Shown in pieces: positions 1 through 59,046 of a DNA stretch of 59,046 bases. Under the pieces are notes generated by a model. The model had not been told where the DNA came from and ran no database searches. It was given only the letters and a program-made list of their open reading frames with translations. The DNA is from Candidatus Marsarchaeota archaeon. GTDB lineage: Archaea; Micrarchaeota; Micrarchaeia; Micrarchaeales; Micrarchaeaceae. Position 1 is the stretch's first letter, and each line of letters opens with the position of its first letter. The stretch is from NCBI GenBank assembly GCA_023485295.1, contig JAMCZQ010000003.1:1-59046 (forward strand), in the 5' to 3' direction. Made by a program: the position numbers and the translations under genes.

Positions 1-117
1 CAAGCACAAGCGTAGATTATAGGCTCTAAGAATCGTATTTTCATGAAGCAGATGCTTTCAAATACAAGAGCCTACACAAGCTCATGCTAGCATAAAGGAC
101 ACCGCAATTATTTTGGC

Positions 118-172
118 TATAAACCTTTAAATACCTTGCTACGCGCGTGCAGAAACCGGAAGCGCAGCAAGG
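118..172 (+). other. TATA-like elements and strong hairpin, possible small RNA locus
   Basis: This lies in the gene-free stretch 1-311. Two TATA-like motifs occur, TATAAA at 118-123 and TTTAAATA at 126-133. They are followed by a perfect 7-bp inverted repeat, CCTTGCT (134-140) with AGCAAGG (166-172), which continues inward as GCGC (143-146) with GCGC (162-165) after a 2-nt bulge. The hairpin is GC-rich against an AT-rich background. It could be an RNA stem or a DNA operator. The nearest TATA abuts the stem, so a transcript starting about 26 nt downstream would begin inside the hairpin; the further TATA fits little better. I see nothing else in 1-311. Confidence 0.25.
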
Positions 173-311
173 ACATTATTTCTGAAGCAGCACCGCCCTA
201 GTAATCTCTATGTGAAATGTATGCTATTGCTGATTTCAACACGATAAATATTATAAACATTTTTATTTCTATCATTGCGATATAACAATATAGTAATATT
301 GGAATGATAAA

Positions 312-449
312 TTGGCAAAAAAAGAGAATATGTTATATCCTGTTAGGGATATGGCAATAAGTACTGGCAAGGTTGTCATAACTACTGCAGAGATGGACAA
401 TATATCTGGTAAGCAACATCAATTACCATATCAAATCTTGTTTATATAG
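312..449 (+). CDS. Possible small ORF, 45 residues, TTG start
   Basis: A TTG-initiated reading frame encodes 45 residues beginning MAKKENMLYPVRDMAIS. A GGAATGAT sequence about 4 nt before the TTG resembles the archaeal ribosome binding site. The frame overlaps the 3' end of the convergent zincin-like gene by 19 bp, so it may be the 5' remnant of a longer gene. I recognise no family. It could equally be a chance ORF. Confidence 0.25.
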   Translation: MAKKENMLYPVRDMAISTGKVVITTAEMDNISGKQHQLPYQILFI

Positions 450-1300
450 CTTTTAAACCCGCTTTTCGAAAGAAATTCCCAAAAATCCTCGTTGTCTACG
501 ACTTCTGCATACTTCGGGATTATTCTGTTTAGCCTTTTTGCCAGTTCCGGGCTGCATACGCCTTTTAGCTGGTCCATGTATGTTTCCCTTGCATTTGGCT
601 TTTCCAAGCCGAGTCTTTCCGTGAGTAAGCCATAAGGTGCGAAATACCTCAAAACTGCTTCTTCGAATTCGCGCTTGTTTTTATCTGCAATGACGTTATA
701 TCTGGAAAACAAGCAGTGCAGCAATTCGTGCAACAATACAGAAGCGGGCTCATTCCTGTCCTTTTTCAGCGCGATTTCACCTATCCTATGGCCTATTACG
801 CTTATGTCTTTATTTACCGCCAGCTTCTGACCTTGAGAGCCGGTTTTTATGCTGTACTTATCCAATATTATTACAAGCTTTTTTGGCAGATCCATTTTGA
901 ATATTTCCCATATGTTTTTTTCTATATCTTCTATTTTTTGTGAGAAGGTACTGTTTATCGCCCCTTTTAATTCGTTGAAGAAATCGTCGTTTTCTTTTTC
1001 TAGATGCACGTCGAGATTATCGAGCATGGAAACTATTTCTGCATATTCGGGCTTTTCTATTTCCTTTTCCGGATTGTCATCGAAGCATACATCCCATATA
1101 TATTGCTCTTGTGGCATCGAAACTGAAGCTTCAAATATCCTGCTTGAGAGATATACTTCCTTGCCGAAGAAAGCCGGGAACCGCTTTACAGGTTCTGGAA
1201 GGCTACCCTTCCCGAAAATGTTAAAAATAGCATCAAGCTTTCTGAATCTGTTGTTGGTAATGAATTTTATTTCCAATTTAAAACCCAAATTTTTGTACAT
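431..1300 (-). CDS. HExxH zincin-like hypothetical protein
   Basis: This 289-residue protein has no family I can name. The clear motif is HELLH at residues 191-195, preceded by a hydrophobic ASVLL run, as in the zinc helix of metallopeptidases. A Glu-rich segment (REFEEA, about residues 210-215) follows 17-20 residues later and could provide the third metal ligand, as in gluzincin-like folds. There is no signal peptide or membrane segment, so the protein should be cytoplasmic. The N-terminal 180 residues are charged and rich in Glu and Lys. It is a single gene reading toward the left edge of the window. Protease activity is inferred only from the motif. Confidence 0.7.
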   Translation of the reverse strand: MYKNLGFKLEIKFITNNRFRKLDAIFNIFGKGSLPEPVKRFPAFFGKEVYLSSRIFEASVSMPQEQYIWDVCFDDNPEKEIEKPEYAEIVSMLDNLDVHLEKENDDFFNELKGAINSTFSQKIEDIEKNIWEIFKMDLPKKLVIILDKYSIKTGSQGQKLAVNKDISVIGHRIGEIALKKDRNEPASVLLHELLHCLFSRYNVIADKNKREFEEAVLRYFAPYGLLTERLGLEKPNARETYMDQLKGVCSPELAKRLNRIIPKYAEVVDNEDFWEFLSKSGFKSYINKI

Positions 1301-1381
1301 CTGTTTACTTATATCTTAGATTTATTATTAATTTATAATATATAGCTTGGGTTTTTGTCTTTTGAGCAAGGAGGCGAAAAA

Positions 1382-1636
1382 TCAGCTGACGCCTTCCCTG
1401 TCTACATTGCCGCATCTGACGCATGTGTACATGACCAGCGGCGCTTCGTCTCCATACACTATTCCGTGGTAGTACACTATTGCCTTGTCGTAGCCGCACT
1501 TGCTGCACTCGTGCTCAATCAAGCCAAGTATCTCTGTCTTGTAGCCGCAGGCATTGCACTGGTAAAAAGGCTTGCCTTCCTCTTCGACAAAATGCATGTT
1601 TGTGCCGCACTTTGGGCATATGTTTGAAGTGGCCAT
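1382..1636 (-). CDS. tfs: TFS / RNA polymerase subunit M-like zinc-ribbon protein
   Basis: This is a small two-ribbon protein of 84 residues. The N-terminal ribbon has CPKCG and CNACG pairs, and the C-terminal ribbon has CSKCG and CVRCG. Between the second pair sits GDEAPLVMYTC, which matches the hairpin of archaeal TFS and eukaryotic TFIIS/RPB9, where an acidic Asp-Glu pair reaches into the polymerase active site to stimulate cleavage of backtracked RNA. TFS is usually about 100-110 residues, so this copy is short, mainly in the linker. The function is inferred from the retained DE pair. A general RPB9-like zinc-ribbon protein is the alternative. Confidence 0.75.
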   Translation of the reverse strand: MATSNICPKCGTNMHFVEEEGKPFYQCNACGYKTEILGLIEHECSKCGYDKAIVYYHGIVYGDEAPLVMYTCVRCGNVDREGVS

Positions 1637-1754
1637 GCATGCTCTATTTATCCCTTAATGCTTTTATTCTTATTTGCAAGGCCAGGGCAGGCAAATTGCT
1701 TTATGCAGAACTAAAATAAGGAAGAAAAAGAAGAAGCTGCATTGTGCGTGCAGC

Positions 1755-2381
1755 TCATTCAAGCAGGCTTTCAAGCTTCTTGTTTGCCTCGCTCCAGTTC
1801 ACTATGTTCCACCATGCGCCCACGTAATCCGCACGCTTGTTCTTGTACTGCAGGTAATACGCATGCTCGAACTCGTCAAGTATCAGAACTATCGGCATTT
1901 CTGCGAGGTGGTTCATAAAGTGGTTTTCCACAGTCATGATGTTGAGGTTGCTGTTTTCCTTGTCGTAAGTGAGCACAGCCCACCCAGTTCCAGGGTTTGA
2001 ATTGGCGGCTTCGGTAAAGAGCTTTTTGAATTTGTCGTAGCTGCCGTATTGCTTATCTATCAGGTCGCCAAGCTTGCCGCCGGGCTTGTCGCCGCCCTTG
2101 CCTTCTGGGGCCATGTCCTTCCAGTAAAGCGTGTGGAGCTTGTCGCCGTTTATGTTGAACGTCAGGTTCCTGAGCACACCGTGTATGTCGTAGCTCTTGA
2201 CCTCTTCTTTTATGATTCCGTTTAGCCTGTCTATCAGCGTGTTTGCAGTATTTACATAGCCTTTGTGGTGGCCGTTATAATGCACATCCACTATCTCTTT
2301 GCTTATGTACGGCTCCAGCCCATCTATTTTGTAAGGCAAAGGAGGCAATTCGTATTTCCTTAATCCTTTTATCTCTTCCAC
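1755..2381 (-). CDS. sod: Superoxide dismutase (Fe/Mn family)
   Basis: This 208-residue protein converts superoxide to oxygen and peroxide. All four metal ligands are visible: His34 ([10 protein letters not shown]), His83 (KLHTLYW), and Asp169 and His173 in [12 protein letters not shown]. The usual DVWEHA signature reads DEFEHA here, with Phe in place of the common Trp. Length and start are normal for the family. Sequence alone does not tell iron from manganese. The gene is monocistronic and divergent from the MFS carrier. With the peroxiredoxin at 16.7 kb it points to a life with oxygen exposure. Confidence 0.95.
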
Positions 2382-2435
2382 ATTATCACCTTGCCATAAA
2401 TGGGAAAACCTTTTTTTAACCTTTTTGATAAAATC

Positions 2436-2445
2436 CTTTTATAAC
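2436..2445 (+). promoter_or_regulatory. TATA box for the MFS carrier gene
   Basis: CTTTTATAAC lies 36-45 nt before the ATG at 2481. An archaeal transcript would start near 2465, giving a short leader that carries GTGAT as a ribosome binding site. This supports the ATG at 2481 over the TTG at 2463. Confidence 0.5.
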
Positions 2446-2480
2446 GCTTCAAAAATAAACAATTGTGTGATTTATTGGAC

Positions 2481-3746
2481 ATGCACTCCAGCATTGCAGG
2501 AATAAAGGGCAGAAGAGGCTTATGGATGTATTCCATGCTTCCGTATCAGATAGCGTATGGCCCGATAAGCACGATAATAGCGCTTTTCATTCTTGACCTT
2601 GGCGGCACAGTGATAGATGTATCGTACGCAATGGCTGCTTTTTATGCAGTCTCTATACCTGCAGCTATTTTTTGGGGAATCGCAGTTGACAGGTACAACA
2701 AGCGAAGGATATTGGTGCTCATTTCAATAATAAGCTCCGGGCTTGTGCTTCTCGGCCTTTCATTCACAAGCAGCATAGCAGAGGCGATCGCGCTCTTCGC
2801 ATTTCTTTCCTTCTTTACAGCAGCTGCTGCAACGCCATTGAGCCTTTTGGTAATGGAGACCATAGAAAAGGCATTCTGGGCCAGCGGATTTTCAAAGCTG
2901 CAGATGCTTTCAAGCATCGGCGGAAGTGTAGGCCTTTTGGTAGCAGCGGTGCTTACCGGGTTCCTGCCCCTGCGGCTCCTGATGCTGCTTCTCATACCAT
3001 TTGTCATTGTAGCATCGATAATCGCCATGAGCATAGTAGAGCCGAAAAAGGGCGCCGAAAGGCGCGATATAATAAAGAACAGCATGGCTTTGAGGTTCAG
3101 GCTTTTGATGCACAACCTTATTTTCATAAGGATACCGAGTCCGAAGTTCATTGGTTCATTTTTCAGGCGAGGCCCAAGGGGCTGGAGCACCCTTACAATA
3201 ATATATCTTGGCATGTTCGTATTCTATTTCGGGAGTGCGATATTCAACGCAGTGTACGTTCCAGGGTTAAGGAGCATAGGCTTCGCAAACTTTTACGTAT
3301 TCGCCATAATATTCGCAGGATATGCCGTGCAAGCTTATGTATTCCACTATTCGGGGGTTTTCACTGAAAAAAAGGGCGAGAAGAGCGCCCTCGTGGGCTC
3401 GCTGACCATGCGCTCTGTAGGCTACATTGCCATAGGCTTTGTGTTCCTGCTCTCCTTTGGCTTTGGGTCGCTGTTGCTAAACGTAATACTCTACGCATTG
3501 ACCGCAGGGCTGGCATATTCTGTATTTTACACAGCTTCGAATATAGTGCTGTTCGAGAGCATAGGATCCGAAAAGCCCGGCAGGAAGCTCGGGTTTTACA
3601 GCAGCATTGTCGGCATCGCGTACCTTGTGGGCTCGCTTATTGCAGGATACATTTCGTATTATATCGGTTATTGGTTCGCATTCGTGGTGTCTGGCCTGCT
3701 GATTGTAATATCCTTATTAATATTCTTTAGCATATACAAGAAGTAA
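2481..3746 (+). CDS. Major facilitator superfamily transporter
   Basis: This polytopic membrane protein of about 420 residues has two six-helix halves, as expected for an MFS carrier. A motif-A-like loop, GIAVDRYNKRRILV, lies between the second and third membrane segments and is the best signature. Charged cytoplasmic residues (GAERRDIIKN) mark the central loop. The substrate cannot be read from sequence. I chose the ATG at 2481, which has a GTGAT upstream, over the TTG six codons earlier. The gene is followed 8 nt later by the HPP-family membrane protein and then TruD, so the three probably form one transcript. Confidence 0.85.
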   Translation: MHSSIAGIKGRRGLWMYSMLPYQIAYGPISTIIALFILDLGGTVIDVSYAMAAFYAVSIPAAIFWGIAVDRYNKRRILVLISIISSGLVLLGLSFTSSIAEAIALFAFLSFFTAAAATPLSLLVMETIEKAFWASGFSKLQMLSSIGGSVGLLVAAVLTGFLPLRLLMLLLIPFVIVASIIAMSIVEPKKGAERRDIIKNSMALRFRLLMHNLIFIRIPSPKFIGSFFRRGPRGWSTLTIIYLGMFVFYFGSAIFNAVYVPGLRSIGFANFYVFAIIFAGYAVQAYVFHYSGVFTEKKGEKSALVGSLTMRSVGYIAIGFVFLLSFGFGSLLLNVILYALTAGLAYSVFYTASNIVLFESIGSEKPGRKLGFYSSIVGIAYLVGSLIAGYISYYIGYWFAFVVSGLLIVISLLIFFSIYKK

Positions 3747-3754
3747 GTGATGGC

Positions 3755-4351
3755 ATGGCGCTTGACTACAGGATGAAGGAACCAAGGAGCTTTAAAGAGG
3801 CTTTAAGGAGGCTCAAATACAGGGTAGTCCCTTCCATATTTGCAGGCGTAGCGCTAGGGGTCCTTGTTTTCATGCTGAAGTATTTTGAAATAGACAAGGC
3901 CTATGGCCTTGGCACGTCCGCCGTAATATTCACGTCATTCGCCAGCAGCATATACATAATGTTCATAATGCCGAATTCAAGGGCATCCCACAACTCCAAG
4001 TTCGTAAAAAGCTACGTCATTGCAGGCATAGTCGGCACGCTTGGAGGCCTGGGCCTTGCATATGTGCCATTGTATGCCATTGCGGCGATTGTCATGTTCA
4101 CGGTGTCGGTGCTGATGATAGTTACAAAGAGCGAGCATCCTCCTGCTGCAGCAATAGCCTTTGCTTTTGTGCTTTTCCACGTAGGCATAATCGGGATAAT
4201 AATTATAGCTTCTGGGGTTGCATTGGTAGTGTTGTTGCGTTTCGTTCTTGAGAAAAGCATGTTCGAGATCGAAAGGGAAGTTCGCAGGGTAGAGGAGAGG
4301 GAGAGGCTTAAAAGCGAAACGGCAAAGAAACAGAAAAAGAGGCGTGGTTGA
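3755..4351 (+). CDS. HPP family integral membrane protein
   Basis: This 198-residue protein has about four to five membrane segments followed by a charged C-terminal tail rich in Arg, Glu and Lys. The signature EHPPAAA occurs in the centre (TKSEHPPAAAIAFAF), which names the HPP family. Some HPP proteins have been linked to nitrite transport in plastids and cyanobacteria, but I cannot assign a substrate here. The gene overlaps the start of truD by 8 nt and follows the MFS gene closely, so coupled translation is likely. Confidence 0.8.
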   Translation: MALDYRMKEPRSFKEALRRLKYRVVPSIFAGVALGVLVFMLKYFEIDKAYGLGTSAVIFTSFASSIYIMFIMPNSRASHNSKFVKSYVIAGIVGTLGGLGLAYVPLYAIAAIVMFTVSVLMIVTKSEHPPAAAIAFAFVLFHVGIIGIIIIASGVALVVLLRFVLEKSMFEIEREVRRVEERERLKSETAKKQKKRRG

Positions 4352-5582
4352 ACTGAGGCCCCTTTACACCGGCTATAAGCCGAAAGCTTCAATAAAAGAA
4401 AGGCCAGAGGATTTTGTAGTAAACGAGATAACGCCAAGCGGGTTTGTGCTTAGCCCTGGCGCAAGATACAGCGGCAAAGATCTCGGCATCGAAGAATGTG
4501 AAAGCGGCAGCTATTCCGTATTTGTAATGCAGAAGAGGGGATGGAACACCATCCAAGCGCTTGGGGCGATAGCAAAAGCGCTTGGCAGAAGCAATAAAAC
4601 TGCAGGCTTTGCAGGCACAAAGGACAGGCGCTCACTTTCCGTGCAGCTGTGCAGCATCAAGGGGGTTAAGCCAGAAGAGCTATCGGGCTTGCGCATAGCG
4701 GACATCAGCATAAACGGAGCATGGCGCTCCGAAAGCGGCATAAAGCTTGGCGAGCTCAAAGGAAACGCTTTTGAGATAGTGGCAAGATGCAGCGGCACTG
4801 CAGAGGTCGACAGCATAAACAAGGCAAATGATTTTCTAGGAGGCTTATTCCCAAATTATTATGGATTGCAGAGATTTGGCGCAAGGGGCAATAATATCGA
4901 TATAGGCCTTGCAATGCTCAAGGGCGATTTTGAAGCTGCAGTGACAAGATTCCTTACTGACAATGCCAACGAAAATGATGCTGATGCAAAGGAAGCACGA
5001 GCGCGCTTTGCCGCAGAGATGGACTTCAAGAGCGCACTTGGGTATTTCCCAAAGCATTTGAAGTACGAAAGAAGGATTTTGGCGTACCTTGCGGAATACG
5101 GCCCAAACTATAGAGGTGCGCTCAGGTCCCTTCCTAGGCAATTGCTGATGATGTTCGTGCACTCTGTAGAGTCGGATATATTTAACAAAGTTGTAGAGCG
5201 AATGGTTGAAGAAGGTCATACAGCTCCAGTCCACGGCGACCTTTCATGCATGGCCGATTCCTACGGTTTCCCTGACTATTCCTCAGTTTCGGCAGATAGC
5301 GCTTCTGATGCAAGGTTTGTTCTGGCAAACATAGTTGGATACGACACAAAGATTCTTTCGCAGCAGGAAAAGGATATCCTAGAAGAATATGGAATAGGCA
5401 CTGATGACTTCAAGCTCAAGCAGATGCCAGAGCTTAGGGCAAAGGGGTCGTATCGTGCAGCATTCGCGCCATACAAAAACTTCAATGCCGATTGCGAAGG
5501 TAGCAAGTTAATTTTGGGATTTTCCCTTCCTGCAGGCTCTTATGCAACCGTACTGCTTTCCGAGTTCATAGATTTTGCATGA
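4344..5582 (+). CDS. truD: tRNA pseudouridine synthase TruD/Pus7 family
   Basis: This 412-residue protein isomerises a uridine of tRNA (U13 in bacterial TruD) to pseudouridine. The catalytic signature AGFAGTKDRR places the nucleophilic Asp at residue 94. A second family motif, FPNYYGLQRFG, lies near residue 160, and the RPEDFVVNEI segment near the N terminus is typical. The archaeal insertion domain occupies the middle. The start is GTG at 4344, inside the end of the HPP gene, which suggests translational coupling. Confidence 0.93.
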   Translation: MVELRPLYTGYKPKASIKERPEDFVVNEITPSGFVLSPGARYSGKDLGIEECESGSYSVFVMQKRGWNTIQALGAIAKALGRSNKTAGFAGTKDRRSLSVQLCSIKGVKPEELSGLRIADISINGAWRSESGIKLGELKGNAFEIVARCSGTAEVDSINKANDFLGGLFPNYYGLQRFGARGNNIDIGLAMLKGDFEAAVTRFLTDNANENDADAKEARARFAAEMDFKSALGYFPKHLKYERRILAYLAEYGPNYRGALRSLPRQLLMMFVHSVESDIFNKVVERMVEEGHTAPVHGDLSCMADSYGFPDYSSVSADSASDARFVLANIVGYDTKILSQQEKDILEEYGIGTDDFKLKQMPELRAKGSYRAAFAPYKNFNADCEGSKLILGFSLPAGSYATVLLSEFIDFA

Positions 5583-5597
5583 TGCAGCAGCCATGCG

Positions 5598-6029
5598 TCA
5601 AAGCTTTAGGCTATCTGCTGCCTTTGCTATTCTTTCATATGCCTTTTCCATCGAAGGCGGCATTTCACCATTACTTACCGCATGTTTGCCAATAGCGTAC
5701 ATGCCTATTTTGCCATAAACGGGTATGATGTGCATGTGTGCATGGAATACTGTTTGGCCTGCTGATGCGCCATTGTTGGCAATGTCTTTCACTCCTATGG
5801 CTTTCAACTTCTTTGAGGCTATATTGTTGAATGCATTTGTAAGCTTCAGCATCTCTGAAAGCACAGGAACTGGCATTTTATAAATGTCCTTGTAGTGGGC
5901 TTTTGGTATCACAAGCACATGGCCAAGCGATACAGGATATTTTGATGGCATTACAAAGCACAGCTCTCCTTCATAGAGTATGTCGTGCCGTTTTGAAACG
6001 ATGCCACAGAATACGCAATTTGCATTCAT
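5598..6029 (-). CDS. HIT family nucleotide hydrolase/transferase
   Basis: This 143-residue histidine-triad protein has the complete motif HAHMH (His96, His98, His100), with His98 the expected nucleophile that becomes nucleotidylated. An N-terminal CxxC (Cys5, Cys8) is common in zinc-binding HIT proteins. Likely substrates are dinucleoside polyphosphates or nucleotide phosphoramidates. Its start codon overlaps the stop of the upstream HIT gene by 4 nt (ATGA), so the two are made together and may act as a pair. Confidence 0.9.
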   Translation of the reverse strand: MNANCVFCGIVSKRHDILYEGELCFVMPSKYPVSLGHVLVIPKAHYKDIYKMPVPVLSEMLKLTNAFNNIASKKLKAIGVKDIANNGASAGQTVFHAHMHIIPVYGKIGMYAIGKHAVSNGEMPPSMEKAYERIAKAADSLKL

Positions 6030-6478
6030 GACATGATCGCCTCTCTGAGCCTTTTGGCTATCTCCCTGTCTTTGCGCATGCCTAACCCCGCCCTGCCTTC
6101 ATTGTATCTGGAAACGTCATTGTAGCAAGGTATTATGTCTATGTGCATATGCCCGCCATCTTCATGTATTCCCTTGAGCTCGAAAGGCACGCCATTTACT
6201 ATGTACAAATCGAAAAGCCGCAGGGGCTGCATTTTCCCGTTTTCTATTATTATCTTTGTTCCATCTGCCTTGAAGGCCTTCTTTACTGCAGAACACCCAA
6301 TCTTTGTAAGCTTTGCCGCTATGGCAAATTCTTCAGCACTCATAGACGCAAATGGCGCATGGCGTCTGTATACTACCTGTATGTGGCCCTCAGAGGCAGG
6401 GTGGGCTGCAGTCGCAATGTAGAATTGCCCGTAGTCGTATATTTTTCTCCTAAAACTAAGGCAGATATCACACTCCAT
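6026..6478 (-). CDS. HIT-like protein with altered triad (H-M-H-I-D)
   Basis: This 150-residue second HIT paralogue also starts with a CxxC (Cys3, Cys6). Its motif reads GGHMHIDIIP, so His110 and His112 are kept but the third position is Asp114 instead of His. His112, the nucleophile position, is intact. In normal HIT proteins the third His binds phosphate, so the substrate or the reaction may differ. The gene is first in a two-gene unit with the standard HIT gene. It may form a heterodimer with its neighbour, since HIT enzymes of the Hint branch work as dimers. That last point is inference. Confidence 0.8.
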   Translation of the reverse strand: MECDICLSFRRKIYDYGQFYIATAAHPASEGHIQVVYRRHAPFASMSAEEFAIAAKLTKIGCSAVKKAFKADGTKIIIENGKMQPLRLFDLYIVNGVPFELKGIHEDGGHMHIDIIPCYNDVSRYNEGRAGLGMRKDREIAKRLREAIMS

Positions 6479-6501
6479 TCGCCAGACCGCTGTGCATTAA
6501 G

Positions 6502-6599
6502 CGCCGGGATTGGGATTTGAACCCAAACTTCCCGAGGGAAACCAGATCTCGAGTTTCGCCGCAAAGCACTGGCGCGTTACCAGTTTCCGCCATCCCGGC
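6502..6599 (-). tRNA. tRNA-Ser(CGA) with a 14-nt intron at position 30/31
   Basis: This is a class II tRNA gene on the minus strand. The acceptor stem is GCCGGGA/TCCCGGC, the discriminator base is G73, and CCA is not encoded. The long variable arm has the stem TTCCC/GGGAA, and the T-arm is TTGGG-TTCAAAT-CCCAA. The anticodon stem only closes (CCAGA/TCTGG, loop CTCGAGA) if 14 nt at 6555-6568 are removed, which places the intron between positions 30 and 31. A bulge-helix-bulge fits: exon bases 25-28 (CGCC) pair with intron bases 9-12 (GGCG), flanked by 3-nt bulges, with a small intron hairpin GC-TTT-GC. G73 and anticodon CGA favour serine over leucine. Confidence 0.85.
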
Positions 6600-6750
6600 A
6601 TAATAAAGCGCTATTTGCGCAAAAGCTATTTGTGCTTGGTATATTTATTTCTATTTTTGCAAGCTTTATAATATTGCTGTATGCCAATATACGTGTCAGT
6701 TTGGCGAATGCCACAAAAGGCAAGCAATAGAAATTAATTAAATGCTTTAT

Positions 6751-6760
6751 CTTTAAATAA
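6751..6760 (+). promoter_or_regulatory. TATA box for the glycosyltransferase gene
   Basis: CTTTAAATAA is centred about 24 nt before the ATG at 6779. This spacing predicts that transcription starts at or next to the start codon, so the mRNA is probably leaderless. Confidence 0.55.
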
Positions 6761-6778
6761 TTTCATAAGGTATGATTC

Positions 6779-8326
6779 ATGCGAAACAAGTTCTTCGGAG
6801 ACGGGTTTACCCTTAGGATTGCCACAGTTGCGATATTCATAATATTAGCTATTGCGGGGCTGGGCTTTTCCATCTACCTATTTATCATAGCAAAGAACAT
6901 GTATATGTATGTGGTAGCTGCAGCTTTTGCAACCCTGTCTGTTGTTTCAGGATTCTTCAATATATCTGCATCGATACTTTATTACAGGTCTTATTTCTAC
7001 GGCAATTATATAGAGAAGATAAAGGCTGGGCTCAAGCCTCTTAAAAGATATCCGAGAATCGCAATAGCTGTGCCAGTATACAACGAAGACCCAGAGGTTG
7101 TAGAGGACACATTGGCAAACCTTAAAAAACTAAATTATCCCGCTAAAAAGCTATCTTTCTATCTGCTTGACGATTCGACTGAAATCGCAACACGCAAACG
7201 GCTTGAGAAGTTTTCAAGGACGAACGGCATAATTTATATGCATAGGGAAAAGCGCACAGGGTATAAGGCAGGCGCGCTGAATAACATGCTAAAATACATT
7301 TCGGAGGAGTATATAGCGATATTTGACTATGACGAAAGGCTCGTGAACCCTGATTTCATTATTGACCTTCTCCCATATTTCCAGGATGAGAGAATCTCAT
7401 ACGTGCAGACAGAAAAGACGCACAGAAAGGGCAACCTGTTTGCAGATTCAGTAAATGTGTTCGATGGCTTTTTCTTCAAATTCATAGAGCCCGCGAGGGC
7501 CTTGAACAACACTGCCATATTTGCAGGATCCTGCGGCATGATAAGGGTAGCGCCGTTGCGGGACATTGGCGGATTTCCTGAATATGTGATAGAAGACACA
7601 TTTTTCAGCTTTAAATCCGACATGCATAATTACAAAAGCCTTTATATACCAAAAGTGTATGCGCTTGGCAAGCCCATAACAAAATTCACTGAGCTTGTAA
7701 AGCAGCAGTGGCGCTACAACTACGGCGATACGCAATTCCTTAAATTTTTCCTGAAAAACAGGAAGAACTTCAAAGGCTCGCCCATATCCAGGATGGATTA
7801 CCTTACGCACGGGTTTGGTCTTAACTATATATCGATAATACTCATACTGTTCACGATAGTATCGATTTTCATAGTTTTCTCTGCCGTCCCTTTTGTAAAC
7901 CTGCAGCTTACACAGATATTCCAAGTGAGGTACGTCGGGCTTGACCTTGAGATATTCGGCTCTTTAGCGCTCGTTCTTTCATTCCTTGCGCCAGTTATAA
8001 TGACCAAGATATATTTCAACTCGATAAAGAAGGGCTTCATGGTCTTCGGGCTCAATTTCGCACTCGCATTCGTTAGGACAAAGGCAGCAATAGCAGCAAT
8101 TACAAAAAGGAATCCGGGCGTGCATTGGAACAGGGACAACGACATACGAACCAACAGGTTTGCCTTCTCTTTATACAACACAAAAACCGAGCTTAGTTTT
8201 GCTGCACTTATATTCTTGCTCAGCTACGTTGCTGAAATGACAAACCACGTGTCAGGTGGCCTGTGGCTTATGATTTACGGCGTAATGTACCTTCTGACAA
8301 CCATATTCATGTACAAATACGGCTAG
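6779..8326 (+). CDS. Membrane-bound family 2 glycosyltransferase, cellulose-synthase-like
   Basis: This 515-residue processive-type glycosyltransferase has two N-terminal membrane segments, a cytoplasmic GT-A domain (about residues 92-320) and further segments at the C terminus. Visible motifs are the entry strand IAVPVYNEDP, the first Asp pair LLDDS (131-133), a DxD-like FDYDER (183-187), an acceptor motif VIEDTFF and a Q-Q-W-R-Y variant of the QxxRW motif. The sugar and product are unknown. Secreted polysaccharide or glycolipid synthesis at the membrane is likely. The gene stands alone, with DUF424 9 nt downstream. Confidence 0.88.
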   Translation: MRNKFFGDGFTLRIATVAIFIILAIAGLGFSIYLFIIAKNMYMYVVAAAFATLSVVSGFFNISASILYYRSYFYGNYIEKIKAGLKPLKRYPRIAIAVPVYNEDPEVVEDTLANLKKLNYPAKKLSFYLLDDSTEIATRKRLEKFSRTNGIIYMHREKRTGYKAGALNNMLKYISEEYIAIFDYDERLVNPDFIIDLLPYFQDERISYVQTEKTHRKGNLFADSVNVFDGFFFKFIEPARALNNTAIFAGSCGMIRVAPLRDIGGFPEYVIEDTFFSFKSDMHNYKSLYIPKVYALGKPITKFTELVKQQWRYNYGDTQFLKFFLKNRKNFKGSPISRMDYLTHGFGLNYISIILILFTIVSIFIVFSAVPFVNLQLTQIFQVRYVGLDLEIFGSLALVLSFLAPVIMTKIYFNSIKKGFMVFGLNFALAFVRTKAAIAAITKRNPGVHWNRDNDIRTNRFAFSLYNTKTELSFAALIFLLSYVAEMTNHVSGGLWLMIYGVMYLLTTIFMYKYG

Positions 8327-8334
8327 GCGATAAA

Positions 8335-8646
8335 GTGATATACTTCAAGATTCATGACACTGATGAAGGCAAGATACTTGCCATGTGCGACCAGGAACTC
8401 ATAGGCAACGTATATGAGGATGGTGACATACTTCTTGACCTGAAGGATTATGCAGATTTCTATACAGGCGACCTTGTAAGGGATAACGAGGTAGGCATTG
8501 AGCCTGGAGAAAAATTCAATTCCGCAAACGTTGTTGGCAAGGCTTCGGTCAAGGTGGCCATAGAAAAGGACATAATAAAGAGCGAGAATGTCAAAAGCGT
8601 GAACGGCATACCCTATGCCCATGCTTACTGGCTTGACATAGACTAA
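8335..8646 (+). CDS. DUF424 family protein
   Basis: This is an archaea-specific protein of 103 residues with unknown role. Family features are FKIHDTDEGKILAMCDQEL at the N terminus, DGDILLDLKDYADFYTG in the middle and NGIPYAHAYW at the C terminus. I chose GTG at 8335 because GGCGAT lies 4 nt upstream and homologues start at this point. The open frame extends back into the glycosyltransferase, but that part does not look coding. Translation is probably coupled to the upstream gene. Confidence 0.8.
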   Translation: MIYFKIHDTDEGKILAMCDQELIGNVYEDGDILLDLKDYADFYTGDLVRDNEVGIEPGEKFNSANVVGKASVKVAIEKDIIKSENVKSVNGIPYAHAYWLDID

Positions 8647-8660
8647 ACCTGCTTAGCCAT

Positions 8661-9011
8661 CTAGGAGCCATTGTTCTCCTTTAACATGAGTATAGCCTTT
8701 GCTATGTCCCCCTTTGTCTCTTCAAGACTTTCTCTAGCTTTTTCCTCTGACACGCCTGTGCTGTCCATGACCACTTTTACGTCGTCCTGGCTTATTTCCA
8801 ATGTTATATCACGAGGCTGCTCAGATATGTCCCCGGAGATTTGAAAGCTTACAGTACCCTGGGCTTCTATCTTCGTTATTTGAGGGTTGCTTATTATTAT
8901 GTCCTTGTCCGAGCAGGCTATTACCACCTTGTCAGCCTCCACTTCCGAAGACGTGATCCCCATTTTTGCCATCATGCTCTTAAGGGTGCGCGGATCTATA
9001 TTAGGCATCAT
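8661..9011 (-). CDS. nac: Nascent polypeptide-associated complex protein
   Basis: This 116-residue archaeal NAC binds at the ribosome exit tunnel and contacts emerging chains. It has a central NAC beta domain (about 30-75) and a C-terminal UBA domain (about 78-114) ending in the helix-rich GVSEEKARESLEETKGDIAKAILML. The start ATG is followed by a second Met and then NIDPRTLK, typical of archaeal NAC. It reads in the same direction as the upstream methyltransferase, 11 nt away. Confidence 0.93.
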   Translation of the reverse strand: MMPNIDPRTLKSMMAKMGITSSEVEADKVVIACSDKDIIISNPQITKIEAQGTVSFQISGDISEQPRDITLEISQDDVKVVMDSTGVSEEKARESLEETKGDIAKAILMLKENNGS

Positions 9012-9022
9012 TCTACCATCTG

Positions 9023-10147
9023 TTATATTTTAATCGCAAATAAAGTTAATTCTTTCCTGTCGTGCGGCAGTTTTTTCACCTTTATGCTTCCGTACTTGCC
9101 AGACAGAATCTCTGCTGATTTATTTATGTTTTGCTCTATATTTGGATCGGTCATCTTCAGCGTGAGCAGCAGTTTGCCTGAATTTTTAAGCGCCTCTGCG
9201 CATACTGCGGCCATTATCGCGCTTTCCGTCGAAGGCAGGTTTACGTCTATGCACACCATGTCGAACGGCCCCAGATCTACCAACGTTGAGAGCCTTATAT
9301 TTTCGAACCTGTCTGCCAAATGCACAAAGTCATAGTTTTTTATATTGTCTGGGATTTGCAGTATCGGATAAACGTCAATCCCATTTTGCGCAACCTTGGA
9401 ATCCTTGCCAGCAAGCACTGCCATGGTTTTCCCTTTTGGCATGGCTGCATAATTCATGCTCCCTGTGTCTATTGCGACCACACGTATGCCGTGATCCAGC
9501 ATGTACCTGCTCCAACCACCAGGTGCTGCGCCTATATCCAGTACTGATTTTACAAGCGATAGGTCTATGTCGAAATTAAGGACTGCCTCGTGCAACTTGA
9601 ATTCGGCGCGATTTATCTTTTTTTCCATCATGCCTTTTTCTAGGTTGCTGTGCCTGAAATAGTCTAGTGTGGCTCCATAGGAATCTTTAGGATTCGCTGC
9701 AGATACATAGGCAGCATCTTTGCAAAGTATTACGTGAAAAATCACTGCAGGCGAGGACATGCTGATAGCTGCCCCGAGCTTTTCCATCAATGTGCCTATC
9801 TCTACTTCTATGCTTTTGGCATTCCTTTGGTCAATGGCCGCTTCCCTGAGCACTTCTATTTTGGAAGACGCATAGCCTTTTTCGCTTTGCATTTCTTTAA
9901 GCTTCTCTGCTAGGTCGGAGTAGCCAGCTGAAACGCTTACCTCGCCGAGCAGCTCTTCGGCTTTGTAAATGAACGTTGAATCATGCACCGCTTTTGCATC
10001 TATCTTTTCGACGGCATCCGCTATTATTATAGAATCAGACAAGTACTTCAAGATCCGGATTCCATCTGCTATCGATTTGAGCTCGTTTATTGACTGCCGC
10101 AAAAACCTTTTATCGAAAAATACAATGTATTGCATACGGTTTGCCAC
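9023..10147 (-). CDS. FtsJ-type SAM-dependent RNA 2'-O-methyltransferase
   Basis: This 374-residue protein has a C-terminal FtsJ/RrmJ-like domain. The SAM loop is LDIGAAPGGW (203-212). Likely parts of the K-D-K-E catalytic tetrad are Lys184 (EFKLHEA), an Asp in MVCIDVN, a Lys in LLTLKMTD and a Glu in RKELT. The N-terminal 180 residues are a separate domain that may select the RNA, in the manner of the bacterial 23S enzyme RlmM. I cannot name the target base. The gene precedes nac, so it may be coordinated with translation. Confidence 0.85.
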   Translation of the reverse strand: MANRMQYIVFFDKRFLRQSINELKSIADGIRILKYLSDSIIIADAVEKIDAKAVHDSTFIYKAEELLGEVSVSAGYSDLAEKLKEMQSEKGYASSKIEVLREAAIDQRNAKSIEVEIGTLMEKLGAAISMSSPAVIFHVILCKDAAYVSAANPKDSYGATLDYFRHSNLEKGMMEKKINRAEFKLHEAVLNFDIDLSLVKSVLDIGAAPGGWSRYMLDHGIRVVAIDTGSMNYAAMPKGKTMAVLAGKDSKVAQNGIDVYPILQIPDNIKNYDFVHLADRFENIRLSTLVDLGPFDMVCIDVNLPSTESAIMAAVCAEALKNSGKLLLTLKMTDPNIEQNINKSAEILSGKYGSIKVKKLPHDRKELTLFAIKI

Positions 10148-10224
10148 CAGTTTGACATGGATATTTATTTCCCAAAAACCTTTATATTGGTGTTTTCAGA
10201 TTGTCTTATGGTATGGATGGTAAT

Positions 10225-10944
10225 ATGAAAGCCATAAAAGTTGAAGGCATAATGGCAGCGTCAAAGCCAATGGAAACTTCAGTTCAGGTTTATTATGGAA
10301 AAAAGAAAAGGATTGTAAAGGTTAAAAGGTATGCAGCTGGCCCAATATCAACCCCTTACGGGAAATTCATGCTGTATGAATTCAAGCTGAGCGACAGGTG
10401 GGGAAACTACGAGGTTTTAGCCTCGGCCAATAGGCTTGAAGCCAACCTAATGCCCAGATTTGGGAAAAAAGATGAAGTATATTTGAAAATAGATTCAGGA
10501 TGCAGGAGCGGCGAGATGTATCTTGACAACACATGCACGTGCAGGCAGCAGCTTATCGAATCAATGAAAATCATAAACAGCCACGGCTCTGGTTTGCTCA
10601 TAACTATCCCAACGCAGGAGGGCAGAGGCCACGGATTCGCAAAGAAGTATGCCACGCTGGCCCTGCAGGAATACCAGGGATACGATACATACGAAGCTGC
10701 GAAGGCAGTCAACAGGAAGGTTGACATAAGGGATTATTACGGCGTGGTTGCGCTTCTGAAATTCTTCGGTTTGGAAAGAGATCACCCAATAACGGTAATA
10801 GCGAACAACCGTTCAAAGCTTAAGGAGCTTGAAGAGAATGGATACAATCCAAAGCTAAAGCCTCTGGAAATAAAAGCAGACAGACACACAAGAAAGCACC
10901 TGAAAGCAAAGAAGGAGCATCTTGGCGAGATGGTCAAGATATAA
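10225..10944 (+). CDS. ribA: GTP cyclohydrolase II homologue (RibA-like)
   Basis: This protein of about 239 residues is homologous to GTP cyclohydrolase II, which opens the imidazole ring of GTP at the first step of riboflavin synthesis. The zinc cysteines are present (SGCRSGEMYLDNTCTC), as is the PTQEGRGHGF loop and the VDIRDYYG segment that holds the catalytic Asp and Arg. By hand alignment the catalytic Tyr of E. coli RibA (Tyr105) falls on Leu (TLALQE). Most archaea use the unrelated GTP cyclohydrolase III instead. I prefer the ATG at 10225, which has a GGATGGT upstream; ATG at 10213 and TTG at 10201 are alternatives. A TATA motif lies near 10180. Confidence 0.82.
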   Translation: MKAIKVEGIMAASKPMETSVQVYYGKKKRIVKVKRYAAGPISTPYGKFMLYEFKLSDRWGNYEVLASANRLEANLMPRFGKKDEVYLKIDSGCRSGEMYLDNTCTCRQQLIESMKIINSHGSGLLITIPTQEGRGHGFAKKYATLALQEYQGYDTYEAAKAVNRKVDIRDYYGVVALLKFFGLERDHPITVIANNRSKLKELEENGYNPKLKPLEIKADRHTRKHLKAKKEHLGEMVKI

Positions 10945-11175
10945 AACCGTAAAATAATTACAATAAAATTCACTCACAAAAATTTTATTTGTGCCGCCAA
11001 AGCCATTTTGTGCTTGATGTATTAAAAATAACGAATAAAAGTATTAAGCTAGCGAACCAACAATGCTTATTAGCTCCTTTGCGGAAATAATTCTTATCCT
11101 TTTTTGTGCGCTGAAATCTAGATCATGGCTCATCAATCAACGATGAATTCTGGCGCAAAAAGTGATAATGCAGGA

Positions 11176-11478
11176 TTAAAGAAAAGTTTTCTTGTTGTTG
11201 AATCTTTTATTATGCATGTGAACAGCACGTTTACACCAACTCTTATTTTCATTGAGAAGCGCCTCTGCATGTTTTGCAGCGTTTTTTGAAATTTTTGCAT
11301 TTATGGGCTTCAAGATTTTCAAATTGAGCCTGCTCCTATTAGTTATGCTCTCGGCTTCCTCAAAATCTGCAATTTTTTGTTCTATTACGTTTCTCACTAC
11401 ACTTGACCATTTGACCGAAGAGTACTTCTCCATCTCCTTTTTCAACTCCTTGCTTATTGAAATGATAATATTTGGCAC
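11176..11478 (-). CDS. Ribbon-helix-helix protein, VapB-like, without visible toxin
   Basis: This 100-residue protein begins PNIIISISKELKKEMEKYSSVKWSSVVRNVIEQKI, the beta-strand and two helices of a ribbon-helix-helix DNA-binding domain like that of VapB antitoxins. The basic C-terminal half (LNENKSWCKRA and following) is unlike a toxin-neutralising tail I can name. The start is GTG at 11478, with GTGAT just before it. No PIN-domain or other toxin gene lies next to it, so it is either an orphan antitoxin or a plain transcription factor. About 230 bp of featureless AT-rich DNA separates it from the RibA-like gene. Confidence 0.65.
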   Translation of the reverse strand: MPNIIISISKELKKEMEKYSSVKWSSVVRNVIEQKIADFEEAESITNRSRLNLKILKPINAKISKNAAKHAEALLNENKSWCKRAVHMHNKRFNNKKTFL

Positions 11479-11564
11479 ATAAATCACATAATTATTACAC
11501 GAATAAACATAATACTTAATATCCAGAGAGACGCATTCACGTATAATTTCTCACATGCAGAAAG

Positions 11565-11636
11565 TGGACTCTGCGGGATTCGCACCCGCGACCCCCCGCT
11601 TGCAAAGCGGGTGCTCTACTACTGAGCCAAGAGCCC
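11565..11636 (-). tRNA. tRNA-Ala(UGC), no intron
   Basis: This is a complete cloverleaf on the minus strand. The acceptor stem is GGGCTCT/AGAGTCC and includes the G3-U70 pair that marks alanine. The D-stem is GCTC/GAGC, the anticodon stem is CCCGC/GCGGG with loop TTTGCAA (anticodon TGC), and the T-arm is GCGGG-TGCGAAT-CCCGC. The discriminator is A73. CCA is not encoded. Position 54 of the T-loop reads U and position 55 G, an unusual departure from TTC. Confidence 0.95.
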
Positions 11637-11763
11637 TTTACTGCAATCGGCTTTGTATTGCTATAAAATAGGCATTAGGATTTTATAAACATTTGTTAAT
11701 GCTTGATTAGCTATGCTAGCATTGGAGGCATGCTGGATTATTGTTCCTTAGCTATGCATTGTT

Positions 11764-12198
11764 TCAACGCCTTCGCTTTGGCTTTGCTGCTTTCTTACTT
11801 GCCGCTTTGGCTTTTCTGCTCCCAGATTTCGGCTTTGCTTTGCTCGTGCTTGCACGCGCCTTAACAGCCTGTGCACTTCTTGCCTTTGCCTTCGAAATCT
11901 TTTTGTGGGGCTGGGCCTGCTTTTTCACAGCTGCGGCGCCTTTGGCTTTGGCAATTGATTTGGGCTGCGTAGCTGCAGTCAGGGTGATTAACGCATCGAC
12001 ATCCTTGGTGTCTATTTTTTCCGATTCGACGCGTCGCAGTATCTCATCTGCAATAGCGCTGTTCACCGTTTCGGAATCCTTAGACGCGTTGGACGAAAAT
12101 GCATTCTCTATGTCGCCCTTCATCAGCAGTGTCTGTATGTCCTTTAGCCTCTTAAGGTTCTTTATGTCCTTCTCTATGTCGCTTTTCTTTGCTTTCAT
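11764..12198 (-). CDS. Lys/Ala-rich protein with histone H1-like basic tail
   Basis: This 144-residue protein has two parts. The N-terminal half is helical and mixed-charge (KKSDIEKDIKNLKRLKDIQ and following). The C-terminal half, from about residue 78, is almost only Lys, Ala, Arg, Ser and Pro, ending in KAAKPKRRR, much like the tail of linker histones. Nucleic-acid binding is likely from charge alone. I recognise no family. A GTGATG ribosome binding site sits about 5 nt before the ATG and a TATA-like AAATTAAATAA lies further upstream. The opposite strand is also open over this span, but only as a reflection of the biased composition. Confidence 0.65.
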   Translation of the reverse strand: MKAKKSDIEKDIKNLKRLKDIQTLLMKGDIENAFSSNASKDSETVNSAIADEILRRVESEKIDTKDVDALITLTAATQPKSIAKAKGAAAVKKQAQPHKKISKAKARSAQAVKARASTSKAKPKSGSRKAKAASKKAAKPKRRR

Positions 12199-12281
12199 GG
12201 CCCCATCACAGGTTTTCCGTTTTTATTTGCAGCGAAGTTTATTTAATTTTTGCATGGAAATGCGGAAAAAGAGGTAAAGGG

Positions 12282-13592
12282 TTATACGTTGTAGGAATCG
12301 CCTATCGCTGGAACTATTGCTTCATAGTCCTTTGAAAAATACTCGCGCAACGATTCCGATTTGCTCTTTTCGCCGTGCACTATGAATATCCGCTTTATGC
12401 CGGAAACCTTTTTCGGTATGCTTTCAAGCTGTTTCCTGTCTGCATGGGCCGAAAGGTGGTACATTTCCACAGTCATCTGCACGTTGAGCTTTTGGTTGTT
12501 AAGGGTTACGCTCTTTGCCCCTTCCTGCATTTCCCTGCCCAAGGTCCCTTGGGCCTGGTAGCCAACGAGTATCATCTTGTTTAGCGAATTGCCGGCAAGC
12601 TTTGTCAAATAGAACATTATTGGTCCGCCAGTAAGCATTCCGCTGGTAGTCACAATTATGGAACTTTCATCGCTTGACACTATTTTGTTCCTGGTGCTCT
12701 TTTTCTCCACTGGCATGAAGTTCTCGCTCTTGAATGGATCTGAATCGCTCATCAGTATGCGGCTTTGGAGCTCCTTCCTGCAGTATATGACATTGTGCCT
12801 GTGTATTCGCAGCGCCTTGTTTATCATCCCGTCAAGATATATTGGGACTTTCGGTATTACGCCTGAGTTCATATAGTCGTCCAGTATAAAAAGCACTTCC
12901 TGAGCCCGGCCAACAGCGAAGCTCGGGATGACGACCTTGCCGCTGTTTTTTATTGTGTCGACTATGCTGTGCACCATTTCCTTCGAATTGTCCCTTTCAT
13001 CTTTGAAAATGTCGCTTGGAGCACCGTATGTGCTTTCCGTTATCAGCACGTCTGCCTTTAGGCCCTTCAGATCTGCGCCGTTGAGCAGCCTGGTCCTTGA
13101 CAGGTTTATATCGCCAGTGTACAGTATCGTCTGGTTCCCATCGCTTACCTTTATCAATGCACTGCCAAGTATGTGGCCCGCAGGTATCAGCGTTATAGAA
13201 AGCCCTTTTATCTTGAACTCCTTCTTGTACTCTTGCACAGAGTAGTGCTTTGAAAGCTCTGCAAGGCCCTCCTTGCTTACATTGTCAGGGTTCGATATGT
13301 GCATGTAGTCGCTTATCAGCACGTTGGCGAGCTCGGCCGTAGGCTTTGTGGTATATGTCTTGTTCCTGTAGCCCGCAGTGTATATGTGCGGGAGGTACCC
13401 GCAGTGGTCCAAATGCGCATGGGATATTACTATTCCGTCTATGGCGAGCAGCTGCTCGTCGCTTATCTTCGGATACTGGTCGTCTGAGCCTAATTTCACT
13501 CCTGCATCGAGCAGTATCTTTGTATCATTACCTTCTATCAGTATGCAGCTGCGGCCAACTTCGCCTGCAGCTCCAAAAAAAGAAATTTTCAA
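12282..13592 (-). CDS. Beta-CASP metallo-beta-lactamase ribonuclease, aCPSF2-like
   Basis: This protein of about 436 residues is from the CPSF73/RNase J superfamily. The zinc motif HAHLDHCGYL (about 58-67) and the later IPAGHILGSALI and LVGYQAQGTLGR segments are family hallmarks, and VIPSFAVGRAQEVL starts the beta-CASP insertion. No KH domains precede it, so it fits the short archaeal aCPSF2 group rather than the longer aCPSF1. It should act on mRNA 3' ends or in 5'-3' decay. I favour the TTG at 13592 because GGTGA ends 5 nt before it; the frame can also start at GTG 13601. The leader is described separately. Confidence 0.88.
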   Translation of the reverse strand: MKISFFGAAGEVGRSCILIEGNDTKILLDAGVKLGSDDQYPKISDEQLLAIDGIVISHAHLDHCGYLPHIYTAGYRNKTYTTKPTAELANVLISDYMHISNPDNVSKEGLAELSKHYSVQEYKKEFKIKGLSITLIPAGHILGSALIKVSDGNQTILYTGDINLSRTRLLNGADLKGLKADVLITESTYGAPSDIFKDERDNSKEMVHSIVDTIKNSGKVVIPSFAVGRAQEVLFILDDYMNSGVIPKVPIYLDGMINKALRIHRHNVIYCRKELQSRILMSDSDPFKSENFMPVEKKSTRNKIVSSDESSIIVTTSGMLTGGPIMFYLTKLAGNSLNKMILVGYQAQGTLGREMQEGAKSVTLNNQKLNVQMTVEMYHLSAHADRKQLESIPKKVSGIKRIFIVHGEKSKSESLREYFSKDYEAIVPAIGDSYNV

Positions 13593-13602
13593 TTTGTTCA
13601 CC

Positions 13603-13693
13603 TTTATTTATTTTTTTATTTTATATTTTGTATTTTATTTTTGTTTTGTTTTTTGTTTTTTTTGTTTTGTTTTAGTTTTTGTTTTATTTTGTA
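13603..13693 (-). promoter_or_regulatory. G-less, A-rich leader upstream of the beta-CASP ribonuclease gene
   Basis: On the coding strand these 91 nt contain no G at all, only A with some U and a few C, in runs such as AAAACAAAAC. Immediately after it comes the GGTGA ribosome binding site. Such a leader would be unstructured. The stretch could be an RNase landing site or a simple low-complexity spacer. TATA-like sequence is present throughout, so no promoter can be fixed. Confidence 0.45.
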
Positions 13694-13770
13694 CTTTTAT
13701 ATTTTTATCATGTCGTTTGCCTGGATTGCCTTATCATATGCAGACTCGAGAAAAAAAGTAGTGCAGTATG

Positions 13771-14520
13771 CTATTCTTCCTCTTTTTTCTGCACCTTTTT
13801 CTTTATCACTGCGATGTCCTCCATGTTTATCTCCTGCACAGGCTGTTGCTGCTGCTTTTTCTGCGGTCTGTACTGCTCATTTGCGCCATGCGGTTTTATC
13901 CTAAGGGTACTCCTCAGCGACCTGTACAGGTCGTCAAGCTGCAAGTCAATGTCCTTTATCTTCTTGTCAGTTTCGTTCAACTTTGACGTATAATTAGTTA
14001 TATCGTCCTTTATGTAGCCTATCTTCCTCTCGAGCTTCACAAACTTTAGCAGCCCTTCAAGCTCCGAATTCATCTCGTTTATTTTCCTTATTATGTCCTT
14101 CTCCTCGCTGAGCGATATCCTTGCCTGTGTTGAAAGCTTGAACTCCAGCCTGTTCTTCTGCTTTTTCAGGTAGCCGATTTTCTTTGTTTGGACGCTGTCC
14201 TTCTTTGACTCTATGAATTTGGATATCGCTATGTTCTCTGCTTCCTTGTATTCTAGCTTGCGCCTGTAGTCCTTTATCTCGCTGATCAAGCCTTCCCTGA
14301 CCTTCCTCAATTCGTCTATCTTGCCCTTTATCTCAAGCGCCTTCTGGTTGTTCGACTCCTTCACCAGGTCCCTAAGGGATTTTCTCGCATTTGGCGCTTG
14401 CTGCTTTTGTGGCTGTGCTTCTGGCTGCTTTTGCTGCTCGGCCAGAACCGTGGTCGCATCACTTGGATTCATGGCTATATCGTTTTTGTCAATTGCTGTA
14501 GTCTCTTCATTCTCTTTCAA
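13771..14520 (-). CDS. Coiled-coil protein of unknown function
   Basis: This 249-residue protein has three regions: an N-terminal 45 residues rich in Gln, Ala and Pro, a long highly charged coiled-coil region (about residues 46-200), and a short C-terminal tail with a Gln run and IAVIKKKVQKKEEE. There is no membrane segment or enzyme motif. Similar archaeal coiled-coil proteins are often annotated only as such. It lies between a glycosyltransferase and the beta-CASP ribonuclease, all on one strand, with an 8-nt gap to the glycosyltransferase. Function unknown. Confidence 0.75.
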   Translation of the reverse strand: MKENEETTAIDKNDIAMNPSDATTVLAEQQKQPEAQPQKQQAPNARKSLRDLVKESNNQKALEIKGKIDELRKVREGLISEIKDYRRKLEYKEAENIAISKFIESKKDSVQTKKIGYLKKQKNRLEFKLSTQARISLSEEKDIIRKINEMNSELEGLLKFVKLERKIGYIKDDITNYTSKLNETDKKIKDIDLQLDDLYRSLRSTLRIKPHGANEQYRPQKKQQQQPVQEINMEDIAVIKKKVQKKEEE

Positions 14521-14528
14521 AAAACCGC

Positions 14529-15713
14529 CTAATAGCTCGATTTATTTCTAGCGTTGCCTTCAATTACTTGCCTGTACGTGCTTATAAGCTTTTCAGTGAC
14601 ATTCTGCACGGAATAGCTTCTTGCCGTTGCTATGCATTCTTTATAAGAACCTAAATTATTTATAACCTTTTCTATTTTATCCGCACAATCGCTATAATCC
14701 ATTGGCCTGAACTTTTCGCCGTTTTGGCCATTTTTTATTATTTCCTTAAGCGCCAGGTAGTCTGCGCCCACCACTGGTTTGCCTGTGGCCATTGCCTCAA
14801 GCGATACTATGCCCTGGGTCTCGAATGTGGAAGGCAGGCACAGAAGGTCTGAAGCGGCATAGTATTTCGGCAGATCCGCCTCTTCTACAAAACCGGTAAA
14901 TTTAACTATGTCCTCAATGTGCGCACGCTTTGCCATTGCAATGCTGCTTGCCATTGCCGGGCCTGTCCCGACGACAACAAACTTTATGCGCTCGTGCCTC
15001 AGCTTCTTTGCCGCCTTAATTAGCGTATGTATATTCTTTTCCATGCTTATCCTGCCGACGTAAAGCACTATGTGGTCGGCGTTGCCGTCCAATAGCATCT
15101 CCCTCAAGCTTTTCGCTTTTATGCCAGGGTTGAATCTTTTCATATCGACGCCGTTGGGGACCACGTTCACGTTGCGTATGCCTTTCGCATACAGCAGCTT
15201 GCTTATCGCCATGCTGGGCGCTATCACCTTATTGCATTTGGTGTAGAAGAACCTCGCATATGGCCAGGCATACTTTATGAAAAGCTGCTGTGCAAGCTTT
15301 CCAGAAACGCCGTATTCCTTTATTACGCTCTTCCTTGTGAACAGCGTATGGAATGAGCCGACTATCGGCATGCGGCTCATCTTTGCCGCAAACATGCCGT
15401 ATGTGCCGACCATGAAAGGTGTTTGCAGATGGACTATGTCTGCATCGTATATGCCTATTTTGTTTGCCGCAAGGAATGGCATTAGCGCAAGGCTGTACTG
15501 CGGGTAGCGCCTGAATTTTATTCCAGGCACCACTATTATGTCGTCCCTCTTTGCGAACTGCTCCTTTGTCTTCTTGTTGCCTGCAGCCACAATGACTACC
15601 CTGTGGCCTTTTTGCTCGAGCGCTTTCTTGAAATCGAGCATCGAGGTAACTGCGCCATCGACGGCTGGCAAAAACGTGTCTGTGTAAAAGAAAATATTGA
15701 GTTTGTTTCGCAT
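14529..15713 (-). CDS. GT4-type glycosyltransferase
   Basis: This 394-residue GT-B fold enzyme opens with MRNKLNIFFYTDTFLPAVDGAV, typical of PimB/WcaA-like GT4 proteins. The C-terminal Rossmann half has YVGRISMEKNIHTLIKAAKKL, FTGFVEEADLPKYYAASDLLCLPSTFETQGIVSLEAMATGKPVVG, with the E-x7-E region (ETQGIVSLE) that binds the sugar nucleotide. There are no membrane spans, so it should be a cytoplasmic or membrane-associated enzyme that adds a hexose to a lipid or glycan. Donor and acceptor unknown. Confidence 0.88.
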   Translation of the reverse strand: MRNKLNIFFYTDTFLPAVDGAVTSMLDFKKALEQKGHRVVIVAAGNKKTKEQFAKRDDIIVVPGIKFRRYPQYSLALMPFLAANKIGIYDADIVHLQTPFMVGTYGMFAAKMSRMPIVGSFHTLFTRKSVIKEYGVSGKLAQQLFIKYAWPYARFFYTKCNKVIAPSMAISKLLYAKGIRNVNVVPNGVDMKRFNPGIKAKSLREMLLDGNADHIVLYVGRISMEKNIHTLIKAAKKLRHERIKFVVVGTGPAMASSIAMAKRAHIEDIVKFTGFVEEADLPKYYAASDLLCLPSTFETQGIVSLEAMATGKPVVGADYLALKEIIKNGQNGEKFRPMDYSDCADKIEKVINNLGSYKECIATARSYSVQNVTEKLISTYRQVIEGNARNKSSY

Positions 15714-15752
15714 GGTCTTGCCATTGGTATATTTGCTTGCCTGCGCGGCTGT

Positions 15753-16148
15753 TCAGAGCTTTATTGCTTCTCCGCTGGCTTCCTTTATTTTCTGCACGGC
15801 TTTTTCGGAAAATGCAGTGGCCTTTATTTTTGCCGGAGCAGAGAGGCTGCCGTTGCTCAGCACTTTATATCCTTCAAGAACCAGTTCGTTTGAATTGCTC
15901 TTTGACAAAAGCACGCTTACCGAGGAAAGGCTTATGCTTTTCAGCTTCACGGGCCTCCACTTTTTGAAGCCGCGCTTGTTCAAAAGCTCCGGATGCTTTG
16001 CAGTCATCCATGTGAAATTGTGCTTCCTTGCGCCTGCATTGCCGACCCCGCCGCGGTCGCCGGCGCCTCTTGCATTCTTTATGTTGCCTACTCCCCACCT
16101 GCGCTTGCCAAGGTATTTCCTGCTTCTTTTTTGATGCCTTACTACCAT
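15753..16148 (-). CDS. rpl15: Ribosomal protein uL15
   Basis: This 131-residue large-subunit protein is recognised by the N-terminal basic region RKYLGKRRWGVGNIKNARGAGDRGGVG and the HNFTW and NKRGFKKW segments. Its ATG overlaps the stop of uL30 by one nucleotide (TAATG). In archaea uL15 normally closes the spc operon after uS5 and uL30, often followed by secY. Here it sits about 15 kb from uS5 and no secY follows. Confidence 0.95.
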   Translation of the reverse strand: MVVRHQKRSRKYLGKRRWGVGNIKNARGAGDRGGVGNAGARKHNFTWMTAKHPELLNKRGFKKWRPVKLKSISLSSVSVLLSKSNSNELVLEGYKVLSNGSLSAPAKIKATAFSEKAVQKIKEASGEAIKL

Positions 16149-16567
16149 TAAATCATCCTCTTTATCAGGCCGTTTATTTCGTCTCCCATATAGCCCAGGT
16201 TGCCGCCCTGCTTGAACCCTAGCTTCGTGCTCTTGTAGCCATGCCTTGGCGGGTGAAGCCTTATAGGCATAAGCTCCTTGAGCTTTGACATGTCTGCTTT
16301 GCCTTCGATGAGCTCCTTTGGAGCTGCATCAAAGCCTGCCTTTTTGAGAAGCTTCCCAAGGGTATCCTCGCTGAGCTCGCCATACGCTACGTAGTTGTTG
16401 CACTTGTTAAGCATTCCTTCGTAGGAGTCCGAAACCTTCAGTATTGTGCAGTTGTTGACATGCTTCAGCCTCAACCTTTCCAGCGTTTCTGCTATGCTGC
16501 CGCGCACATTTACAGTGCCACGGATCCTGACTACTCCAATTAGCTTGTTCTTTATAGATTTCGACAT
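16148..16567 (-). CDS. rpl30: Ribosomal protein uL30
   Basis: This 139-residue protein has the archaeal/eukaryotic-type uL30 fold: GVVRIRGTVNVRGSIAETLERLRL at the start and HPPRHGYKSTKLGFKQGGNLGYMG near the end. It is first in a two-gene unit with uL15. A TATA-like TTTAATATATT lies about 60-70 nt upstream on its strand. The pair has become detached from the main ribosomal cluster at 31-37 kb. Confidence 0.95.
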   Translation of the reverse strand: MSKSIKNKLIGVVRIRGTVNVRGSIAETLERLRLKHVNNCTILKVSDSYEGMLNKCNNYVAYGELSEDTLGKLLKKAGFDAAPKELIEGKADMSKLKELMPIRLHPPRHGYKSTKLGFKQGGNLGYMGDEINGLIKRMI

Positions 16568-16742
16568 AAAAATGCGCCTTTACCTAATACCTGGGCCTTA
16601 AGCTCGCTTAATTATATTCATTACAAATATATTAAAGCTTGCCGATTGCCGCGCCAAATCTTATCTTTTTGAACATTTTTATATTTTTGCATTATGCAGC
16701 GGCACCAATAAGAATAGGTTTTAAAAAGAGGCATTGGAAAGC

Positions 16743-17333
16743 TCAGAGCTTTCCTATGTCCTTAACCACGTCTATGTCCAGAGCGCGCTCGCCTTTTTTC
16801 CAGTTTGCAGGTATTGCGCACATGTGCCCTTCTTTTGCTGGATGGTCCCTCAAGTATTTCAGCCCCAAGAAGGCATTCAGAACGTGTTCGGCATCCTTGC
16901 CAAGGTTGTTGTTGAACGCTGCCATGTACTGTATAGTGCCTTCAGGGTCAATTATAACAACAGACCTCATGGCCTGCCCAGACTGTGCGTTCAAAAGGCC
17001 GAATCTCTTTGTTATCGACTTGTTGAAATCTTCAATCATAGGTATTATGCTCTTCTGAACTCTGGGGCTTGTCTGTGCCCATCCCTTGTGCGAAAAAACG
17101 CTGTCCGTGCTTATGGCGAAGACTTCCGCGTCGTTCTTTTTGAATTCGTCATAAAGGCCCATAAATGCCTCTATGTCTGTTGCACATACAAATGTGAAAT
17201 CGCCTGGATAGAACGTAAGTATGTTCCACTTGCCTTTTTCCGGAATCTTCACCTTTTCTATCTTGTCATCTTTTGGAAAGTATGCGCTTGCCTCTATCTC
17301 TTCGAATCGCTCCTCTATTGGTATCTGATCCAT
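16743..17333 (-). CDS. Peroxiredoxin, AhpC/Prx family
   Basis: This 196-residue thiol peroxidase reduces hydrogen peroxide or alkyl peroxides. The peroxidatic cysteine is in YPGDFTFVCATDI (Cys50; the usual FTFVCPTE has Ala for Pro) and the resolving cysteine is Cys172 in EGHMCAIPANWK. I chose the ATG at 17333, which has GGTGAT just upstream, instead of the ATG at 17351. It is divergent from an Lrp-type regulator, with two perfect palindromes between the genes. Its electron donor is not in the window. A T-rich run right after the stop may end transcription. Confidence 0.93.
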   Translation of the reverse strand: MDQIPIEERFEEIEASAYFPKDDKIEKVKIPEKGKWNILTFYPGDFTFVCATDIEAFMGLYDEFKKNDAEVFAISTDSVFSHKGWAQTSPRVQKSIIPMIEDFNKSITKRFGLLNAQSGQAMRSVVIIDPEGTIQYMAAFNNNLGKDAEHVLNAFLGLKYLRDHPAKEGHMCAIPANWKKGERALDIDVVKDIGKL

Positions 17334-17361
17334 CAAATCACCATTATACATTTATTTATCT

Positions 17362-17377
17362 AAATATTTAAATATTT
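17362..17377. promoter_or_regulatory. 16-bp perfect palindrome between peroxiredoxin and regulator genes
   Basis: AAATATTTAAATATTT is its own reverse complement. It could act as a TATA element for either direction and as a regulator half-site pair. It lies 29 nt from the peroxiredoxin start and 30 nt from the regulator start. Confidence 0.5.
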
Positions 17378-17388
17378 TGTTATTTTTA

Positions 17389-17406
17389 TTATATCAATTG
17401 ATATAA
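17389..17406. promoter_or_regulatory. 18-bp perfect palindrome abutting the Lrp-type gene start
   Basis: TTATATCAATTGATATAA is a perfect palindrome that ends one base before the regulator ATG at 17407. Its position predicts that a bound dimer would block transcription or initiation of the regulator gene, as in autoregulation by Lrp-family proteins. That the neighbouring regulator binds here is inference. Confidence 0.55.
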
Positions 17407-17835
17407 ATGCCAAAAAATTTGTCTAAGGATTTAGATAAATTCATAGTTGACAGGCTGCTGTCTGATTCGAAAGTGCGCGTTGACATGCTCGCCAAGGAGT
17501 ATGGCGTCAGCCCTGGAACCATAAGGAATAGGATAGCGCAGCTTTCCGACAAGAGCGTGATTATAGGCTACAAGGCACGCGCAAGGCTTGGCAGGCTTGG
17601 AATGTCAGAAGCCATAGTCGGGCTTGACATAATGCCGGAAAGCTATGCGAAGGCCATAGAATCGCTAAGCAAGCTCGACTTCGTGAAAGAGCTTTACAGG
17701 GCTAGCGGCGACCATTCAGCTATAGCCATAATCACTGCAGATTCTGAAGAGATAGACGAAAAAATGAAGCGGATGATGGCGATAGAAGGCGTCAGGAATA
17801 CATACCCCTCGTACATACAGGAGGTAATAAAATAG
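17407..17835 (+). CDS. Lrp/AsnC family transcriptional regulator
   Basis: This 142-residue protein has an N-terminal winged helix-turn-helix (about 10-60, with VDMLAKEYGVSPGTIRNRIAQL as the recognition unit) and a C-terminal RAM domain (about 65-140) for effector binding and oligomerisation. The effector is unknown; no amino-acid metabolism gene is adjacent. Its divergent partner is peroxiredoxin, so control of an oxidative-stress gene is a reasonable guess. It probably has almost no leader, because the palindrome runs up to the ATG. Confidence 0.9.
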   Translation: MPKNLSKDLDKFIVDRLLSDSKVRVDMLAKEYGVSPGTIRNRIAQLSDKSVIIGYKARARLGRLGMSEAIVGLDIMPESYAKAIESLSKLDFVKELYRASGDHSAIAIITADSEEIDEKMKRMMAIEGVRNTYPSYIQEVIK

Positions 17836-17836
17836 G

Positions 17837-18592
17837 CTACATGTCAGCGTCCAAAATAAGCTTGACAGGAACGTGATCAGAGCCTGTGATGTCCTTGAGT
17901 ATGGCTGCGGATTCTACTCTGTTTTTAAGGCTTTTTGAAACCAGGAAATAGTCGATGCGCCAGCCTATGTTTTTGGCACGCGCGTTTGACATGTATGACC
18001 ACCATGTGTAATTTCCCGGCTGCTTGTTAAATATCCTAAATGTGTCAACAAGGCCGGAGCCGATAAACTCGTCCATGTCGCTGCGCTCTTCGCTCGTAAA
18101 GCCGGCATTGCGCACGTTTTCCTTAGGCCTTGCAATGTCTATCTCTTTATGCGCGACGTTAAAATCGCCGCATACCACAACAGGCTTTTTCTTTTCAAGC
18201 TGCTTTATGTATTTTAGCATGTGCGCGTTGAAGTCGTGCTTGAGCCCAAGCCTTGACAAATCCCTTCTTGAATTTGGGAAGTAGGAATTTATGAAATAGA
18301 AATCCGCAAACTCCATGGCCTGGACGCGGCCTTCATCATCCTCAAAATCACTGAGCTTTGAAAGCGGCTCCTTTCTGACCATGCTCATAGTCCCGCTATA
18401 CCCCTTCTTGGCTGCCGGGTTGATTTCCAACAAATAGCCAAGCTTGTAGAATTCCTCAGGCACTGCCTTACCATCGGCCTTTATCTCCTGGAATGCCATT
18501 ATGTCCGGCTTCTCGCTTTTTATAAGCTTGAGCGCTTCGGCCTTCGCAGCTCTTATGCCGTTCACGTTCCAAGATATCAAGCTTGTCTTCAT
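17837..18592 (-). CDS. xthA: Exodeoxyribonuclease III / AP endonuclease
   Basis: This 251-residue member of the ExoIII/APE1 family cuts DNA 5' to abasic sites. Motifs in order: ISWNVNGIRA (metal Asn), AFQEIKAD (Glu), NSYFPNS, CGDFNVAHKEID (Asp and Asn), NYTWWSY and SDHVPVKL (Asp-His). All catalytic residues are present. It is the last gene in a minus-strand run of DNA-repair genes that also includes EndoQ, a Nudix hydrolase and Nth. Confidence 0.95.
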   Translation of the reverse strand: MKTSLISWNVNGIRAAKAEALKLIKSEKPDIMAFQEIKADGKAVPEEFYKLGYLLEINPAAKKGYSGTMSMVRKEPLSKLSDFEDDEGRVQAMEFADFYFINSYFPNSRRDLSRLGLKHDFNAHMLKYIKQLEKKKPVVVCGDFNVAHKEIDIARPKENVRNAGFTSEERSDMDEFIGSGLVDTFRIFNKQPGNYTWWSYMSNARAKNIGWRIDYFLVSKSLKNRVESAAILKDITGSDHVPVKLILDADM

Positions 18593-18600
18593 GATTCCAT

Positions 18601-19086
18601 CTAAAGCGTTAGCTCCATTCTTATGCTTTCGTAACCGTTTTCCTTTGCGCGGCCGGTTTCCACGAACCCGGCCCTCGAATACAGCTTTATGCTCCTCGCG
18701 TTGTATTCGTTGATGCCGCTGACCTTGAGCCTTTCCATGCCGATTTCCCTAGCGCGTTTTATCAGCAGGGCTAGTACCCTTGTCCCAATGCCCCTGCCCC
18801 AGTATTCTTCCGCCCCTATAGTTATCGGGGTTTTTTCCTTTGTGATGCTTGCATCGCCTATCGGTTTCCAAGAGCCGTTCTCATTAATCTCGATCACGTA
18901 TGCTTCTCCTATTTCTGATAATTCTTTGTTCATCCTTTCTATCACTTCAGGGCCGTATGGCATGGCTTTCGGCCCTTCGGAGTAGAAAAGCACATCAGGA
19001 TTGGCGTACCATTCAAGGAAATAGCCCATGTCTTCCTTGAGATTGACCGGCCTGAGCCGTATATTGCCGTCTTCAAGCGCCGCCAT
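18601..19086 (-). CDS. GNAT family N-acetyltransferase
   Basis: This protein has about 161 residues from the ATG at 19086, one base after the end of the EndoQ gene. The acetyl-CoA loop appears as EYWGRGIGTRVL, followed by the GISEYNARSIKLYSRAGF-like segment (GINEYNARSIKLYSRAG), as in RimJ/RimL-type enzymes. The substrate is unknown. A longer frame upstream (28 residues) lies within the EndoQ gene and I reject it. The location between two repair genes may be only operonic convenience. Confidence 0.85.
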   Translation of the reverse strand: MAALEDGNIRLRPVNLKEDMGYFLEWYANPDVLFYSEGPKAMPYGPEVIERMNKELSEIGEAYVIEINENGSWKPIGDASITKEKTPITIGAEEYWGRGIGTRVLALLIKRAREIGMERLKVSGINEYNARSIKLYSRAGFVETGRAKENGYESIRMELTL

Positions 19087-19087
19087 C

Positions 19088-20359
19088 TTATTGCCTCGAA
19101 AAGAAATCAGACATGCTTTTCTGCTTAGTGGCCTTAGGCATTTCGTGCGCCTTTCTGCCAAGGAGGTCAAGCTCTCCGTATACGCCGGAATAGCCTGGCT
19201 TTATGACTATCTTGTCATTGCGCACGTTGTCTATGCATTCTGCAATTTCCGAGCCTGCGATTTCCTCTATATCGACTATTTTTACATTGGTCAGTATGTC
19301 AAGCTCATCGCCAAAGCGCCCTATGAGCTTTGAATAAAGCTCCCGCACCACTGGCGAATACCTGGTTTTCTTTTTGGCGTAGGATATTACTTCTATCAAA
19401 GGCACGGAATGGATGTACGGGATATGGTCCTTGGGGATGTAGCCAGCAGGCCTGTCTGCAAGATCGTCCACCCTGTGCAGCACTCCGATAACTAGCTTCT
19501 TGCCGCATACTTTGCATACCGTGGATTTTGATTCCTCGGGATTTACAGAATATCCGCATTCCCTGTGGCCATCATAATGGTATTTGCCTTCTTCAGGATA
19601 GTATTCGACTGTTTGCTTGAATCTTTTTGAATCCTTGTCAACTATGGCTTTTATTATAGAGTCGTATGAGAGCTCGGAAAGCTCGAATATATTTGATTCC
19701 CTGCCCATGTTTGGTAGGGAATGCATGTCGCTGTTCGATATCAATGCATACTTGTCAAGCTCTGATATGCGCCAGTTCATTTTTGGATCAGAGCTGAGCC
19801 CGCTTTCGTAGGCGTGTATGTCCTTTTCCCTGTCCTCATAAGCTTCTTTTATGGAATCAAAGCCGGACATTGCGCCCAGGGCGCCGAAATATGGCGTCCA
19901 CAGGTGCGCAGGGAATATGAATGCCTTGCTCTCAATGCCCTTTACTATGTCTACAAGCTCTGCGGCGCTTATCTGCAGCTGCGGCCTTCCGTCAGCAGTC
20001 ATGCTGCCATACTTTTCAAGCTCCTTGGAGAGGGCACCAGCAGATTCCATGCTTGGAAGCAGTATGCAATTATGTATCTTCTTTACTGATTTGTCCCTGC
20101 CTTCGAATATGCTCGACACTTCAACGCTTGCAATAAAGTGCACGTTTGCGTTCGAGCCCTTCAATTTGTAAAGGCCGTTGTCCTCAGGTTCAAGCGCCGA
20201 TTCAAGCTCTTTGAACCATGCAGGGTGCAGGACGTCGCCAGTGCCGACAACGTTTATGCCTTTCTCGAATGCTGTTTCTGACATAGACGCAGGGTTTATT
20301 GCACTGCTGCACGCCATTGCGTATCGCGAGTGCACATGCAAATCAGCAACAATTCTCAT
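19088..20359 (-). CDS. Endonuclease Q (EndoQ), PHP domain, with PCNA-binding tail
   Basis: This 423-residue protein matches EndoQ, which nicks DNA 5' of uracil, hypoxanthine, xanthine and abasic sites. The PHP domain starts with ADLHVHSRYA, then VGTGDVLHPAWFKEL, FPAHLWTPYFG and SNSDMHSLPN, all carrying metal ligands. A zinc-binding region follows: HRECGYSVNPEES, CKVCGKKL, VLHRVDDLADRP. The last 11 residues contain QKSMSDFF (413-420), a good PCNA-interacting PIP box. PCNA binding is reported for the Pyrococcus enzyme. It lies in one strand-unit with Xth, Nudix and Nth. EndoQ is patchily distributed in archaea. Confidence 0.88.
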   Translation of the reverse strand: MRIVADLHVHSRYAMACSSAINPASMSETAFEKGINVVGTGDVLHPAWFKELESALEPEDNGLYKLKGSNANVHFIASVEVSSIFEGRDKSVKKIHNCILLPSMESAGALSKELEKYGSMTADGRPQLQISAAELVDIVKGIESKAFIFPAHLWTPYFGALGAMSGFDSIKEAYEDREKDIHAYESGLSSDPKMNWRISELDKYALISNSDMHSLPNMGRESNIFELSELSYDSIIKAIVDKDSKRFKQTVEYYPEEGKYHYDGHRECGYSVNPEESKSTVCKVCGKKLVIGVLHRVDDLADRPAGYIPKDHIPYIHSVPLIEVISYAKKKTRYSPVVRELYSKLIGRFGDELDILTNVKIVDIEEIAGSEIAECIDNVRNDKIVIKPGYSGVYGELDLLGRKAHEMPKATKQKSMSDFFSRQ

Positions 20360-20368
20360 AAAAACAAC

Positions 20369-20824
20369 CTACAGTGCGCTGTACTTTTCCAGGGCTTTTA
20401 TTACCACGCTCTTTACGTTAGGGAGCGTATCAAGCTTTTTAACGTCTTCTATGCCAAACCACTGCATGTCTGTGCTTTCTTCGTTGTTCGCCATGCTTCC
20501 CCCTACTGCTTTTCCAACGTAGACCATATCAAAATGTATATGCATTGGCTGCGTCTTGTACGGTACTCTTTCATATACTATTGCAAAGGGATTTGGCAGG
20601 GTGTAAGCGTCAGCGTCCCTGTGGTTTATTGCGTCTTCGCCCATAAGCTCTACATCAATGCCTGTCTCTTCCTTAGTCTCCCGGATTGCTGCCTCGTATG
20701 GGAATTCTTCAGGCTCTACGTGGCCCCCTGGAGGCAGCCATGCCCCTATCTTCTTATGCTTCAGCATGAGCGTTTTCCCGCCCTTTATTATTATACATCC
20801 GGCCACTATGCATTTCTTTACCAT
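20369..20824 (-). CDS. Nudix hydrolase
   Basis: This 151-residue protein has a complete Nudix box, GGHVEPEEFPYEAAIRETKEETGI, matching G-x5-E-x7-REUxEExGU. It hydrolyses nucleoside diphosphates linked to another group. Its place between EndoQ and Nth suggests removal of damaged nucleotides (MutT-like), but Nudix substrates cannot be read from the box alone. Spacing is 9 nt to EndoQ and 7 nt to Nth. Confidence 0.88.
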   Translation of the reverse strand: MVKKCIVAGCIIIKGGKTLMLKHKKIGAWLPPGGHVEPEEFPYEAAIRETKEETGIDVELMGEDAINHRDADAYTLPNPFAIVYERVPYKTQPMHIHFDMVYVGKAVGGSMANNEESTDMQWFGIEDVKKLDTLPNVKSVVIKALEKYSAL

Positions 20825-20831
20825 TAGAACA

Positions 20832-21485
20832 CTACTCGCTTTTCTTTACGCCGTTTTTTGGGCATATTCCATTTATCATGCATGCGCTGCATTTAGGCAC
20901 TGTGCCACAGACACGCTTGCCATGCTCTTTTAATACATAGGCAATGTTTTTCCAATACTTTTTGTCCACTAGCGATTCAAGGTCTTTTTCTATCGCTTCA
21001 GGATCGCTGCTCTGGCTTAGGCCTATCCTATACGCGAGCTTAATTACCCACGTATCTACAGGTATACCGTTAACTATGCCGTATGCGTTGATCAGTACGG
21101 TATTTGCAGTCTTGCGGCCCACGCCTGGAAGCGCAGTCAGCGCATCCATGTCTGAAGGCACCTTGGAATTGTGCTGCTGCTCTATGATCTTGAACGCTTT
21201 TATTATATTAAGTACTTTGTTTCTTGCATACGACACGCTTTTGACAAGGCTTAACAGTTGTTCAGGATCTGCGTTTGCGTAATCTTTTGCAGTCTTATAG
21301 CGCTTGAAAAGCTCTGGAGTTATGGCGTTCACTGTCGTGTCCCTTGTCTGTGCGGATAAGATTGCTGCAGCAAGCAGGTCTGTGGGCGTTTTGAAGTTCA
21401 GGTAATAATGCGTGTCCGGATATTGCTTTTCAAGGGCTTCTACAACCTTAGCTGCATCTGCGCTTGAGAGTCTTTTGTATGCCAT
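20832..21485 (-). CDS. nth: Endonuclease III (DNA glycosylase/AP lyase)
   Basis: This 217-residue glycosylase removes oxidised pyrimidines. The helix-hairpin-helix is LTALPGVGRKTANTVL, with the catalytic Lys in GRKTA and the catalytic Asp in PVDTWV. The iron-sulphur loop near the C terminus is C-x5-C-x2-C-x5-C (CGTVPKCSACMINGIC), one residue shorter in the first gap than E. coli Nth. The gene overlaps the end of the IPP isomerase gene by one base and heads the repair run. Confidence 0.93.
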   Translation of the reverse strand: MAYKRLSSADAAKVVEALEKQYPDTHYYLNFKTPTDLLAAAILSAQTRDTTVNAITPELFKRYKTAKDYANADPEQLLSLVKSVSYARNKVLNIIKAFKIIEQQHNSKVPSDMDALTALPGVGRKTANTVLINAYGIVNGIPVDTWVIKLAYRIGLSQSSDPEAIEKDLESLVDKKYWKNIAYVLKEHGKRVCGTVPKCSACMINGICPKNGVKKSE

Positions 21486-22585
21486 TATAACTGCCTCTTG
21501 TCAGAAAAATCCTTCCACAATGCGAGCTCACCTGTTATGACGCATGGCGTGCGCCTCAATTCCTCCACATTCCTCGCGCCAAGAAGGAACATCACCGCTT
21601 TCAGCTCTAGAAGCACCTTGCTTATGAAACGCTTTACCGATGAAGCTGACTCTGTGGCAGGCCTTAATATCGGAAGGGCCATTGCAGTCATTGACGCGCC
21701 CATGGCGATGGACTTTGCTATATCCATTCCAGTCCTTAGCCCGCCTGATGATATTATCGGAATGTCCGAAGCCTTTCTTATCATGTAAAGCGAAGCAGCA
21801 GTCGGTATGCCCCAGTCCCAAAGCAGATTCCCTAAATCTATTTTGTCCATTAGCCCCATTGACTTTGCCCTGTACCATTCGACCGCGGCATAGCTGGTGC
21901 CGCCCATTCCTGCAATCTCTACTGCGCTAATGCCAATGCTGCTAAGGCGCTTGGCCACATCTGGCGAAAGGCCGAAGCCGACCTCCTTTGCTATTACTGG
22001 CTTTTTTACGCTCTTAATTATGTTGCTGATTCCGCCCATGACATCCCTATACCTTGGCTCTCCCTCTGGCTGGACAATCTCCTGCGCAGGATTAAGGTGG
22101 ATATAGAGCGCATCTGCATCTATCATTTCTATGAGCCTGCGCACATCTTCGATTCCGAGGCCTTTGGATATTTGCGCGCCGCCTATGTTAGCGCCTATGA
22201 ATGCGCTTGGGGCTTTCTTCCTTGCTATCGTGTAGGTGTCCTCCAAAAGCCTGTCGTAAAGCGCAGCTCGCTGGCTTCCGAGCGCCATGCCAAGGCCAAG
22301 TTCCTCTACGGCTTCCGCTATATTGCCATTTATCTTCTTTGCAAGCTCTGCGCCGCCGGTCATGGCCCCGACCATGAATGGCGCAGAGAAGCTCTTGCCA
22401 AGGAATTTCGTACTTGTGTCTATGTCGTCGAAGTCTATTTCGGGCAGCGAGTTGTTAAGCAAATGCACGTCTGAGAATAGCGTCCTGGCTTGCTTCGCCT
22501 GCACAGGCGAATCTAGGCATATCTTTATGTGCTCCTCCTTCCTTTTCATTATTTCAGAGATCTTTGATGCCTTTTTTGCGTCCAT
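21485..22585 (-). CDS. fni: Type 2 isopentenyl-diphosphate delta-isomerase
   Basis: This FMN- and NADPH-dependent enzyme of about 366 residues interconverts IPP and DMAPP for isoprenoid lipid synthesis. Landmarks are RKEEHIKICL at the N terminus, APFMVGAMTGG, GLGMALGSQRAAL, the HLNPAQEIVQPEGE segment and the FMN-site glycine runs GMGGTSY and SSGGLRTGMDIAKS. I chose the ATG at 22585; the frame extends 12 codons further to a GTG. The gene is the first of the unit that ends with xthA. No other mevalonate-pathway gene is in the window. Confidence 0.93.
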   Translation of the reverse strand: MDAKKASKISEIMKRKEEHIKICLDSPVQAKQARTLFSDVHLLNNSLPEIDFDDIDTSTKFLGKSFSAPFMVGAMTGGAELAKKINGNIAEAVEELGLGMALGSQRAALYDRLLEDTYTIARKKAPSAFIGANIGGAQISKGLGIEDVRRLIEMIDADALYIHLNPAQEIVQPEGEPRYRDVMGGISNIIKSVKKPVIAKEVGFGLSPDVAKRLSSIGISAVEIAGMGGTSYAAVEWYRAKSMGLMDKIDLGNLLWDWGIPTAASLYMIRKASDIPIISSGGLRTGMDIAKSIAMGASMTAMALPILRPATESASSVKRFISKVLLELKAVMFLLGARNVEELRRTPCVITGELALWKDFSDKRQL

Positions 22586-22703
22586 CGCTTTCAAGTTTAT
22601 TACCCACAGCCTTACATACACTTTCTGCGATAAATTATAAAAGGTTGTTGCAGTGCACAGATAGTGTTTTATCGTTTTCCAATCAATATTCTATCGAATA
22701 GCA

Positions 22704-23309
22704 ATGGTTGATGATTACGCGAAACAGCTTGACGAATTGGAAAGGCTAAGGCGCATAAACGCCATTTACGGAGCTGTAATCGCAAGATACAGGAACTACA
22801 TAGCGCAGGAGGAGGGCATATCTGTGGCTGAATTGCCTAGGCTTGTAACGCCTAAAAACAGCGCCGTGGCAAAAAAGGCCAAGGAGCTATTATCCGGGAT
22901 TGACCGATTCAATTATGAAAGGGACTTTTATGAAGCCAGCGTGCTGGCATACAATTTCGTCAAGGACAGCATACGGGAAGTTATACTGCCAATGGAGTTC
23001 TGGCTAGAGCCTGAAGAAGTACTGGAATTCAGCGCAGGCGAAAAGATAGACAGGTATGTTTTGCTGTGCAGCCTTCTTATAGCGATGGGCAATCCTTCAT
23101 CTAGGATACTGATGTACACGAAGGGTGAAAAGACGTTCGCGTTGGTGTACTACGAGCTCGGCGGAAAAATCTATGCAATGAATTTTGATTCTGGCATAAA
23201 GAGATTCGAAAAAAAGGAAGAGCTCCTATCCGAATACGGCATAATGAATGCCGATGAAGTTACAATGGCTTACGAGTTCAACGACAAGATGTATATAGAC
23301 ATTGCCTAG
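22704..23309 (+). CDS. Hypothetical protein, possible degenerate transglutaminase-like fold
   Basis: This 201-residue soluble protein has a charged helical N-terminal half. From about residue 115 the order DRYVLLCSLLIAMGNPSSRILMY, TFALVYYELGGKIYAMNFDSG resembles the Cys-helix, His-strand and Asp-strand of transglutaminase-like proteins. The position where a catalytic His would stand reads Ala-Leu-Val, so if the fold is right it is probably inactive. This is weak pattern matching. It is a single gene, convergent with a tiny basic-protein gene. Confidence 0.7.
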   Translation: MVDDYAKQLDELERLRRINAIYGAVIARYRNYIAQEEGISVAELPRLVTPKNSAVAKKAKELLSGIDRFNYERDFYEASVLAYNFVKDSIREVILPMEFWLEPEEVLEFSAGEKIDRYVLLCSLLIAMGNPSSRILMYTKGEKTFALVYYELGGKIYAMNFDSGIKRFEKKEELLSEYGIMNADEVTMAYEFNDKMYIDIA

Positions 23310-23444
23310 TCAGCCGATTATCTTCCCTTCCCTGCGCAGTCGCTTTAGGTTTTTCCTGTGCGCCTTTTTTAGCTTTGAATGCTTTGTCTTATTCCTGTAT
23401 TTTTTCCCAAGCCTTCGGTTAGATTTTGTTACTTTTTTCTGCAT
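23310..23444 (-). CDS. Small very basic protein, 44 residues
   Basis: Starting from an ATG with GTGAT 5 nt upstream, a 44-residue frame encodes MQKKVTKSNRRLGKKYRNKT and continues KHSKLKKAHRKNLKRLRREGKIIG. Nearly half of the residues are Lys or Arg, typical of small ribosomal or other RNA-binding proteins. It does not match eL39, eL41 or bL34 as I know them. It follows the Hsp20-like gene on the same strand by 16 nt, so co-transcription is likely. The frame is tightly packed against the neighbour on the other strand. Confidence 0.6.
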   Translation of the reverse strand: MQKKVTKSNRRLGKKYRNKTKHSKLKKAHRKNLKRLRREGKIIG

Positions 23445-23460
23445 TTTATCACATATTGAT

Positions 23461-23955
23461 TCAGCTTATGCTTAGCTTTGCCTCCTTCGCAACAGCGAGC
23501 TGCACTACAGGAAGCGTTATTTCAAGAACGCCGTTTTTGTATGTGGCCTCTGCCTTTGACGGGTCTACAAACTTTTCGAAGTTTACCCGTTTGCTGTACA
23601 CGCCATTTTTCCATTTTACTTCGATGCTTATGCCATTATCAAACGCCGTTACGGATATCTTGTCCTTCGGCGCATTGCACATGTTTCCAACGGTTATGAC
23701 TGCGCCTGGCTTGTAGATCGTTTCGATGAACGGGTCATATGGCTGCTCAGGCAGGGGCTGGCCTGCGGACTGTGCATGCTTAGTATCCTTATCTGCCTTT
23801 TTAGCGCCTTCAATGGCTTTTATGTCCAGCCCGAAATCGCTGCTTATGCTATCGGAATCCAAGGTTTCCTTCAAGGTCTTTGCAATTATGCGTATCAGAT
23901 TCTCTATATCAGGGGGCGCGTTTATATTCGGGTTGCTTTTCTTTTTCTTTGACAT
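23461..23955 (-). CDS. Hsp20/alpha-crystallin-like protein
   Basis: This 164-residue protein has a Lys-rich N terminus, an Ala/Asp-rich linker and a C-terminal beta-sandwich of about 85 residues ending with ATYKNGVLEITLP, the small-heat-shock signature (A-x-y-x-NGVL-x-i-x-lP). It lacks the usual C-terminal IxI anchor, although LSIS ends the chain. The start ATG at 23955 has GGTGAT just before it; an upstream ATG at 23967 overlaps that site and is less likely. A chaperone role is inferred. Confidence 0.75.
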   Translation of the reverse strand: MSKKKKSNPNINAPPDIENLIRIIAKTLKETLDSDSISSDFGLDIKAIEGAKKADKDTKHAQSAGQPLPEQPYDPFIETIYKPGAVITVGNMCNAPKDKISVTAFDNGISIEVKWKNGVYSKRVNFEKFVDPSKAEATYKNGVLEITLPVVQLAVAKEAKLSIS

Positions 23956-24066
23956 GATAATCACCATCTAGCTCATGATGCGTATGCTTAGTTTACATAT
24001 AAATAGATTATTAAATACTTTATTACTGCTTCTACCGCGGATAGTACATTGGGTAAAAGTGCTGCT

Positions 24067-25125
24067 TCATAGCCACTTTGATATGCTGCTCTGGCTTGAG
24101 ACATTGCTCAGCTCTGCCAGCCTTTCTGCGTATTTGCTGATCCTTTCCTTTGAAAATCCATATTCATCGCACATGAACGATACGATGCCGCTTATGTCAG
24201 GCCTTTTTGGCATCATCGTCAGAAGCTCGCTTCTGCTTAGCTCCTTGACTTCGGGCTTAAGAAAAAGCGCTTCTACCTCGCTTACGTCAGTGTCAAAGCC
24301 AGAACCGAATTTCTCCTTTATGCGGGCCTCGACGTCTTTTAGGCTCGCTGATTCTTTTGCTATTTTCAACGCGGTCTTTGGGCCTATGCCCTTAATGCCT
24401 TCATTGAAATCGTTACCTAGCATTATTCCTATCCAGATAAGCTGGTGCCTTGTTATTCCAAGGTTGCCGAGGGTTTCTTCAAGGCTTATCAGCTCCGTAT
24501 CTACGTTTATGTATACGTTTTTGCGCGGCAGCTTGCGCCTGCCCGAAAATGTCAGGTTCCTTACAACCCTTTTTGACCCGAAAAGCAGCGTGTCGTAGTC
24601 CTGGCTGCCGGCAGCGTATACAAGGTCTTCGCCGCACATATAGCTGGCCTGGGCCTCGCCTTCGCCTGGCGCCATTATGTATGATATGCCCATCAGGCTC
24701 AGCAGGCTCTTCGCGCTATTTACTATCTCTTTGTCCACGCGGGTGCTGGCTTGTGCGCGCATCCTTGCTTCCTCAATCTCGCCATGTTGCTTTGCCTCCT
24801 GCCAGGCCGAATAAGCCGCTTCGCGCCTTCTGACCCGCGCCTCTATGGTCTTCATCTTTAATTTTGAGGGTATCCCATCGAATACATATATTGGCGTTAT
24901 ATTGTTCTCCAGCAAGTCTATGCTCCTGTAGAAAAGCCCAGATAGGTGGCTTGTGACCTTGCCTTCTGAATTTGTCAGCGGGGTCCCGTCAGGCTGGCGT
25001 ATTATTGAAAGGAACTGGTAGAGCACGTTATAGGCATCAATTGCAATAATCTTGCCAGAAAGCTGCTTCGGCGATATCTTATTCCTGACTATGAGTTTGC
25101 TTAAGTCAACTGCCAAATGCCACAC
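24067..25125 (-). CDS. fen: Flap endonuclease 1
   Basis: This 352-residue structure-specific nuclease processes Okazaki fragments and long-patch repair flaps. The N domain has IIAIDAYNVLYQF and YVFDGIPSKLK; the I domain has APGEGEAQASYMC, AGSQDYDTLLFG and LIWIGIMLGNDFNEGIKGIGPKTAL (helix-2-turn-helix). All metal-binding acids are present. The chain ends QSSISKWL (345-352), a PIP-like box with Trp-Leu instead of Phe-Phe. It is followed on its strand by no close gene. MBF1 lies upstream with a 12-nt gap. Confidence 0.95.
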   Translation of the reverse strand: MWHLAVDLSKLIVRNKISPKQLSGKIIAIDAYNVLYQFLSIIRQPDGTPLTNSEGKVTSHLSGLFYRSIDLLENNITPIYVFDGIPSKLKMKTIEARVRRREAAYSAWQEAKQHGEIEEARMRAQASTRVDKEIVNSAKSLLSLMGISYIMAPGEGEAQASYMCGEDLVYAAGSQDYDTLLFGSKRVVRNLTFSGRRKLPRKNVYINVDTELISLEETLGNLGITRHQLIWIGIMLGNDFNEGIKGIGPKTALKIAKESASLKDVEARIKEKFGSGFDTDVSEVEALFLKPEVKELSRSELLTMMPKRPDISGIVSFMCDEYGFSKERISKYAERLAELSNVSSQSSISKWL

Positions 25126-25137
25126 CTTTGTAAACCG

Positions 25138-25596
25138 CTATTCTTTCGGCTCGAGGTAGTCGCTCAGTGTTGCAGTCTGGGGCTTTTTCGATGCATGCTC
25201 CTGCGGCTCTGCCTTGGCGTTTGCATAAAGCTTTATGCCAAGGGCCTTCTCAAGCTTTTTTACAAGCTTTGCAGGCGGAGTGGTTTTTTCGGCCTCGACC
25301 CTCACTAGGAACGCTTCCTTTTCGTTTATCATCTCTGCGAGTGTTTTTATAGGAAGCTTCATGGCATTCCTTGCGGCGCTTATGGCTTTCCCGTAATTTT
25401 CAATAAGCTCCAGCTCATCGTCTTTTGCCGCAGCTTTCCTTTCGGATATGAAAGGCTTCTGCTTTTTCTGCTGGCTGGGCTTTGAAACTACGATCTTGCC
25501 CTTAGCGCATGAGCTGCATACCCTAAGCTCCACGTCCTCTACTGAAACAACATAAATCTCATCAGTTTGCTTTCCGCAAAGTTCACACTCCTCCAT
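25138..25596 (-). CDS. mbf1: Multiprotein bridging factor 1 (MBF1) homologue
   Basis: This protein has 152 residues from the ATG at 25596. The N-terminal zinc ribbon is CELCGKQ and CSSCAKG. After a basic linker, a Cro-type helix-turn-helix runs from about residue 70 (NYGKAISAARNAMKLPIKTLAEMINEKEAFLVRVEAEKTTPP). MBF1 links regulators to TBP in eukaryotes; in archaea it is associated with ribosomes and transcription. The longer frame to 25659 adds 21 residues unlike homologues. Confidence 0.9.
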   Translation of the reverse strand: MEECELCGKQTDEIYVVSVEDVELRVCSSCAKGKIVVSKPSQQKKQKPFISERKAAAKDDELELIENYGKAISAARNAMKLPIKTLAEMINEKEAFLVRVEAEKTTPPAKLVKKLEKALGIKLYANAKAEPQEHASKKPQTATLSDYLEPKE

Positions 25597-25742
25597 TCTA
25601 TCCCCAAAATGCGCCTGAGCGCCGAATACGGATTGCCATGAAAATAACCCATGCAGCAACGCTGCAGTGCATCCCTGCTTTTATATCTGCTGTTAAAGTC
25701 TAAATACCTTTATCGCATAAACTCACTTATAGGCGATAACTG

Positions 25743-27224
25743 ATGATTAAAAAGCGAAATGCCTCCTACCGTGCCATTTTCTCTATAATTATCGCAGCAA
25801 TAACCTTTGCAGTAATATACTTTGATTATTATGCGAGCTATATAGGCATAGTGGCCCAGCTTGCCCTGGCTGCGCTGGTGCTGGTAGCTTCAGGCCTCGC
25901 GATACGCACGAGTATGGGGTTCAAGGGAGGATATGGAGTCTACATGCTTAGCGGAAAGCATGGCATCTCGCAGGTTGATGCAATTGCAAAATCCAGCCCT
26001 GACTTCTGGAACGCGCTTGCCATGTGGGGCATGGTCCTTGGGTTCGGGCTGCTTTCTTACCCGCTGCTCAGGGGCAGGGGCGGAAAGAAGATTTTCGCAG
26101 TTGGCATAATCAGCATATTTCTTATAATAATTTTCGTACTGCCGTTCCTTTCATATGCCCTGATATTTATAAGTCTGCCAAGATTCGACCTGCTTTCAAA
26201 TTCTGCCTTCTCCACGTCATTGCCCACGCCTGGAATGCTGCTTGGCAATTTCGTCTCTGGCGGTATTTACGAATACGCGCTGCGTGCAATCATAATCGTA
26301 ACAGGGTTCTCAGGCTACATTGTCATATTGCTCCTGGCCAATGCAGGCCTTGTTGTAAGCTCGCTGATAAAGTCAATATCCATAAGCTCGCTTGCACCGC
26401 TGCATTCGCAGACGCCAGGGGTTGCCCCAGTCATACCAGGCATAGATCTGCCGCTTGTGAGCGGCATACTCTCGCTTGCAATAATATTGATAATACACGA
26501 ATTTTCACACGGCATACTTGCAAGGAATTTCAAGGTTAAGCTCAAGTCGATAGGCCTGCTTATATTCGGCGTTATACCAATAGGCGCTTTTGTGGAGCCT
26601 GATGACAAGGAGGTAAACAGGCTGGACCATGCAAAGCAGAACAGGATTTTCTCTGCAGGCATATCTGCGAACATGCTTGCAATGGTGATCTTCCTGATAC
26701 CTATGCTTGTGCTGCTGCCGTATATATTGCATAATGTTTATGGCAGCGGCGTTTTCGTATATTCCACAATCAAGGGCTATCCGGCCTATGGAGTGATAAA
26801 GCCAGGCACTGAGATATACAGCTGGGACAACCACGCAATAAGCAACATAACGCAGCTGCAGAGCATTGCAGGCTTGGACAGGGTTGGCTCGCTGGTAAGC
26901 GTTTCTACAAGCACTGGAAACTACACCTTTGTGGCCAAGTCCTACAATTCCTCTTCGGATATGGGCCTCATAGGCGTGGACCTGTATGAAAAGTACTTCC
27001 CCCTGACAAATACCGGAGCTAAAAGCGTGGCATACTTCTTCTATTCGCTGTTCGGGATATCGTTTATGCTAAACTTCCTCGTGGCAGTGGTGAACCTGCT
27101 GCCTGTGCCTGGATTTGACGGCTGGCGCATATATGCAAACAGCATAAGCAGCAAAAAGGTGCTGAATGCGCTAACTGCTATAGTGATAATCGCGCTGCTT
27201 GTGAATGTGCTGCCTTGGATATGA
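25743..27224 (+). CDS. Site-2 protease family (M50) intramembrane metalloprotease
   Basis: This 493-residue polytopic protein has the zinc motif HEFSH (252-256) within a membrane helix and the second metal motif NLLPVPGFDG near residue 460, the pair that defines S2P. Between them a soluble loop (about 325-415) probably forms a PDZ-like domain (GVIKPGTEIYSWDNHAI). It should cleave membrane-anchored regulators or signal remnants. The N terminus has several extra membrane segments. The gene is alone on this strand, with the convergent phosphoesterase 21 nt after it. Confidence 0.88.
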   Translation: MIKKRNASYRAIFSIIIAAITFAVIYFDYYASYIGIVAQLALAALVLVASGLAIRTSMGFKGGYGVYMLSGKHGISQVDAIAKSSPDFWNALAMWGMVLGFGLLSYPLLRGRGGKKIFAVGIISIFLIIIFVLPFLSYALIFISLPRFDLLSNSAFSTSLPTPGMLLGNFVSGGIYEYALRAIIIVTGFSGYIVILLLANAGLVVSSLIKSISISSLAPLHSQTPGVAPVIPGIDLPLVSGILSLAIILIIHEFSHGILARNFKVKLKSIGLLIFGVIPIGAFVEPDDKEVNRLDHAKQNRIFSAGISANMLAMVIFLIPMLVLLPYILHNVYGSGVFVYSTIKGYPAYGVIKPGTEIYSWDNHAISNITQLQSIAGLDRVGSLVSVSTSTGNYTFVAKSYNSSSDMGLIGVDLYEKYFPLTNTGAKSVAYFFYSLFGISFMLNFLVAVVNLLPVPGFDGWRIYANSISSKKVLNALTAIVIIALLVNVLPWI

Positions 27225-27245
27225 CAGGGTGCTGCTTGGAATGCG

Positions 27246-28001
27246 CTATTCATAGGCTATCCTGCGCAGATTCCTTATTTCGCCGAAGTCTATCGTAGAG
27301 CCGTAGCCTATGGCTATCGCATGCATCTTGTCTATGCTTACATGCGAAAATATTGGGGAAAGCAGCTCTTCGTATGGCACTATGTTTACCTCTGTTCCGC
27401 CTGCAAGATAGTTGAGTGCAGGAAGAACCAGGAGAGACTTGCCCTTGTACGAGCCATGGAGGAAGCACTTAAGCCTTTCGCGATTGCCTATCGCATTGAT
27501 TATGCCTATTGCAGGATGCTCATGGCCCATTATTAAGGTCTTTACGCCTCTCTCAGCCTTTCCGATTTCCGGCATCTCCTCCCCATGGAAGAACAGGTAT
27601 TTGCCCATGCGTGCCTGCTGCCTGTGAACCTCAAGCTTGAAAGGCTCCTTATAGCGCTCCACGAAATTGTCGTGGTTTCCCTTTATCAGTATTGGCTTTA
27701 TGCCTTTGCCTTTTGCAAACATGATGAAGTCGTACAGCTCGTTGAATTCCTCTTCGTCCACTTTCGAAAATTCGTTCTTTATGTCGCCGTCCACTATCAG
27801 CGTGCTTGCGTTTGTCTTAGCTATCGCCTTGCTTATAGATTCCGTCATTTTATTGAAATTTACCTTTGGAATTAGGACCCCGCGCTTCGCCATTACGCCT
27901 TCATATCCCAGATGGATGTCCGCAACGGCAAGGGCATTAAGGCTTTTTATGAATGCGATTGGAAGCCCGTCAAGAAGTTCAATGTCTTCCCCAAGCATCA
28001 T
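27246..28001 (-). CDS. Calcineurin-like phosphoesterase, Lhr-associated (COG1407 type)
   Basis: This 251-residue metallophosphoesterase has VADIHLGYEG (Asp, His), DGDIKNEF (variant of GDxxD, Lys-Asn here), KGNHDNF and MGHEHPAIG. The family is often encoded next to Lhr helicases in archaea and some bacteria, as here (11 nt gap, same strand). It may be a nuclease working with the helicase. Metal-dependent phosphoesterase activity is expected; the substrate is unknown. Confidence 0.88.
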   Translation of the reverse strand: MMLGEDIELLDGLPIAFIKSLNALAVADIHLGYEGVMAKRGVLIPKVNFNKMTESISKAIAKTNASTLIVDGDIKNEFSKVDEEEFNELYDFIMFAKGKGIKPILIKGNHDNFVERYKEPFKLEVHRQQARMGKYLFFHGEEMPEIGKAERGVKTLIMGHEHPAIGIINAIGNRERLKCFLHGSYKGKSLLVLPALNYLAGGTEVNIVPYEELLSPIFSHVSIDKMHAIAIGYGSTIDFGEIRNLRRIAYE

Positions 28002-28012
28002 CCTAGCACCGG

Positions 28013-30646
28013 TTAAGCATTCGCCTTTATCCTTTTTAACACGAGCTTGTGGAGGTAGCGCAGGTATTCGTGCCTCTCCTTCATCAGTATTGCATCGGCA
28101 TGCCCGAAGGTCAGCATCGAGTGCGCGAATGGGGATGGAACCTGCGTCTTTATGATTTTGTATTCGGTTTCATTTGCGGCCATGCTTGCGAGAACCTGCT
28201 TTGTCCTGGGAAGATCCATCACTTCTTCGAAAATCTCCCTGTACGTCTCTTTCAGTACGGGAAAATTCTTGTCTATGCTCTCCACAGCCTTTATTAGCAA
28301 CTGCGCGTTTATCTGCTGCTTTCCAACTGGCTGCTTCCAGCCTTTGTAATTTCTCAGTATCATGAAACTGCGCGCAGCAACATGCCTGAACCTGCGCTTC
28401 ATTATTTCTGTCCTGCGTATGTTTGCCCTCAGAAGCTGCACCGGGTCCTTTGAAACAGAGGCGTTGATCGCGTTTTCCAAGTCCTTCGCGCCAAGGGGAA
28501 TCTCGGTAGTGACAAGGAAGCCGTTGTCGTTTATCATTATCCCTACGTCTATGCCAAGCGCCCTGCCTATGTGTATCGCTATTATCCTTGAGAGTGCATC
28601 ATTTATGCGCCTGCCGTACAATGAGTGGAAAACCACGATGTTTTGGCCTTTTTGAGGGTCTTTTGTTATCTCTACAAGCATCAGCTTGTCGTTTGGAACT
28701 ATTCCGGCAAAAAGCAGCTGTTCGACGAAATAGTTGTATATGGCTTTTGCAGCCTTGCGCTCTATCGGCATGCTTTTGAGCACGTCGGACGATTCCTTTG
28801 GCATGCGGCCCGACAGCCTCGGCTTTGATTTGGCGCGCACGCCGCTTTTCACTATGCTTTCGGCCATTGTGCGCCTGAAGCGGCCTATCTCCATTGCAAG
28901 CTCATAGCTCAGGGGCAACTGCTCAGAGAACCACGGAGGTATCGTAGGGGTGCTGCTCTTTGCGTCGGATACATAACATTTCATGCCCTTGGCATATTCG
29001 AACCTGTACAGCCTGCCGCCCAGCGTGAATATATCGCCCTGCTTAAGCCTCGTAAGGAATTCCTCCTCTATGTTGCCGAGCCATTTCTTTGACTTTGCGT
29101 CGAGCACGTTTACCGCTACTTCGTCCGGTATAGTGCCGAGGTTGAGCATATATATCGGCTTTGCAAACTTGCCGCGCCTGCCGAACATACCTTCCTTCTC
29201 GTCATACCATATCTTGCCGTATACGCGCCTGCTCTCCAGGCCAACGTATTCGCCTGCCAGGTACTTGAGCGTGCTTATGTAGTCCTCGTAAGCTAGGCTT
29301 GAGTACGGGTATGCTGACCTTATTACTTCAAATGCCTCTTTCACGTCCCATTTCTTGTTTAGGGACATCCCCATTATGTGCTGGGCAAGCACGTCAAGGG
29401 CGTTCTTTGGCACAGTAAAGGAATCCAGATGGCGCTTGAGCGCAGCATCGAGCATAACGCTGCATTCCACAAGGTCGTCCCTATTCAGCACTATGATCTC
29501 GCCCTTCGCAGTGGACTTATACTGATGGCCTGCCCTGCCAATCCTCTGCAGGGCGCGCGTAATGCTTTTTGGGGAGCCGAGCTGGATCACATTGTCTATG
29601 CTGCCTATGTCCACGCCGAGTTCCAGGCTGGTAGAAGAAACCGCGCATTTGAGTGAGCCTGCCTTTAGCAGCTCCTCCACTTCAAGCCTCGAATCCCTTG
29701 ACAGAGAGCCGTGATGCGCGGCTATCTCATCCTTATACCCGAATTTTTTCTTTAAGTTGAACACTACGCGCTCCGTGCCGCTTCTGGTGTTTGTAAATAT
29801 CAGTGTTGTTTTGCTGGACTTTATGATTTTGTTTATGTCGTTATACATCTCCTTTTCCACCTTTTCGTCGGGGGTGTATATCATGTCTTCTACCGGGCTT
29901 ATGGTAATCACGTCGAGCTTTTTGCTCCATGATGCATCGACTATCTTGCAGTCCTTCGGCTTTCCGTTCTTATAGCCTACAAGGAATTTTGCTGCCTCTT
30001 CGAGCGGATACAGCGTTGCGCCGAGGCCAATCCTTACGAAATCGTGGCCTATAAGGTTGGAAAGCCTTTCTATGGACAGCGATAGATGCGCGCCGCGCTT
30101 GTTGTTGGCCAGCTCATGTATCTCGTCTATGATTATATACTTTACGTTTGACATTTTTTGCATGTACTTCTCAGAATTTATCAGTATTGCAAGGCTTTCA
30201 GGCGTTGTTACCAATATGTTGGGAGGGTGTATGAGCTGGGCGCGGCGCTCTGATTGCGGGGTATCTCCAGTCCTTACCGCTATTGTAACGTGCTTTGTGC
30301 CTGCGCGCTCCTTATCGACTATGCTGTAAATATCTTCCAACGGCTTTATCAGATTCCTGTATATGTCGTTATTCAGTGCGCGCAGAGGGGATATGTATAT
30401 GCAATACACTTCCTCTGCAAGGGTGCCATTGGCTGCCATGTCGAACAGGTCCCCAAGGATCGAGACGAAGCCAGAAAGCGTTTTGCCTGAGCCTGTCGGA
30501 GCGGTTATCAGCACGTTGTTTTGCTCCCTGATGAGCTTGAACGCAAACCTCTGCGGCAATGTCAGCTCCTTAAAATGGGACTCAAACCATTCCCTGACGT
30601 ATTTGTTCATGCCGCTTAGCGATTCCTCAGCAGAAAATGGTTCCAT
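28013..30646 (-). CDS. lhr: Lhr family superfamily 2 helicase
   Basis: This 877-residue ATP-dependent 3'-5' helicase is linked to DNA repair. Motif I is APTGSGKT (49-56), motif II is DEIH (174-177), motif III is LGATLYP, and motif VI is QRIGRAGHQ. The C-terminal half contains the winged-helix and Lhr-specific domains that complete the Lhr core. It is a normal length for the archaeal Lhr core. The gene is followed by the COG1407 phosphoesterase. A 170-bp AT-rich gap without other signals lies upstream. Confidence 0.93.
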   Translation of the reverse strand: MEPFSAEESLSGMNKYVREWFESHFKELTLPQRFAFKLIREQNNVLITAPTGSGKTLSGFVSILGDLFDMAANGTLAEEVYCIYISPLRALNNDIYRNLIKPLEDIYSIVDKERAGTKHVTIAVRTGDTPQSERRAQLIHPPNILVTTPESLAILINSEKYMQKMSNVKYIIIDEIHELANNKRGAHLSLSIERLSNLIGHDFVRIGLGATLYPLEEAAKFLVGYKNGKPKDCKIVDASWSKKLDVITISPVEDMIYTPDEKVEKEMYNDINKIIKSSKTTLIFTNTRSGTERVVFNLKKKFGYKDEIAAHHGSLSRDSRLEVEELLKAGSLKCAVSSTSLELGVDIGSIDNVIQLGSPKSITRALQRIGRAGHQYKSTAKGEIIVLNRDDLVECSVMLDAALKRHLDSFTVPKNALDVLAQHIMGMSLNKKWDVKEAFEVIRSAYPYSSLAYEDYISTLKYLAGEYVGLESRRVYGKIWYDEKEGMFGRRGKFAKPIYMLNLGTIPDEVAVNVLDAKSKKWLGNIEEEFLTRLKQGDIFTLGGRLYRFEYAKGMKCYVSDAKSSTPTIPPWFSEQLPLSYELAMEIGRFRRTMAESIVKSGVRAKSKPRLSGRMPKESSDVLKSMPIERKAAKAIYNYFVEQLLFAGIVPNDKLMLVEITKDPQKGQNIVVFHSLYGRRINDALSRIIAIHIGRALGIDVGIMINDNGFLVTTEIPLGAKDLENAINASVSKDPVQLLRANIRRTEIMKRRFRHVAARSFMILRNYKGWKQPVGKQQINAQLLIKAVESIDKNFPVLKETYREIFEEVMDLPRTKQVLASMAANETEYKIIKTQVPSPFAHSMLTFGHADAILMKERHEYLRYLHKLVLKRIKANA

Positions 30647-30820
30647 TGTTTTCGCCTTCCCGTTGAAACATTTAATTTAGGTGACTGGTTCATTTAGCCT
30701 GCTATGCATAATGGGCAGGAGCGTGAGACGCAGCGCCCGCAGGTCAATGACAGTGACAAATGCAAGAAAAAGCAAATGAATGGCCTGATTGGCAGGCCAA
30801 TCCGCAGGGTGAGACTGCTT

Positions 30821-31180
30821 TTACGCATATATCGATTTATATTCAGTTCCTGAATCGTCGATTATGTGTATGCATTCCCCTTCGCATTGTATGAGGCACG
30901 CCTGGCAAAGTATGCACGCTTCGCCGTTGACTGCAACTGATATGCCGCCGCTTGTGCCGTCATTTGTATCGGCAAAATGCTTATGGCCGTCCTCAACCTT
31001 AGACCATTTGTCTATGACAGACTGGTCACTTACCCCTTTCCATTGGGCGTTCTCTGGAGCTGAGTCCTTGTTCACTTCCTCAATGTTCTTCCTATCCCTG
31101 AGCTCGAACACTGCCACAGGGCAAACATCCTTGCAATGCTGGCATCCTGTGCATAGCGGCTTATCGACATACACTTGCAT
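30821..31180 (-). CDS. Ferredoxin with two iron-sulphur clusters
   Basis: This 119-residue protein has two cysteine groups: CTGCQHCKDVCP near the N terminus and CILCQACLIQC plus CEGEC-like residues near the C terminus. They are separated by an unusually long charged insertion (about residues 35-80, with KWSKVEDGHKHF). This resembles the zinc-containing ferredoxins of thermoacidophilic archaea by layout, but I cannot confirm a zinc site. It carries electrons for redox enzymes not present here. It lies downstream of uS5 on the same strand. Confidence 0.88.
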   Translation of the reverse strand: MQVYVDKPLCTGCQHCKDVCPVAVFELRDRKNIEEVNKDSAPENAQWKGVSDQSVIDKWSKVEDGHKHFADTNDGTSGGISVAVNGEACILCQACLIQCEGECIHIIDDSGTEYKSIYA

Positions 31181-31266
31181 AAAATCTCCTTCGTATCGGT
31201 TTAATCGTAAATTAATTTAAATTGTATCAATAAAATTATGTCATTCTGTAAATTTAATGCTTTTGC

Positions 31267-31932
31267 TTATTGTGCTTTGGATGTTGCACTTAGGTTTTTC
31301 ATGCTTATTGTGCGCTTGAATGCGTCGGATACTGCCATTAGCACGTTGTACGTTGTCCTTGTCCTGCCTTTTGAGAAGCTCCAAACATCTTTTACGCCCG
31401 CAAGCTCAAGCATTCTCTTGACGTGCTTGCTTGCCACAACGCCAAGGCCTTTCGGCGCTGGCTTGAGCAAAACCTCTATGCTTCCGCACTTGCCTTTGAC
31501 TATAAACGGAAGGCTGTGATTCTGCCCGCAGGTGCATTGCCAGGACCCGCAGCCCATCATCACCGGGATTATGTTGCGCTTCGCAGCGATAATTGCCCCG
31601 TCTATGGCCGCCTTAACTTCTATGTCCTTCGCAGCGCCCACTCCGACATGCCCATTGCCGTCTCCGACAATCGCAGTTGCGCGGAATTTCTGCTTTCTGT
31701 TGTTTCGTGTCATCCTCTGCACGCTTCTTATTTCAACTACTTCGCTCTGCAGATTCGGCAGCAGAACATCTACTATTCCATTTTCTTCTATGCTTTTGCC
31801 CATTGCATAGATTTGCTCTATGCTTGTTATGCTTCCGCTTTTTACAAGCTTGCCCAGCTCGGTTATTGGCTCCCAGGCTTCCCTGTCAAATTCCTGCTTC
31901 CTCTCTTGATTATTATATTGCCTTCTCAACAA
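31267..31932 (-). CDS. rps5: Ribosomal protein uS5
   Basis: This 221-residue small-subunit protein has the double-stranded RNA-binding N domain (RKQKFRATAIVGDGNGHVGVGAAKD) and the C-terminal domain (RNIIPVMMGCGSWQCTCGQNHSLPF, an archaeal-type insertion). The start is TTG at 31932, with GTGATT just upstream, directly next to the uL18 stop. It is the last gene of the spc-type cluster here; uL30 and uL15, which should follow, are elsewhere. Confidence 0.95.
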   Translation of the reverse strand: MLRRQYNNQERKQEFDREAWEPITELGKLVKSGSITSIEQIYAMGKSIEENGIVDVLLPNLQSEVVEIRSVQRMTRNNRKQKFRATAIVGDGNGHVGVGAAKDIEVKAAIDGAIIAAKRNIIPVMMGCGSWQCTCGQNHSLPFIVKGKCGSIEVLLKPAPKGLGVVASKHVKRMLELAGVKDVWSFSKGRTRTTYNVLMAVSDAFKRTISMKNLSATSKAQ

Positions 31933-31933
31933 A

Positions 31934-32482
31934 TCACTCTGAATTTATCTTTTTCTTAACGCTTTCGAATAGCTTGTCAAGCTCCTTTACATTTATTTTC
32001 GCCTTCTCATATTCGGAAAATTCCGAATGGCCTTTCTTTGCGGAGCCTTCAACTGCATATTGCATGATGTGCTTGCCGGAAATTCGGTTTTCATCCATCT
32101 CTATGTTTGATTTCAGGCTCATGCCGCCGTCCACAAAGCCCTTCGCAGCTGAGAATACCACATTGCCGCTTATGGGCTTGTACAGGCCTATATCAAGTAT
32201 GCATTCTCCTGAAAATCCAGCCTTCTGCGCTTTTTTGGCGAGCAGCATGCCGGTCAAATAAGCCGTTGGGATATTGCATTTCGGAAGCCATCCCAAACTC
32301 GACAGCTCCGATGAGTATGCTGCAGCTTTTATCTTGTCGCCGTTAGGCTCATAGCCCACTAGCTGTAGCGTTATCTGCCTGTTCGACTTCCTTACGACCA
32401 GCCTCGTCGAACCGCTTTTCAAAAGCGCTATGCGCTTCTTGTAGTTGGTAAGCGCTTTAGAACGTCTTTTTTTGAATGCCAT
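31934..32482 (-). CDS. rpl18: Ribosomal protein uL18
   Basis: This large-subunit protein of about 182 residues binds 5S rRNA. The start ATG at 32482 has GTGATCAC upstream and begins AFKKRRSKALTNYKKRIALLKSG, as in archaeal uL18. The central LPKCNIPTAYLTGMLLAKKAQ and DIGLYKP segments are typical. The frame extends 16 codons upstream into eL19; I reject that part. Confidence 0.95.
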   Translation of the reverse strand: MAFKKRRSKALTNYKKRIALLKSGSTRLVVRKSNRQITLQLVGYEPNGDKIKAAAYSSELSSLGWLPKCNIPTAYLTGMLLAKKAQKAGFSGECILDIGLYKPISGNVVFSAAKGFVDGGMSLKSNIEMDENRISGKHIMQYAVEGSAKKGHSEFSEYEKAKINVKELDKLFESVKKKINSE

Positions 32483-32498
32483 TGTGATCACTTTTGCC

Positions 32499-32972
32499 TC
32501 AGGAATGCTTGAGCTTGTTATAGGTTGCATCGTCGATGTTTAGGCCTTTGCTCCTTATATGGTTAAGCAATGATGCCTTAGTCTGGAATGTGCCGCCCTT
32601 TACAAGCGCGTATAGCTCCTTATACATCTCGTTTGTTATGCTTTTCTCTGATTTAAGCGTTTCCAATATGCGCCTTTGCGCGCGAATCTTCTTCACGTAG
32701 CCGGTTGCAGTCCTTGCCTTCATCGTGCCCTTGCGCTTGCCCTTGCCGCGCTTTCTTCCGGCATTTCTTTTTACTCTGAGCTCCTTGCCGTACCTGCTGA
32801 CATTGTGCTTTTCCTTGATCGCATATATGCTTCCGTTCTTGATTAATGCCTTTACGTCATCGCGCGTTATTGCCTTGGTAGCATCCTCAAGCGCTGTCGG
32901 CTTTATCCTTATGCTGCTCATTCCCCTGTGCATTATAAGGCTTGCCGTCCTCTTCGTAAGTTTTACGCTCAT
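32499..32972 (-). CDS. rpl19e: Ribosomal protein eL19
   Basis: This 157-residue archaeal/eukaryotic-specific large-subunit protein has RKRGKGKRKGTMKAR in the middle and a long C-terminal helix. Its ATG overlaps the stop of eL32 by 4 nt, so translation is coupled. Confidence 0.95.
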   Translation of the reverse strand: MSVKLTKRTASLIMHRGMSSIRIKPTALEDATKAITRDDVKALIKNGSIYAIKEKHNVSRYGKELRVKRNAGRKRGKGKRKGTMKARTATGYVKKIRAQRRILETLKSEKSITNEMYKELYALVKGGTFQTKASLLNHIRSKGLNIDDATYNKLKHS

Positions 32973-33352
32973 TTCCTAACACCATTTGCAACTTTGACAC
33001 CGTTTGACATAGCAAGCTGCGTTATCTCCTTGCGCTTTTTAAGGCCTACCGAATGGGCTATTACTATGTCGTAAGACCCGATTTCCGGGTCGTGCAGCAT
33101 GCTCGCCAGCTCTGCCTGGTTATGCACGAGCATCAGCCTTTTCCCATCAGCCCTTATGCCTGCAACAGCCGAAGGGTTTTTGTAGCCGATTGTAGGCTCT
33201 GCGCCCATGAAATCCCTCTTTATGCGCTTTTTGCTGTCCTGGCCCCGGGGCTTGCGCCACCTGGACTTAACCCTTTTCCTTTTCTTGGCGCCGTAGTTGG
33301 GCACGTTGAATTTTGAGTGGGTTTTTTTTGCTGGCAATTTTCCTTCTTTCAT
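32969..33352 (-). CDS. rpl32e: Ribosomal protein eL32
   Basis: This 127-residue archaeal/eukaryotic-specific protein is recognised by KSRWRKPRGQDSKKRIK and EPTIGYKNP, then HSVGLKKRKEITQLA near the C terminus. It lies 7 nt after uL6 and overlaps eL19 by 4 nt. Confidence 0.95.
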   Translation of the reverse strand: MKEGKLPAKKTHSKFNVPNYGAKKRKRVKSRWRKPRGQDSKKRIKRDFMGAEPTIGYKNPSAVAGIRADGKRLMLVHNQAELASMLHDPEIGSYDIVIAHSVGLKKRKEITQLAMSNGVKVANGVRK

Positions 33353-33359
33353 AAAAAAA

Positions 33360-33890
33360 TCAACCTATTGAGTAGTAGACACCGTCCTGGAATACCCTTT
33401 CGTCCTTGTGCTTTAGCTTGCATGCCTGGCGTATGTTCGCTGCTGTCTGTGCAACGTCATCCAATTTCGTGCCGTAGAGCCTAAGCTTCTTTTCCTTTAT
33501 CTCTGCCTTCGTGTTTCCGACGATTTCGGCCTTCCTTGGATATCTTTCGCCGAAGAGATTTTTTATTATGAACTCCTGCCCCTTGACCTCCATTGTAAGA
33601 GGGAAATGGGCATATATCGCTTCCATCTCTATTTCGAAGTATTTTTGCACGCCTTTTGCATCGTTCTGAAGCTCCTTGTAGAGCGAGTACGATGCGATTT
33701 CCGCCTTTTTGCGCAGCTTGCCCGCGCCTATGGGCTCGATTATGAGCTTGCCAGAATCCGCCTTAACGCTGAGCAGCGAGCTGTTGAACTGGCGCTGGTT
33801 GCTGCCCAATGGGCCTTTTATGCTTACCGCATCTCCAGAAACCGATGCACTCAGACCATTTTCAAGCTTTAGTTCATGCATAAACATCAT
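33360..33890 (-). CDS. rpl6: Ribosomal protein uL6
   Basis: This 176-residue protein has two repeats of the uL6 fold, with VSGDAVSIKGPLGSNQRQF in the first and FGERYPRKAEIVGNTKAEI in the second. The first ATG overlaps the uS8 stop (TGATG). Met2 and Met4 are also possible starts. Confidence 0.94.
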   Translation of the reverse strand: MMFMHELKLENGLSASVSGDAVSIKGPLGSNQRQFNSSLLSVKADSGKLIIEPIGAGKLRKKAEIASYSLYKELQNDAKGVQKYFEIEMEAIYAHFPLTMEVKGQEFIIKNLFGERYPRKAEIVGNTKAEIKEKKLRLYGTKLDDVAQTAANIRQACKLKHKDERVFQDGVYYSIG

Positions 33891-34273
33891 CAGTATACAT
33901 ATGCTATCAGCCTGCCTCCGATTGAAGACTCTCGTGCCTGCTTGTTGGTCACAAGCCCCTTGGAGGTTGATATTATCAATATGCCGAAATCCTTGCTCGG
34001 TATATAGCGCTCTTCATATTTCTGTATATCGTTCTTCGAAAGCGAGTAGTGGGGCTTCACTACGCCTATGCTGTTTATCTTGTTCGACAGCTTTACCTTG
34101 AGCATGCGGGCGTACCTGTCGTTGAATTCCTCATAGCCGCTTATGTAGCCTTCAGCTTTTAGCACATCCATGAGCGATTTGATGAGCTTTGTCGAGTATA
34201 TGCTGCACTCGAACCTGCCTATCCGCTCGTTAGTCTTTATCTTGTTTATAGCGTCTGCAAGCCTGTCTACCAT
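33890..34273 (-). CDS. rps8: Ribosomal protein uS8
   Basis: This 127-residue protein starts from the ATG at 34273 (VDRLADAINKIKTNERIGRFE). The conserved STSKGLVTNKQARESSIGGRLIAYVY is the C-terminal RNA-binding block. The open frame upstream of the chosen ATG overlaps uS14 and is not used. Confidence 0.95.
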   Translation of the reverse strand: MVDRLADAINKIKTNERIGRFECSIYSTKLIKSLMDVLKAEGYISGYEEFNDRYARMLKVKLSNKINSIGVVKPHYSLSKNDIQKYEERYIPSKDFGILIISTSKGLVTNKQARESSIGGRLIAYVY

Positions 34274-34278
34274 GACAA

Positions 34279-34437
34279 TCAACCATACTTCTTGAAATTC
34301 AGCTCCTTTGCGACTTCGCGGAAGCACCTTTTGCATATGTAAAGATTGTGCTCCCTTATAAGCGCACGGCTGGTGCCGCATATCCTGCATTTCCTAATTC
34401 CTTTGCCCTTGAATCTTTCTTCAGGTCTTACCTTCAT
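34279..34437 (-). CDS. rps14: Ribosomal protein uS14, zinc type
   Basis: This 52-residue protein begins MKVRPEERFKGKGIRKCRIC and continues through CGTS, ICKRCFREVAKELNFKKYG. Four cysteines (CRIC and CKRC) form the zinc site. Its ATG overlaps the uL5 stop by 4 nt (ATGA) and uS8 starts 5 nt after its stop. It fills the expected position between uL5 and uS8. Confidence 0.95.
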   Translation of the reverse strand: MKVRPEERFKGKGIRKCRICGTSRALIREHNLYICKRCFREVAKELNFKKYG

Positions 34438-34982
34438 TGAGAAGCACCCTCTATTTTTATTCCAAACTCTTTGCCGAGATATTCTTTTAGTTCCTCCCTG
34501 CCTATCTGCCTGTGCAGCCTTTTTACCTTCGCCCTGGCGCGCTTCCTCAGTTCTGTGCGCAGCCCGGGCCTCTTGAACGAGACGTCAATGTTCATGCCCA
34601 TCATGCCTATTGTCGGGTCGTATTTGACGCCGCTTATGTCTATGTACTCCTTTATGCCGAAATTGACCGTATTTGCTTCTACGTTTTTTTCAGACAGCTT
34701 GTTGTCAACCGCTTCGAAAAGCCTCTTTGCGGTGTCGTATGCTGCTTTGTTCCTGAGCGTTACAAAGGCGCCGATCTTTGCGCCCACCGATATCTTGAAC
34801 GAAGGTATTCGCTTTTTTGATATTGCATCAGACGGGCTTGCGCCAGTTATGAGCTCCAAAAGCTTTTTTGCGTTTGCCTGCTTCTTGTCATCGTTCCCTG
34901 TGCCTATATTGACAACAAGCTTGTTTATCCTTATGGCTTTCATTGGGTTGTCTCGCTGATTTGCATTCTCTTTTCCTTCCAT
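34434..34982 (-). CDS. rpl5: Ribosomal protein uL5
   Basis: This protein of about 182 residues contacts 5S rRNA and tRNA. Landmarks are INKLVVNIGTG at the N terminus, RIPSFKISVGAKIGAFVTLR, FGIKEYIDISGVKYDPTIGMMGM and VSFKRPGLR. I use the Met at 34982, 5 nt after eS4; two more in-frame starts lie upstream and overlap eS4. Confidence 0.95.
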   Translation of the reverse strand: MEGKENANQRDNPMKAIRINKLVVNIGTGNDDKKQANAKKLLELITGASPSDAISKKRIPSFKISVGAKIGAFVTLRNKAAYDTAKRLFEAVDNKLSEKNVEANTVNFGIKEYIDISGVKYDPTIGMMGMNIDVSFKRPGLRTELRKRARAKVKRLHRQIGREELKEYLGKEFGIKIEGASQ

Positions 34983-34987
34983 TAGCA

Positions 34988-35674
34988 TCACCCAACTACT
35001 ATTATGTTATTGACTATGGTGTCAAACTTGTTGCCGTCTTCTTCCTCAACTGTAGCAAGGGCGTTCACATGCATGTTGCCTTTCGTAAGCGATACGACTT
35101 TGCCGCTGTGGCCTACGTGCACACCGTCTATGACCAGGCATTTTGAGCCAACGCCAAGAGGTATGTGCGACACCGGTTTCCTGCTTTGGTCCAGGACTAT
35201 AGTATCTCCGACTTTGATCTTTTTGTCAGGGGCCTTGAGCACGGTCCCGTCATGGAGCCTAAGCATCACTGAATTTGATTTCCAGACGTATTTGCCAACG
35301 ACTTTGCACTTCCTTGAGGCGTCGCCTTCTTTGGCCTCTTCCAATGCCGCCTGGCCTTTGCTGCTTATTGATACTGCATAGCTTTTCCCAAGGCCTTCTA
35401 TTGCTATCATATCGTTAAGGCCTACGGCATACTTTGGATTTGACACTGTTTTGCCGTTGACCGCTATTTTGTGTGTCTTTACTGCCCTCACTGCTTCTGA
35501 TGAAGAATCCACCAGGCCTGCCTTCTTTAACAGCACGAGCAGTGCTATGGACTTCTGCTTTGAATGCCTCCCTGGAGAGGGCTTTGCTACGTATTTGCTC
35601 TCCTTTCTATGCACGCCGAAGTATTTCGGGGCGTTCAGCGCCTTTATGTGCCTCTTGTTTCCTTTTCTTGCCAT
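34988..35674 (-). CDS. rps4e: Ribosomal protein eS4
   Basis: This small-subunit protein of 228 residues is specific to archaea and eukaryotes. It starts ARKGNKRHIKALNAPKYFGVHRKESKYVAKPSPGRH-like (MARKGNKRHIKALNAP), has an S4-like RNA-binding region (AVNGKTVSNPKYAVGLNDMI) and a C-terminal KOW segment. The Met at 35674 follows the uL24 stop by 5 nt. Confidence 0.95.
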   Translation of the reverse strand: MARKGNKRHIKALNAPKYFGVHRKESKYVAKPSPGRHSKQKSIALLVLLKKAGLVDSSSEAVRAVKTHKIAVNGKTVSNPKYAVGLNDMIAIEGLGKSYAVSISSKGQAALEEAKEGDASRKCKVVGKYVWKSNSVMLRLHDGTVLKAPDKKIKVGDTIVLDQSRKPVSHIPLGVGSKCLVIDGVHVGHSGKVVSLTKGNMHVNALATVEEEDGNKFDTIVNNIIVVG

Positions 35675-35679
35675 TTGAT

Positions 35680-36084
35680 TCACTTTTCCTTTTCCTCGAC
35701 GCTTGCCTGCTTAGGCGTTGTAGTCGGGGCGTTCAGCTTTTGCGCTCTCCTCTTGTCGCTAAGGTTCAAATCTGTAATGTAAACGTTGCTTATGCTTACA
35801 GGGACTGGCTTCTCCTTTCCCTTTGCATCCTTCCTGCTGTAAGAATCAATGTAAAGCACTGACCTTTTTAGGTCTACGGCGCTCACCTTGCCGGTTGCGC
35901 CCTTTTTCTTTCCGGACATCACCTTTACAGTGTCGCCTTTCCTTACCTGTATGCTTCGCTTTTTTATCTTCAGCTTGGCAGAAAGCTCCTTGCTTATATG
36001 CACATGCGCGAAATGCTGCAGCGCGTGCGCAGGCGCTGTGTGCCTGAATTTTCGCTGCTTTCTCGGCTTGCTGCTTTTGATCAT
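35680..36084 (-). CDS. rpl24: Ribosomal protein uL24
   Basis: This 134-residue protein has the KOW motif (VRKGDTVKVMSGKKKGATGKV) and an N-terminal SSKPRKQRKFRHTAPAHALQHF typical of archaea. Its ATG overlaps the uL14 stop by one base. The C-terminal tail, APTTTPKQASVEEKEK, is variable. Confidence 0.95.
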   Translation of the reverse strand: MIKSSKPRKQRKFRHTAPAHALQHFAHVHISKELSAKLKIKKRSIQVRKGDTVKVMSGKKKGATGKVSAVDLKRSVLYIDSYSRKDAKGKEKPVPVSISNVYITDLNLSDKRRAQKLNAPTTTPKQASVEEKEK

Positions 36085-36482
36085 TAAACCACTCTTGAGG
36101 CTATTCCGGCCAATTTTATGTAACGCTCTATGACCTCTCGCGCCATTGCGCCCTTGACTTCGGTCGCAACAGGAAGGTTTGCGTCATTTATCAGTATTGC
36201 TGCGTTGTCCTCGAATTTAACGTGCATGCCGTTTGCGCGCCGAATCGACTTTCGCTGCCTTATTATGACTGCGCGCACTTTCTTCTTTATGTATTGAGGC
36301 GAGCCGCTTTTTACGCTCGCTATTACTATGTCGCCTATGCCATTTGAGGCCATTCTCTTGTGCGCGCCTGCTTTTCCTATCTTGTTTATTATCATTAGGG
36401 TCTTTGCGCCGCTGTTGTCAGCGCACGTTAGTATGCTGCCAGGCACAAGGGTCTTTGATATTTTAGTGGCGATGCCTTTCAT
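36084..36482 (-). CDS. rpl14: Ribosomal protein uL14
   Basis: This 132-residue protein shows ILTCADNSGAKTLMIINKIG and GDIVIASVKSGSPQYIKKKVRAVIIRQ, the core of uL14. It lies 2 nt after uS17 and overlaps uL24 by one base. Confidence 0.96.
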   Translation of the reverse strand: MKGIATKISKTLVPGSILTCADNSGAKTLMIINKIGKAGAHKRMASNGIGDIVIASVKSGSPQYIKKKVRAVIIRQRKSIRRANGMHVKFEDNAAILINDANLPVATEVKGAMAREVIERYIKLAGIASRVV

Positions 36483-36484
36483 TG

Positions 36485-36781
36485 TTATTCACCGGATTTT
36501 TTCACTATTTTTGTAACAACATACGACTTGGTTTTGCTAAGCCTGCGGCAGCCTTCTATTATTACCGTGTCCCCGAGCGCCGCGCCCACGCACGCGGGGT
36601 TGTACGCAGGTATGCGCGAGGACCTCCTTAGGGACCTCTCATACTTGTTCAGAAAAGTTGTATACGCTCTGGATATTATAACGGTCTTTGCGGCTTTATC
36701 GCTAACCACAATCCCTTCAAGACTGCTTCCATGCGTCTTAAGGTTGCCGTGTATCGGGCATTTAGGGTCTTCGCATTCCAA
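36485..36781 (-). CDS. rps17: Ribosomal protein uS17
   Basis: This 98-residue protein has an N-terminal CEDPKCPIHGNLKTHG, an archaeal feature with two cysteines and a histidine that could bind zinc, and an OB fold with GTVIIS-like and LGDTVIIEGCRRLSKTKSYVV segments. Following the archaeal order it comes after rnp1, but here a 122-bp gap with no other gene separates them, which may hold an additional promoter. Confidence 0.95.
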   Translation of the reverse strand: MECEDPKCPIHGNLKTHGSSLEGIVVSDKAAKTVIISRAYTTFLNKYERSLRRSSRIPAYNPACVGAALGDTVIIEGCRRLSKTKSYVVTKIVKKSGE

Positions 36782-36903
36782 TTAATCACTTCAAATTGCT
36801 AAAAAGCATGCATTACGCTGCTTGCTTGCACACGCGTGTCTCTCAAGAGAGCCTTGTAGACATTACAATTTGCGTTTATTATTATAGAGCAAATATATAA
36901 AAG

Positions 36904-37236
36904 TTATGCGCTTCGCGCTTTGTAGAACTTAAGCCCCTTTTCTATGCGCTCATGCGGCCTGAACAGGATCTCTGCGCCGCGCACTATGAAGCGCTTCCTT
37001 CCTGAGATGAACGCGAATTTCGAGCCAGACTTTGGCATCGCCACAATGCCTTCATCGTATTTCTTTATGTATAGCATATTCTTTGTTTCGTCGATAACAG
37101 TTCCCTTCATGTGCCTGCGCTGCTTTTCGGGGCTCTCGAGCACCTCGACCTTCAGGCCTATGAGCTCATGAAGAACTATGTTCCTGTTTGTGTAATGCGC
37201 TTTCGCTTCCGGTGTTTTTTTGCTAAAGGTCTTCAT
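36904..37236 (-). CDS. rnp1: RNase P protein component 1 (Rpp29/Pop4)
   Basis: This 110-residue subunit of archaeal RNase P helps cut the 5' leader from tRNA precursors. The Sm-like fold shows as HELIGLKVEVLESPEKQRRHMKGTVIDETKNMLYI and ISGRKRFIVRGAEILFRPHERI. In many archaea rnp1 sits just before uS17, as here. Neither RNase P RNA nor other protein subunits lie in this window. Confidence 0.93.
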   Translation of the reverse strand: MKTFSKKTPEAKAHYTNRNIVLHELIGLKVEVLESPEKQRRHMKGTVIDETKNMLYIKKYDEGIVAMPKSGSKFAFISGRKRFIVRGAEILFRPHERIEKGLKFYKARSA

Positions 37237-37240
37237 GCGA

Positions 37241-37582
37241 TTATCCTTGCTTTTGCGAACCGCTTTCCACCATGTCTGTTATCCATGGTATGCGCACGTC
37301 GGTGCCGTTGAAAGCCTCGAAACCTATGTATATCCCATAAAGCCATACCAGTATCGCGAGGACTTCCCCGATTATTGGCATCAGGAAGAAGATGCCGTCC
37401 AGTATTAGCATTATGACTCCGAGTATTATTGCTTGTATGGAATGCTTCCGCAGCCTGGCGTCTGTCTTTGCAAGCGTGAGATATAGCACAATGCCAGATA
37501 TTATCGTGAATACGTAAGCCAGCAGATAAAGGGGCCGGTTGTCCCTGATTGCAGCTTTTGCATTCACTTTTGAACCTGCCAT
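37241..37582 (-). CDS. DUF4870-like small membrane protein
   Basis: This 113-residue protein has three hydrophobic segments (about residues 18-38, 50-66, 70-88) separated by short charged loops, as in the DUF4870/Tic20-like family of small membrane proteins. Its function is unknown. It precedes rnp1 by 4 nt and follows the DUF373 gene by 4 nt, so these membrane-protein genes are transcribed with the ribosomal cluster. Confidence 0.7.
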   Translation of the reverse strand: MAGSKVNAKAAIRDNRPLYLLAYVFTIISGIVLYLTLAKTDARLRKHSIQAIILGVIMLILDGIFFLMPIIGEVLAILVWLYGIYIGFEAFNGTDVRIPWITDMVESGSQKQG

Positions 37583-37586
37583 AAGA

Positions 37587-38807
37587 TCATCTTATTATTA
37601 TCCTGTCGGATACGTTTGTAACGCGATCCACGTCAAACCTTAATGTCGAGCCGTAGTCTGTTTTCACAAGCATATAGCCCTTGCGCGAGTCAACGCTAGT
37701 GACTTTGCCTATGTACGCGCCTATCTCGTTTATCACGTTCTTGTCCTTGAGCTTGGCCCTCCTTATCGATATGCGCTTGAGCCTGGTGCTTAGGTATGAT
37801 ACCAGATAGCCTATTATTATAGCTACGACGCTGTAAAGAAGGAGCTGCGAGAAGTATATCTGGCCTATGAACCATTCGGCTACGAAATACACAAGCGCAA
37901 GGGTTATTACGGCGTAGCCTATGTATGTGCCCTGGTTTATTGCGCGGTATTTGTAGTTCCTGCTCTCCAAATCGATAAGCCTTCCTACAAGGTATATGAC
38001 AAGGCTTATCGGCAGCAGAAGCAGCATCCCTTCTACGAAATACGATCCCTGCACCAAGGTGTTTGAAGTTATAAGAACAGAATGCTGGTACGACCCGTAT
38101 CCGACTATTATGCTGAGTATGAAAAATATTACCGAAGCGACGTACAGAAGAAACGTAACCCTGCTCACGCTGAAGCCGAAGCCCTTGAATGACGATATTA
38201 TGTAATCTTCCAGGCCGAACCCCTTTATGAGAAGGTACAGGCCTATTAAGGCTACCGGAAACTGCCAGCCAAGCCTAAGATAATAGCTTATCGCAAAAAG
38301 CAAAAGCAGCACAGCCGGTATGCCGAATACGACTCTGGCGTAGTGCGGCTCTTTCAGCTTTTCTATTATGGTGAAGTAGGTGTTTTCGAACTGCTCCGCC
38401 TGCTTCATCCTTACAAGGTCTACGCTGTTGACCTTCAGCCTGCTTTTCAGTATAGGCAGGACGCGCTGGTCGCTTTGGCCATCGGTAACCAGCACGCACG
38501 CGTCAGGCCTGAAGCGCTCTATAAGCATGTCTATCTGCCTGGAAAGCTCAGCGTCTGCATTGAACCCCTCGTCCTCGGCGCCGGTTATCGTCGCAACCCT
38601 TACGCTGTTCCCGCTGGATTTAAGCTCGTCGAATTTCCTGACCGCCTCGAACATTGTATTCGCGTCTGTTTCCTGCGGATCCGCCAATGCAAGCTTTGAG
38701 GCTGCCTTTAGTATGTCGTTTCTGCCTACTACGGGGCCGCTTATTTTGGTCTTCCTGTAAAGGTCGTTGTCGATATCTACGGCAAGCACCAGCAGTCTTT
38801 CACTCAT
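37587..38807 (-). CDS. DUF373 family membrane protein
   Basis: This 406-residue protein has a cytoplasmic N domain (about 1-145) with LVLAVDIDNDLYRK, VATITGAEDEGFNAD and VLVTDGQSDQRVLP, then about seven membrane segments and a soluble C-terminal domain. This matches the archaeal DUF373 family, whose N domain resembles a nucleotide or phosphate-binding fold through its Asp-rich loops. The function is unknown. It heads the unit leading into rnp1 and the ribosomal genes. Confidence 0.85.
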   Translation of the reverse strand: MSERLLVLAVDIDNDLYRKTKISGPVVGRNDILKAASKLALADPQETDANTMFEAVRKFDELKSSGNSVRVATITGAEDEGFNADAELSRQIDMLIERFRPDACVLVTDGQSDQRVLPILKSRLKVNSVDLVRMKQAEQFENTYFTIIEKLKEPHYARVVFGIPAVLLLLFAISYYLRLGWQFPVALIGLYLLIKGFGLEDYIISSFKGFGFSVSRVTFLLYVASVIFFILSIIVGYGSYQHSVLITSNTLVQGSYFVEGMLLLLPISLVIYLVGRLIDLESRNYKYRAINQGTYIGYAVITLALVYFVAEWFIGQIYFSQLLLYSVVAIIIGYLVSYLSTRLKRISIRRAKLKDKNVINEIGAYIGKVTSVDSRKGYMLVKTDYGSTLRFDVDRVTNVSDRIIIR

Positions 38808-38966
38808 ACAGTATCAGATAAATATGCACTACATAAATTAAAAAGCTATCACAACGTTTAGATTTACGGAGCGTGCATGCCTGCTGCACTTGCAATTAAA
38901 AGGGCTCATGCGATCCTAGCATTTCGGTATCAAAGGGCTTGTTCCGTGCAAGCCGCGCTCCTGCCT

Positions 38967-39221
38967 TTATTGCCTTTCCTCATGCATTCCCATTTCGCTC
39001 TTTGATTTAATGCGGGCAGACGCGTACTCTCCATACTCCTTCAGCATTGACTCGGCCCTTGCCCTCTTCAGCTCCATGTAGGCGTCAAGCTCCTCCTTCC
39101 TTATGCGCGTCATCATGTTGCCCTCCTTTATGACAACGAATGTGCCCTCCACAGGCTTTGAGAGTTCTTCCAGGAGCTTCTCCCTGTCGAAATGCCTGTA
39201 ATACCATATCCTTATGCCCAT
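38967..39221 (-). CDS. Hypothetical 84-residue charged protein
   Basis: This protein starts MGIRIWYYRHFDREKLLEEL and is mostly helical, with many Glu, Arg and Lys. I recognise no family. It is 4 nt after the next gene upstream (39226-39555) on the same strand, and with the 35-residue gene forms a three-gene unit of small proteins. Both neighbours are equally small, so a complex is possible but unproven. Confidence 0.65.
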   Translation of the reverse strand: MGIRIWYYRHFDREKLLEELSKPVEGTFVVIKEGNMMTRIRKEELDAYMELKRARAESMLKEYGEYASARIKSKSEMGMHEERQ

Positions 39222-39225
39222 GGTA

Positions 39226-39555
39226 TCACTTCCTGAAGTTTATGTAGCTTACAAGTGTGCCGTAGGTGCTGTCAACGTTCTTTTTTATGTACTTTGCAAC
39301 CTCGTCAGGTTCCTTGTCGTCGTGAAACCTTGCCTTTACCATGAAGCCAGCAGGGCCTTCGGTGACATACACCTCCAGAACATCGTCAAGCGCGACAAGC
39401 CTCTCGGCAAGGTCGTTTATGTCAATGTTCGGCTTGGGCTTTATAAGGAAGAACCTGTGATAGGTCTTGCCGTTCCTTTTCACCACGAAGAACTTCTTCT
39501 GGTCGCGCACGCGACGCCGCGCAGCGCTTTCGCTCCCTATGCCGTTATGATCCAT
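39226..39555 (-). CDS. Hypothetical 109-residue protein with a RAM-like segment
   Basis: The first 25 residues are basic. The remainder, about 30-109 (NGKTYHRFFLIKPKPNIDINDLAERLVALDDVLEVYVTEGPAGFMVKARF), resembles the beta-alpha-beta layout of the RAM ligand-binding domain of Lrp-type regulators, but no helix-turn-helix is present. It could be a stand-alone RAM protein. This assignment is by eye and uncertain. Confidence 0.65.
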   Translation of the reverse strand: MDHNGIGSESAARRRVRDQKKFFVVKRNGKTYHRFFLIKPKPNIDINDLAERLVALDDVLEVYVTEGPAGFMVKARFHDDKEPDEVAKYIKKNVDSTYGTLVSYINFRK

Positions 39556-39573
39556 TTTCCCACCTATTAAGCA

Positions 39574-39681
39574 TTATTCATCGGCCCAGACGAACTGCCA
39601 GCTGTTCTCAGAGATCTTTACTACCTTCACAGGCCTGTTGTCGTTGTCCACTTTTTCGCTTTTCTTTCCGAACCCAAACAT
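39574..39681 (-). CDS. Small protein, 35 residues
   Basis: The frame encodes MFGFGKKSEKVDNDNRPVKV and continues VKISENSWQFVWADE. GAGTG lies just upstream of the ATG. It is 18 nt before the next small gene on the same strand and appears to head that unit. The composition looks coding and no competing frame covers it, but the length alone makes it uncertain. Confidence 0.5.
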   Translation of the reverse strand: MFGFGKKSEKVDNDNRPVKVVKISENSWQFVWADE

Positions 39682-39729
39682 GCACACTCATCTCTAATCC
39701 TATTAATCATTCAAGAAAAGATGTACTGC

Positions 39730-39819
39730 GCCGGGGTGGGGTAGTGGTAGGGTGTAAAAAAAACAGAGTGTGAAAAAGCACAATTGCTTCCTTGCATCTT
39801 TATCTCCCCGGCCCAAACA
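39730..39819 (+). ncRNA. Candidate single-hairpin H/ACA-like guide RNA
   Basis: A structured element lies in an intergenic gap. The lower stem is GCCGGGG (39730-39736) with CCCCGGC (39806-39812), a perfect 7-bp GC helix. The upper stem is AGGGTGTAA (39749-39757) with TTGCATCTT (39792-39800), 9 bp including three G-U pairs. The two are separated by internal loops of 12 nt (5') and 5 nt (3'), the layout of a pseudouridylation pocket. The apex has AAGCA-CAAT-TGCTT. The trinucleotide ACA at 39817-39819 lies 16 nt from the upper stem, within the spacing expected for an ACA box. The 5' 20 nt also resemble a tRNA D-arm, but there is no T-arm. TATTAATC near 39700 could be a promoter. Confidence 0.4.
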
Positions 39820-39854
39820 TCCTTGATTAGTATTATGGAATGACGTAGCTAAAT

Positions 39855-40030
39855 AGCTTATCCAATAAATATATATAAAATTTTAAATATATAGATAAAA
39901 TTAAGGATATAATGCAGATATATGGTTAATTATATTATGAATAGAAAAGCGAATGAGCAGAGATGTGGATTATTATAAATTTTATAACTATAAAAGCATT
40001 TAAATATTATATTATTAAAATATTATAACG
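39855..40030. other. AT-rich intergenic block
   Basis: This block is overwhelmingly A and T, with runs such as AATATATATAAAATTTTAAAT. It includes likely TATA boxes (TTTAAATA near 40000) for the regulator gene at 40038. No coding frame or clear iteron set is visible. It separates the H/ACA-like element from the regulator. Easily melted DNA of this kind can be a promoter region, a replication-origin element or just a spacer. Confidence 0.35.
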
Positions 40031-40037
40031 GATATGG

Positions 40038-41399
40038 ATGGCCAGGGCTAGAAGCATAAAGGCTCCAAAGGAAGTAATGAAGGTTTTCGAAGAGCTGCAG
40101 GAATCAAGCAAGTCACGGCTGTCGCTGCTTTATATAAAAGGCAACTACTACGTAAACGAGACTGCAACGCAATTTTCCGAGGAGAAGAATAGGAAGGTGA
40201 CTGTCTCAAGATACATAGGGAAAATAGAGCCTGACGGCAGGTTCGTCGAAGCCAGGCACAGAAAAAAGGAGACAAAAGTCAAGAATATAACGGAACTCAT
40301 TGCTGCAAAGAAATCAGAGGAAGATAGCAACAGCATTTTGTATCCTGACGATATAGACCTGAAGCTGCTGGAAATGCTCAGCGCCAACGGCAGGGCGCCA
40401 GTAGCAGAGCTTTCAAAGGCTCTGGGGCTAAGCCAGGCTGCATGCAAATACAGGATACAAAGGCTGGAAAAAAGGTACGGCATAAGCTATACGGTAGAAG
40501 TAGGGCCAAGACCTTTCAATTTCTTCAGGTACGTCGCATTTGTAAGGTTCGGCAGGGACAAGCCAGACATCGAAGCGTTGAGAAAGGTTATAGCGCGCGA
40601 GCCGCTGGTGCAGCTGGCGCTGTCACTTAAAGGCAGCCATGACTTTTTCCTCTACATGCTTGCGGAGAACACGCAACTTCTTGAAGACGCGATATACAGA
40701 ATGAGGTCGGATCCTGCAATCTCAAGATACAAGGCGTATTGGAACGTGACATACGTATCCAGGGCATACGGATACTTGCCATTAAGACAGGAGTTTATAG
40801 AAACACTTAGTGAAAAGGTCTGGCGCAGGAGCAAGGAGCATCCAAGAAAGCTTCCAGACCAGCTTCTTGAAAGGGAATACCTTGTATTAAGCGAGCTCAA
40901 CAAGGACGGCAGAGTAAGCTTTGTGGATCTGGATAAAAGGTTAAAACTCAATCCTGGTGCATCTGACTACACTTATAACAGATTAGTAGAAAAAGGGATG
41001 ATAGAACGAATAACAATCAACATGGAAAAGCCGCAGATGAAATATCCTGCGTTGTTTGTAGTTAAGCAGCCAGACATCAACACTTTCAACATCCACAGGA
41101 ACGAGTTTATGGCAAAGCTCATCGCTCTTCCTAAAACACCTTCAAACACAACATGTTTGGAAGGCGATATGGGTTCTCCTTACAGTCTTGTCTACATAAT
41201 GCCCATCTACGCAACCACAGAATCGGCAATAAAAGCTATATCTGACATGTCAAAACAGAGCACAAAGGACATCAGGGACTACATAATAATCGATACAATA
41301 ATAGGCTCTTTAGGGTTCAGAAGAGCTCCTCCGGAAATAACTAACCAGTACAAATACCTTACCAAAAACCAGCAATTAAAAGAATCAGACAAATATTAA
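40038..41399 (+). CDS. Double winged-helix Lrp/AsnC-like regulator
   Basis: This 453-residue protein has an N-terminal segment (about 25-75: YVNETATQFSEEKNRKVTVSRYIGKIEPDGRF), similar to segments seen at the start of some archaeal transposases and regulators. An AsnC-type helix-turn-helix follows (about 110-160: VAELSKALGLSQAACKYRIQRL), then a ligand-domain-like part, a second winged helix (about 280-330) and a C-terminal part. The target is unknown. From about nucleotide 40930 onward the gene looks more AT-rich by eye than before, and 25 nt of the 3' part are repeated after the gene. A recombined C-terminal half is possible. Confidence 0.75.
   Translation: MARARSIKAPKEVMKVFEELQESSKSRLSLLYIKGNYYVNETATQFSEEKNRKVTVSRYIGKIEPDGRFVEARHRKKETKVKNITELIAAKKSEEDSNSILYPDDIDLKLLEMLSANGRAPVAELSKALGLSQAACKYRIQRLEKRYGISYTVEVGPRPFNFFRYVAFVRFGRDKPDIEALRKVIAREPLVQLALSLKGSHDFFLYMLAENTQLLEDAIYRMRSDPAISRYKAYWNVTYVSRAYGYLPLRQEFIETLSEKVWRRSKEHPRKLPDQLLEREYLVLSELNKDGRVSFVDLDKRLKLNPGASDYTYNRLVEKGMIERITINMEKPQMKYPALFVVKQPDINTFNIHRNEFMAKLIALPKTPSNTTCLEGDMGSPYSLVYIMPIYATTESAIKAISDMSKQSTKDIRDYIIIDTIIGSLGFRRAPPEITNQYKYLTKNQQLKESDKY
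41112..41136 (+). repeat. 25-bp direct repeat, copy 1 (inside the regulator gene)
   Basis: The 25 bases from GCAAAGCTCATCGCTCTTCC to TAAAA match copy 2 (41528-41552) exactly. Here they encode AKLIALPK in the regulator reading frame. The copies are 416 bp apart, measured start to start. Confidence 0.9.
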
Positions 41400-41477
41400 T
41401 CCATTTTTAGTCTCCGCCGCTGCCTCCCATTATTATCGCCAAATATTTATATTTCACAGCAAAATGGAACTGATGTG

Positions 41478-41590
41478 TTTAAATACCTTTTTGTAATTCT
41501 GTATGTAGAAATGTAAACCATAAAAAAGCAAAGCTCATCGCTCTTCCTAAAATCACGCGAATATAATAAGCCCTAAAGGCAGTGTGGGCT
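41478..41590 (+). other. TATA box plus hairpin in the gap after the regulator, possible small RNA
   Basis: TTTAAATA (41478-41485), followed by CCTTT, resembles the motif at 126-137 and would give a transcript start near 41510. Downstream lie the second repeat copy and a 5-bp inverted repeat, AGCCC (41569-41573) with GGGCT (41586-41590). There is no reading frame of note. Transcription here would include the repeat and read toward the primase gene, antisense to its 3' end. Confidence 0.25.
41528..41552 (+). repeat. 25-bp direct repeat, copy 2 (downstream of the regulator gene)
   Basis: This exact copy of 41112-41136 is followed by different sequence (TCACGCGAATATAA rather than CACCTTC). If read in the same frame as copy 1 it would end five codons later, after KITRI. 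It may be the old 3' end of the regulator gene or a duplicated scrap left by recombination. Confidence 0.9.
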
Positions 41591-41672
41591 CATCGGTTTC
41601 GTTGCGATAATGCCAATATCCAAAACGCAGAGCAAACAATATTATGTGAACTGTGCAGCGAGAGCAAATCCT

Positions 41673-42818
41673 TTACGGTAGCAGCGCCATCCTCTTGAGA
41701 AGCAGGTATATCGCTGCGTAGCTCGGCAGGGAAACGCGCTTGTTTTCGTATGGGCCGTACTCCATCCCGTTCATGAGGAGCTTCTCCTTGGTGTTGGCGA
41801 CCACGAATATCTCGCCCTTAGGGAAGGCAATGCATTCCTTCATGGGGTCGAAGGTCGACAGCGCCTTAAAGCTTGGCACTGCCTTTGAAACGAGGCCTGA
41901 GCCGCCGTGAAGCGTCCCTGCAGCACGCAGTAAATGCTGTGGATCGTTAGTTACGTTCTTGTCTATGGAATCGCTTTGCCTTACGGAAATGCTTCCGGCC
42001 ACATTTTTCCAGAAATCTTCCTTTTTAGGTATGTTCACCTTGTCCCAGTTGCCTGTGGTTATGCCCAGTATGACGCTTGCTTTGTTTGCATAAAGCCTTT
42101 TCGCTATGGGCTGCGGCACGCCAAGTGCCATTATCGAGGTTGGCCCTGCGTTTAGCGTGTTTATCACGTTTCTTGCAATCTTTCCGCCCCAGCCCGGATC
42201 GTTTGGCTTCGGGCCTATAAGCCTGGCGCCACGCTTGCCGATTGTTGGGAAAAAGCTTTCCAGCTTCATTCCGCTGCCGGTTATGTAATCGCTTATCTCC
42301 TTTCTGGCCCTGCCGTCAAGCATCATGACGGCCTCGGACTTTACATGCACATGGTAGCCCCTGTTGCCGCTGAAATTTACGGAAATGTCGTTTAAAGAGA
42401 ATCCGAAATCCGGCACGAGGAACTGCTCCACGAGCTTGAATACCTCCATTTTCACCTCATGAAGGCAGTTCTCGCACACCCAAGAATTGCCGTGGCGCTT
42501 TTGGCAAGCCAGGTGAAGGTCTGTCGCGTCGAGGTCAAACACTAGCTCGCTGCCCTGCCATCCCTTGTTCTCCATCGGCCTGCCTGCAGGATTTTCATAA
42601 AGCGCAGAAGAAGTGGATATGTATGCAGGCACGTTAGCAGTGATGTATCTGCGTAGCTCCTCTTCGTTCTTGAATGCCATGTGCCTGCGCGCTATCTTTG
42701 TCTCAAAATTGCCGAAGCCGAACTCCCTCTTAGGTATGTCGCTTATGCCTATCGGGTTTTTCGAATAGAACTCACGAAAAAGCCCGATTGCAAGGCTCTC
42801 AACGCTTTTATCCAGCAT
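41673..42818 (-). CDS. priS: DNA primase small (catalytic) subunit
   Basis: This protein of about 381 residues is the archaeo-eukaryotic primase that starts DNA strands. The metal motif is ELVFDLDATD (Asp97 and Asp99 counted from the longer start), next to a zinc region (CQKRHGNSWVCENC) and the SGNRGYHVHV motif that binds the nucleotide. Further on, the LIGPKPNDPGWGG and LLRAAGTLHGGSGL segments are typical. I chose the ATG at 42818 over a TTG two codons before. The large subunit is not in the window. It stands alone between the regulator region and the HAD gene. Confidence 0.93.
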   Translation of the reverse strand: MLDKSVESLAIGLFREFYSKNPIGISDIPKREFGFGNFETKIARRHMAFKNEEELRRYITANVPAYISTSSALYENPAGRPMENKGWQGSELVFDLDATDLHLACQKRHGNSWVCENCLHEVKMEVFKLVEQFLVPDFGFSLNDISVNFSGNRGYHVHVKSEAVMMLDGRARKEISDYITGSGMKLESFFPTIGKRGARLIGPKPNDPGWGGKIARNVINTLNAGPTSIMALGVPQPIAKRLYANKASVILGITTGNWDKVNIPKKEDFWKNVAGSISVRQSDSIDKNVTNDPQHLLRAAGTLHGGSGLVSKAVPSFKALSTFDPMKECIAFPKGEIFVVANTKEKLLMNGMEYGPYENKRVSLPSYAAIYLLLKRMALLP

Positions 42819-42947
42819 GCGCAAGCACTGTTATTATTCTGTCAGCAAGCGATTTAGAACATTTGCACAAATGCGGCCGGTTTGACAGCATGCGAATATG
42901 ATAGTGCCCAATTTAAACCCATAGGGTAAAGGTGTTATGCGATCACC

Positions 42948-43556
42948 ATGCCTTTCGCTGTTATAGATTTGGACGGATGCCTAGAACCGGATATACACGA
43001 AGCCTTTGCAAAACGCTTCATCAGGAAGGATTCTGCAGTCGAGCATGCATTGAAGGAAGTCACCTTTAACGCGATGGACAAGCTTTCGTATTTTACCACT
43101 AGAGTAGCGCGCAAAGTGGACCATAACATTGGATTCGACGAGAACATAGTTGCTTCAATGAAGCTGCTGCAAAAGCATGGATTTGAGATAGTAGTGCGCA
43201 CAGCCAATCGGCTGATCAGCGATGACGATTTGGCAAATCTTGAAGGCAGGCTCATGAAGCTTGGGGTGGAAGCGCACGTAGAGAGGGCAAAAGACAGCGA
43301 AAAGTTCAGGGAGCGCAACGGAGAAAGGCCTTATGTCATTTTGGATGACAAGCCGAACGTGGTAATGATGGCAGGAAGGCTTGGGATAACGTCAATACTG
43401 CTTTTGAGCGATTACAACAGGGCTGAGGCTGCGGTCCTGGGCCGCATAAACAGGAATATAAGAGTGTCGAAGCCTGAAGCGATACCTGAGCTATGCGAAA
43501 GCATAGTCGCAGAAAGGGCGCGTGCTGCGAAATCGCAACGTATTAAAGCGTTCTAA
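42948..43556 (+). CDS. HAD-superfamily hydrolase
   Basis: This 202-residue protein has the HAD nucleophile motif AVIDLDGCLEP (Asp7, Asp9) at the start, a Thr in IVVRTANRL as motif II, and VILDDKPNVVMMAGRLGITSILL as the C-terminal motif with the metal Asp pair. The cap is short, so the substrate might be a larger molecule. It is followed 14 nt later by a DUF45 peptidase on the same strand. Specificity unknown. Confidence 0.82.
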   Translation: MPFAVIDLDGCLEPDIHEAFAKRFIRKDSAVEHALKEVTFNAMDKLSYFTTRVARKVDHNIGFDENIVASMKLLQKHGFEIVVRTANRLISDDDLANLEGRLMKLGVEAHVERAKDSEKFRERNGERPYVILDDKPNVVMMAGRLGITSILLLSDYNRAEAAVLGRINRNIRVSKPEAIPELCESIVAERARAAKSQRIKAF

Positions 43557-43570
43557 GCCAAACATCAAAC

Positions 43571-44365
43571 ATGCCTTATGCTGACACGTACCAGTTTCAG
43601 CCAGTATCTATTGGCAGCAGCACTGCTGAGGTTAAAATTGTAGAGGCCAGGGTCAAAAGGGGCTACGCAACTGTAAGAAACGGCTTCGTTGTGATAAAGG
43701 TGCCTGCTGCATACTCTGACAGGAGGAAGCGCGCCTTGGCAAATGACCTTTATAAAATGATTGTGAGGGCTGCGGCAAAGGATCCTAGCAGGTTTGCCAG
43801 GAACAGCGATCTGGTTTTTAGGGATATGCAGAAGGTCTCGCTTTTCGGGACTGTTATTACTGTAAAAGTTATCGCGCGCAATGCAAGGTCAGGCGCTGCA
43901 AAAGTGAGCGGCGACTTGCTTCTTATAAAAGTGCCTTTAGGCAAGGAAGGCGATACTGCGCTCGTATCAAAATTGGCTGCAAGGGGCATAGGAAAACACT
44001 TTGAGCAGCACCTAGACGGTTACGTAAGGGCCATTAACAGCGCAACGTTCAAAAGCAAGCTTGGGCGCGTAAGGATAAGAAACGGCCTTACCGTCCTTGG
44101 CTCGTGCTCCCCAAAAAACGACATAACAATCAATGAGAGGCTGCTCTTCACCGATATAAAATTCTTGAATTATGTGATAATGCACGAATTGGCACATACG
44201 GTAGTGCGCTCGCACTCCAACGCTTTCTGGAAAGCCCTTGCTACTTATGTGCCTGACTTTAAACGCATCCGCAAGGAGCTCAGGGATGCGGGACGCAATG
44301 TAGAAACTGAGTATAAAGAAGCAGGAGAGGAGGCTGCCATAAAGGCAGCCGAAGTTAAGCCTTAG
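43571..44365 (+). CDS. YgjP-like DUF45 metallopeptidase
   Basis: This 264-residue protein has two N-terminal beta-rich repeats and a C-terminal zinc domain: YVIMHELAHTVVRSHSNAFWKAL, with His205, His209 and His215 as ligands in HExxH-x5-H form. The family (DUF45, SprT-like) includes YgjP, a predicted metal-dependent hydrolase. It overlaps the convergent P1 gene by 4 bp at its end. The neighbour upstream is a HAD protein. The biological substrate is unknown. Confidence 0.85.
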   Translation: MPYADTYQFQPVSIGSSTAEVKIVEARVKRGYATVRNGFVVIKVPAAYSDRRKRALANDLYKMIVRAAAKDPSRFARNSDLVFRDMQKVSLFGTVITVKVIARNARSGAAKVSGDLLLIKVPLGKEGDTALVSKLAARGIGKHFEQHLDGYVRAINSATFKSKLGRVRIRNGLTVLGSCSPKNDITINERLLFTDIKFLNYVIMHELAHTVVRSHSNAFWKALATYVPDFKRIRKELRDAGRNVETEYKEAGEEAAIKAAEVKP

Positions 44366-44667
44366 CCGAAGAGCCCTGCAAGGCCGCCTGCGGCTTCGTC
44401 TTCGCTTTTTGCCTCTGCTTTCTCTTCCTTCTTTGCAGCTTTCTGCTCATGGGCCGGCGCTGCTGCTGCCTGGGCTGGTGCCGCCTGCACGCTTTGCGCG
44501 TTCTTTATTATGTCCTTTATGTTGAGGCCCTTTAGCGATTCGACAACTGCCTTCGCTTTGGCTTCGTCAGGCTTGAATCCTGCGCTCTTTACCACTTCCA
44601 TTAAATCTTTCTCGTTTACCTCCTTTCCTGCTGCGTCAAGCAGCAATGCCGCATATATGTATTCCAT
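44362..44667 (-). CDS. rpl12: Ribosomal stalk protein P1 (archaeal L12)
   Basis: This protein of about 101 residues starts at the ATG 44667, with GGTGA just upstream, and begins EYIYAALLLDAAGKEVNEKDL. It has a helical dimerisation domain, an Ala-rich hinge (QAAAAPAHEQKAA) and the conserved C-terminal LAGLFG that binds elongation factors. It follows P0 by 17 nt. Confidence 0.95.
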   Translation of the reverse strand: MEYIYAALLLDAAGKEVNEKDLMEVVKSAGFKPDEAKAKAVVESLKGLNIKDIIKNAQSVQAAPAQAAAAPAHEQKAAKKEEKAEAKSEDEAAGGLAGLFG

Positions 44668-44684
44668 GCTTTCACCTTTTAATG

Positions 44685-45512
44685 TCATATTTTCGAATTG
44701 AGCAGGTTGGCGCTTAGCGCTGCATTAGAGACCATTTTCTCTATAATGCCTGGCTCGTAAATGCTTGCGCCGAGGCCAAGTGCCACTGCGTTGTTGTACG
44801 CCTCAGCCACGAACCTCTCTACAGTATAGCTGTTTACTATTTTTGCCATGATGCTTATGCTCAGCGCCTGCGCGAACGCGCTTGCTATATCGCTTGCTAC
44901 GCTCGCTGATGTTATGCTGAATACATCCTTTGTGAATTTGACATTGCCGCTCAGCATCACCAGAGGCTCTATGCTTGCGGTAAATGGCATTATGTCAAGC
45001 GTGTGAAGCGCCTTTGCTACCTGCAGGCTTATCGTACTGCCTTTAGGCACAAGCACCTTGTCTTTCGCTATCACGACCTTGCCCTTGTCAATCTTTACGT
45101 CTATGCCGGCGGCCTTAAGCTCTGTTACTGCCTGCCCTGGCTGCAATGTCGTCTCTCCAGCCGGCACAATAATCTCCTGCGGCGCTATCTGCGATGGCTT
45201 GGCAGCGAGCTTTATGGTGCCTTCCTTGAATTTTTTGTACAGCTCAAACGGGTTGGAATTGCTCAGTATGACTGCAGAAGTGCCTTCTAAGTCTTCTGCA
45301 AGCTCTTTGCCTTTCTTGCTCTTCTCCAGTGCCATCTTAATAAGCGATTTCTTGCCTGTTATAAACTTTATTTCATTCCTCATGTTGTTCCTTGAAGCCT
45401 GCAGCAGCCTGTCAGGTATGCCGCTCAGGGGCACTATGCCCACAAGGCCATAGCTGTCTATGAGCTTTGCATTGTCATCGACAAACTTGCGCTTTTGATC
45501 TTTTGTCAGCAT
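44685..45512 (-). CDS. rplP0: Ribosomal stalk protein P0 (uL10)
   Basis: This 275-residue protein has the RNA-binding N domain (LPRRNNMRNE-like: QASRNNMRNEIKFITGKKSLIKMAL), the archaeal insertion (ETTLQPGQAVTELKAAGIDVKIDKGKV) and C-terminal helices that carry P1 dimers. The far C terminus lacks the acidic GLFG tail seen in many archaeal P0 proteins, so it is shorter than usual. It lies 9 nt after uL1. Confidence 0.94.
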   Translation of the reverse strand: MLTKDQKRKFVDDNAKLIDSYGLVGIVPLSGIPDRLLQASRNNMRNEIKFITGKKSLIKMALEKSKKGKELAEDLEGTSAVILSNSNPFELYKKFKEGTIKLAAKPSQIAPQEIIVPAGETTLQPGQAVTELKAAGIDVKIDKGKVVIAKDKVLVPKGSTISLQVAKALHTLDIMPFTASIEPLVMLSGNVKFTKDVFSITSASVASDIASAFAQALSISIMAKIVNSYTVERFVAEAYNNAVALGLGASIYEPGIIEKMVSNAALSANLLNSKI

Positions 45513-45521
45513 TTTTACACC

Positions 45522-46154
45522 TTATATAATCCTTATGGGCTTGCTCATAGTAAGCTTCACATAAGCTGATTTTATATTCTGCCTCCCAAGTTTCTTGCTA
45601 AGCGAGGATATAACTTCATCAATGTTCGCGGCGACCTTGTCCGTAGGCATGTCCTCCGAGCCAACCGCGCAGTGTATTGTCGGCAGGTACTTGCCCTTGC
45701 TCCTGAGGTATATTGACTTGCTTACCGTATTCACCATCGCGGATATATCAGTGCCTATCAGTGGCTTTGGCATTTTATTCCTTGGTCCCAGAAACGAGCC
45801 CAGGCTTTTAGCCACGGAAGACATAAGGCTCGGCTGCGCGATAAGCTCGTATTCCAACAATTCGTTAAGCGAAGACTTATTGTTTGCCATCTGGGCTATC
45901 TCACTGCTCGGGACGACCTTTGCCCCCAAAGCAGATGCCTTTTCGGCTATCGATTTGTCATCTGCGAATACCATTGCCTTGCTTTCCTTGCCTTTGCCAT
46001 TCGGAAGAACTACCTGCATGTTCAGCCTGTTCTCCTGCTTTGAAAAGTCAACGCCCTTGAAGTTTATGGCAAGTTCTATGGTTTGCTTGAATTTCCTTTT
46101 TCCTTTATTTTCTTCTAGGAATGCCCTTAATTTTTCCAATTGCTCTTTTTCCAT
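45522..46154 (-). CDS. rpl1: Ribosomal protein uL1
   Basis: This 210-residue protein has an N-terminal FKQTIELAINFKGVDF and the GPRNKMPKPL core of uL1. It opens the uL1-P0-P1 run. uL11, which often precedes it, is not seen here. Autoregulation by uL1 binding to its own mRNA is known in other archaea; I see no clear site in the short leader. Confidence 0.94.
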   Translation of the reverse strand: MEKEQLEKLRAFLEENKGKRKFKQTIELAINFKGVDFSKQENRLNMQVVLPNGKGKESKAMVFADDKSIAEKASALGAKVVPSSEIAQMANNKSSLNELLEYELIAQPSLMSSVAKSLGSFLGPRNKMPKPLIGTDISAMVNTVSKSIYLRSKGKYLPTIHCAVGSEDMPTDKVAANIDEVISSLSKKLGRQNIKSAYVKLTMSKPIRII

Positions 46155-46284
46155 TTAAGCTCCCTCCTGCAAAGCTGCAGTAACTGCGGGAAAAGCAGTA
46201 TATTAAGCAAGAGAGTTTATGTGCTCAATGTTTATAAATTTTTTGGTATTTGGGCTTGTTCAGAAGCTTTTTAGTAAGGTACGG

Positions 46285-49200
46285 CTAGGAAGGATTACCC
46301 TTTTCACGGGCCTTCATGGCTGCATATGCGATTATTATGATTGCCAGGACGACAATCACGACGATTATGGCGTATTCTTCATAGTTTGGAGTTGGCTTCG
46401 CAACCGTCAGTATCGTTGTCGTTGCAGTAGTAGCAGGAATTGTAGTAGTGATATTCTGGGTTGTAGCTACTGCGACAACTGCAGGTGCAGAAGCGAAGAA
46501 TGCGATGTTGCATGCGCTTTGGTTGATTGAATAGCTGGTTACTGGCATCCAGGTGCCATTTACAAGCGTCAGTGGCTTTATCTGCGATGGATTTAGAGAG
46601 CATGCATATGTCACTGTAGTGTTGATTGCAGGCACCTTCGGCGTTGCGGATATGTTGAAGCCTGAAATTGTATGATAGCCTATAGGCACTGAAGGCATCG
46701 TTGATGTTACGTTCTTTATCGTTACATCTTCTGTAATGTTCTTTGTGTAGTTGGAATATATGTTAAGCGCTATGTGCAATTGCGTTATTGTTATCTTTGA
46801 TCGTTCATGGGGCGCAATATTCAGCGATACTTCATAGCCCTTGTTTGTAATAGATATTGACGGAAGTGTTGTTGTAGTTACGGTTGTAGTGGTCGTTGTA
46901 GTGGTAGTAGTGGTTGTTGGAATGATCCTTTTTGAATAATATGCGTCGTAGGAACCGCCAGTGGTTGTGTAATTTGTGCCGCATGGCGTTGAATCAAGAA
47001 GGCCGTACGTATTGTTTGAGACATAATAATTGCCGTTTGCAGTGAAAGCGCATGCAAAATTGAACCTGACGTAGTAATGCGCTGGGAACGATATCTCTGC
47101 AGGCAGCTGATTCTGGTAATACGTTATGTTCAGCACCTTTGCATTGTCTGAATAGTTTATCAAGTATACATCAAACACGCTCCTGTTTGACGCATACGTC
47201 TTATTTACATTGTCTGTTATGTATAAAGTAGAGATTGAGGATGGATGCACAGGCGCAGGAATTATTGTCAATGTTCTGGACACTGATGCAGATGTGTAGT
47301 TTCCATTGCCAAGGGTATTGGCAGTTATTATGTAATTGCCTGCTGCTGGGCCAACAGCAAAATCATTGCTGGAGTAGAACGAACTTACCAAAGCATTATT
47401 TACAAAGGCATTTGCCTGCAACTGGTTGTTATACGTGGATATTTCGGCTTCGACAGTAGCTGTCGAACCGTTATAGACAAAATTTTGCGGGAAAACGGGA
47501 AATGATATTGATGGGGAGGCTTTTGCGATAGTGAAGTCCTTTTTTATGGCGTTGGATGTATAATTCCCGTTTCCCGTAGTATTGAAGACTACTGAATAAT
47601 TCCCAGCACCTTCATGTGCAGTGAACGTTATTGTATTTGATGCAAATGTTGAATTCGCAACTACATTGCCATTTATGTAAAGGTATCCCTTCAACTGGTT
47701 GCCAAAGGAATTTATGGAAGCAGTGATTAGGCATCCTGCAGAGCCGCTGTACGTGTAGTTGCTGCATACATGCAGTTGCAGTGTTGGCGTTGCCTTTGCA
47801 ATTGTGAATGACGCAGAGGTGGTGTTTGAAGTATAGTTTGCATTACCAGGAGTATTGGCAGTAAGCGCATATGTGCCTGCAGCAGAGAATTTATACGAGT
47901 TTGACCCTGTATTGATTATGCTTACTAAGTTCTGTTCCCTATAAATTACGATATAGGCGTAGGCGCCATTTGGAGAGACTGCAACTCCTGAAGGTATTTG
48001 ATAAAGGCTTGGTATGCTTAAGATAGTCTTGTTGGTAGCAGTGTTTACTACTATCACTGTTTCGTTGGCATCATTCGTAATGTAGGCATAAGCGCCACTT
48101 GGGGAAAAAGCGACATCAACTGGTAGGTTGAAATTTGACATAGTGTTAACAATGCTGCCTGTAGAAGTATTTACTATATTGACATTATTACCACCATAAT
48201 TGACTACATAGGCGTAGGCGCCGTTGGGGGAGAAGGCTACACCATGCGGCCCGAAGAAGAAACCATTGAGTGTCGAAACGATTTTACTTGTAGAAGTATT
48301 TACTACACTGACTGTACCGCTATTGTAGTTAGTTACGTAGGCGTAGGCGCCGTTGGGGGAGAAGGCTACACCCCATGGCCAGTTGAAACCTGTAATTTTT
48401 GAAATAATTCGATTTGTAGATGTGTTAACTATGCTAACGTTGTCTGCAAATAGATTTGTTACGTAGGCGTAGGCGCCGTTGGGGGAGAAGGCAACATCAC
48501 CTCCGATAAAGCCCTTAATAATTGAAACAACTGTGTGTTTGGAAGTATTAATTACGCTTACAGTCCCGCCTTCATTCGCCACATAGGCGTAGGCGCCGTT
48601 GGGGGAGAAGGCAACACCACGCGCTTCGCTAATTGAACTAGAATTCGACACTGTAGAGTTATATACTCCTGTGGTAATATTTGATATAAATATATTATTT
48701 GAATATAAGTTTAGAGGAACCTGGTTGAAGTATGTTATCGTGCCGAAATATGCTTTACTGTATGAGCCATTATAGATCGAATTTTTTGGAACAACAATAG
48801 ATAGAGGTGGGTTCGCTTTTTCTATAGATATCTTAATCGAATTAGAGATTATGCTGTTGTAGACTATTATCGTATTAGTGCTGTTTCTGAAATCATTTTG
48901 CATATGGCTACTAGAGATTGTGTATAGATAGTTCCCGGCAGTTGCGGACAATGAATTGGTTGGAATTTGCATTCCGAGAGAATCTTTGTTATTGAAAGCA
49001 GTGAACTGGCCCACGCTAGAATTTATATGGAATGCCAGAGTGTTCAGGACATTGCCCGAAGTTGAATTGCTTTTCAAAGAAGCTGAAATAAACGGTGCAA
49101 AAGAATTGTATGTGTATGTATTTATGGTTGGAGCTGTGTCTATCGAAATCGATTCATTTAACACATTAAAAGACATTGATAAAGTGTTTGCAGTATAGTT

Positions 49201-50544
49201 TGCATTGCCCAATGTGTTTGCAGTTAAGTAATACGTGCCAGGCGCAGAGAACCTGTATGAATTAAAGCCGGTGTTGAGTATGGTTAAGTTATTGTCATTC
49301 AGCACGTATGCATAAGCACCGCTTGGAGAGAAAGCAACACCTTCCAAGCCTTCGATGTTATGTATTGTTGACACTATAGTGTGTGTGGAAGTATTAACTA
49401 TGCTGATTGTATTATTGACATTGGCTACTTCAGCGTTTATTACATAAGCATAAGCGCCGTTGGGGGAGAGGGATATGCCAATGGGGCCATTGAAACCATG
49501 TATTGAAGCTACAGTTGCATATGTCGAAGTATTAATTACACTTACAGTGTTATTCTCATCCATTGTAACATAGGCGTAGGCGCCGTTTGGAGAGAATGCT
49601 ACGCCCCACGGGCCGTTAGAAGCATCGATTGAAGTTACAAGGCTACGCGTGGAAGTGTTTATTATGCACACAGCTCCTGGAAGCATAAAACCAGTTACGT
49701 ATGCATATGCACCGTCTGGCGTAAATGCTACATCGTGAGGGTCGGTAATACATGAATTGCTTATGGTTGTAACAATACTACGCGTGGAAGTGTTTATTAT
49801 GCTTACAGAATTATCGCCATTGTTTACTACGTAGGCGTAGGCGCCGTTTGGAGAGAATGCTACGCCCCACGGGTTATTAAATTTGATTATATTAGCGACT
49901 ATGCGCTTTGTTGAAGTATTAAATACACTAACATTATTGCCGATAGTAATGTAGGCATAAGCGCCGTTGGGGGAGAAGGCAACACCTCGTCCCGCAATGC
50001 CTGACAGCGTAGAATTTCGTATCCCTGTTAAGGTATTTGATACGAGCGCATTATTGACATAGAAGCTGACAGGTATCTGGTTTAATTGCGTAAACGTGCC
50101 GTAAGCAAAAGTCATTTTGTCAAGAGGCACTGATATGTTCAGAGGCGGTGAGGCTTTTGTGATGGAAATTGTATTTGACACTACGTGGCCGATTGCGCCT
50201 TGCGCAGAGCCAAGAGGCACCAAATTCACCGAATTGGTGCTTATTGCGTTTATCGCATAGGAATTGCCTGCAATCACGTTGGAGTTTAAGTATGGTATTG
50301 TGCCATACGCCTCGAAATTGAATGCTGATGCAGTGTTTGCGGTCAAAGCGTTCGCAACGACTATATTGTTTATTGATATTTCAGTGATATTAAGCGCGTT
50401 GGAAGGCGTTGCAGTTATAATATCTGTATTCCCATAGGTTATGACATTTCCTTTTGAGAATGTAAGACCTGCACCGTACGCTCCGATTGGAATTGATAGT
50501 AAAACAAGCAGAACAAGCATCGGCATAAACGTTTTTGCACACAT
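46285..50544 (-). CDS. Giant cell-surface protein with two YVTN beta-propellers
   Basis: This 1,419-residue secreted, membrane-anchored protein begins with a signal peptide (MPMLVLLVLLSIPIGAYGAG). Two blocks of six YVTN-type repeats (AFSPNGAYAYV, then NTST) lie near residues 180-420 and 635-865, enough for one propeller each. They are separated and followed by Ig-like, Asn-rich segments (GTYYLTANTLGNANYTANT and similar). A Thr run near residue 1215 and a C-terminal membrane helix (YAIIVVIVVLAIIIIAYAAM) follow, ending in basic residues inside the cell. NxS/T glycosylation sequons are very frequent. It probably coats the cell or mediates attachment. Confidence 0.9.
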   Translation of the reverse strand: MCAKTFMPMLVLLVLLSIPIGAYGAGLTFSKGNVITYGNTDIITATPSNALNITEISINNIVVANALTANTASAFNFEAYGTIPYLNSNVIAGNSYAINAISTNSVNLVPLGSAQGAIGHVVSNTISITKASPPLNISVPLDKMTFAYGTFTQLNQIPVSFYVNNALVSNTLTGIRNSTLSGIAGRGVAFSPNGAYAYITIGNNVSVFNTSTKRIVANIIKFNNPWGVAFSPNGAYAYVVNNGDNSVSIINTSTRSIVTTISNSCITDPHDVAFTPDGAYAYVTGFMLPGAVCIINTSTRSLVTSIDASNGPWGVAFSPNGAYAYVTMDENNTVSVINTSTYATVASIHGFNGPIGISLSPNGAYAYVINAEVANVNNTISIVNTSTHTIVSTIHNIEGLEGVAFSPSGAYAYVLNDNNLTILNTGFNSYRFSAPGTYYLTANTLGNANYTANTLSMSFNVLNESISIDTAPTINTYTYNSFAPFISASLKSNSTSGNVLNTLAFHINSSVGQFTAFNNKDSLGMQIPTNSLSATAGNYLYTISSSHMQNDFRNSTNTIIVYNSIISNSIKISIEKANPPLSIVVPKNSIYNGSYSKAYFGTITYFNQVPLNLYSNNIFISNITTGVYNSTVSNSSSISEARGVAFSPNGAYAYVANEGGTVSVINTSKHTVVSIIKGFIGGDVAFSPNGAYAYVTNLFADNVSIVNTSTNRIISKITGFNWPWGVAFSPNGAYAYVTNYNSGTVSVVNTSTSKIVSTLNGFFFGPHGVAFSPNGAYAYVVNYGGNNVNIVNTSTGSIVNTMSNFNLPVDVAFSPSGAYAYITNDANETVIVVNTATNKTILSIPSLYQIPSGVAVSPNGAYAYIVIYREQNLVSIINTGSNSYKFSAAGTYALTANTPGNANYTSNTTSASFTIAKATPTLQLHVCSNYTYSGSAGCLITASINSFGNQLKGYLYINGNVVANSTFASNTITFTAHEGAGNYSVVFNTTGNGNYTSNAIKKDFTIAKASPSISFPVFPQNFVYNGSTATVEAEISTYNNQLQANAFVNNALVSSFYSSNDFAVGPAAGNYIITANTLGNGNYTSASVSRTLTIIPAPVHPSSISTLYITDNVNKTYASNRSVFDVYLINYSDNAKVLNITYYQNQLPAEISFPAHYYVRFNFACAFTANGNYYVSNNTYGLLDSTPCGTNYTTTGGSYDAYYSKRIIPTTTTTTTTTTTTVTTTTLPSISITNKGYEVSLNIAPHERSKITITQLHIALNIYSNYTKNITEDVTIKNVTSTMPSVPIGYHTISGFNISATPKVPAINTTVTYACSLNPSQIKPLTLVNGTWMPVTSYSINQSACNIAFFASAPAVVAVATTQNITTTIPATTATTTILTVAKPTPNYEEYAIIVVIVVLAIIIIAYAAMKAREKGNPS
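47950..48640 (-). repeat. Six YVTN repeat units, second propeller
   Basis: Units of roughly 115-135 bp each carry a near-identical DNA core (GTAGGCGTAGGCGCCGTTGG, then GGGAGAAGGC on the plus strand). Several cores are identical base for base, for example near 48211, 48341, 48470 and 48582, while the linkers between them differ. Outer units diverge more. Confidence 0.85.
49290..50000 (-). repeat. Six YVTN repeat units, first propeller
   Basis: The unit and core are the same as in the second block. Cores near 49572 and 49832 share the variant GCGCCGTTTGGAGAGAATGC, distinct from the version dominant in the other block, so each block looks homogenised separately. Confidence 0.85.
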
Positions 50545-50742
50545 ATCAAAACCATTTGAAACTATTAATTACAATCTGTTAATCATTAATAAAAAACTTT
50601 CTAGAACGCTAAAATTATTGGATATTTACGCTGTTTACGTTATATCTAATTTTGAAAGATATGGGCGTGCCTTTAAAGCCCAATATACTAATAGCATTAT
50701 ATTTTATATTACTGGTTATATATTATCCAATCCGATTGAAGT

Positions 50743-51498
50743 ATGCTTGGGGATGAGAGTTGCATGATTGCGATTTCTAGCATCTTGGGATTTGCTATTA
50801 CTGGCATAACTATTGCTATTGCTGCATTGGCTTTGCCTAAGAAAACCGGAAATAAGAACATCATTACAGTATTGCTTATTGGAATAGGAGCCATGTCTTT
50901 GGCATTGATAATACAATCGATAGCCCAACAGATTCCATACTTATATATTTTGACATCTTTGAAAAGCGTAAGTGCAGCTAACAGCAGATACGTTGCTTTG
51001 GAAAAGGCATATCCAATACTTATAGCAGCTTTCTTAGGAATCATGGCAGGTTTCTGGCAGGAGCTTGCGAAATTTTTCTCAGTTAGATATTTCAAGCATT
51101 TTGACGCGCCGTGGATAGGCTTCGGATTTGCGGTTGTTGACATTGCAATTTTTCTCTTTGGGCTTCTTCCAGGATTAAGCGCCAGTGCTAAGGATATAAC
51201 AGCGATAAGCGCAGTAAGCCTTATTGGAATCATATTGCAAAGCCCGTTCTCCATGATGTTTCATACAGGCACTGCTGCATACCTTAAATCTGGAAATGAA
51301 AAGAAAAAGGCGCTTAAAAACTTCCTGGTGGCGTTCCTTGCGCATTCGTACGTAGATGGCGTACTTGTTTATGCAGACATAGCCGTCGTGCTCCTTGGCT
51401 TCTCGCTTTTCTACAGCGAGCTGCTGGTCTGGATTCCTGCAATGGCAATTGCCGTTGCGTTCCTGCTTTACTTAAGGGCTTATATAAAGGAGATTTAA
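50743..51498 (+). CDS. Polytopic membrane protein, possible YhfC/PrsW-like intramembrane protease
   Basis: This 251-residue protein has about seven membrane segments. Polar residues lie in the membrane at places typical of glutamate/histidine-type intramembrane proteases: FWQELAKFF, GFGFAVVD, MMFHTGTA and AHSYVDG. This layout resembles the YhfC or PrsW-related families, but I cannot confirm it by eye. It is divergent from the giant surface protein, sharing a 198-bp AT-rich region, so processing of that protein is conceivable. A TATA motif just upstream suggests a leaderless mRNA. Confidence 0.65.
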   Translation: MLGDESCMIAISSILGFAITGITIAIAALALPKKTGNKNIITVLLIGIGAMSLALIIQSIAQQIPYLYILTSLKSVSAANSRYVALEKAYPILIAAFLGIMAGFWQELAKFFSVRYFKHFDAPWIGFGFAVVDIAIFLFGLLPGLSASAKDITAISAVSLIGIILQSPFSMMFHTGTAAYLKSGNEKKKALKNFLVAFLAHSYVDGVLVYADIAVVLLGFSLFYSELLVWIPAMAIAVAFLLYLRAYIKEI

Positions 51499-51506
51499 AT
51501 GCCGTT

Positions 51507-52319
51507 TCACTGCAGATTGTCCTTGAAGAAGTCTATAACCATGCGCCATGCGTCCTTGGCTGCTTTCTCATTGTATATCTGCGGCCTTGTGTCGTTGAAG
51601 AATGCATGATATGCATGCGGGTATACCTTTATTGTTGTAGGCTTCTTTGACTCTGTAAGTACTTTAACTAGCTCGTGCACTTTTGAGGTTATGCGCATGT
51701 CCTCGCCAGCGTATATGCCAAGCACCGCGTTCTTCACGTTTTTTGCCTTCTCTACAGGCTGTGGATTCTCGCCGTAGAATATCACAACTGCATCAACCTT
51801 GCCCGTGGAACCCAAGTTTATCGACATGCCCCCGCCAAAGCAGAAGCCTATGCTGCCTATCTTGCCGTTGACTTTAGGATGCTGGTTGAGGAAATCGACT
51901 GCGCTGGATAGGTACTGTGTAAAAAGCTCGGTGGGCCTGTTCATGAAAAGAGTCTGATAAACACTTGATATTGCCTTCTGGTCCTCCTGGCTGAGCTTTG
52001 CCATCTGCTCTGCCCTGTATGCCTCATCCCTCTGCTTTTCAGGAGGTATCGACATTATGAAGTTCATTGTCTTCATTATGCCTTCCTTTGTTATCGACTG
52101 AGAAAGCTTTTTGCTTGTGAAGAGATCCGGTGCAAGTACTACATAGCCCTGTGTAGAAAGCCTTTTCGCTACATCTCTTATATGGTCGTCAAGGCCAAAT
52201 ATCTCGTGTATTAGCACTATGCCAGGATGCTTGGCGTTGTCATCAGGAATAGCCAGAAATGCGCTTATTTCGTCGTTGTCAGCTGTCCTGTATTTCAAAT
52301 CTTCCGTCTTAAGCTCCAT
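51507..52319 (-). CDS. Dienelactone hydrolase family protein
   Basis: This 270-residue alpha/beta hydrolase has the complete triad: nucleophile Cys160 in GSIGFCFGGG, Asp207 in YAGEDMRI and His238 in HAYHAFFND. HEIFGLDDHIRDVAKRLSTQGYVVLAPDLF is the family N-terminal block. It may hydrolyse cyclic esters or act as a general esterase. It is a single gene, convergent with the membrane protein 8 nt away. Confidence 0.9.
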   Translation of the reverse strand: MELKTEDLKYRTADNDEISAFLAIPDDNAKHPGIVLIHEIFGLDDHIRDVAKRLSTQGYVVLAPDLFTSKKLSQSITKEGIMKTMNFIMSIPPEKQRDEAYRAEQMAKLSQEDQKAISSVYQTLFMNRPTELFTQYLSSAVDFLNQHPKVNGKIGSIGFCFGGGMSINLGSTGKVDAVVIFYGENPQPVEKAKNVKNAVLGIYAGEDMRITSKVHELVKVLTESKKPTTIKVYPHAYHAFFNDTRPQIYNEKAAKDAWRMVIDFFKDNLQ

Positions 52320-52456
52320 GCAAACACAATACTTATTGCCCGGTTAAATTTAATATGAGTTTCGCGGCAGATTTTGTAGAGCAATAAATTTGCCCGTAGC
52401 ACAAAATCAATAATAATCTAACATAGGTATAATTATTGCATTTTTAAAGTGGTTAG

Positions 52457-53911
52457 ATGGCAGACGATTTTAAGCTCGAAAAATTGAAAAAGCTGCAAGA
52501 GCATGGAATAAACCCTTATCCGTATTCCTTCAAGCAGAAAGCCCATGCGGAAGAGATAAAGAAGGATTACGCAAAATGGGAAGGAAAAAATACCAGCGTA
52601 GCTGGCAGAGCCGTTAGCATAAGGCACATGGGGCAGCTCTACTTCATCGACCTGCTTGACCAGAGCGGTAAGATACAGATACTTGCAGCGGCTAACATAA
52701 CGGAAAAAGAGTCATTTGAGCTGCTTGAGCTTATAGATTCCGGAGACATGCTTGGAGTAGAAGGCATGGTAAGCAAAACAAAAAAGGGAGAGATAAGCAT
52801 AGAGGCAAAAACAGTATCTATGCTTGGAAAGTCGCTGCGGCAGCTTCCTGAAAAGTTCCACGGTTTGAGTGACACTGAGCTAAGATACAGGAAAAGGTAC
52901 CTTGACCTTATTGCCAATCCTGAAGTAAGGAATTTCTTCACGGCAAGGGCAAGGATACTGAGCTTTCTGAGAAACTTCCTTGACAGCAGGGGCTATGTAG
53001 AATTCGAAACCCCGATACTCCAGCCCACTTACGGAGGCGCAAACGCACAGCCCTTCAAGACAGTGTACAATGCGCTGGACAGCGAGTTCTATCTCAGGAT
53101 ATCTGACGAGCTATACCTTAAGAGGCTCATAATAGGCGGCTTTGAGAAAGTATACGAGGTATCTAAGGATTTCAGGAACGAGGATATAGATTCTACGCAT
53201 AACCCCGAGTTCACCCAAATAGAATTTTACGAGGCTTACAAAGACTACAACGACTTTATGGAAATGACTGAGGAAATGCTTTCAACGCTTGTAAAGGAGC
53301 TGTTCGGCACGCACAAGGTCAAATACCAGGGCAAAGAGCTCAACTTCGAGCCGCCGTTCAAGAGGATCTACTGGGTAGAGGAGATAAAGAAGAAAACGGG
53401 CATAAACCTTGCTGATCTCACTGATGAAGAAGCCAAGGAGATAGCCAAGAAGGAGAAGCTTGAGATAGGCATAGTAAACGCATACCACGTTGCGGATGCG
53501 CTTTTCGACAAATACATCAAGCCAGAGCTTTTTGACCCTGCTTTCGTTCTTGATTTTCCGGCTTACATGTGCCCGCTAACAAAGGACAAGCGCGGCAACC
53601 CAAAGCTTAGCGAGAGGTTTGAGCTTTACTTAGCAGGCAAGGAGGATGCCAACTGCTATTCAGAGCTCACTGACCCGATAGAGCAGAAAAAGAAGTTCGA
53701 GGAGCAGGATGCTGAAAGAAGGAAGGGCGATGCAGAAGCGCCGCCAAGCGATGAGGATTTCCTTGAAGCAATAGAATACGGCATGCCACCGACAGCAGGA
53801 CTTGGCATTGCCATAGACAGGCTGGCAATGATACTCACTGACAACGTATCGATAAAGGAAGTGCTCCCGTTTCCTGCAGTAAGGCCGCTGACGCAGGATA
53901 AAAATGGCTAA
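52457..53911 (+). CDS. lysS: Lysyl-tRNA synthetase, class II
   Basis: This 484-residue enzyme charges tRNA-Lys. The N-terminal OB fold (about 45-130) binds the anticodon; the catalytic core has motif 2 (EVSKDFRNEDIDSTHNPEFTQIEFYEAY) and motif 3 (GLGIAIDRLAMILTD). Many archaea use the unrelated class I enzyme, so this bacterial/eukaryotic-type form is notable, though it is found in scattered archaea. The gene begins at an ATG after a short AT-rich region. Confidence 0.95.
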   Translation: MADDFKLEKLKKLQEHGINPYPYSFKQKAHAEEIKKDYAKWEGKNTSVAGRAVSIRHMGQLYFIDLLDQSGKIQILAAANITEKESFELLELIDSGDMLGVEGMVSKTKKGEISIEAKTVSMLGKSLRQLPEKFHGLSDTELRYRKRYLDLIANPEVRNFFTARARILSFLRNFLDSRGYVEFETPILQPTYGGANAQPFKTVYNALDSEFYLRISDELYLKRLIIGGFEKVYEVSKDFRNEDIDSTHNPEFTQIEFYEAYKDYNDFMEMTEEMLSTLVKELFGTHKVKYQGKELNFEPPFKRIYWVEEIKKKTGINLADLTDEEAKEIAKKEKLEIGIVNAYHVADALFDKYIKPELFDPAFVLDFPAYMCPLTKDKRGNPKLSERFELYLAGKEDANCYSELTDPIEQKKKFEEQDAERRKGDAEAPPSDEDFLEAIEYGMPPTAGLGIAIDRLAMILTDNVSIKEVLPFPAVRPLTQDKNG

Positions 53912-54089
53912 GAATCCCATGCATAGGTACGTGGCAGAAACCGCCTCCACATTTGAAGAATTCTGCAGGCGCAATAGCCTTTACCTCAGTAATGCCAAAG
54001 CCAGGCGCAAATGCATGTTGAAAAGCCGTCAGTTCCCATTAGTTGGGGCATGCCATAATGGGGCGGAATATTCTAGTTGCATTCTGTAA
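53904..54089 (+). CDS. Possible 61-residue ORF overlapping the lysS end
   Basis: This frame starts 8 bp before the lysS stop and encodes MAKNPMHRYVAETASTFEEF and continues with a Cys- and Arg-rich part. No ribosome binding site of its own is clear, although coupling to lysS is possible. I recognise no family. It may be a chance frame in the gap before tRNA-Ser(GGA). Confidence 0.25.
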   Translation: MAKNPMHRYVAETASTFEEFCRRNSLYLSNAKARRKCMLKSRQFPLVGACHNGAEYSSCIL

Positions 54090-54116
54090 AGACAGAGCTC
54101 GATGATTATGCAGTTT

Positions 54117-54141
54117 ATGGAAGGTTATAAAAAGCTTCCAT
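54117..54141 (+). promoter_or_regulatory. TATA box inside a 7-bp inverted repeat
   Basis: ATGGAAG (54117-54123) and CTTCCAT (54135-54141) form an inverted repeat with an 11-bp spacer that contains the TATA-like TTATAAAAA. A transcript from it would start near 54155, about 85 nt before tRNA-Ser(GGA), and could run into uS13. A regulator gripping the two arms would cover the TATA box. Confidence 0.45.
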
Positions 54142-54241
54142 CAAAAATATAGGTGCAATACAATAGGAGCTATTGGCATATTTTCAGCATGAAGAAAAAG
54201 CAAAGATTAAATTATTAGTGTGTTAGAATTATAGCTTGAAT

Positions 54242-54357
54242 GCCAGGGTGGCGGAAACCGGTAACGCGTACGCCTGGAGATTTATATACCTGCAAGCGTA
54301 TGGCTCACTGAGCCTTCTGGGTTCAAATGCTTTATGCTGAATATCCCAGCCCTGGCG
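54242..54357 (+). tRNA. tRNA-Ser(GGA) with two introns (37/38 and 59/60)
   Basis: This is a class II tRNA: acceptor GCCAGGG/CCCTGGC, G73, D-stem GCG/CGC, anticodon stem TACGC/GCGTA, and a long variable arm with stem GGCTC/GAGCC. Loop CTGGAGA (anticodon GGA) forms after removing 15 nt at 54280-54294. The T-arm CTGGG-TTCAAAT-CCCAG forms after removing 16 nt at 54328-54343. For the T-loop intron the splice motif is ideal: exon TTCA (54-57) pairs with intron TGAA, with 3-nt bulges on both sides, an inner hairpin GC-TTTAT-GC and the T-stem outside. For the 37/38 intron the central helix has three pairs and a U-U mismatch. The uS13 start lies 12 nt after the tRNA. Confidence 0.92.
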
Positions 54358-54369
54358 TTTGGTGTTAAA

Positions 54370-54927
54370 ATGGCTGAAGAAAAAGGCGCGCAAGGCGCAG
54401 AGAAGCAACATGGCAGAAAAGAGACTGCCGCCAAGGCAACCTCCATAATAAGGATTGCCGGGAAAGACGTCAATGGAGAGCTGAGCCTGCGCAGAGCCAT
54501 AGATGAAGTCAAAGGCATAGGCTCTAGCATGGCAAACGCACTTAGCTTTGCAGCCGACAAGAAGCTTGGCTTGAGCCCAGACACGAAAATAGGGTCGCTG
54601 GCAGAAGACAAGATATCGGCACTGGAGGAGCTGATAAAGAATCCGGCCAAGTTTGGCATCCCAACATACATGCTCAACCACAGGAAAAACTTCGAGACCG
54701 GCTTGGATGCACATTTTGTCGGGAACGACCTAATATTCGCGAACAGGCAGGACATTGCAAGGGAAGTTACGCTTAGGACATGGCGCGGCATGAGGCACCA
54801 ATACGGCCAGAAGGTACGCGGGCAGCACACGCGCTCGACAGGAAGGACTGGCGCCACTGTTGGCGTTACAAAGAAGTCTGTTGCAAAGCCTGGTGCACCT
54901 GCGGGCAAAGAAGAGAAAAAGAAATGA
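54370..54927 (+). CDS. rps13: Ribosomal protein uS13
   Basis: This protein of about 185 residues starts from the ATG at 54370, with GGTG just before it. The core shows IIRIAGKDVNGELSLRRAIDEVKGIG and RTWRGMRHQYGQKVRGQHTRSTGRTG. An N-terminal Glu/Gln/Lys-rich extension and a Lys-rich C-terminal tail are present. The longer frame upstream overlaps the tRNA and is rejected. It heads uS13-uS4-uS11. Confidence 0.95.
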   Translation: MAEEKGAQGAEKQHGRKETAAKATSIIRIAGKDVNGELSLRRAIDEVKGIGSSMANALSFAADKKLGLSPDTKIGSLAEDKISALEELIKNPAKFGIPTYMLNHRKNFETGLDAHFVGNDLIFANRQDIAREVTLRTWRGMRHQYGQKVRGQHTRSTGRTGATVGVTKKSVAKPGAPAGKEEKKK

Positions 54928-54939
54928 TAGAGTGATTTT

Positions 54940-55503
54940 TTGGGATCGCCTAAAAGGAACAGGAGAAAATTTGACAAGCCAAAAGACATATGGAACCTTT
55001 CTAGGATTAATGCAGACAACGCCCTGATAAAGGAATACGGCTTAAAGAGCATGAGCGAGCTTTGGAAGGTGCAGAGCGAGCTTAGCAGAATCAGGGGCAA
55101 CGTAAGGCTTCTGCTGTCAGGCATTTCAAACGGCGAAGAGATAGAGAAGAAGCTTAAGGACAGGCTTGAAAGGCTTGGCGTCATAGCTCCTGAAACTCCG
55201 CTTGAAAAGCTTCTTGAGCTTAAGGAAAGCTCGCTGCTTGACAGAAGGCTGCAGTCGGTGGTGTTCAAGAAAGGCATGGCCAAAAGCATGAAGCAGGCAA
55301 GGCAGCTCATAACGCATGGCTTTATATCGATAAATGGCACGCGGATGAATATCCCTGGCTACCTTGTCAATGTAAGCGACGAGCCCAAGATAGGTTTTTA
55401 CAAGCCTATAGACCTTGGTTCTGCAAGCGATAAGGCAGCAGCTGAAGCGCAGGCCCAGGATACAGGCAAGGAAGCCGAAGTGGCCGAAGCAGCTACAGAG
55501 TAA
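54940..55503 (+). CDS. rps4: Ribosomal protein uS4
   Basis: This 187-residue protein starts at TTG 54940, giving GSPKRNRRKFDKPKDIW. The S4 RNA-binding domain is LQSVVFKKGMAKSMKQARQLITHGFISINGTRMNIPGYLV. The C-terminal tail is Ala/Glu rich. It follows uS13 by 12 nt. The rare TTG start is consistent with the other non-ATG starts in this window. Confidence 0.94.
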   Translation: MGSPKRNRRKFDKPKDIWNLSRINADNALIKEYGLKSMSELWKVQSELSRIRGNVRLLLSGISNGEEIEKKLKDRLERLGVIAPETPLEKLLELKESSLLDRRLQSVVFKKGMAKSMKQARQLITHGFISINGTRMNIPGYLVNVSDEPKIGFYKPIDLGSASDKAAAEAQAQDTGKEAEVAEAATE

Positions 55504-55508
55504 TTTGA

Positions 55509-56006
55509 TTGGTGATTTTTACGGCAAAAAAAGCAGCGCAAGAAAAAACTGCAGAAAAGCAGAAGAAAGAAGTAGTGTCATACGAAGCCAAGGCCATGGA
55601 GGAATCAAAGACCAAGGCAAGGCCGGAAAGATGGGCAGTGGCCCACGTCTATTCGTCAAAAAACGACACGATAATAACGCTTACTGATATCAGCGGCTCC
55701 GAAACCATAGCTGTTGGGAGCGGCGGCATGATGGTAAACACCGATTCGCAGGAAGGCTCGCCATATGCTGCTATGCAGGCAGCGTACAAAGTGGCTGCTG
55801 CTGCAAAGGAAAAGGGCATAACGAACATCAACATAGACATAAGGGCGCCAGGGGGCCACAATTCGAAGACGCCAGGGCCCGGAGCTCAGGCTGTCGTGCG
55901 CGTTCTCGCAAGGAGTGGCCTTAGGGTAAACAGGATTAAGGACGTTACGCCAATACCGACAGACACAACAAGGAGGGCAGGAGGCAAGAGAGGAAGGCGT
56001 GTGTAA
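55509..56006 (+). CDS. rps11: Ribosomal protein uS11
   Basis: This protein of about 165 residues has the core [32 protein letters not shown] and [31 protein letters not shown] of uS11, ending with [11 protein letters not shown]. No ATG fits the N terminus. The candidates are TTG at 55509 and GTG at 55512, and GTGAT overlaps the latter as a possible ribosome binding site. Expected next genes (rpoD, eL18, uL13) are not here; Csl4 follows instead. Confidence 0.93.
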
Positions 56007-56073
56007 TCGCGCTTCCCAAATCACATGGTTTTAAGCATTTGCTATGCATACTTTATATCAATGGCAGGTAAAC

Positions 56074-56724
56074 ATGGTGCAGCAATCAGATTCTAAGGTG
56101 GTTTTCCCTGGAGACAGGCTGTCGCTAGAGGAAGAGTTCCTCCCGGAAAACAACGTTTATGTTGAAAACGGTGCAGTCTATTCGTCTGTTTTCGGGAAAC
56201 AGAAGATAGCCGAAGGCAGGATAAGCGTTGAAAGCGCAGTCAGGGACATAAACAAGATGCACAGGGGCATGTACGTCGTAGGCAGCGTTGTAGGCGTGCT
56301 AAAAAGCGTGCTTTTCCTTGAGCTTGAAAATTTTGTGGTAAAAAATATGGAATTCATAGCGGGAAAAGATGGCAAGATTGTCCTCTCCTCGCGCCCGCCA
56401 AGGGGAAGGATGGAGCATGGCCACGACCAGCACAGGACCGAGCAGAAGCCTGCAGAGCTTGGTGACATCGTATTGAGCAAGATAATAATGGACGATCCGG
56501 ACATATTTACATTAAGCGTAAGGGATGATGTGTGCGGAGTTGTGTACGCGTTGTGCGAAAACTGCGGCAATCTTATGCATCTCGAGAAGCATGGCAGCGG
56601 CTTGTACTGCAGCGAATGCAAAAGGGTCTCGCATAGAAAAGTGAGCAGCCTTTATGGAAACGCTGCAGCTATAGAAAAGCTGATGCTTGAAAACGCAGAG
56701 ATAAAGCACGATGCAGAGAGATGA
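56074..56724 (+). CDS. csl4: Exosome subunit Csl4-like
   Basis: This protein has about 216 residues from the ATG at 56074. It has an N-terminal VVFPGDRLSLEEEF, a central S1-type domain (RGMYVVGSVVGVLKSVLFLELENF) and a C-terminal zinc ribbon (CENCGNLM and CSECKRVSHRKVSSLYGN). Csl4 caps the archaeal RNA exosome and selects RNA for 3'-5' decay or tailing. An in-frame ATG 10 codons earlier is less likely. It is followed by rpoL. Confidence 0.9.
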   Translation: MVQQSDSKVVFPGDRLSLEEEFLPENNVYVENGAVYSSVFGKQKIAEGRISVESAVRDINKMHRGMYVVGSVVGVLKSVLFLELENFVVKNMEFIAGKDGKIVLSSRPPRGRMEHGHDQHRTEQKPAELGDIVLSKIIMDDPDIFTLSVRDDVCGVVYALCENCGNLMHLEKHGSGLYCSECKRVSHRKVSSLYGNAAAIEKLMLENAEIKHDAER

Positions 56725-56728
56725 TCAA

Positions 56729-57004
56729 ATGGCAGATGTAAAGGTTATTAAAAACGAAAGCAAAGAGCTTGTACTGGAATTTGACGATGGCGATACAACA
56801 ATACCAGACCTGATTGCGGCTGAGCTCTCAGAAATGGGCGATGTTACGTTTACAGGTGTGACAAAGGATCATCCTGAAGTCGGGAAGCCACAGCTGGTAA
56901 TAAAGACCAACAGGAAAAAGGCTTCTGAAGTGCTTGAAAAAGCGCTTGAAAACATAGACGCGCAGATAGACAAGATAAAGGAAGGCATAAACGCAAAGCA
57001 GTGA
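56729..57004 (+). CDS. rpoL: RNA polymerase subunit L
   Basis: This 91-residue subunit (Rpb11/AC19 type) pairs with RpoD in the assembly platform. It starts at ATG 56729, with GATGATC 3 nt upstream. Typical segments are LVLEFDDGDTTIPDLIAAELSEMGDV and DHPEVGKPQLVIKTNRKKASEVLEKAL. It is 4 nt after csl4; csl4-rpoL neighbours are common in archaea. Confidence 0.93.
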   Translation: MADVKVIKNESKELVLEFDDGDTTIPDLIAAELSEMGDVTFTGVTKDHPEVGKPQLVIKTNRKKASEVLEKALENIDAQIDKIKEGINAKQ

Positions 57005-57046
57005 TACTGCAAAGCGATAAATCTTTTTCTTTGCATATTCATATGT

Positions 57047-57607
57047 ATGAAGGAGGGGGTAAGGTTCCTTGCAGTTGCAAGCGGGCCTATCTACGAAAGA
57101 AAAAAGAAGGAGACATTACTTGTAGGGGTAATCGGAAGGATGGGCGTAATAGAGGGAATCCTTTCAGACAGAGTCGATATTGATGGAAACAATGCGGCGC
57201 AGAAGATAGCCAAGATGGCGCGCAAATCGCGTTTCTGCGACCAGATAAAGGCGGTTGCAATCAATGGGATAGCGATTGCAGGGCTCAATGTTGTTGACGT
57301 GAAAACGCTTGAAAGAAGACTGGGCGTGCCGGTAGTCATAATAACTAGAAAAAAACCTGATTTCAAAGCTTTGGAGAAAGCAATCATGAATCCCAAAGAT
57401 AAAGATGCAGATTCGGCAAGAGGCAAGGTTGAAATTGTAAAGATGCTCAATTTAGAAAGACCGTTCAGAAAAGCAGGGGGATTCTACGTACAGGCCGACA
57501 ATAGAATTAACTATGGCAAAGGAGTGGCTACCGCATTCGAACTGCTTAGGATAGCGCACATGATTGCAAACGGGGTCAGCACAGGAATCTCAAAAGGAAG
57601 GATATGA
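57047..57607 (+). CDS. DUF99 family protein
   Basis: This 186-residue archaeal protein of the DUF99 family has a nuclease-V-like fold and no proven activity. Family segments: TLLVGVIGRMGVIEGILSDRVDIDGNNAAQKIA, AVAINGIAIAGLNVVDVKTLERRLGVPVVIITRKKP and ANGVSTGISKGRI. It lies 42 nt after rpoL and before a HExxH protein on the same strand. Confidence 0.85.
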   Translation: MKEGVRFLAVASGPIYERKKKETLLVGVIGRMGVIEGILSDRVDIDGNNAAQKIAKMARKSRFCDQIKAVAINGIAIAGLNVVDVKTLERRLGVPVVIITRKKPDFKALEKAIMNPKDKDADSARGKVEIVKMLNLERPFRKAGGFYVQADNRINYGKGVATAFELLRIAHMIANGVSTGISKGRI

Positions 57608-57657
57608 CGGCCATGTTTTAATAAGCTATGATTGTTCATATTGAATTGGGCGTTCTG

Positions 57658-58260
57658 ATGGTTCCGGAGATAATTTTTAAGTACAGCGGGTTATACGCAT
57701 CCGCGATATTCAACAATGCATTTATGTACTCAAGGGAATTCGTAGAAAATGTGACTAAAAACTCCAATGATGCCATACCCATATATACAGGGTTTTGGAA
57801 GCCGCATGGTAACAGGATACTTGGGACTCTCTCTGAGATCACCGACATAGAATGGCGCGAAAAGACGATAGTGGCATACGTATTGGACCAGTGCAGGGGC
57901 TATTCCAGCCCCCTGACGATAAGGGCAGGGCTTAACGAGAAGGACTTTTTATATACAATGGTCCATGAGCTCACGCACAGAATATTTGATCAGAAAGAGG
58001 GCAGCACAGATAATTACAATAAATGGCTAAATGAAAGATACCCAAATGTAGACAGGCTTGTAAGAAACCACATTATCGTACACGCGGTCGATACGGCCCT
58101 ATACCTAAAGCTTTTCACCAAAGAGGAGCTTGAAGAGCAGCGAAGACTCGATGAAACAAAGAAATTTGGAGAACCTTATGTCAAGGCTTGGAAAATAGTT
58201 GACAAAGAGGGCTACGAGAACATAATAAGCACAGTAAATGGCAGAAACGCAAAAAATTAA
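57658..58260 (+). CDS. HExxH hypothetical protein
   Basis: This protein of about 200 residues has MVHELTHRIFDQKEG, a HExxH zinc helix, near residue 102, and an acidic helical C terminus that includes HAVDTALYLKLF. It could be a metallopeptidase or a former one. There is no signal peptide. A TATA-like TTTTAATAA near 57614 suits a start at the ATG 57658 better than at 57628. It is unrelated by sequence to the zincin at 431-1300, apart from the motif. Confidence 0.65.
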   Translation: MVPEIIFKYSGLYASAIFNNAFMYSREFVENVTKNSNDAIPIYTGFWKPHGNRILGTLSEITDIEWREKTIVAYVLDQCRGYSSPLTIRAGLNEKDFLYTMVHELTHRIFDQKEGSTDNYNKWLNERYPNVDRLVRNHIIVHAVDTALYLKLFTKEELEEQRRLDETKKFGEPYVKAWKIVDKEGYENIISTVNGRNAKN

Positions 58261-58326
58261 ACTATTTGTTATGCTGCTGAATGCAGATTACGCATTCGCA
58301 GATTGGATAAGCGCTCACCTGGAAAG

Positions 58327-58336
58327 TTTTTAAAAG
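58327..58336 (+). promoter_or_regulatory. Upstream TATA-like box for the rRNA gene
   Basis: TTTTTAAAAG is a possible second (upstream) rRNA promoter, about 250 bp before the 16S start. Confidence 0.3.
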
Positions 58337-58407
58337 ATTTCAGATAGTGACAGTTAGACGCGTGCAAGAATCCGCATATCGCAGCAGACGATGCAAACAT
58401 AATAAGG

Positions 58408-58415
58408 TATAAATA
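58408..58415 (+). promoter_or_regulatory. TATA box for the rRNA gene
   Basis: TATAAATA inside AAGGTATAAATACTTTG is the best TATA element in the gap 58261-58582. It predicts a start near 58438 and a leader of about 145 nt. Short hairpins follow, such as ATGCA-GTTT-TGCAT near 58475-58488 and GCAAT/ATTGC around 58538-58559, which could belong to the pre-rRNA processing stem. Confidence 0.6.
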
Positions 58416-58582
58416 CTTTGTCCTTAAAAACAATAATGCTTGTTGTGGTTATTTTGGACCATTATTTGTTCCGATGCAGTTTTGCATACTTAATATGAAA
58501 ATTCCTGCTTGGAATTGGATGCAGTCTTGAGGAGTGCAATAAGGTACCGACAATTGCAATAAATGGCCAATCTCCAACATCG

Positions 58583-59046
58583 ATTCCAGTCGATGCTGCT
58601 GGAGGACACTGCTATCAGATTTCGACAGCCATGCAAGTCTGTTCAACGACTTCGTTGGACGGCGTACGGCTCAGTAACACGTAGTCAACCTACCGTAAAG
58701 AGGAGGATACCCATGGGAAACTGTGGCTAATACTCCATAGGCTAGGACATCTGGAAGGAGTTCTAACTTAAAGGGGCATGAATTGGAGTGCTTTCGCTTT
58801 ACGATGGGGCTGCGGCGGATCAGGCAGATGGCGGGGTAACGGCCCACCATACCTATAACCCGTAGGGGATGTGGGAGCATAAGCCCCGAGAAGGGCACTG
58901 AGACAAGGGCCCTAGCGCTACGGCGTGCAGCAGGCGCGCAAACTCCACAATGCGCGAAAGCGTGATGGGGGGAATCTGAGCGGTTCACTTTGTGAACCTT
59001 TTGCCAAGTATAGCAAGCTTGGCGAATAAGTGCTGGGCAAGACCGG
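58583..59046 (+). rRNA. 16S rRNA, 5' part (runs off the window)
   Basis: The first 464 nt or so of a small-subunit rRNA gene. It begins ATTCCAGTCGATGCTGCTGG, the counterpart of the archaeal ATTCCGGTTGATCCTGCCGG, and then shows CCATGCAAGTC, GGCTCAGTAACACGTAG, GGTAACGGCCCACC, CACTGAGACAAGGG, GCAGCAGGCGCG and AAGTGCTGGGCAAGACCGG, which ends just before the universal 530-loop sequence. Several normally conserved bases differ, as in DPANN/ARMAN rRNAs. Open frames on either strand inside it are not genes. Confidence 0.95.

Follow-up and report, generated by a model that had tools for sequence, protein, structure and literature searches.

Described T-loop introns and the serine tRNA locus

Position 59/60, in the T-loop, is among the listed sites of archaeal non-canonical tRNA introns, for which Crenarchaeota and Nanoarchaeota are named as rich sources in the same review (PMC4090602). 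Multi-intron tRNAs have been tabulated for ARMAN-1 and ARMAN-2 (PMC4033280), and the epsilon2 splicing endonuclease (EndA) of ARMAN-2 has a broad specificity, cleaving a pre-tRNA-Ile and a bulge-helix-loop pre-tRNA-Cys (PMC12397907). Transposition of tRNA introns has been described in Thermoproteales (Fujishima 2010, as cited in PMC4090602 and PMC4033280), and in the tRNA-Ile(UAU) of Cyanidioschyzon merolae an intron in the T-arm blocks Psi55 formation by cmPus4 (PMC9602550). The site 59/60, ARMAN tRNAs with several introns and the epsilon2 EndA are therefore already published, and an earlier report of the same intron in ARMAN-2 is possible; the reach and long conservation of T-loop introns in Micrarchaeota seem less documented in the literature surveyed.

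The window analyzed here is a whole stretch of 59,046 nt from Candidatus Marsarchaeota archaeon, a member of the Micrarchaeaceae (GCA_023485295.1, contig JAMCZQ010000003.1, positions 1 to 59,046). It contains a real gene for a pre-tRNA-Ser(GGA) with two splicing-endonuclease introns, one of them in the T-loop, and the features of the locus are as follows.

54207..54214 (+): TTAAATTA, probably an archaeal TATA box, some 28-35 nt ahead of the tRNA
54242-54357 (+): pre-tRNA-Ser(GGA), 116 nt, two introns
54242..54279 (+): tRNA-Ser(GGA) exon 1, positions 1-37; acceptor, D-arm and 5' anticodon arm (ARAGORN, spliced)
54276-54278 (+): anticodon GGA, inside exon 1
54280..54294 (+): intron 1, 15 nt, ATTTATATACCTGCA, at the canonical position 37/38; relaxed bulge-helix type with a U33.U mismatch
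54295..54327 (+): tRNA-Ser(GGA) exon 2, positions 38-59; includes the class II variable arm GGCTC/GAGCC
54328..54343 (+): intron 2, 16 nt, TGCTTTATGCTGAATA, at 59/60 in the T-loop; ideal bulge-helix-bulge
54344..54357 (+): tRNA-Ser(GGA) exon 3, positions 60-73; G73, CCA not encoded
54361-54364 (+): GGTG Shine-Dalgarno-like motif between the tRNA and rpsM
54370..54927 (+): rpsM (ribosomal protein S13), Pfam PF00416, starting 12 nt past the tRNA

Exon 1 reads GCCAGGG-T-GGCGGAAACCGGTAACGCG-TACGC-CTGGAG up to the first intron, after which the sequence continues as A-GCGTA-TGGCTCACTGAGCCTT-CTGGG-TTCAAA, the second intron and T-CCCAG-CCCTGGC-G. The first-pass annotation had placed 15 nt at 37/38 and 16 nt at 59/60, and the lengths, positions and coordinates of both segments are correct; their removal, which it held would leave a class II serine tRNA, indeed gives a complete class II tRNA-Ser(GGA) of 85 nt in ARAGORN, with all stems intact. 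Its expectation that simple tRNA models would overlook the gene was also borne out: the unspliced sequence is detected neither by ARAGORN nor by Rfam cmscan at the gathering score, and a permissive Rfam search of 54200-54400 misses it again. With the T-loop intron left in, ARAGORN reports nothing; with only the 37/38 intron left in, it miscalls the gene as tRNA-Ala(GGC) with shifted intron boundaries. A group I (self-splicing) intron or other known RNA family was rejected on the lack of any Rfam match and on the size of the inserts (15 and 16 nt), group I introns being typically over 200 nt long and equipped with a catalytic core. A split or permuted tRNA was rejected as well, as the parts are all contiguous and in normal order.

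Like the archaeal non-canonical introns listed previously (PMC4090602), the T-loop intron lies at 59/60, is short, has bulge-helix-bulge junctions and shares its gene with a canonical intron; it differs from those sources in its micrarchaeotal host and in the recurrence of the T-loop site in many isoacceptors. The host belongs to the same broad lineage as ARMAN-1 and ARMAN-2 and has a homologous EndA together with multiple and relaxed introns (PMC4033280, PMC12397907; PDB 4FZ2), although it is a different genome from ARMAN-2. As far as the papers citing Fujishima 2010 describe the Thermoproteales, the likeness lies in similar intron sequences occurring in different isoacceptors, which suggests spread between tRNA genes, whereas the lineage is unrelated, the endonuclease is of another type and the subfamily found here sits at one site, 59/60. 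The tRNA-Ile(UAU) of C. merolae likewise combines T-loop and anticodon-loop introns in one tRNA, but it is eukaryotic and carries a third intron in the D-arm (PMC9602550).

Structure and conservation of the two introns

The T-loop intron forms a bulge-helix-bulge in which a CTGGG/CCCAG outer stem and a GC/GC inner stem enclose the three-base bulges AAT and TAT and a TTCA/TGAA central helix, just as the first-pass annotation had described it (an ideal motif, with the T-stem outside and GC inside). Shifting the splice point by one or two bases would leave the mature tRNA unaltered, and the intron was set at 59/60 because the geometry of the bulges fixes the boundary. In RNAfold, the isolated T-arm reaches its minimum of −8.9 kcal/mol with the TTCA/TGAA helix open, versus −8.6 kcal/mol as a bulge-helix-bulge; energy alone thus does not demand the motif, and the case for it rests on comparison. 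The 37/38 intron is a relaxed form that departs from the ideal, with three of four central-helix pairs, the U33.U mismatch and an inner helix that is not clear.

Orthologs were anchored on rpsM in 57 genomes of two families plus Candidatus Micrarchaeota archaeon YP1.bin76, the nearest named relative found (58 loci in all). In 41 of these loci rpsM is preceded by a Ser(GGA) gene; 40 were parsed automatically and one (L028) was read by eye. The 37/38 intron is kept in all 41 (40/40 parsed plus L028) and the T-loop intron in 35 (34/40 parsed plus L028), and every one of the 40 parsed orthologs, once spliced, is a complete class II tRNA-Ser(GGA). The six orthologs that lack the T-loop intron are scattered over four genera, and one of these genera (g4) also has intron-bearing members; the intron has therefore been lost or gained at least a few times.

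The T-loop introns of the parsed orthologs comprise 31 distinct sequences of 15-43 nt, and the central helix is paired at four of four positions in every one of them (31/31); in L028, read by eye, three of four positions pair. The strand facing TTCA is TGAA in 24 of the distinct introns, TGAG in four and TGGA in three, so that its sole changes are from A to G, with pairing kept. Inner-stem pairs total 118, compared with a mean of 20 and a maximum of 38 in 2000 shuffled trials, and the intron interiors differ among orthologs yet rebuild the bulge-helix-bulge. A compensatory change is seen in the Cys tRNA of the same genome, where exon TTCG is matched by intron CGAA. The 37/38 introns range from 11 to 24 nt across orthologs; their pairing with C32, U33, G34 and G35 averages 3.2 of four positions (1.7 in shuffles), and the full four-pair helix occurs in 7 of 39 distinct sequences. 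Taken as comparative evidence, the 41 orthologous loci, the 31 paired helices and the inner-stem excess argue that the inserts are more than chance.

The failure of simple tRNA finders on the locus could be read as the mark of a decaying or silent pseudogene with two small insertions, Ser(GGA) being made elsewhere, and tRNA relics do occur in the genome: at G000:C5:50496-50569 (-) lies a degenerate second copy of tRNA-Pro(TGG), probably a relic, with an 8-nt T-loop and stem mismatches. Against such decay stand the intact stems and the preservation of both insert positions and of the motif across two families with structure-preserving change, and no other Ser(GGA) gene was found in the genome (885 kb, eight contigs, 95.7% complete). 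Used as a query, the 85-nt mature sequence matched, apart from this gene, only parts of other Ser tRNAs and, by chance, one stretch of 15 bases; the second, uninterrupted tRNA-Ser(GGA) gene that the first-pass annotation had named as a refutation was not found in this 95.7%-complete assembly. The gene thus appears to be single-copy, although at that completeness an uninterrupted copy might conceivably lie in an assembly gap. On conservation and copy number, the pseudogene reading was rejected as extremely improbable. It is just as hard to credit that only the T-loop insert is placed correctly and that the anticodon-arm insert has other boundaries. The Ala(GGC) call made by ARAGORN when the T-loop intron alone is removed and the mismatch in the 37/38 central helix would fit such a shift, but the variable arm, acceptor and D-arm match those of Ser(TGA) (C6:93899) and Ser(CGA) (window position 6502), Ala(GGC) has a gene of its own at C5:39206, and all 40 parsed orthologs become Ser(GGA) upon removal of the 37/38 intron.

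As a separate observation, the contig end cuts off an archaeal 16S rRNA (58583-59046, +) after its first 455 model positions, so the assembly breaks within the rRNA gene.

Splicing machinery and the rpsM neighborhood

The type of splicing endonuclease, which the first-pass annotation had proposed to inspect, is epsilon2, as in ARMAN-2, and a single polypeptide, judging from full-length similarity. The EndA gene (G000:C6, L032:862-2040) encodes 392 residues with matches to PF01974 and PF02778, and residues 5-392 align to 2-387 of the ARMAN-2 enzyme 4FZ2 (E 9e-170). With residue roles and numbering taken from PMC12397907, the alignment retains Y160/K161 of the ARMAN-specific loop, the catalytic Y236/H251/K282, R275 and W384. 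A gene for the RtcB ligase is present in the host genome. We consider it nearly certain that the locus is a functional single-copy tRNA-Ser(GGA) gene, both introns of which are cut by the epsilon2 EndA, with joining by RtcB.

In the processing pathway that we propose, transcription would start from the promoter just upstream, probably jointly with rpsM; the epsilon2 endonuclease would cut both the perfect bulge-helix-bulge at 54328-54343 and the relaxed bulge-helix at 54280-54294, RtcB would join the exons, and RNase P, the 3' tRNA nuclease and the CCA-adding enzyme would finish the molecule. Cleavage, ligation and the order of the two splicing steps are what we infer from these components. 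By likeness to C. merolae, where the T-loop intron blocks Psi55 formation, splicing in the T-loop may be suggested to precede modification of the T-arm. The conserved two-intron gene, the ARMAN-2-type EndA and the natural variants together form a comparative set for the recognition of T-loop and relaxed substrates by epsilon2 enzymes.

The sequence TTAAATTA is probably an archaeal TATA box, and a T/A-rich box lies at a like distance upstream of the tRNA in most orthologs. The short gap between tRNA and rpsM, with its GGTG, recurs in many relatives, and co-transcription of the two genes is likely. The T-loop intron might additionally link the release of the rpsM mRNA leader to splicing of the tRNA, an effect that would stand beside the two-intron gene reading rather than replace it. 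The requirement of 3' tRNA processing for an intact T-arm, the recurring layout of a 12-nt gap with GGTG, and the distance of at least 90 nt from the rpsM match in all six parsed orthologs without the T-loop intron would favor this coupling. However, L025, L083, L093 and L099 carry the intron and are likewise over 100 nt away from the rpsM match, and only four genera are represented among the six intronless cases; because of these exceptions and the few genera, the association between intron and rpsM proximity is weak and phylogenetically confounded, and we regard the coupling as very unlikely. Farther upstream in the window, 46285-50544 (-) encodes a probable surface protein of 1419 aa that has repeated motifs of the beta-propeller type (Pfam lactonase, WD40-like) and a threonine-rich stretch.

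T-loop introns across Micrarchaeota

The first-pass annotation had considered such introns rare in DPANN lineages, a view that fails here, as T-loop introns are common rather than exceptional in the host lineage. Seven tRNAs of the host genome carry one: Ser(GGA), Arg(TCG), Arg(TCT), Arg(CCT), Ala(GGC) and Cys(GCA) with the full motif, and Leu(CAA) in relaxed form. A pattern for the 59/60 intron was searched in 301 genomes of the phylum, with the reversed pattern as control. It was found in 81 of 85 genomes of the host family (217 matches versus 29 for the control) and in 65 of 79 genomes of the sister family (150 versus 17), which for these two nearest families combined amounts to 146 of 164 genomes versus 41 for the control. 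In the rest of the phylum it was found in 74 of 137 genomes (132 matches versus 50), all of these counts including chance matches, especially outside the two nearest families. Since ordinary finders overlook the Ser(GGA) gene and give low scores to several others of its kind, Micrarchaeota genomes may wrongly appear to be without tRNA-Ser(GGA) and some Arg, Ala and Cys tRNAs.

Some of the T-loop introns begin alike, with ATAARCTTT. Such introns were found at 24 loci in 19 genomes and 11 genera (164 genomes searched), and the loci, when spliced, are Arg(TCG), Arg(TCT), Arg(CCT), Ala(GGC), Ser(GGA) and Ser(CGA), several of the Ser(GGA) genes having been miscalled by ARAGORN owing to the second intron and assigned from sequence. 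The Ser(GGA) gene of some genomes has such an intron at the place where relatives have the short GC-stem one, and Arg(TCG) in G033 and Ala(GGC) in G231 have TGGAAAAAGTTTAATCAAAA in common. Within this set, which was selected on its nine opening bases, 13 cross-isoacceptor pairs share at least nine bases beyond those, compared with 0.54 in shuffles (maximum 5); part of this likeness follows from hairpin pairing. In a small set not selected by sequence, seven cross-isoacceptor pairs share at least eight bases against 2.4 expected, and 1 of 200 shuffles reached seven pairs. A subfamily common to Arg, Ala and Ser tRNAs hints at transposition, which is kept as a lead because the excess is only modest in the set not selected by sequence; the shared sequences might instead stem from hairpin pairing or from gene conversion between similar T-arms. 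That a spreading family of introns has repeatedly landed at the T-loop site 59/60 in Micrarchaeota is, on these sequence comparisons, a tentative proposal to which we give somewhat less than an even chance. If true, tRNA intron transposition would occur in two lineages, Thermoproteales and Micrarchaeota, both of them with a broad-specificity endonuclease; transposition would back the proposed link between such endonucleases and intron spread.

Several other tRNA genes deserve mention in their own right. At 6502-6599 (-) of the window, ARAGORN calls tRNA-Arg(GCG), but the sequence reads as a tRNA-Ser(CGA) whose anticodon stem is interrupted at 30/31 by a 14-nt intron (CCAG[TGCTTTGCGGCGAA]A CTCGAGA TCTGG). 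The tRNA model found no tRNA-Trp in the host genome, where it may be hidden by introns, and there are apparent D-arm introns in Gln(CTG) at G000:C2:108375 (-), Leu(TAA) at C6:178567 (+) and Ser(GCT) at C6:21158 (-). Four loci in genomes of different assigned genera (g1, g3 and g10), L154 (G003), L142 (G009), L153 (G266) and L152 (G016), have near-identical Arg(TCG) genes and upstream DNA, and three of them near-identical T-loop introns as well; recent transfer or misbinned contigs would account for this.
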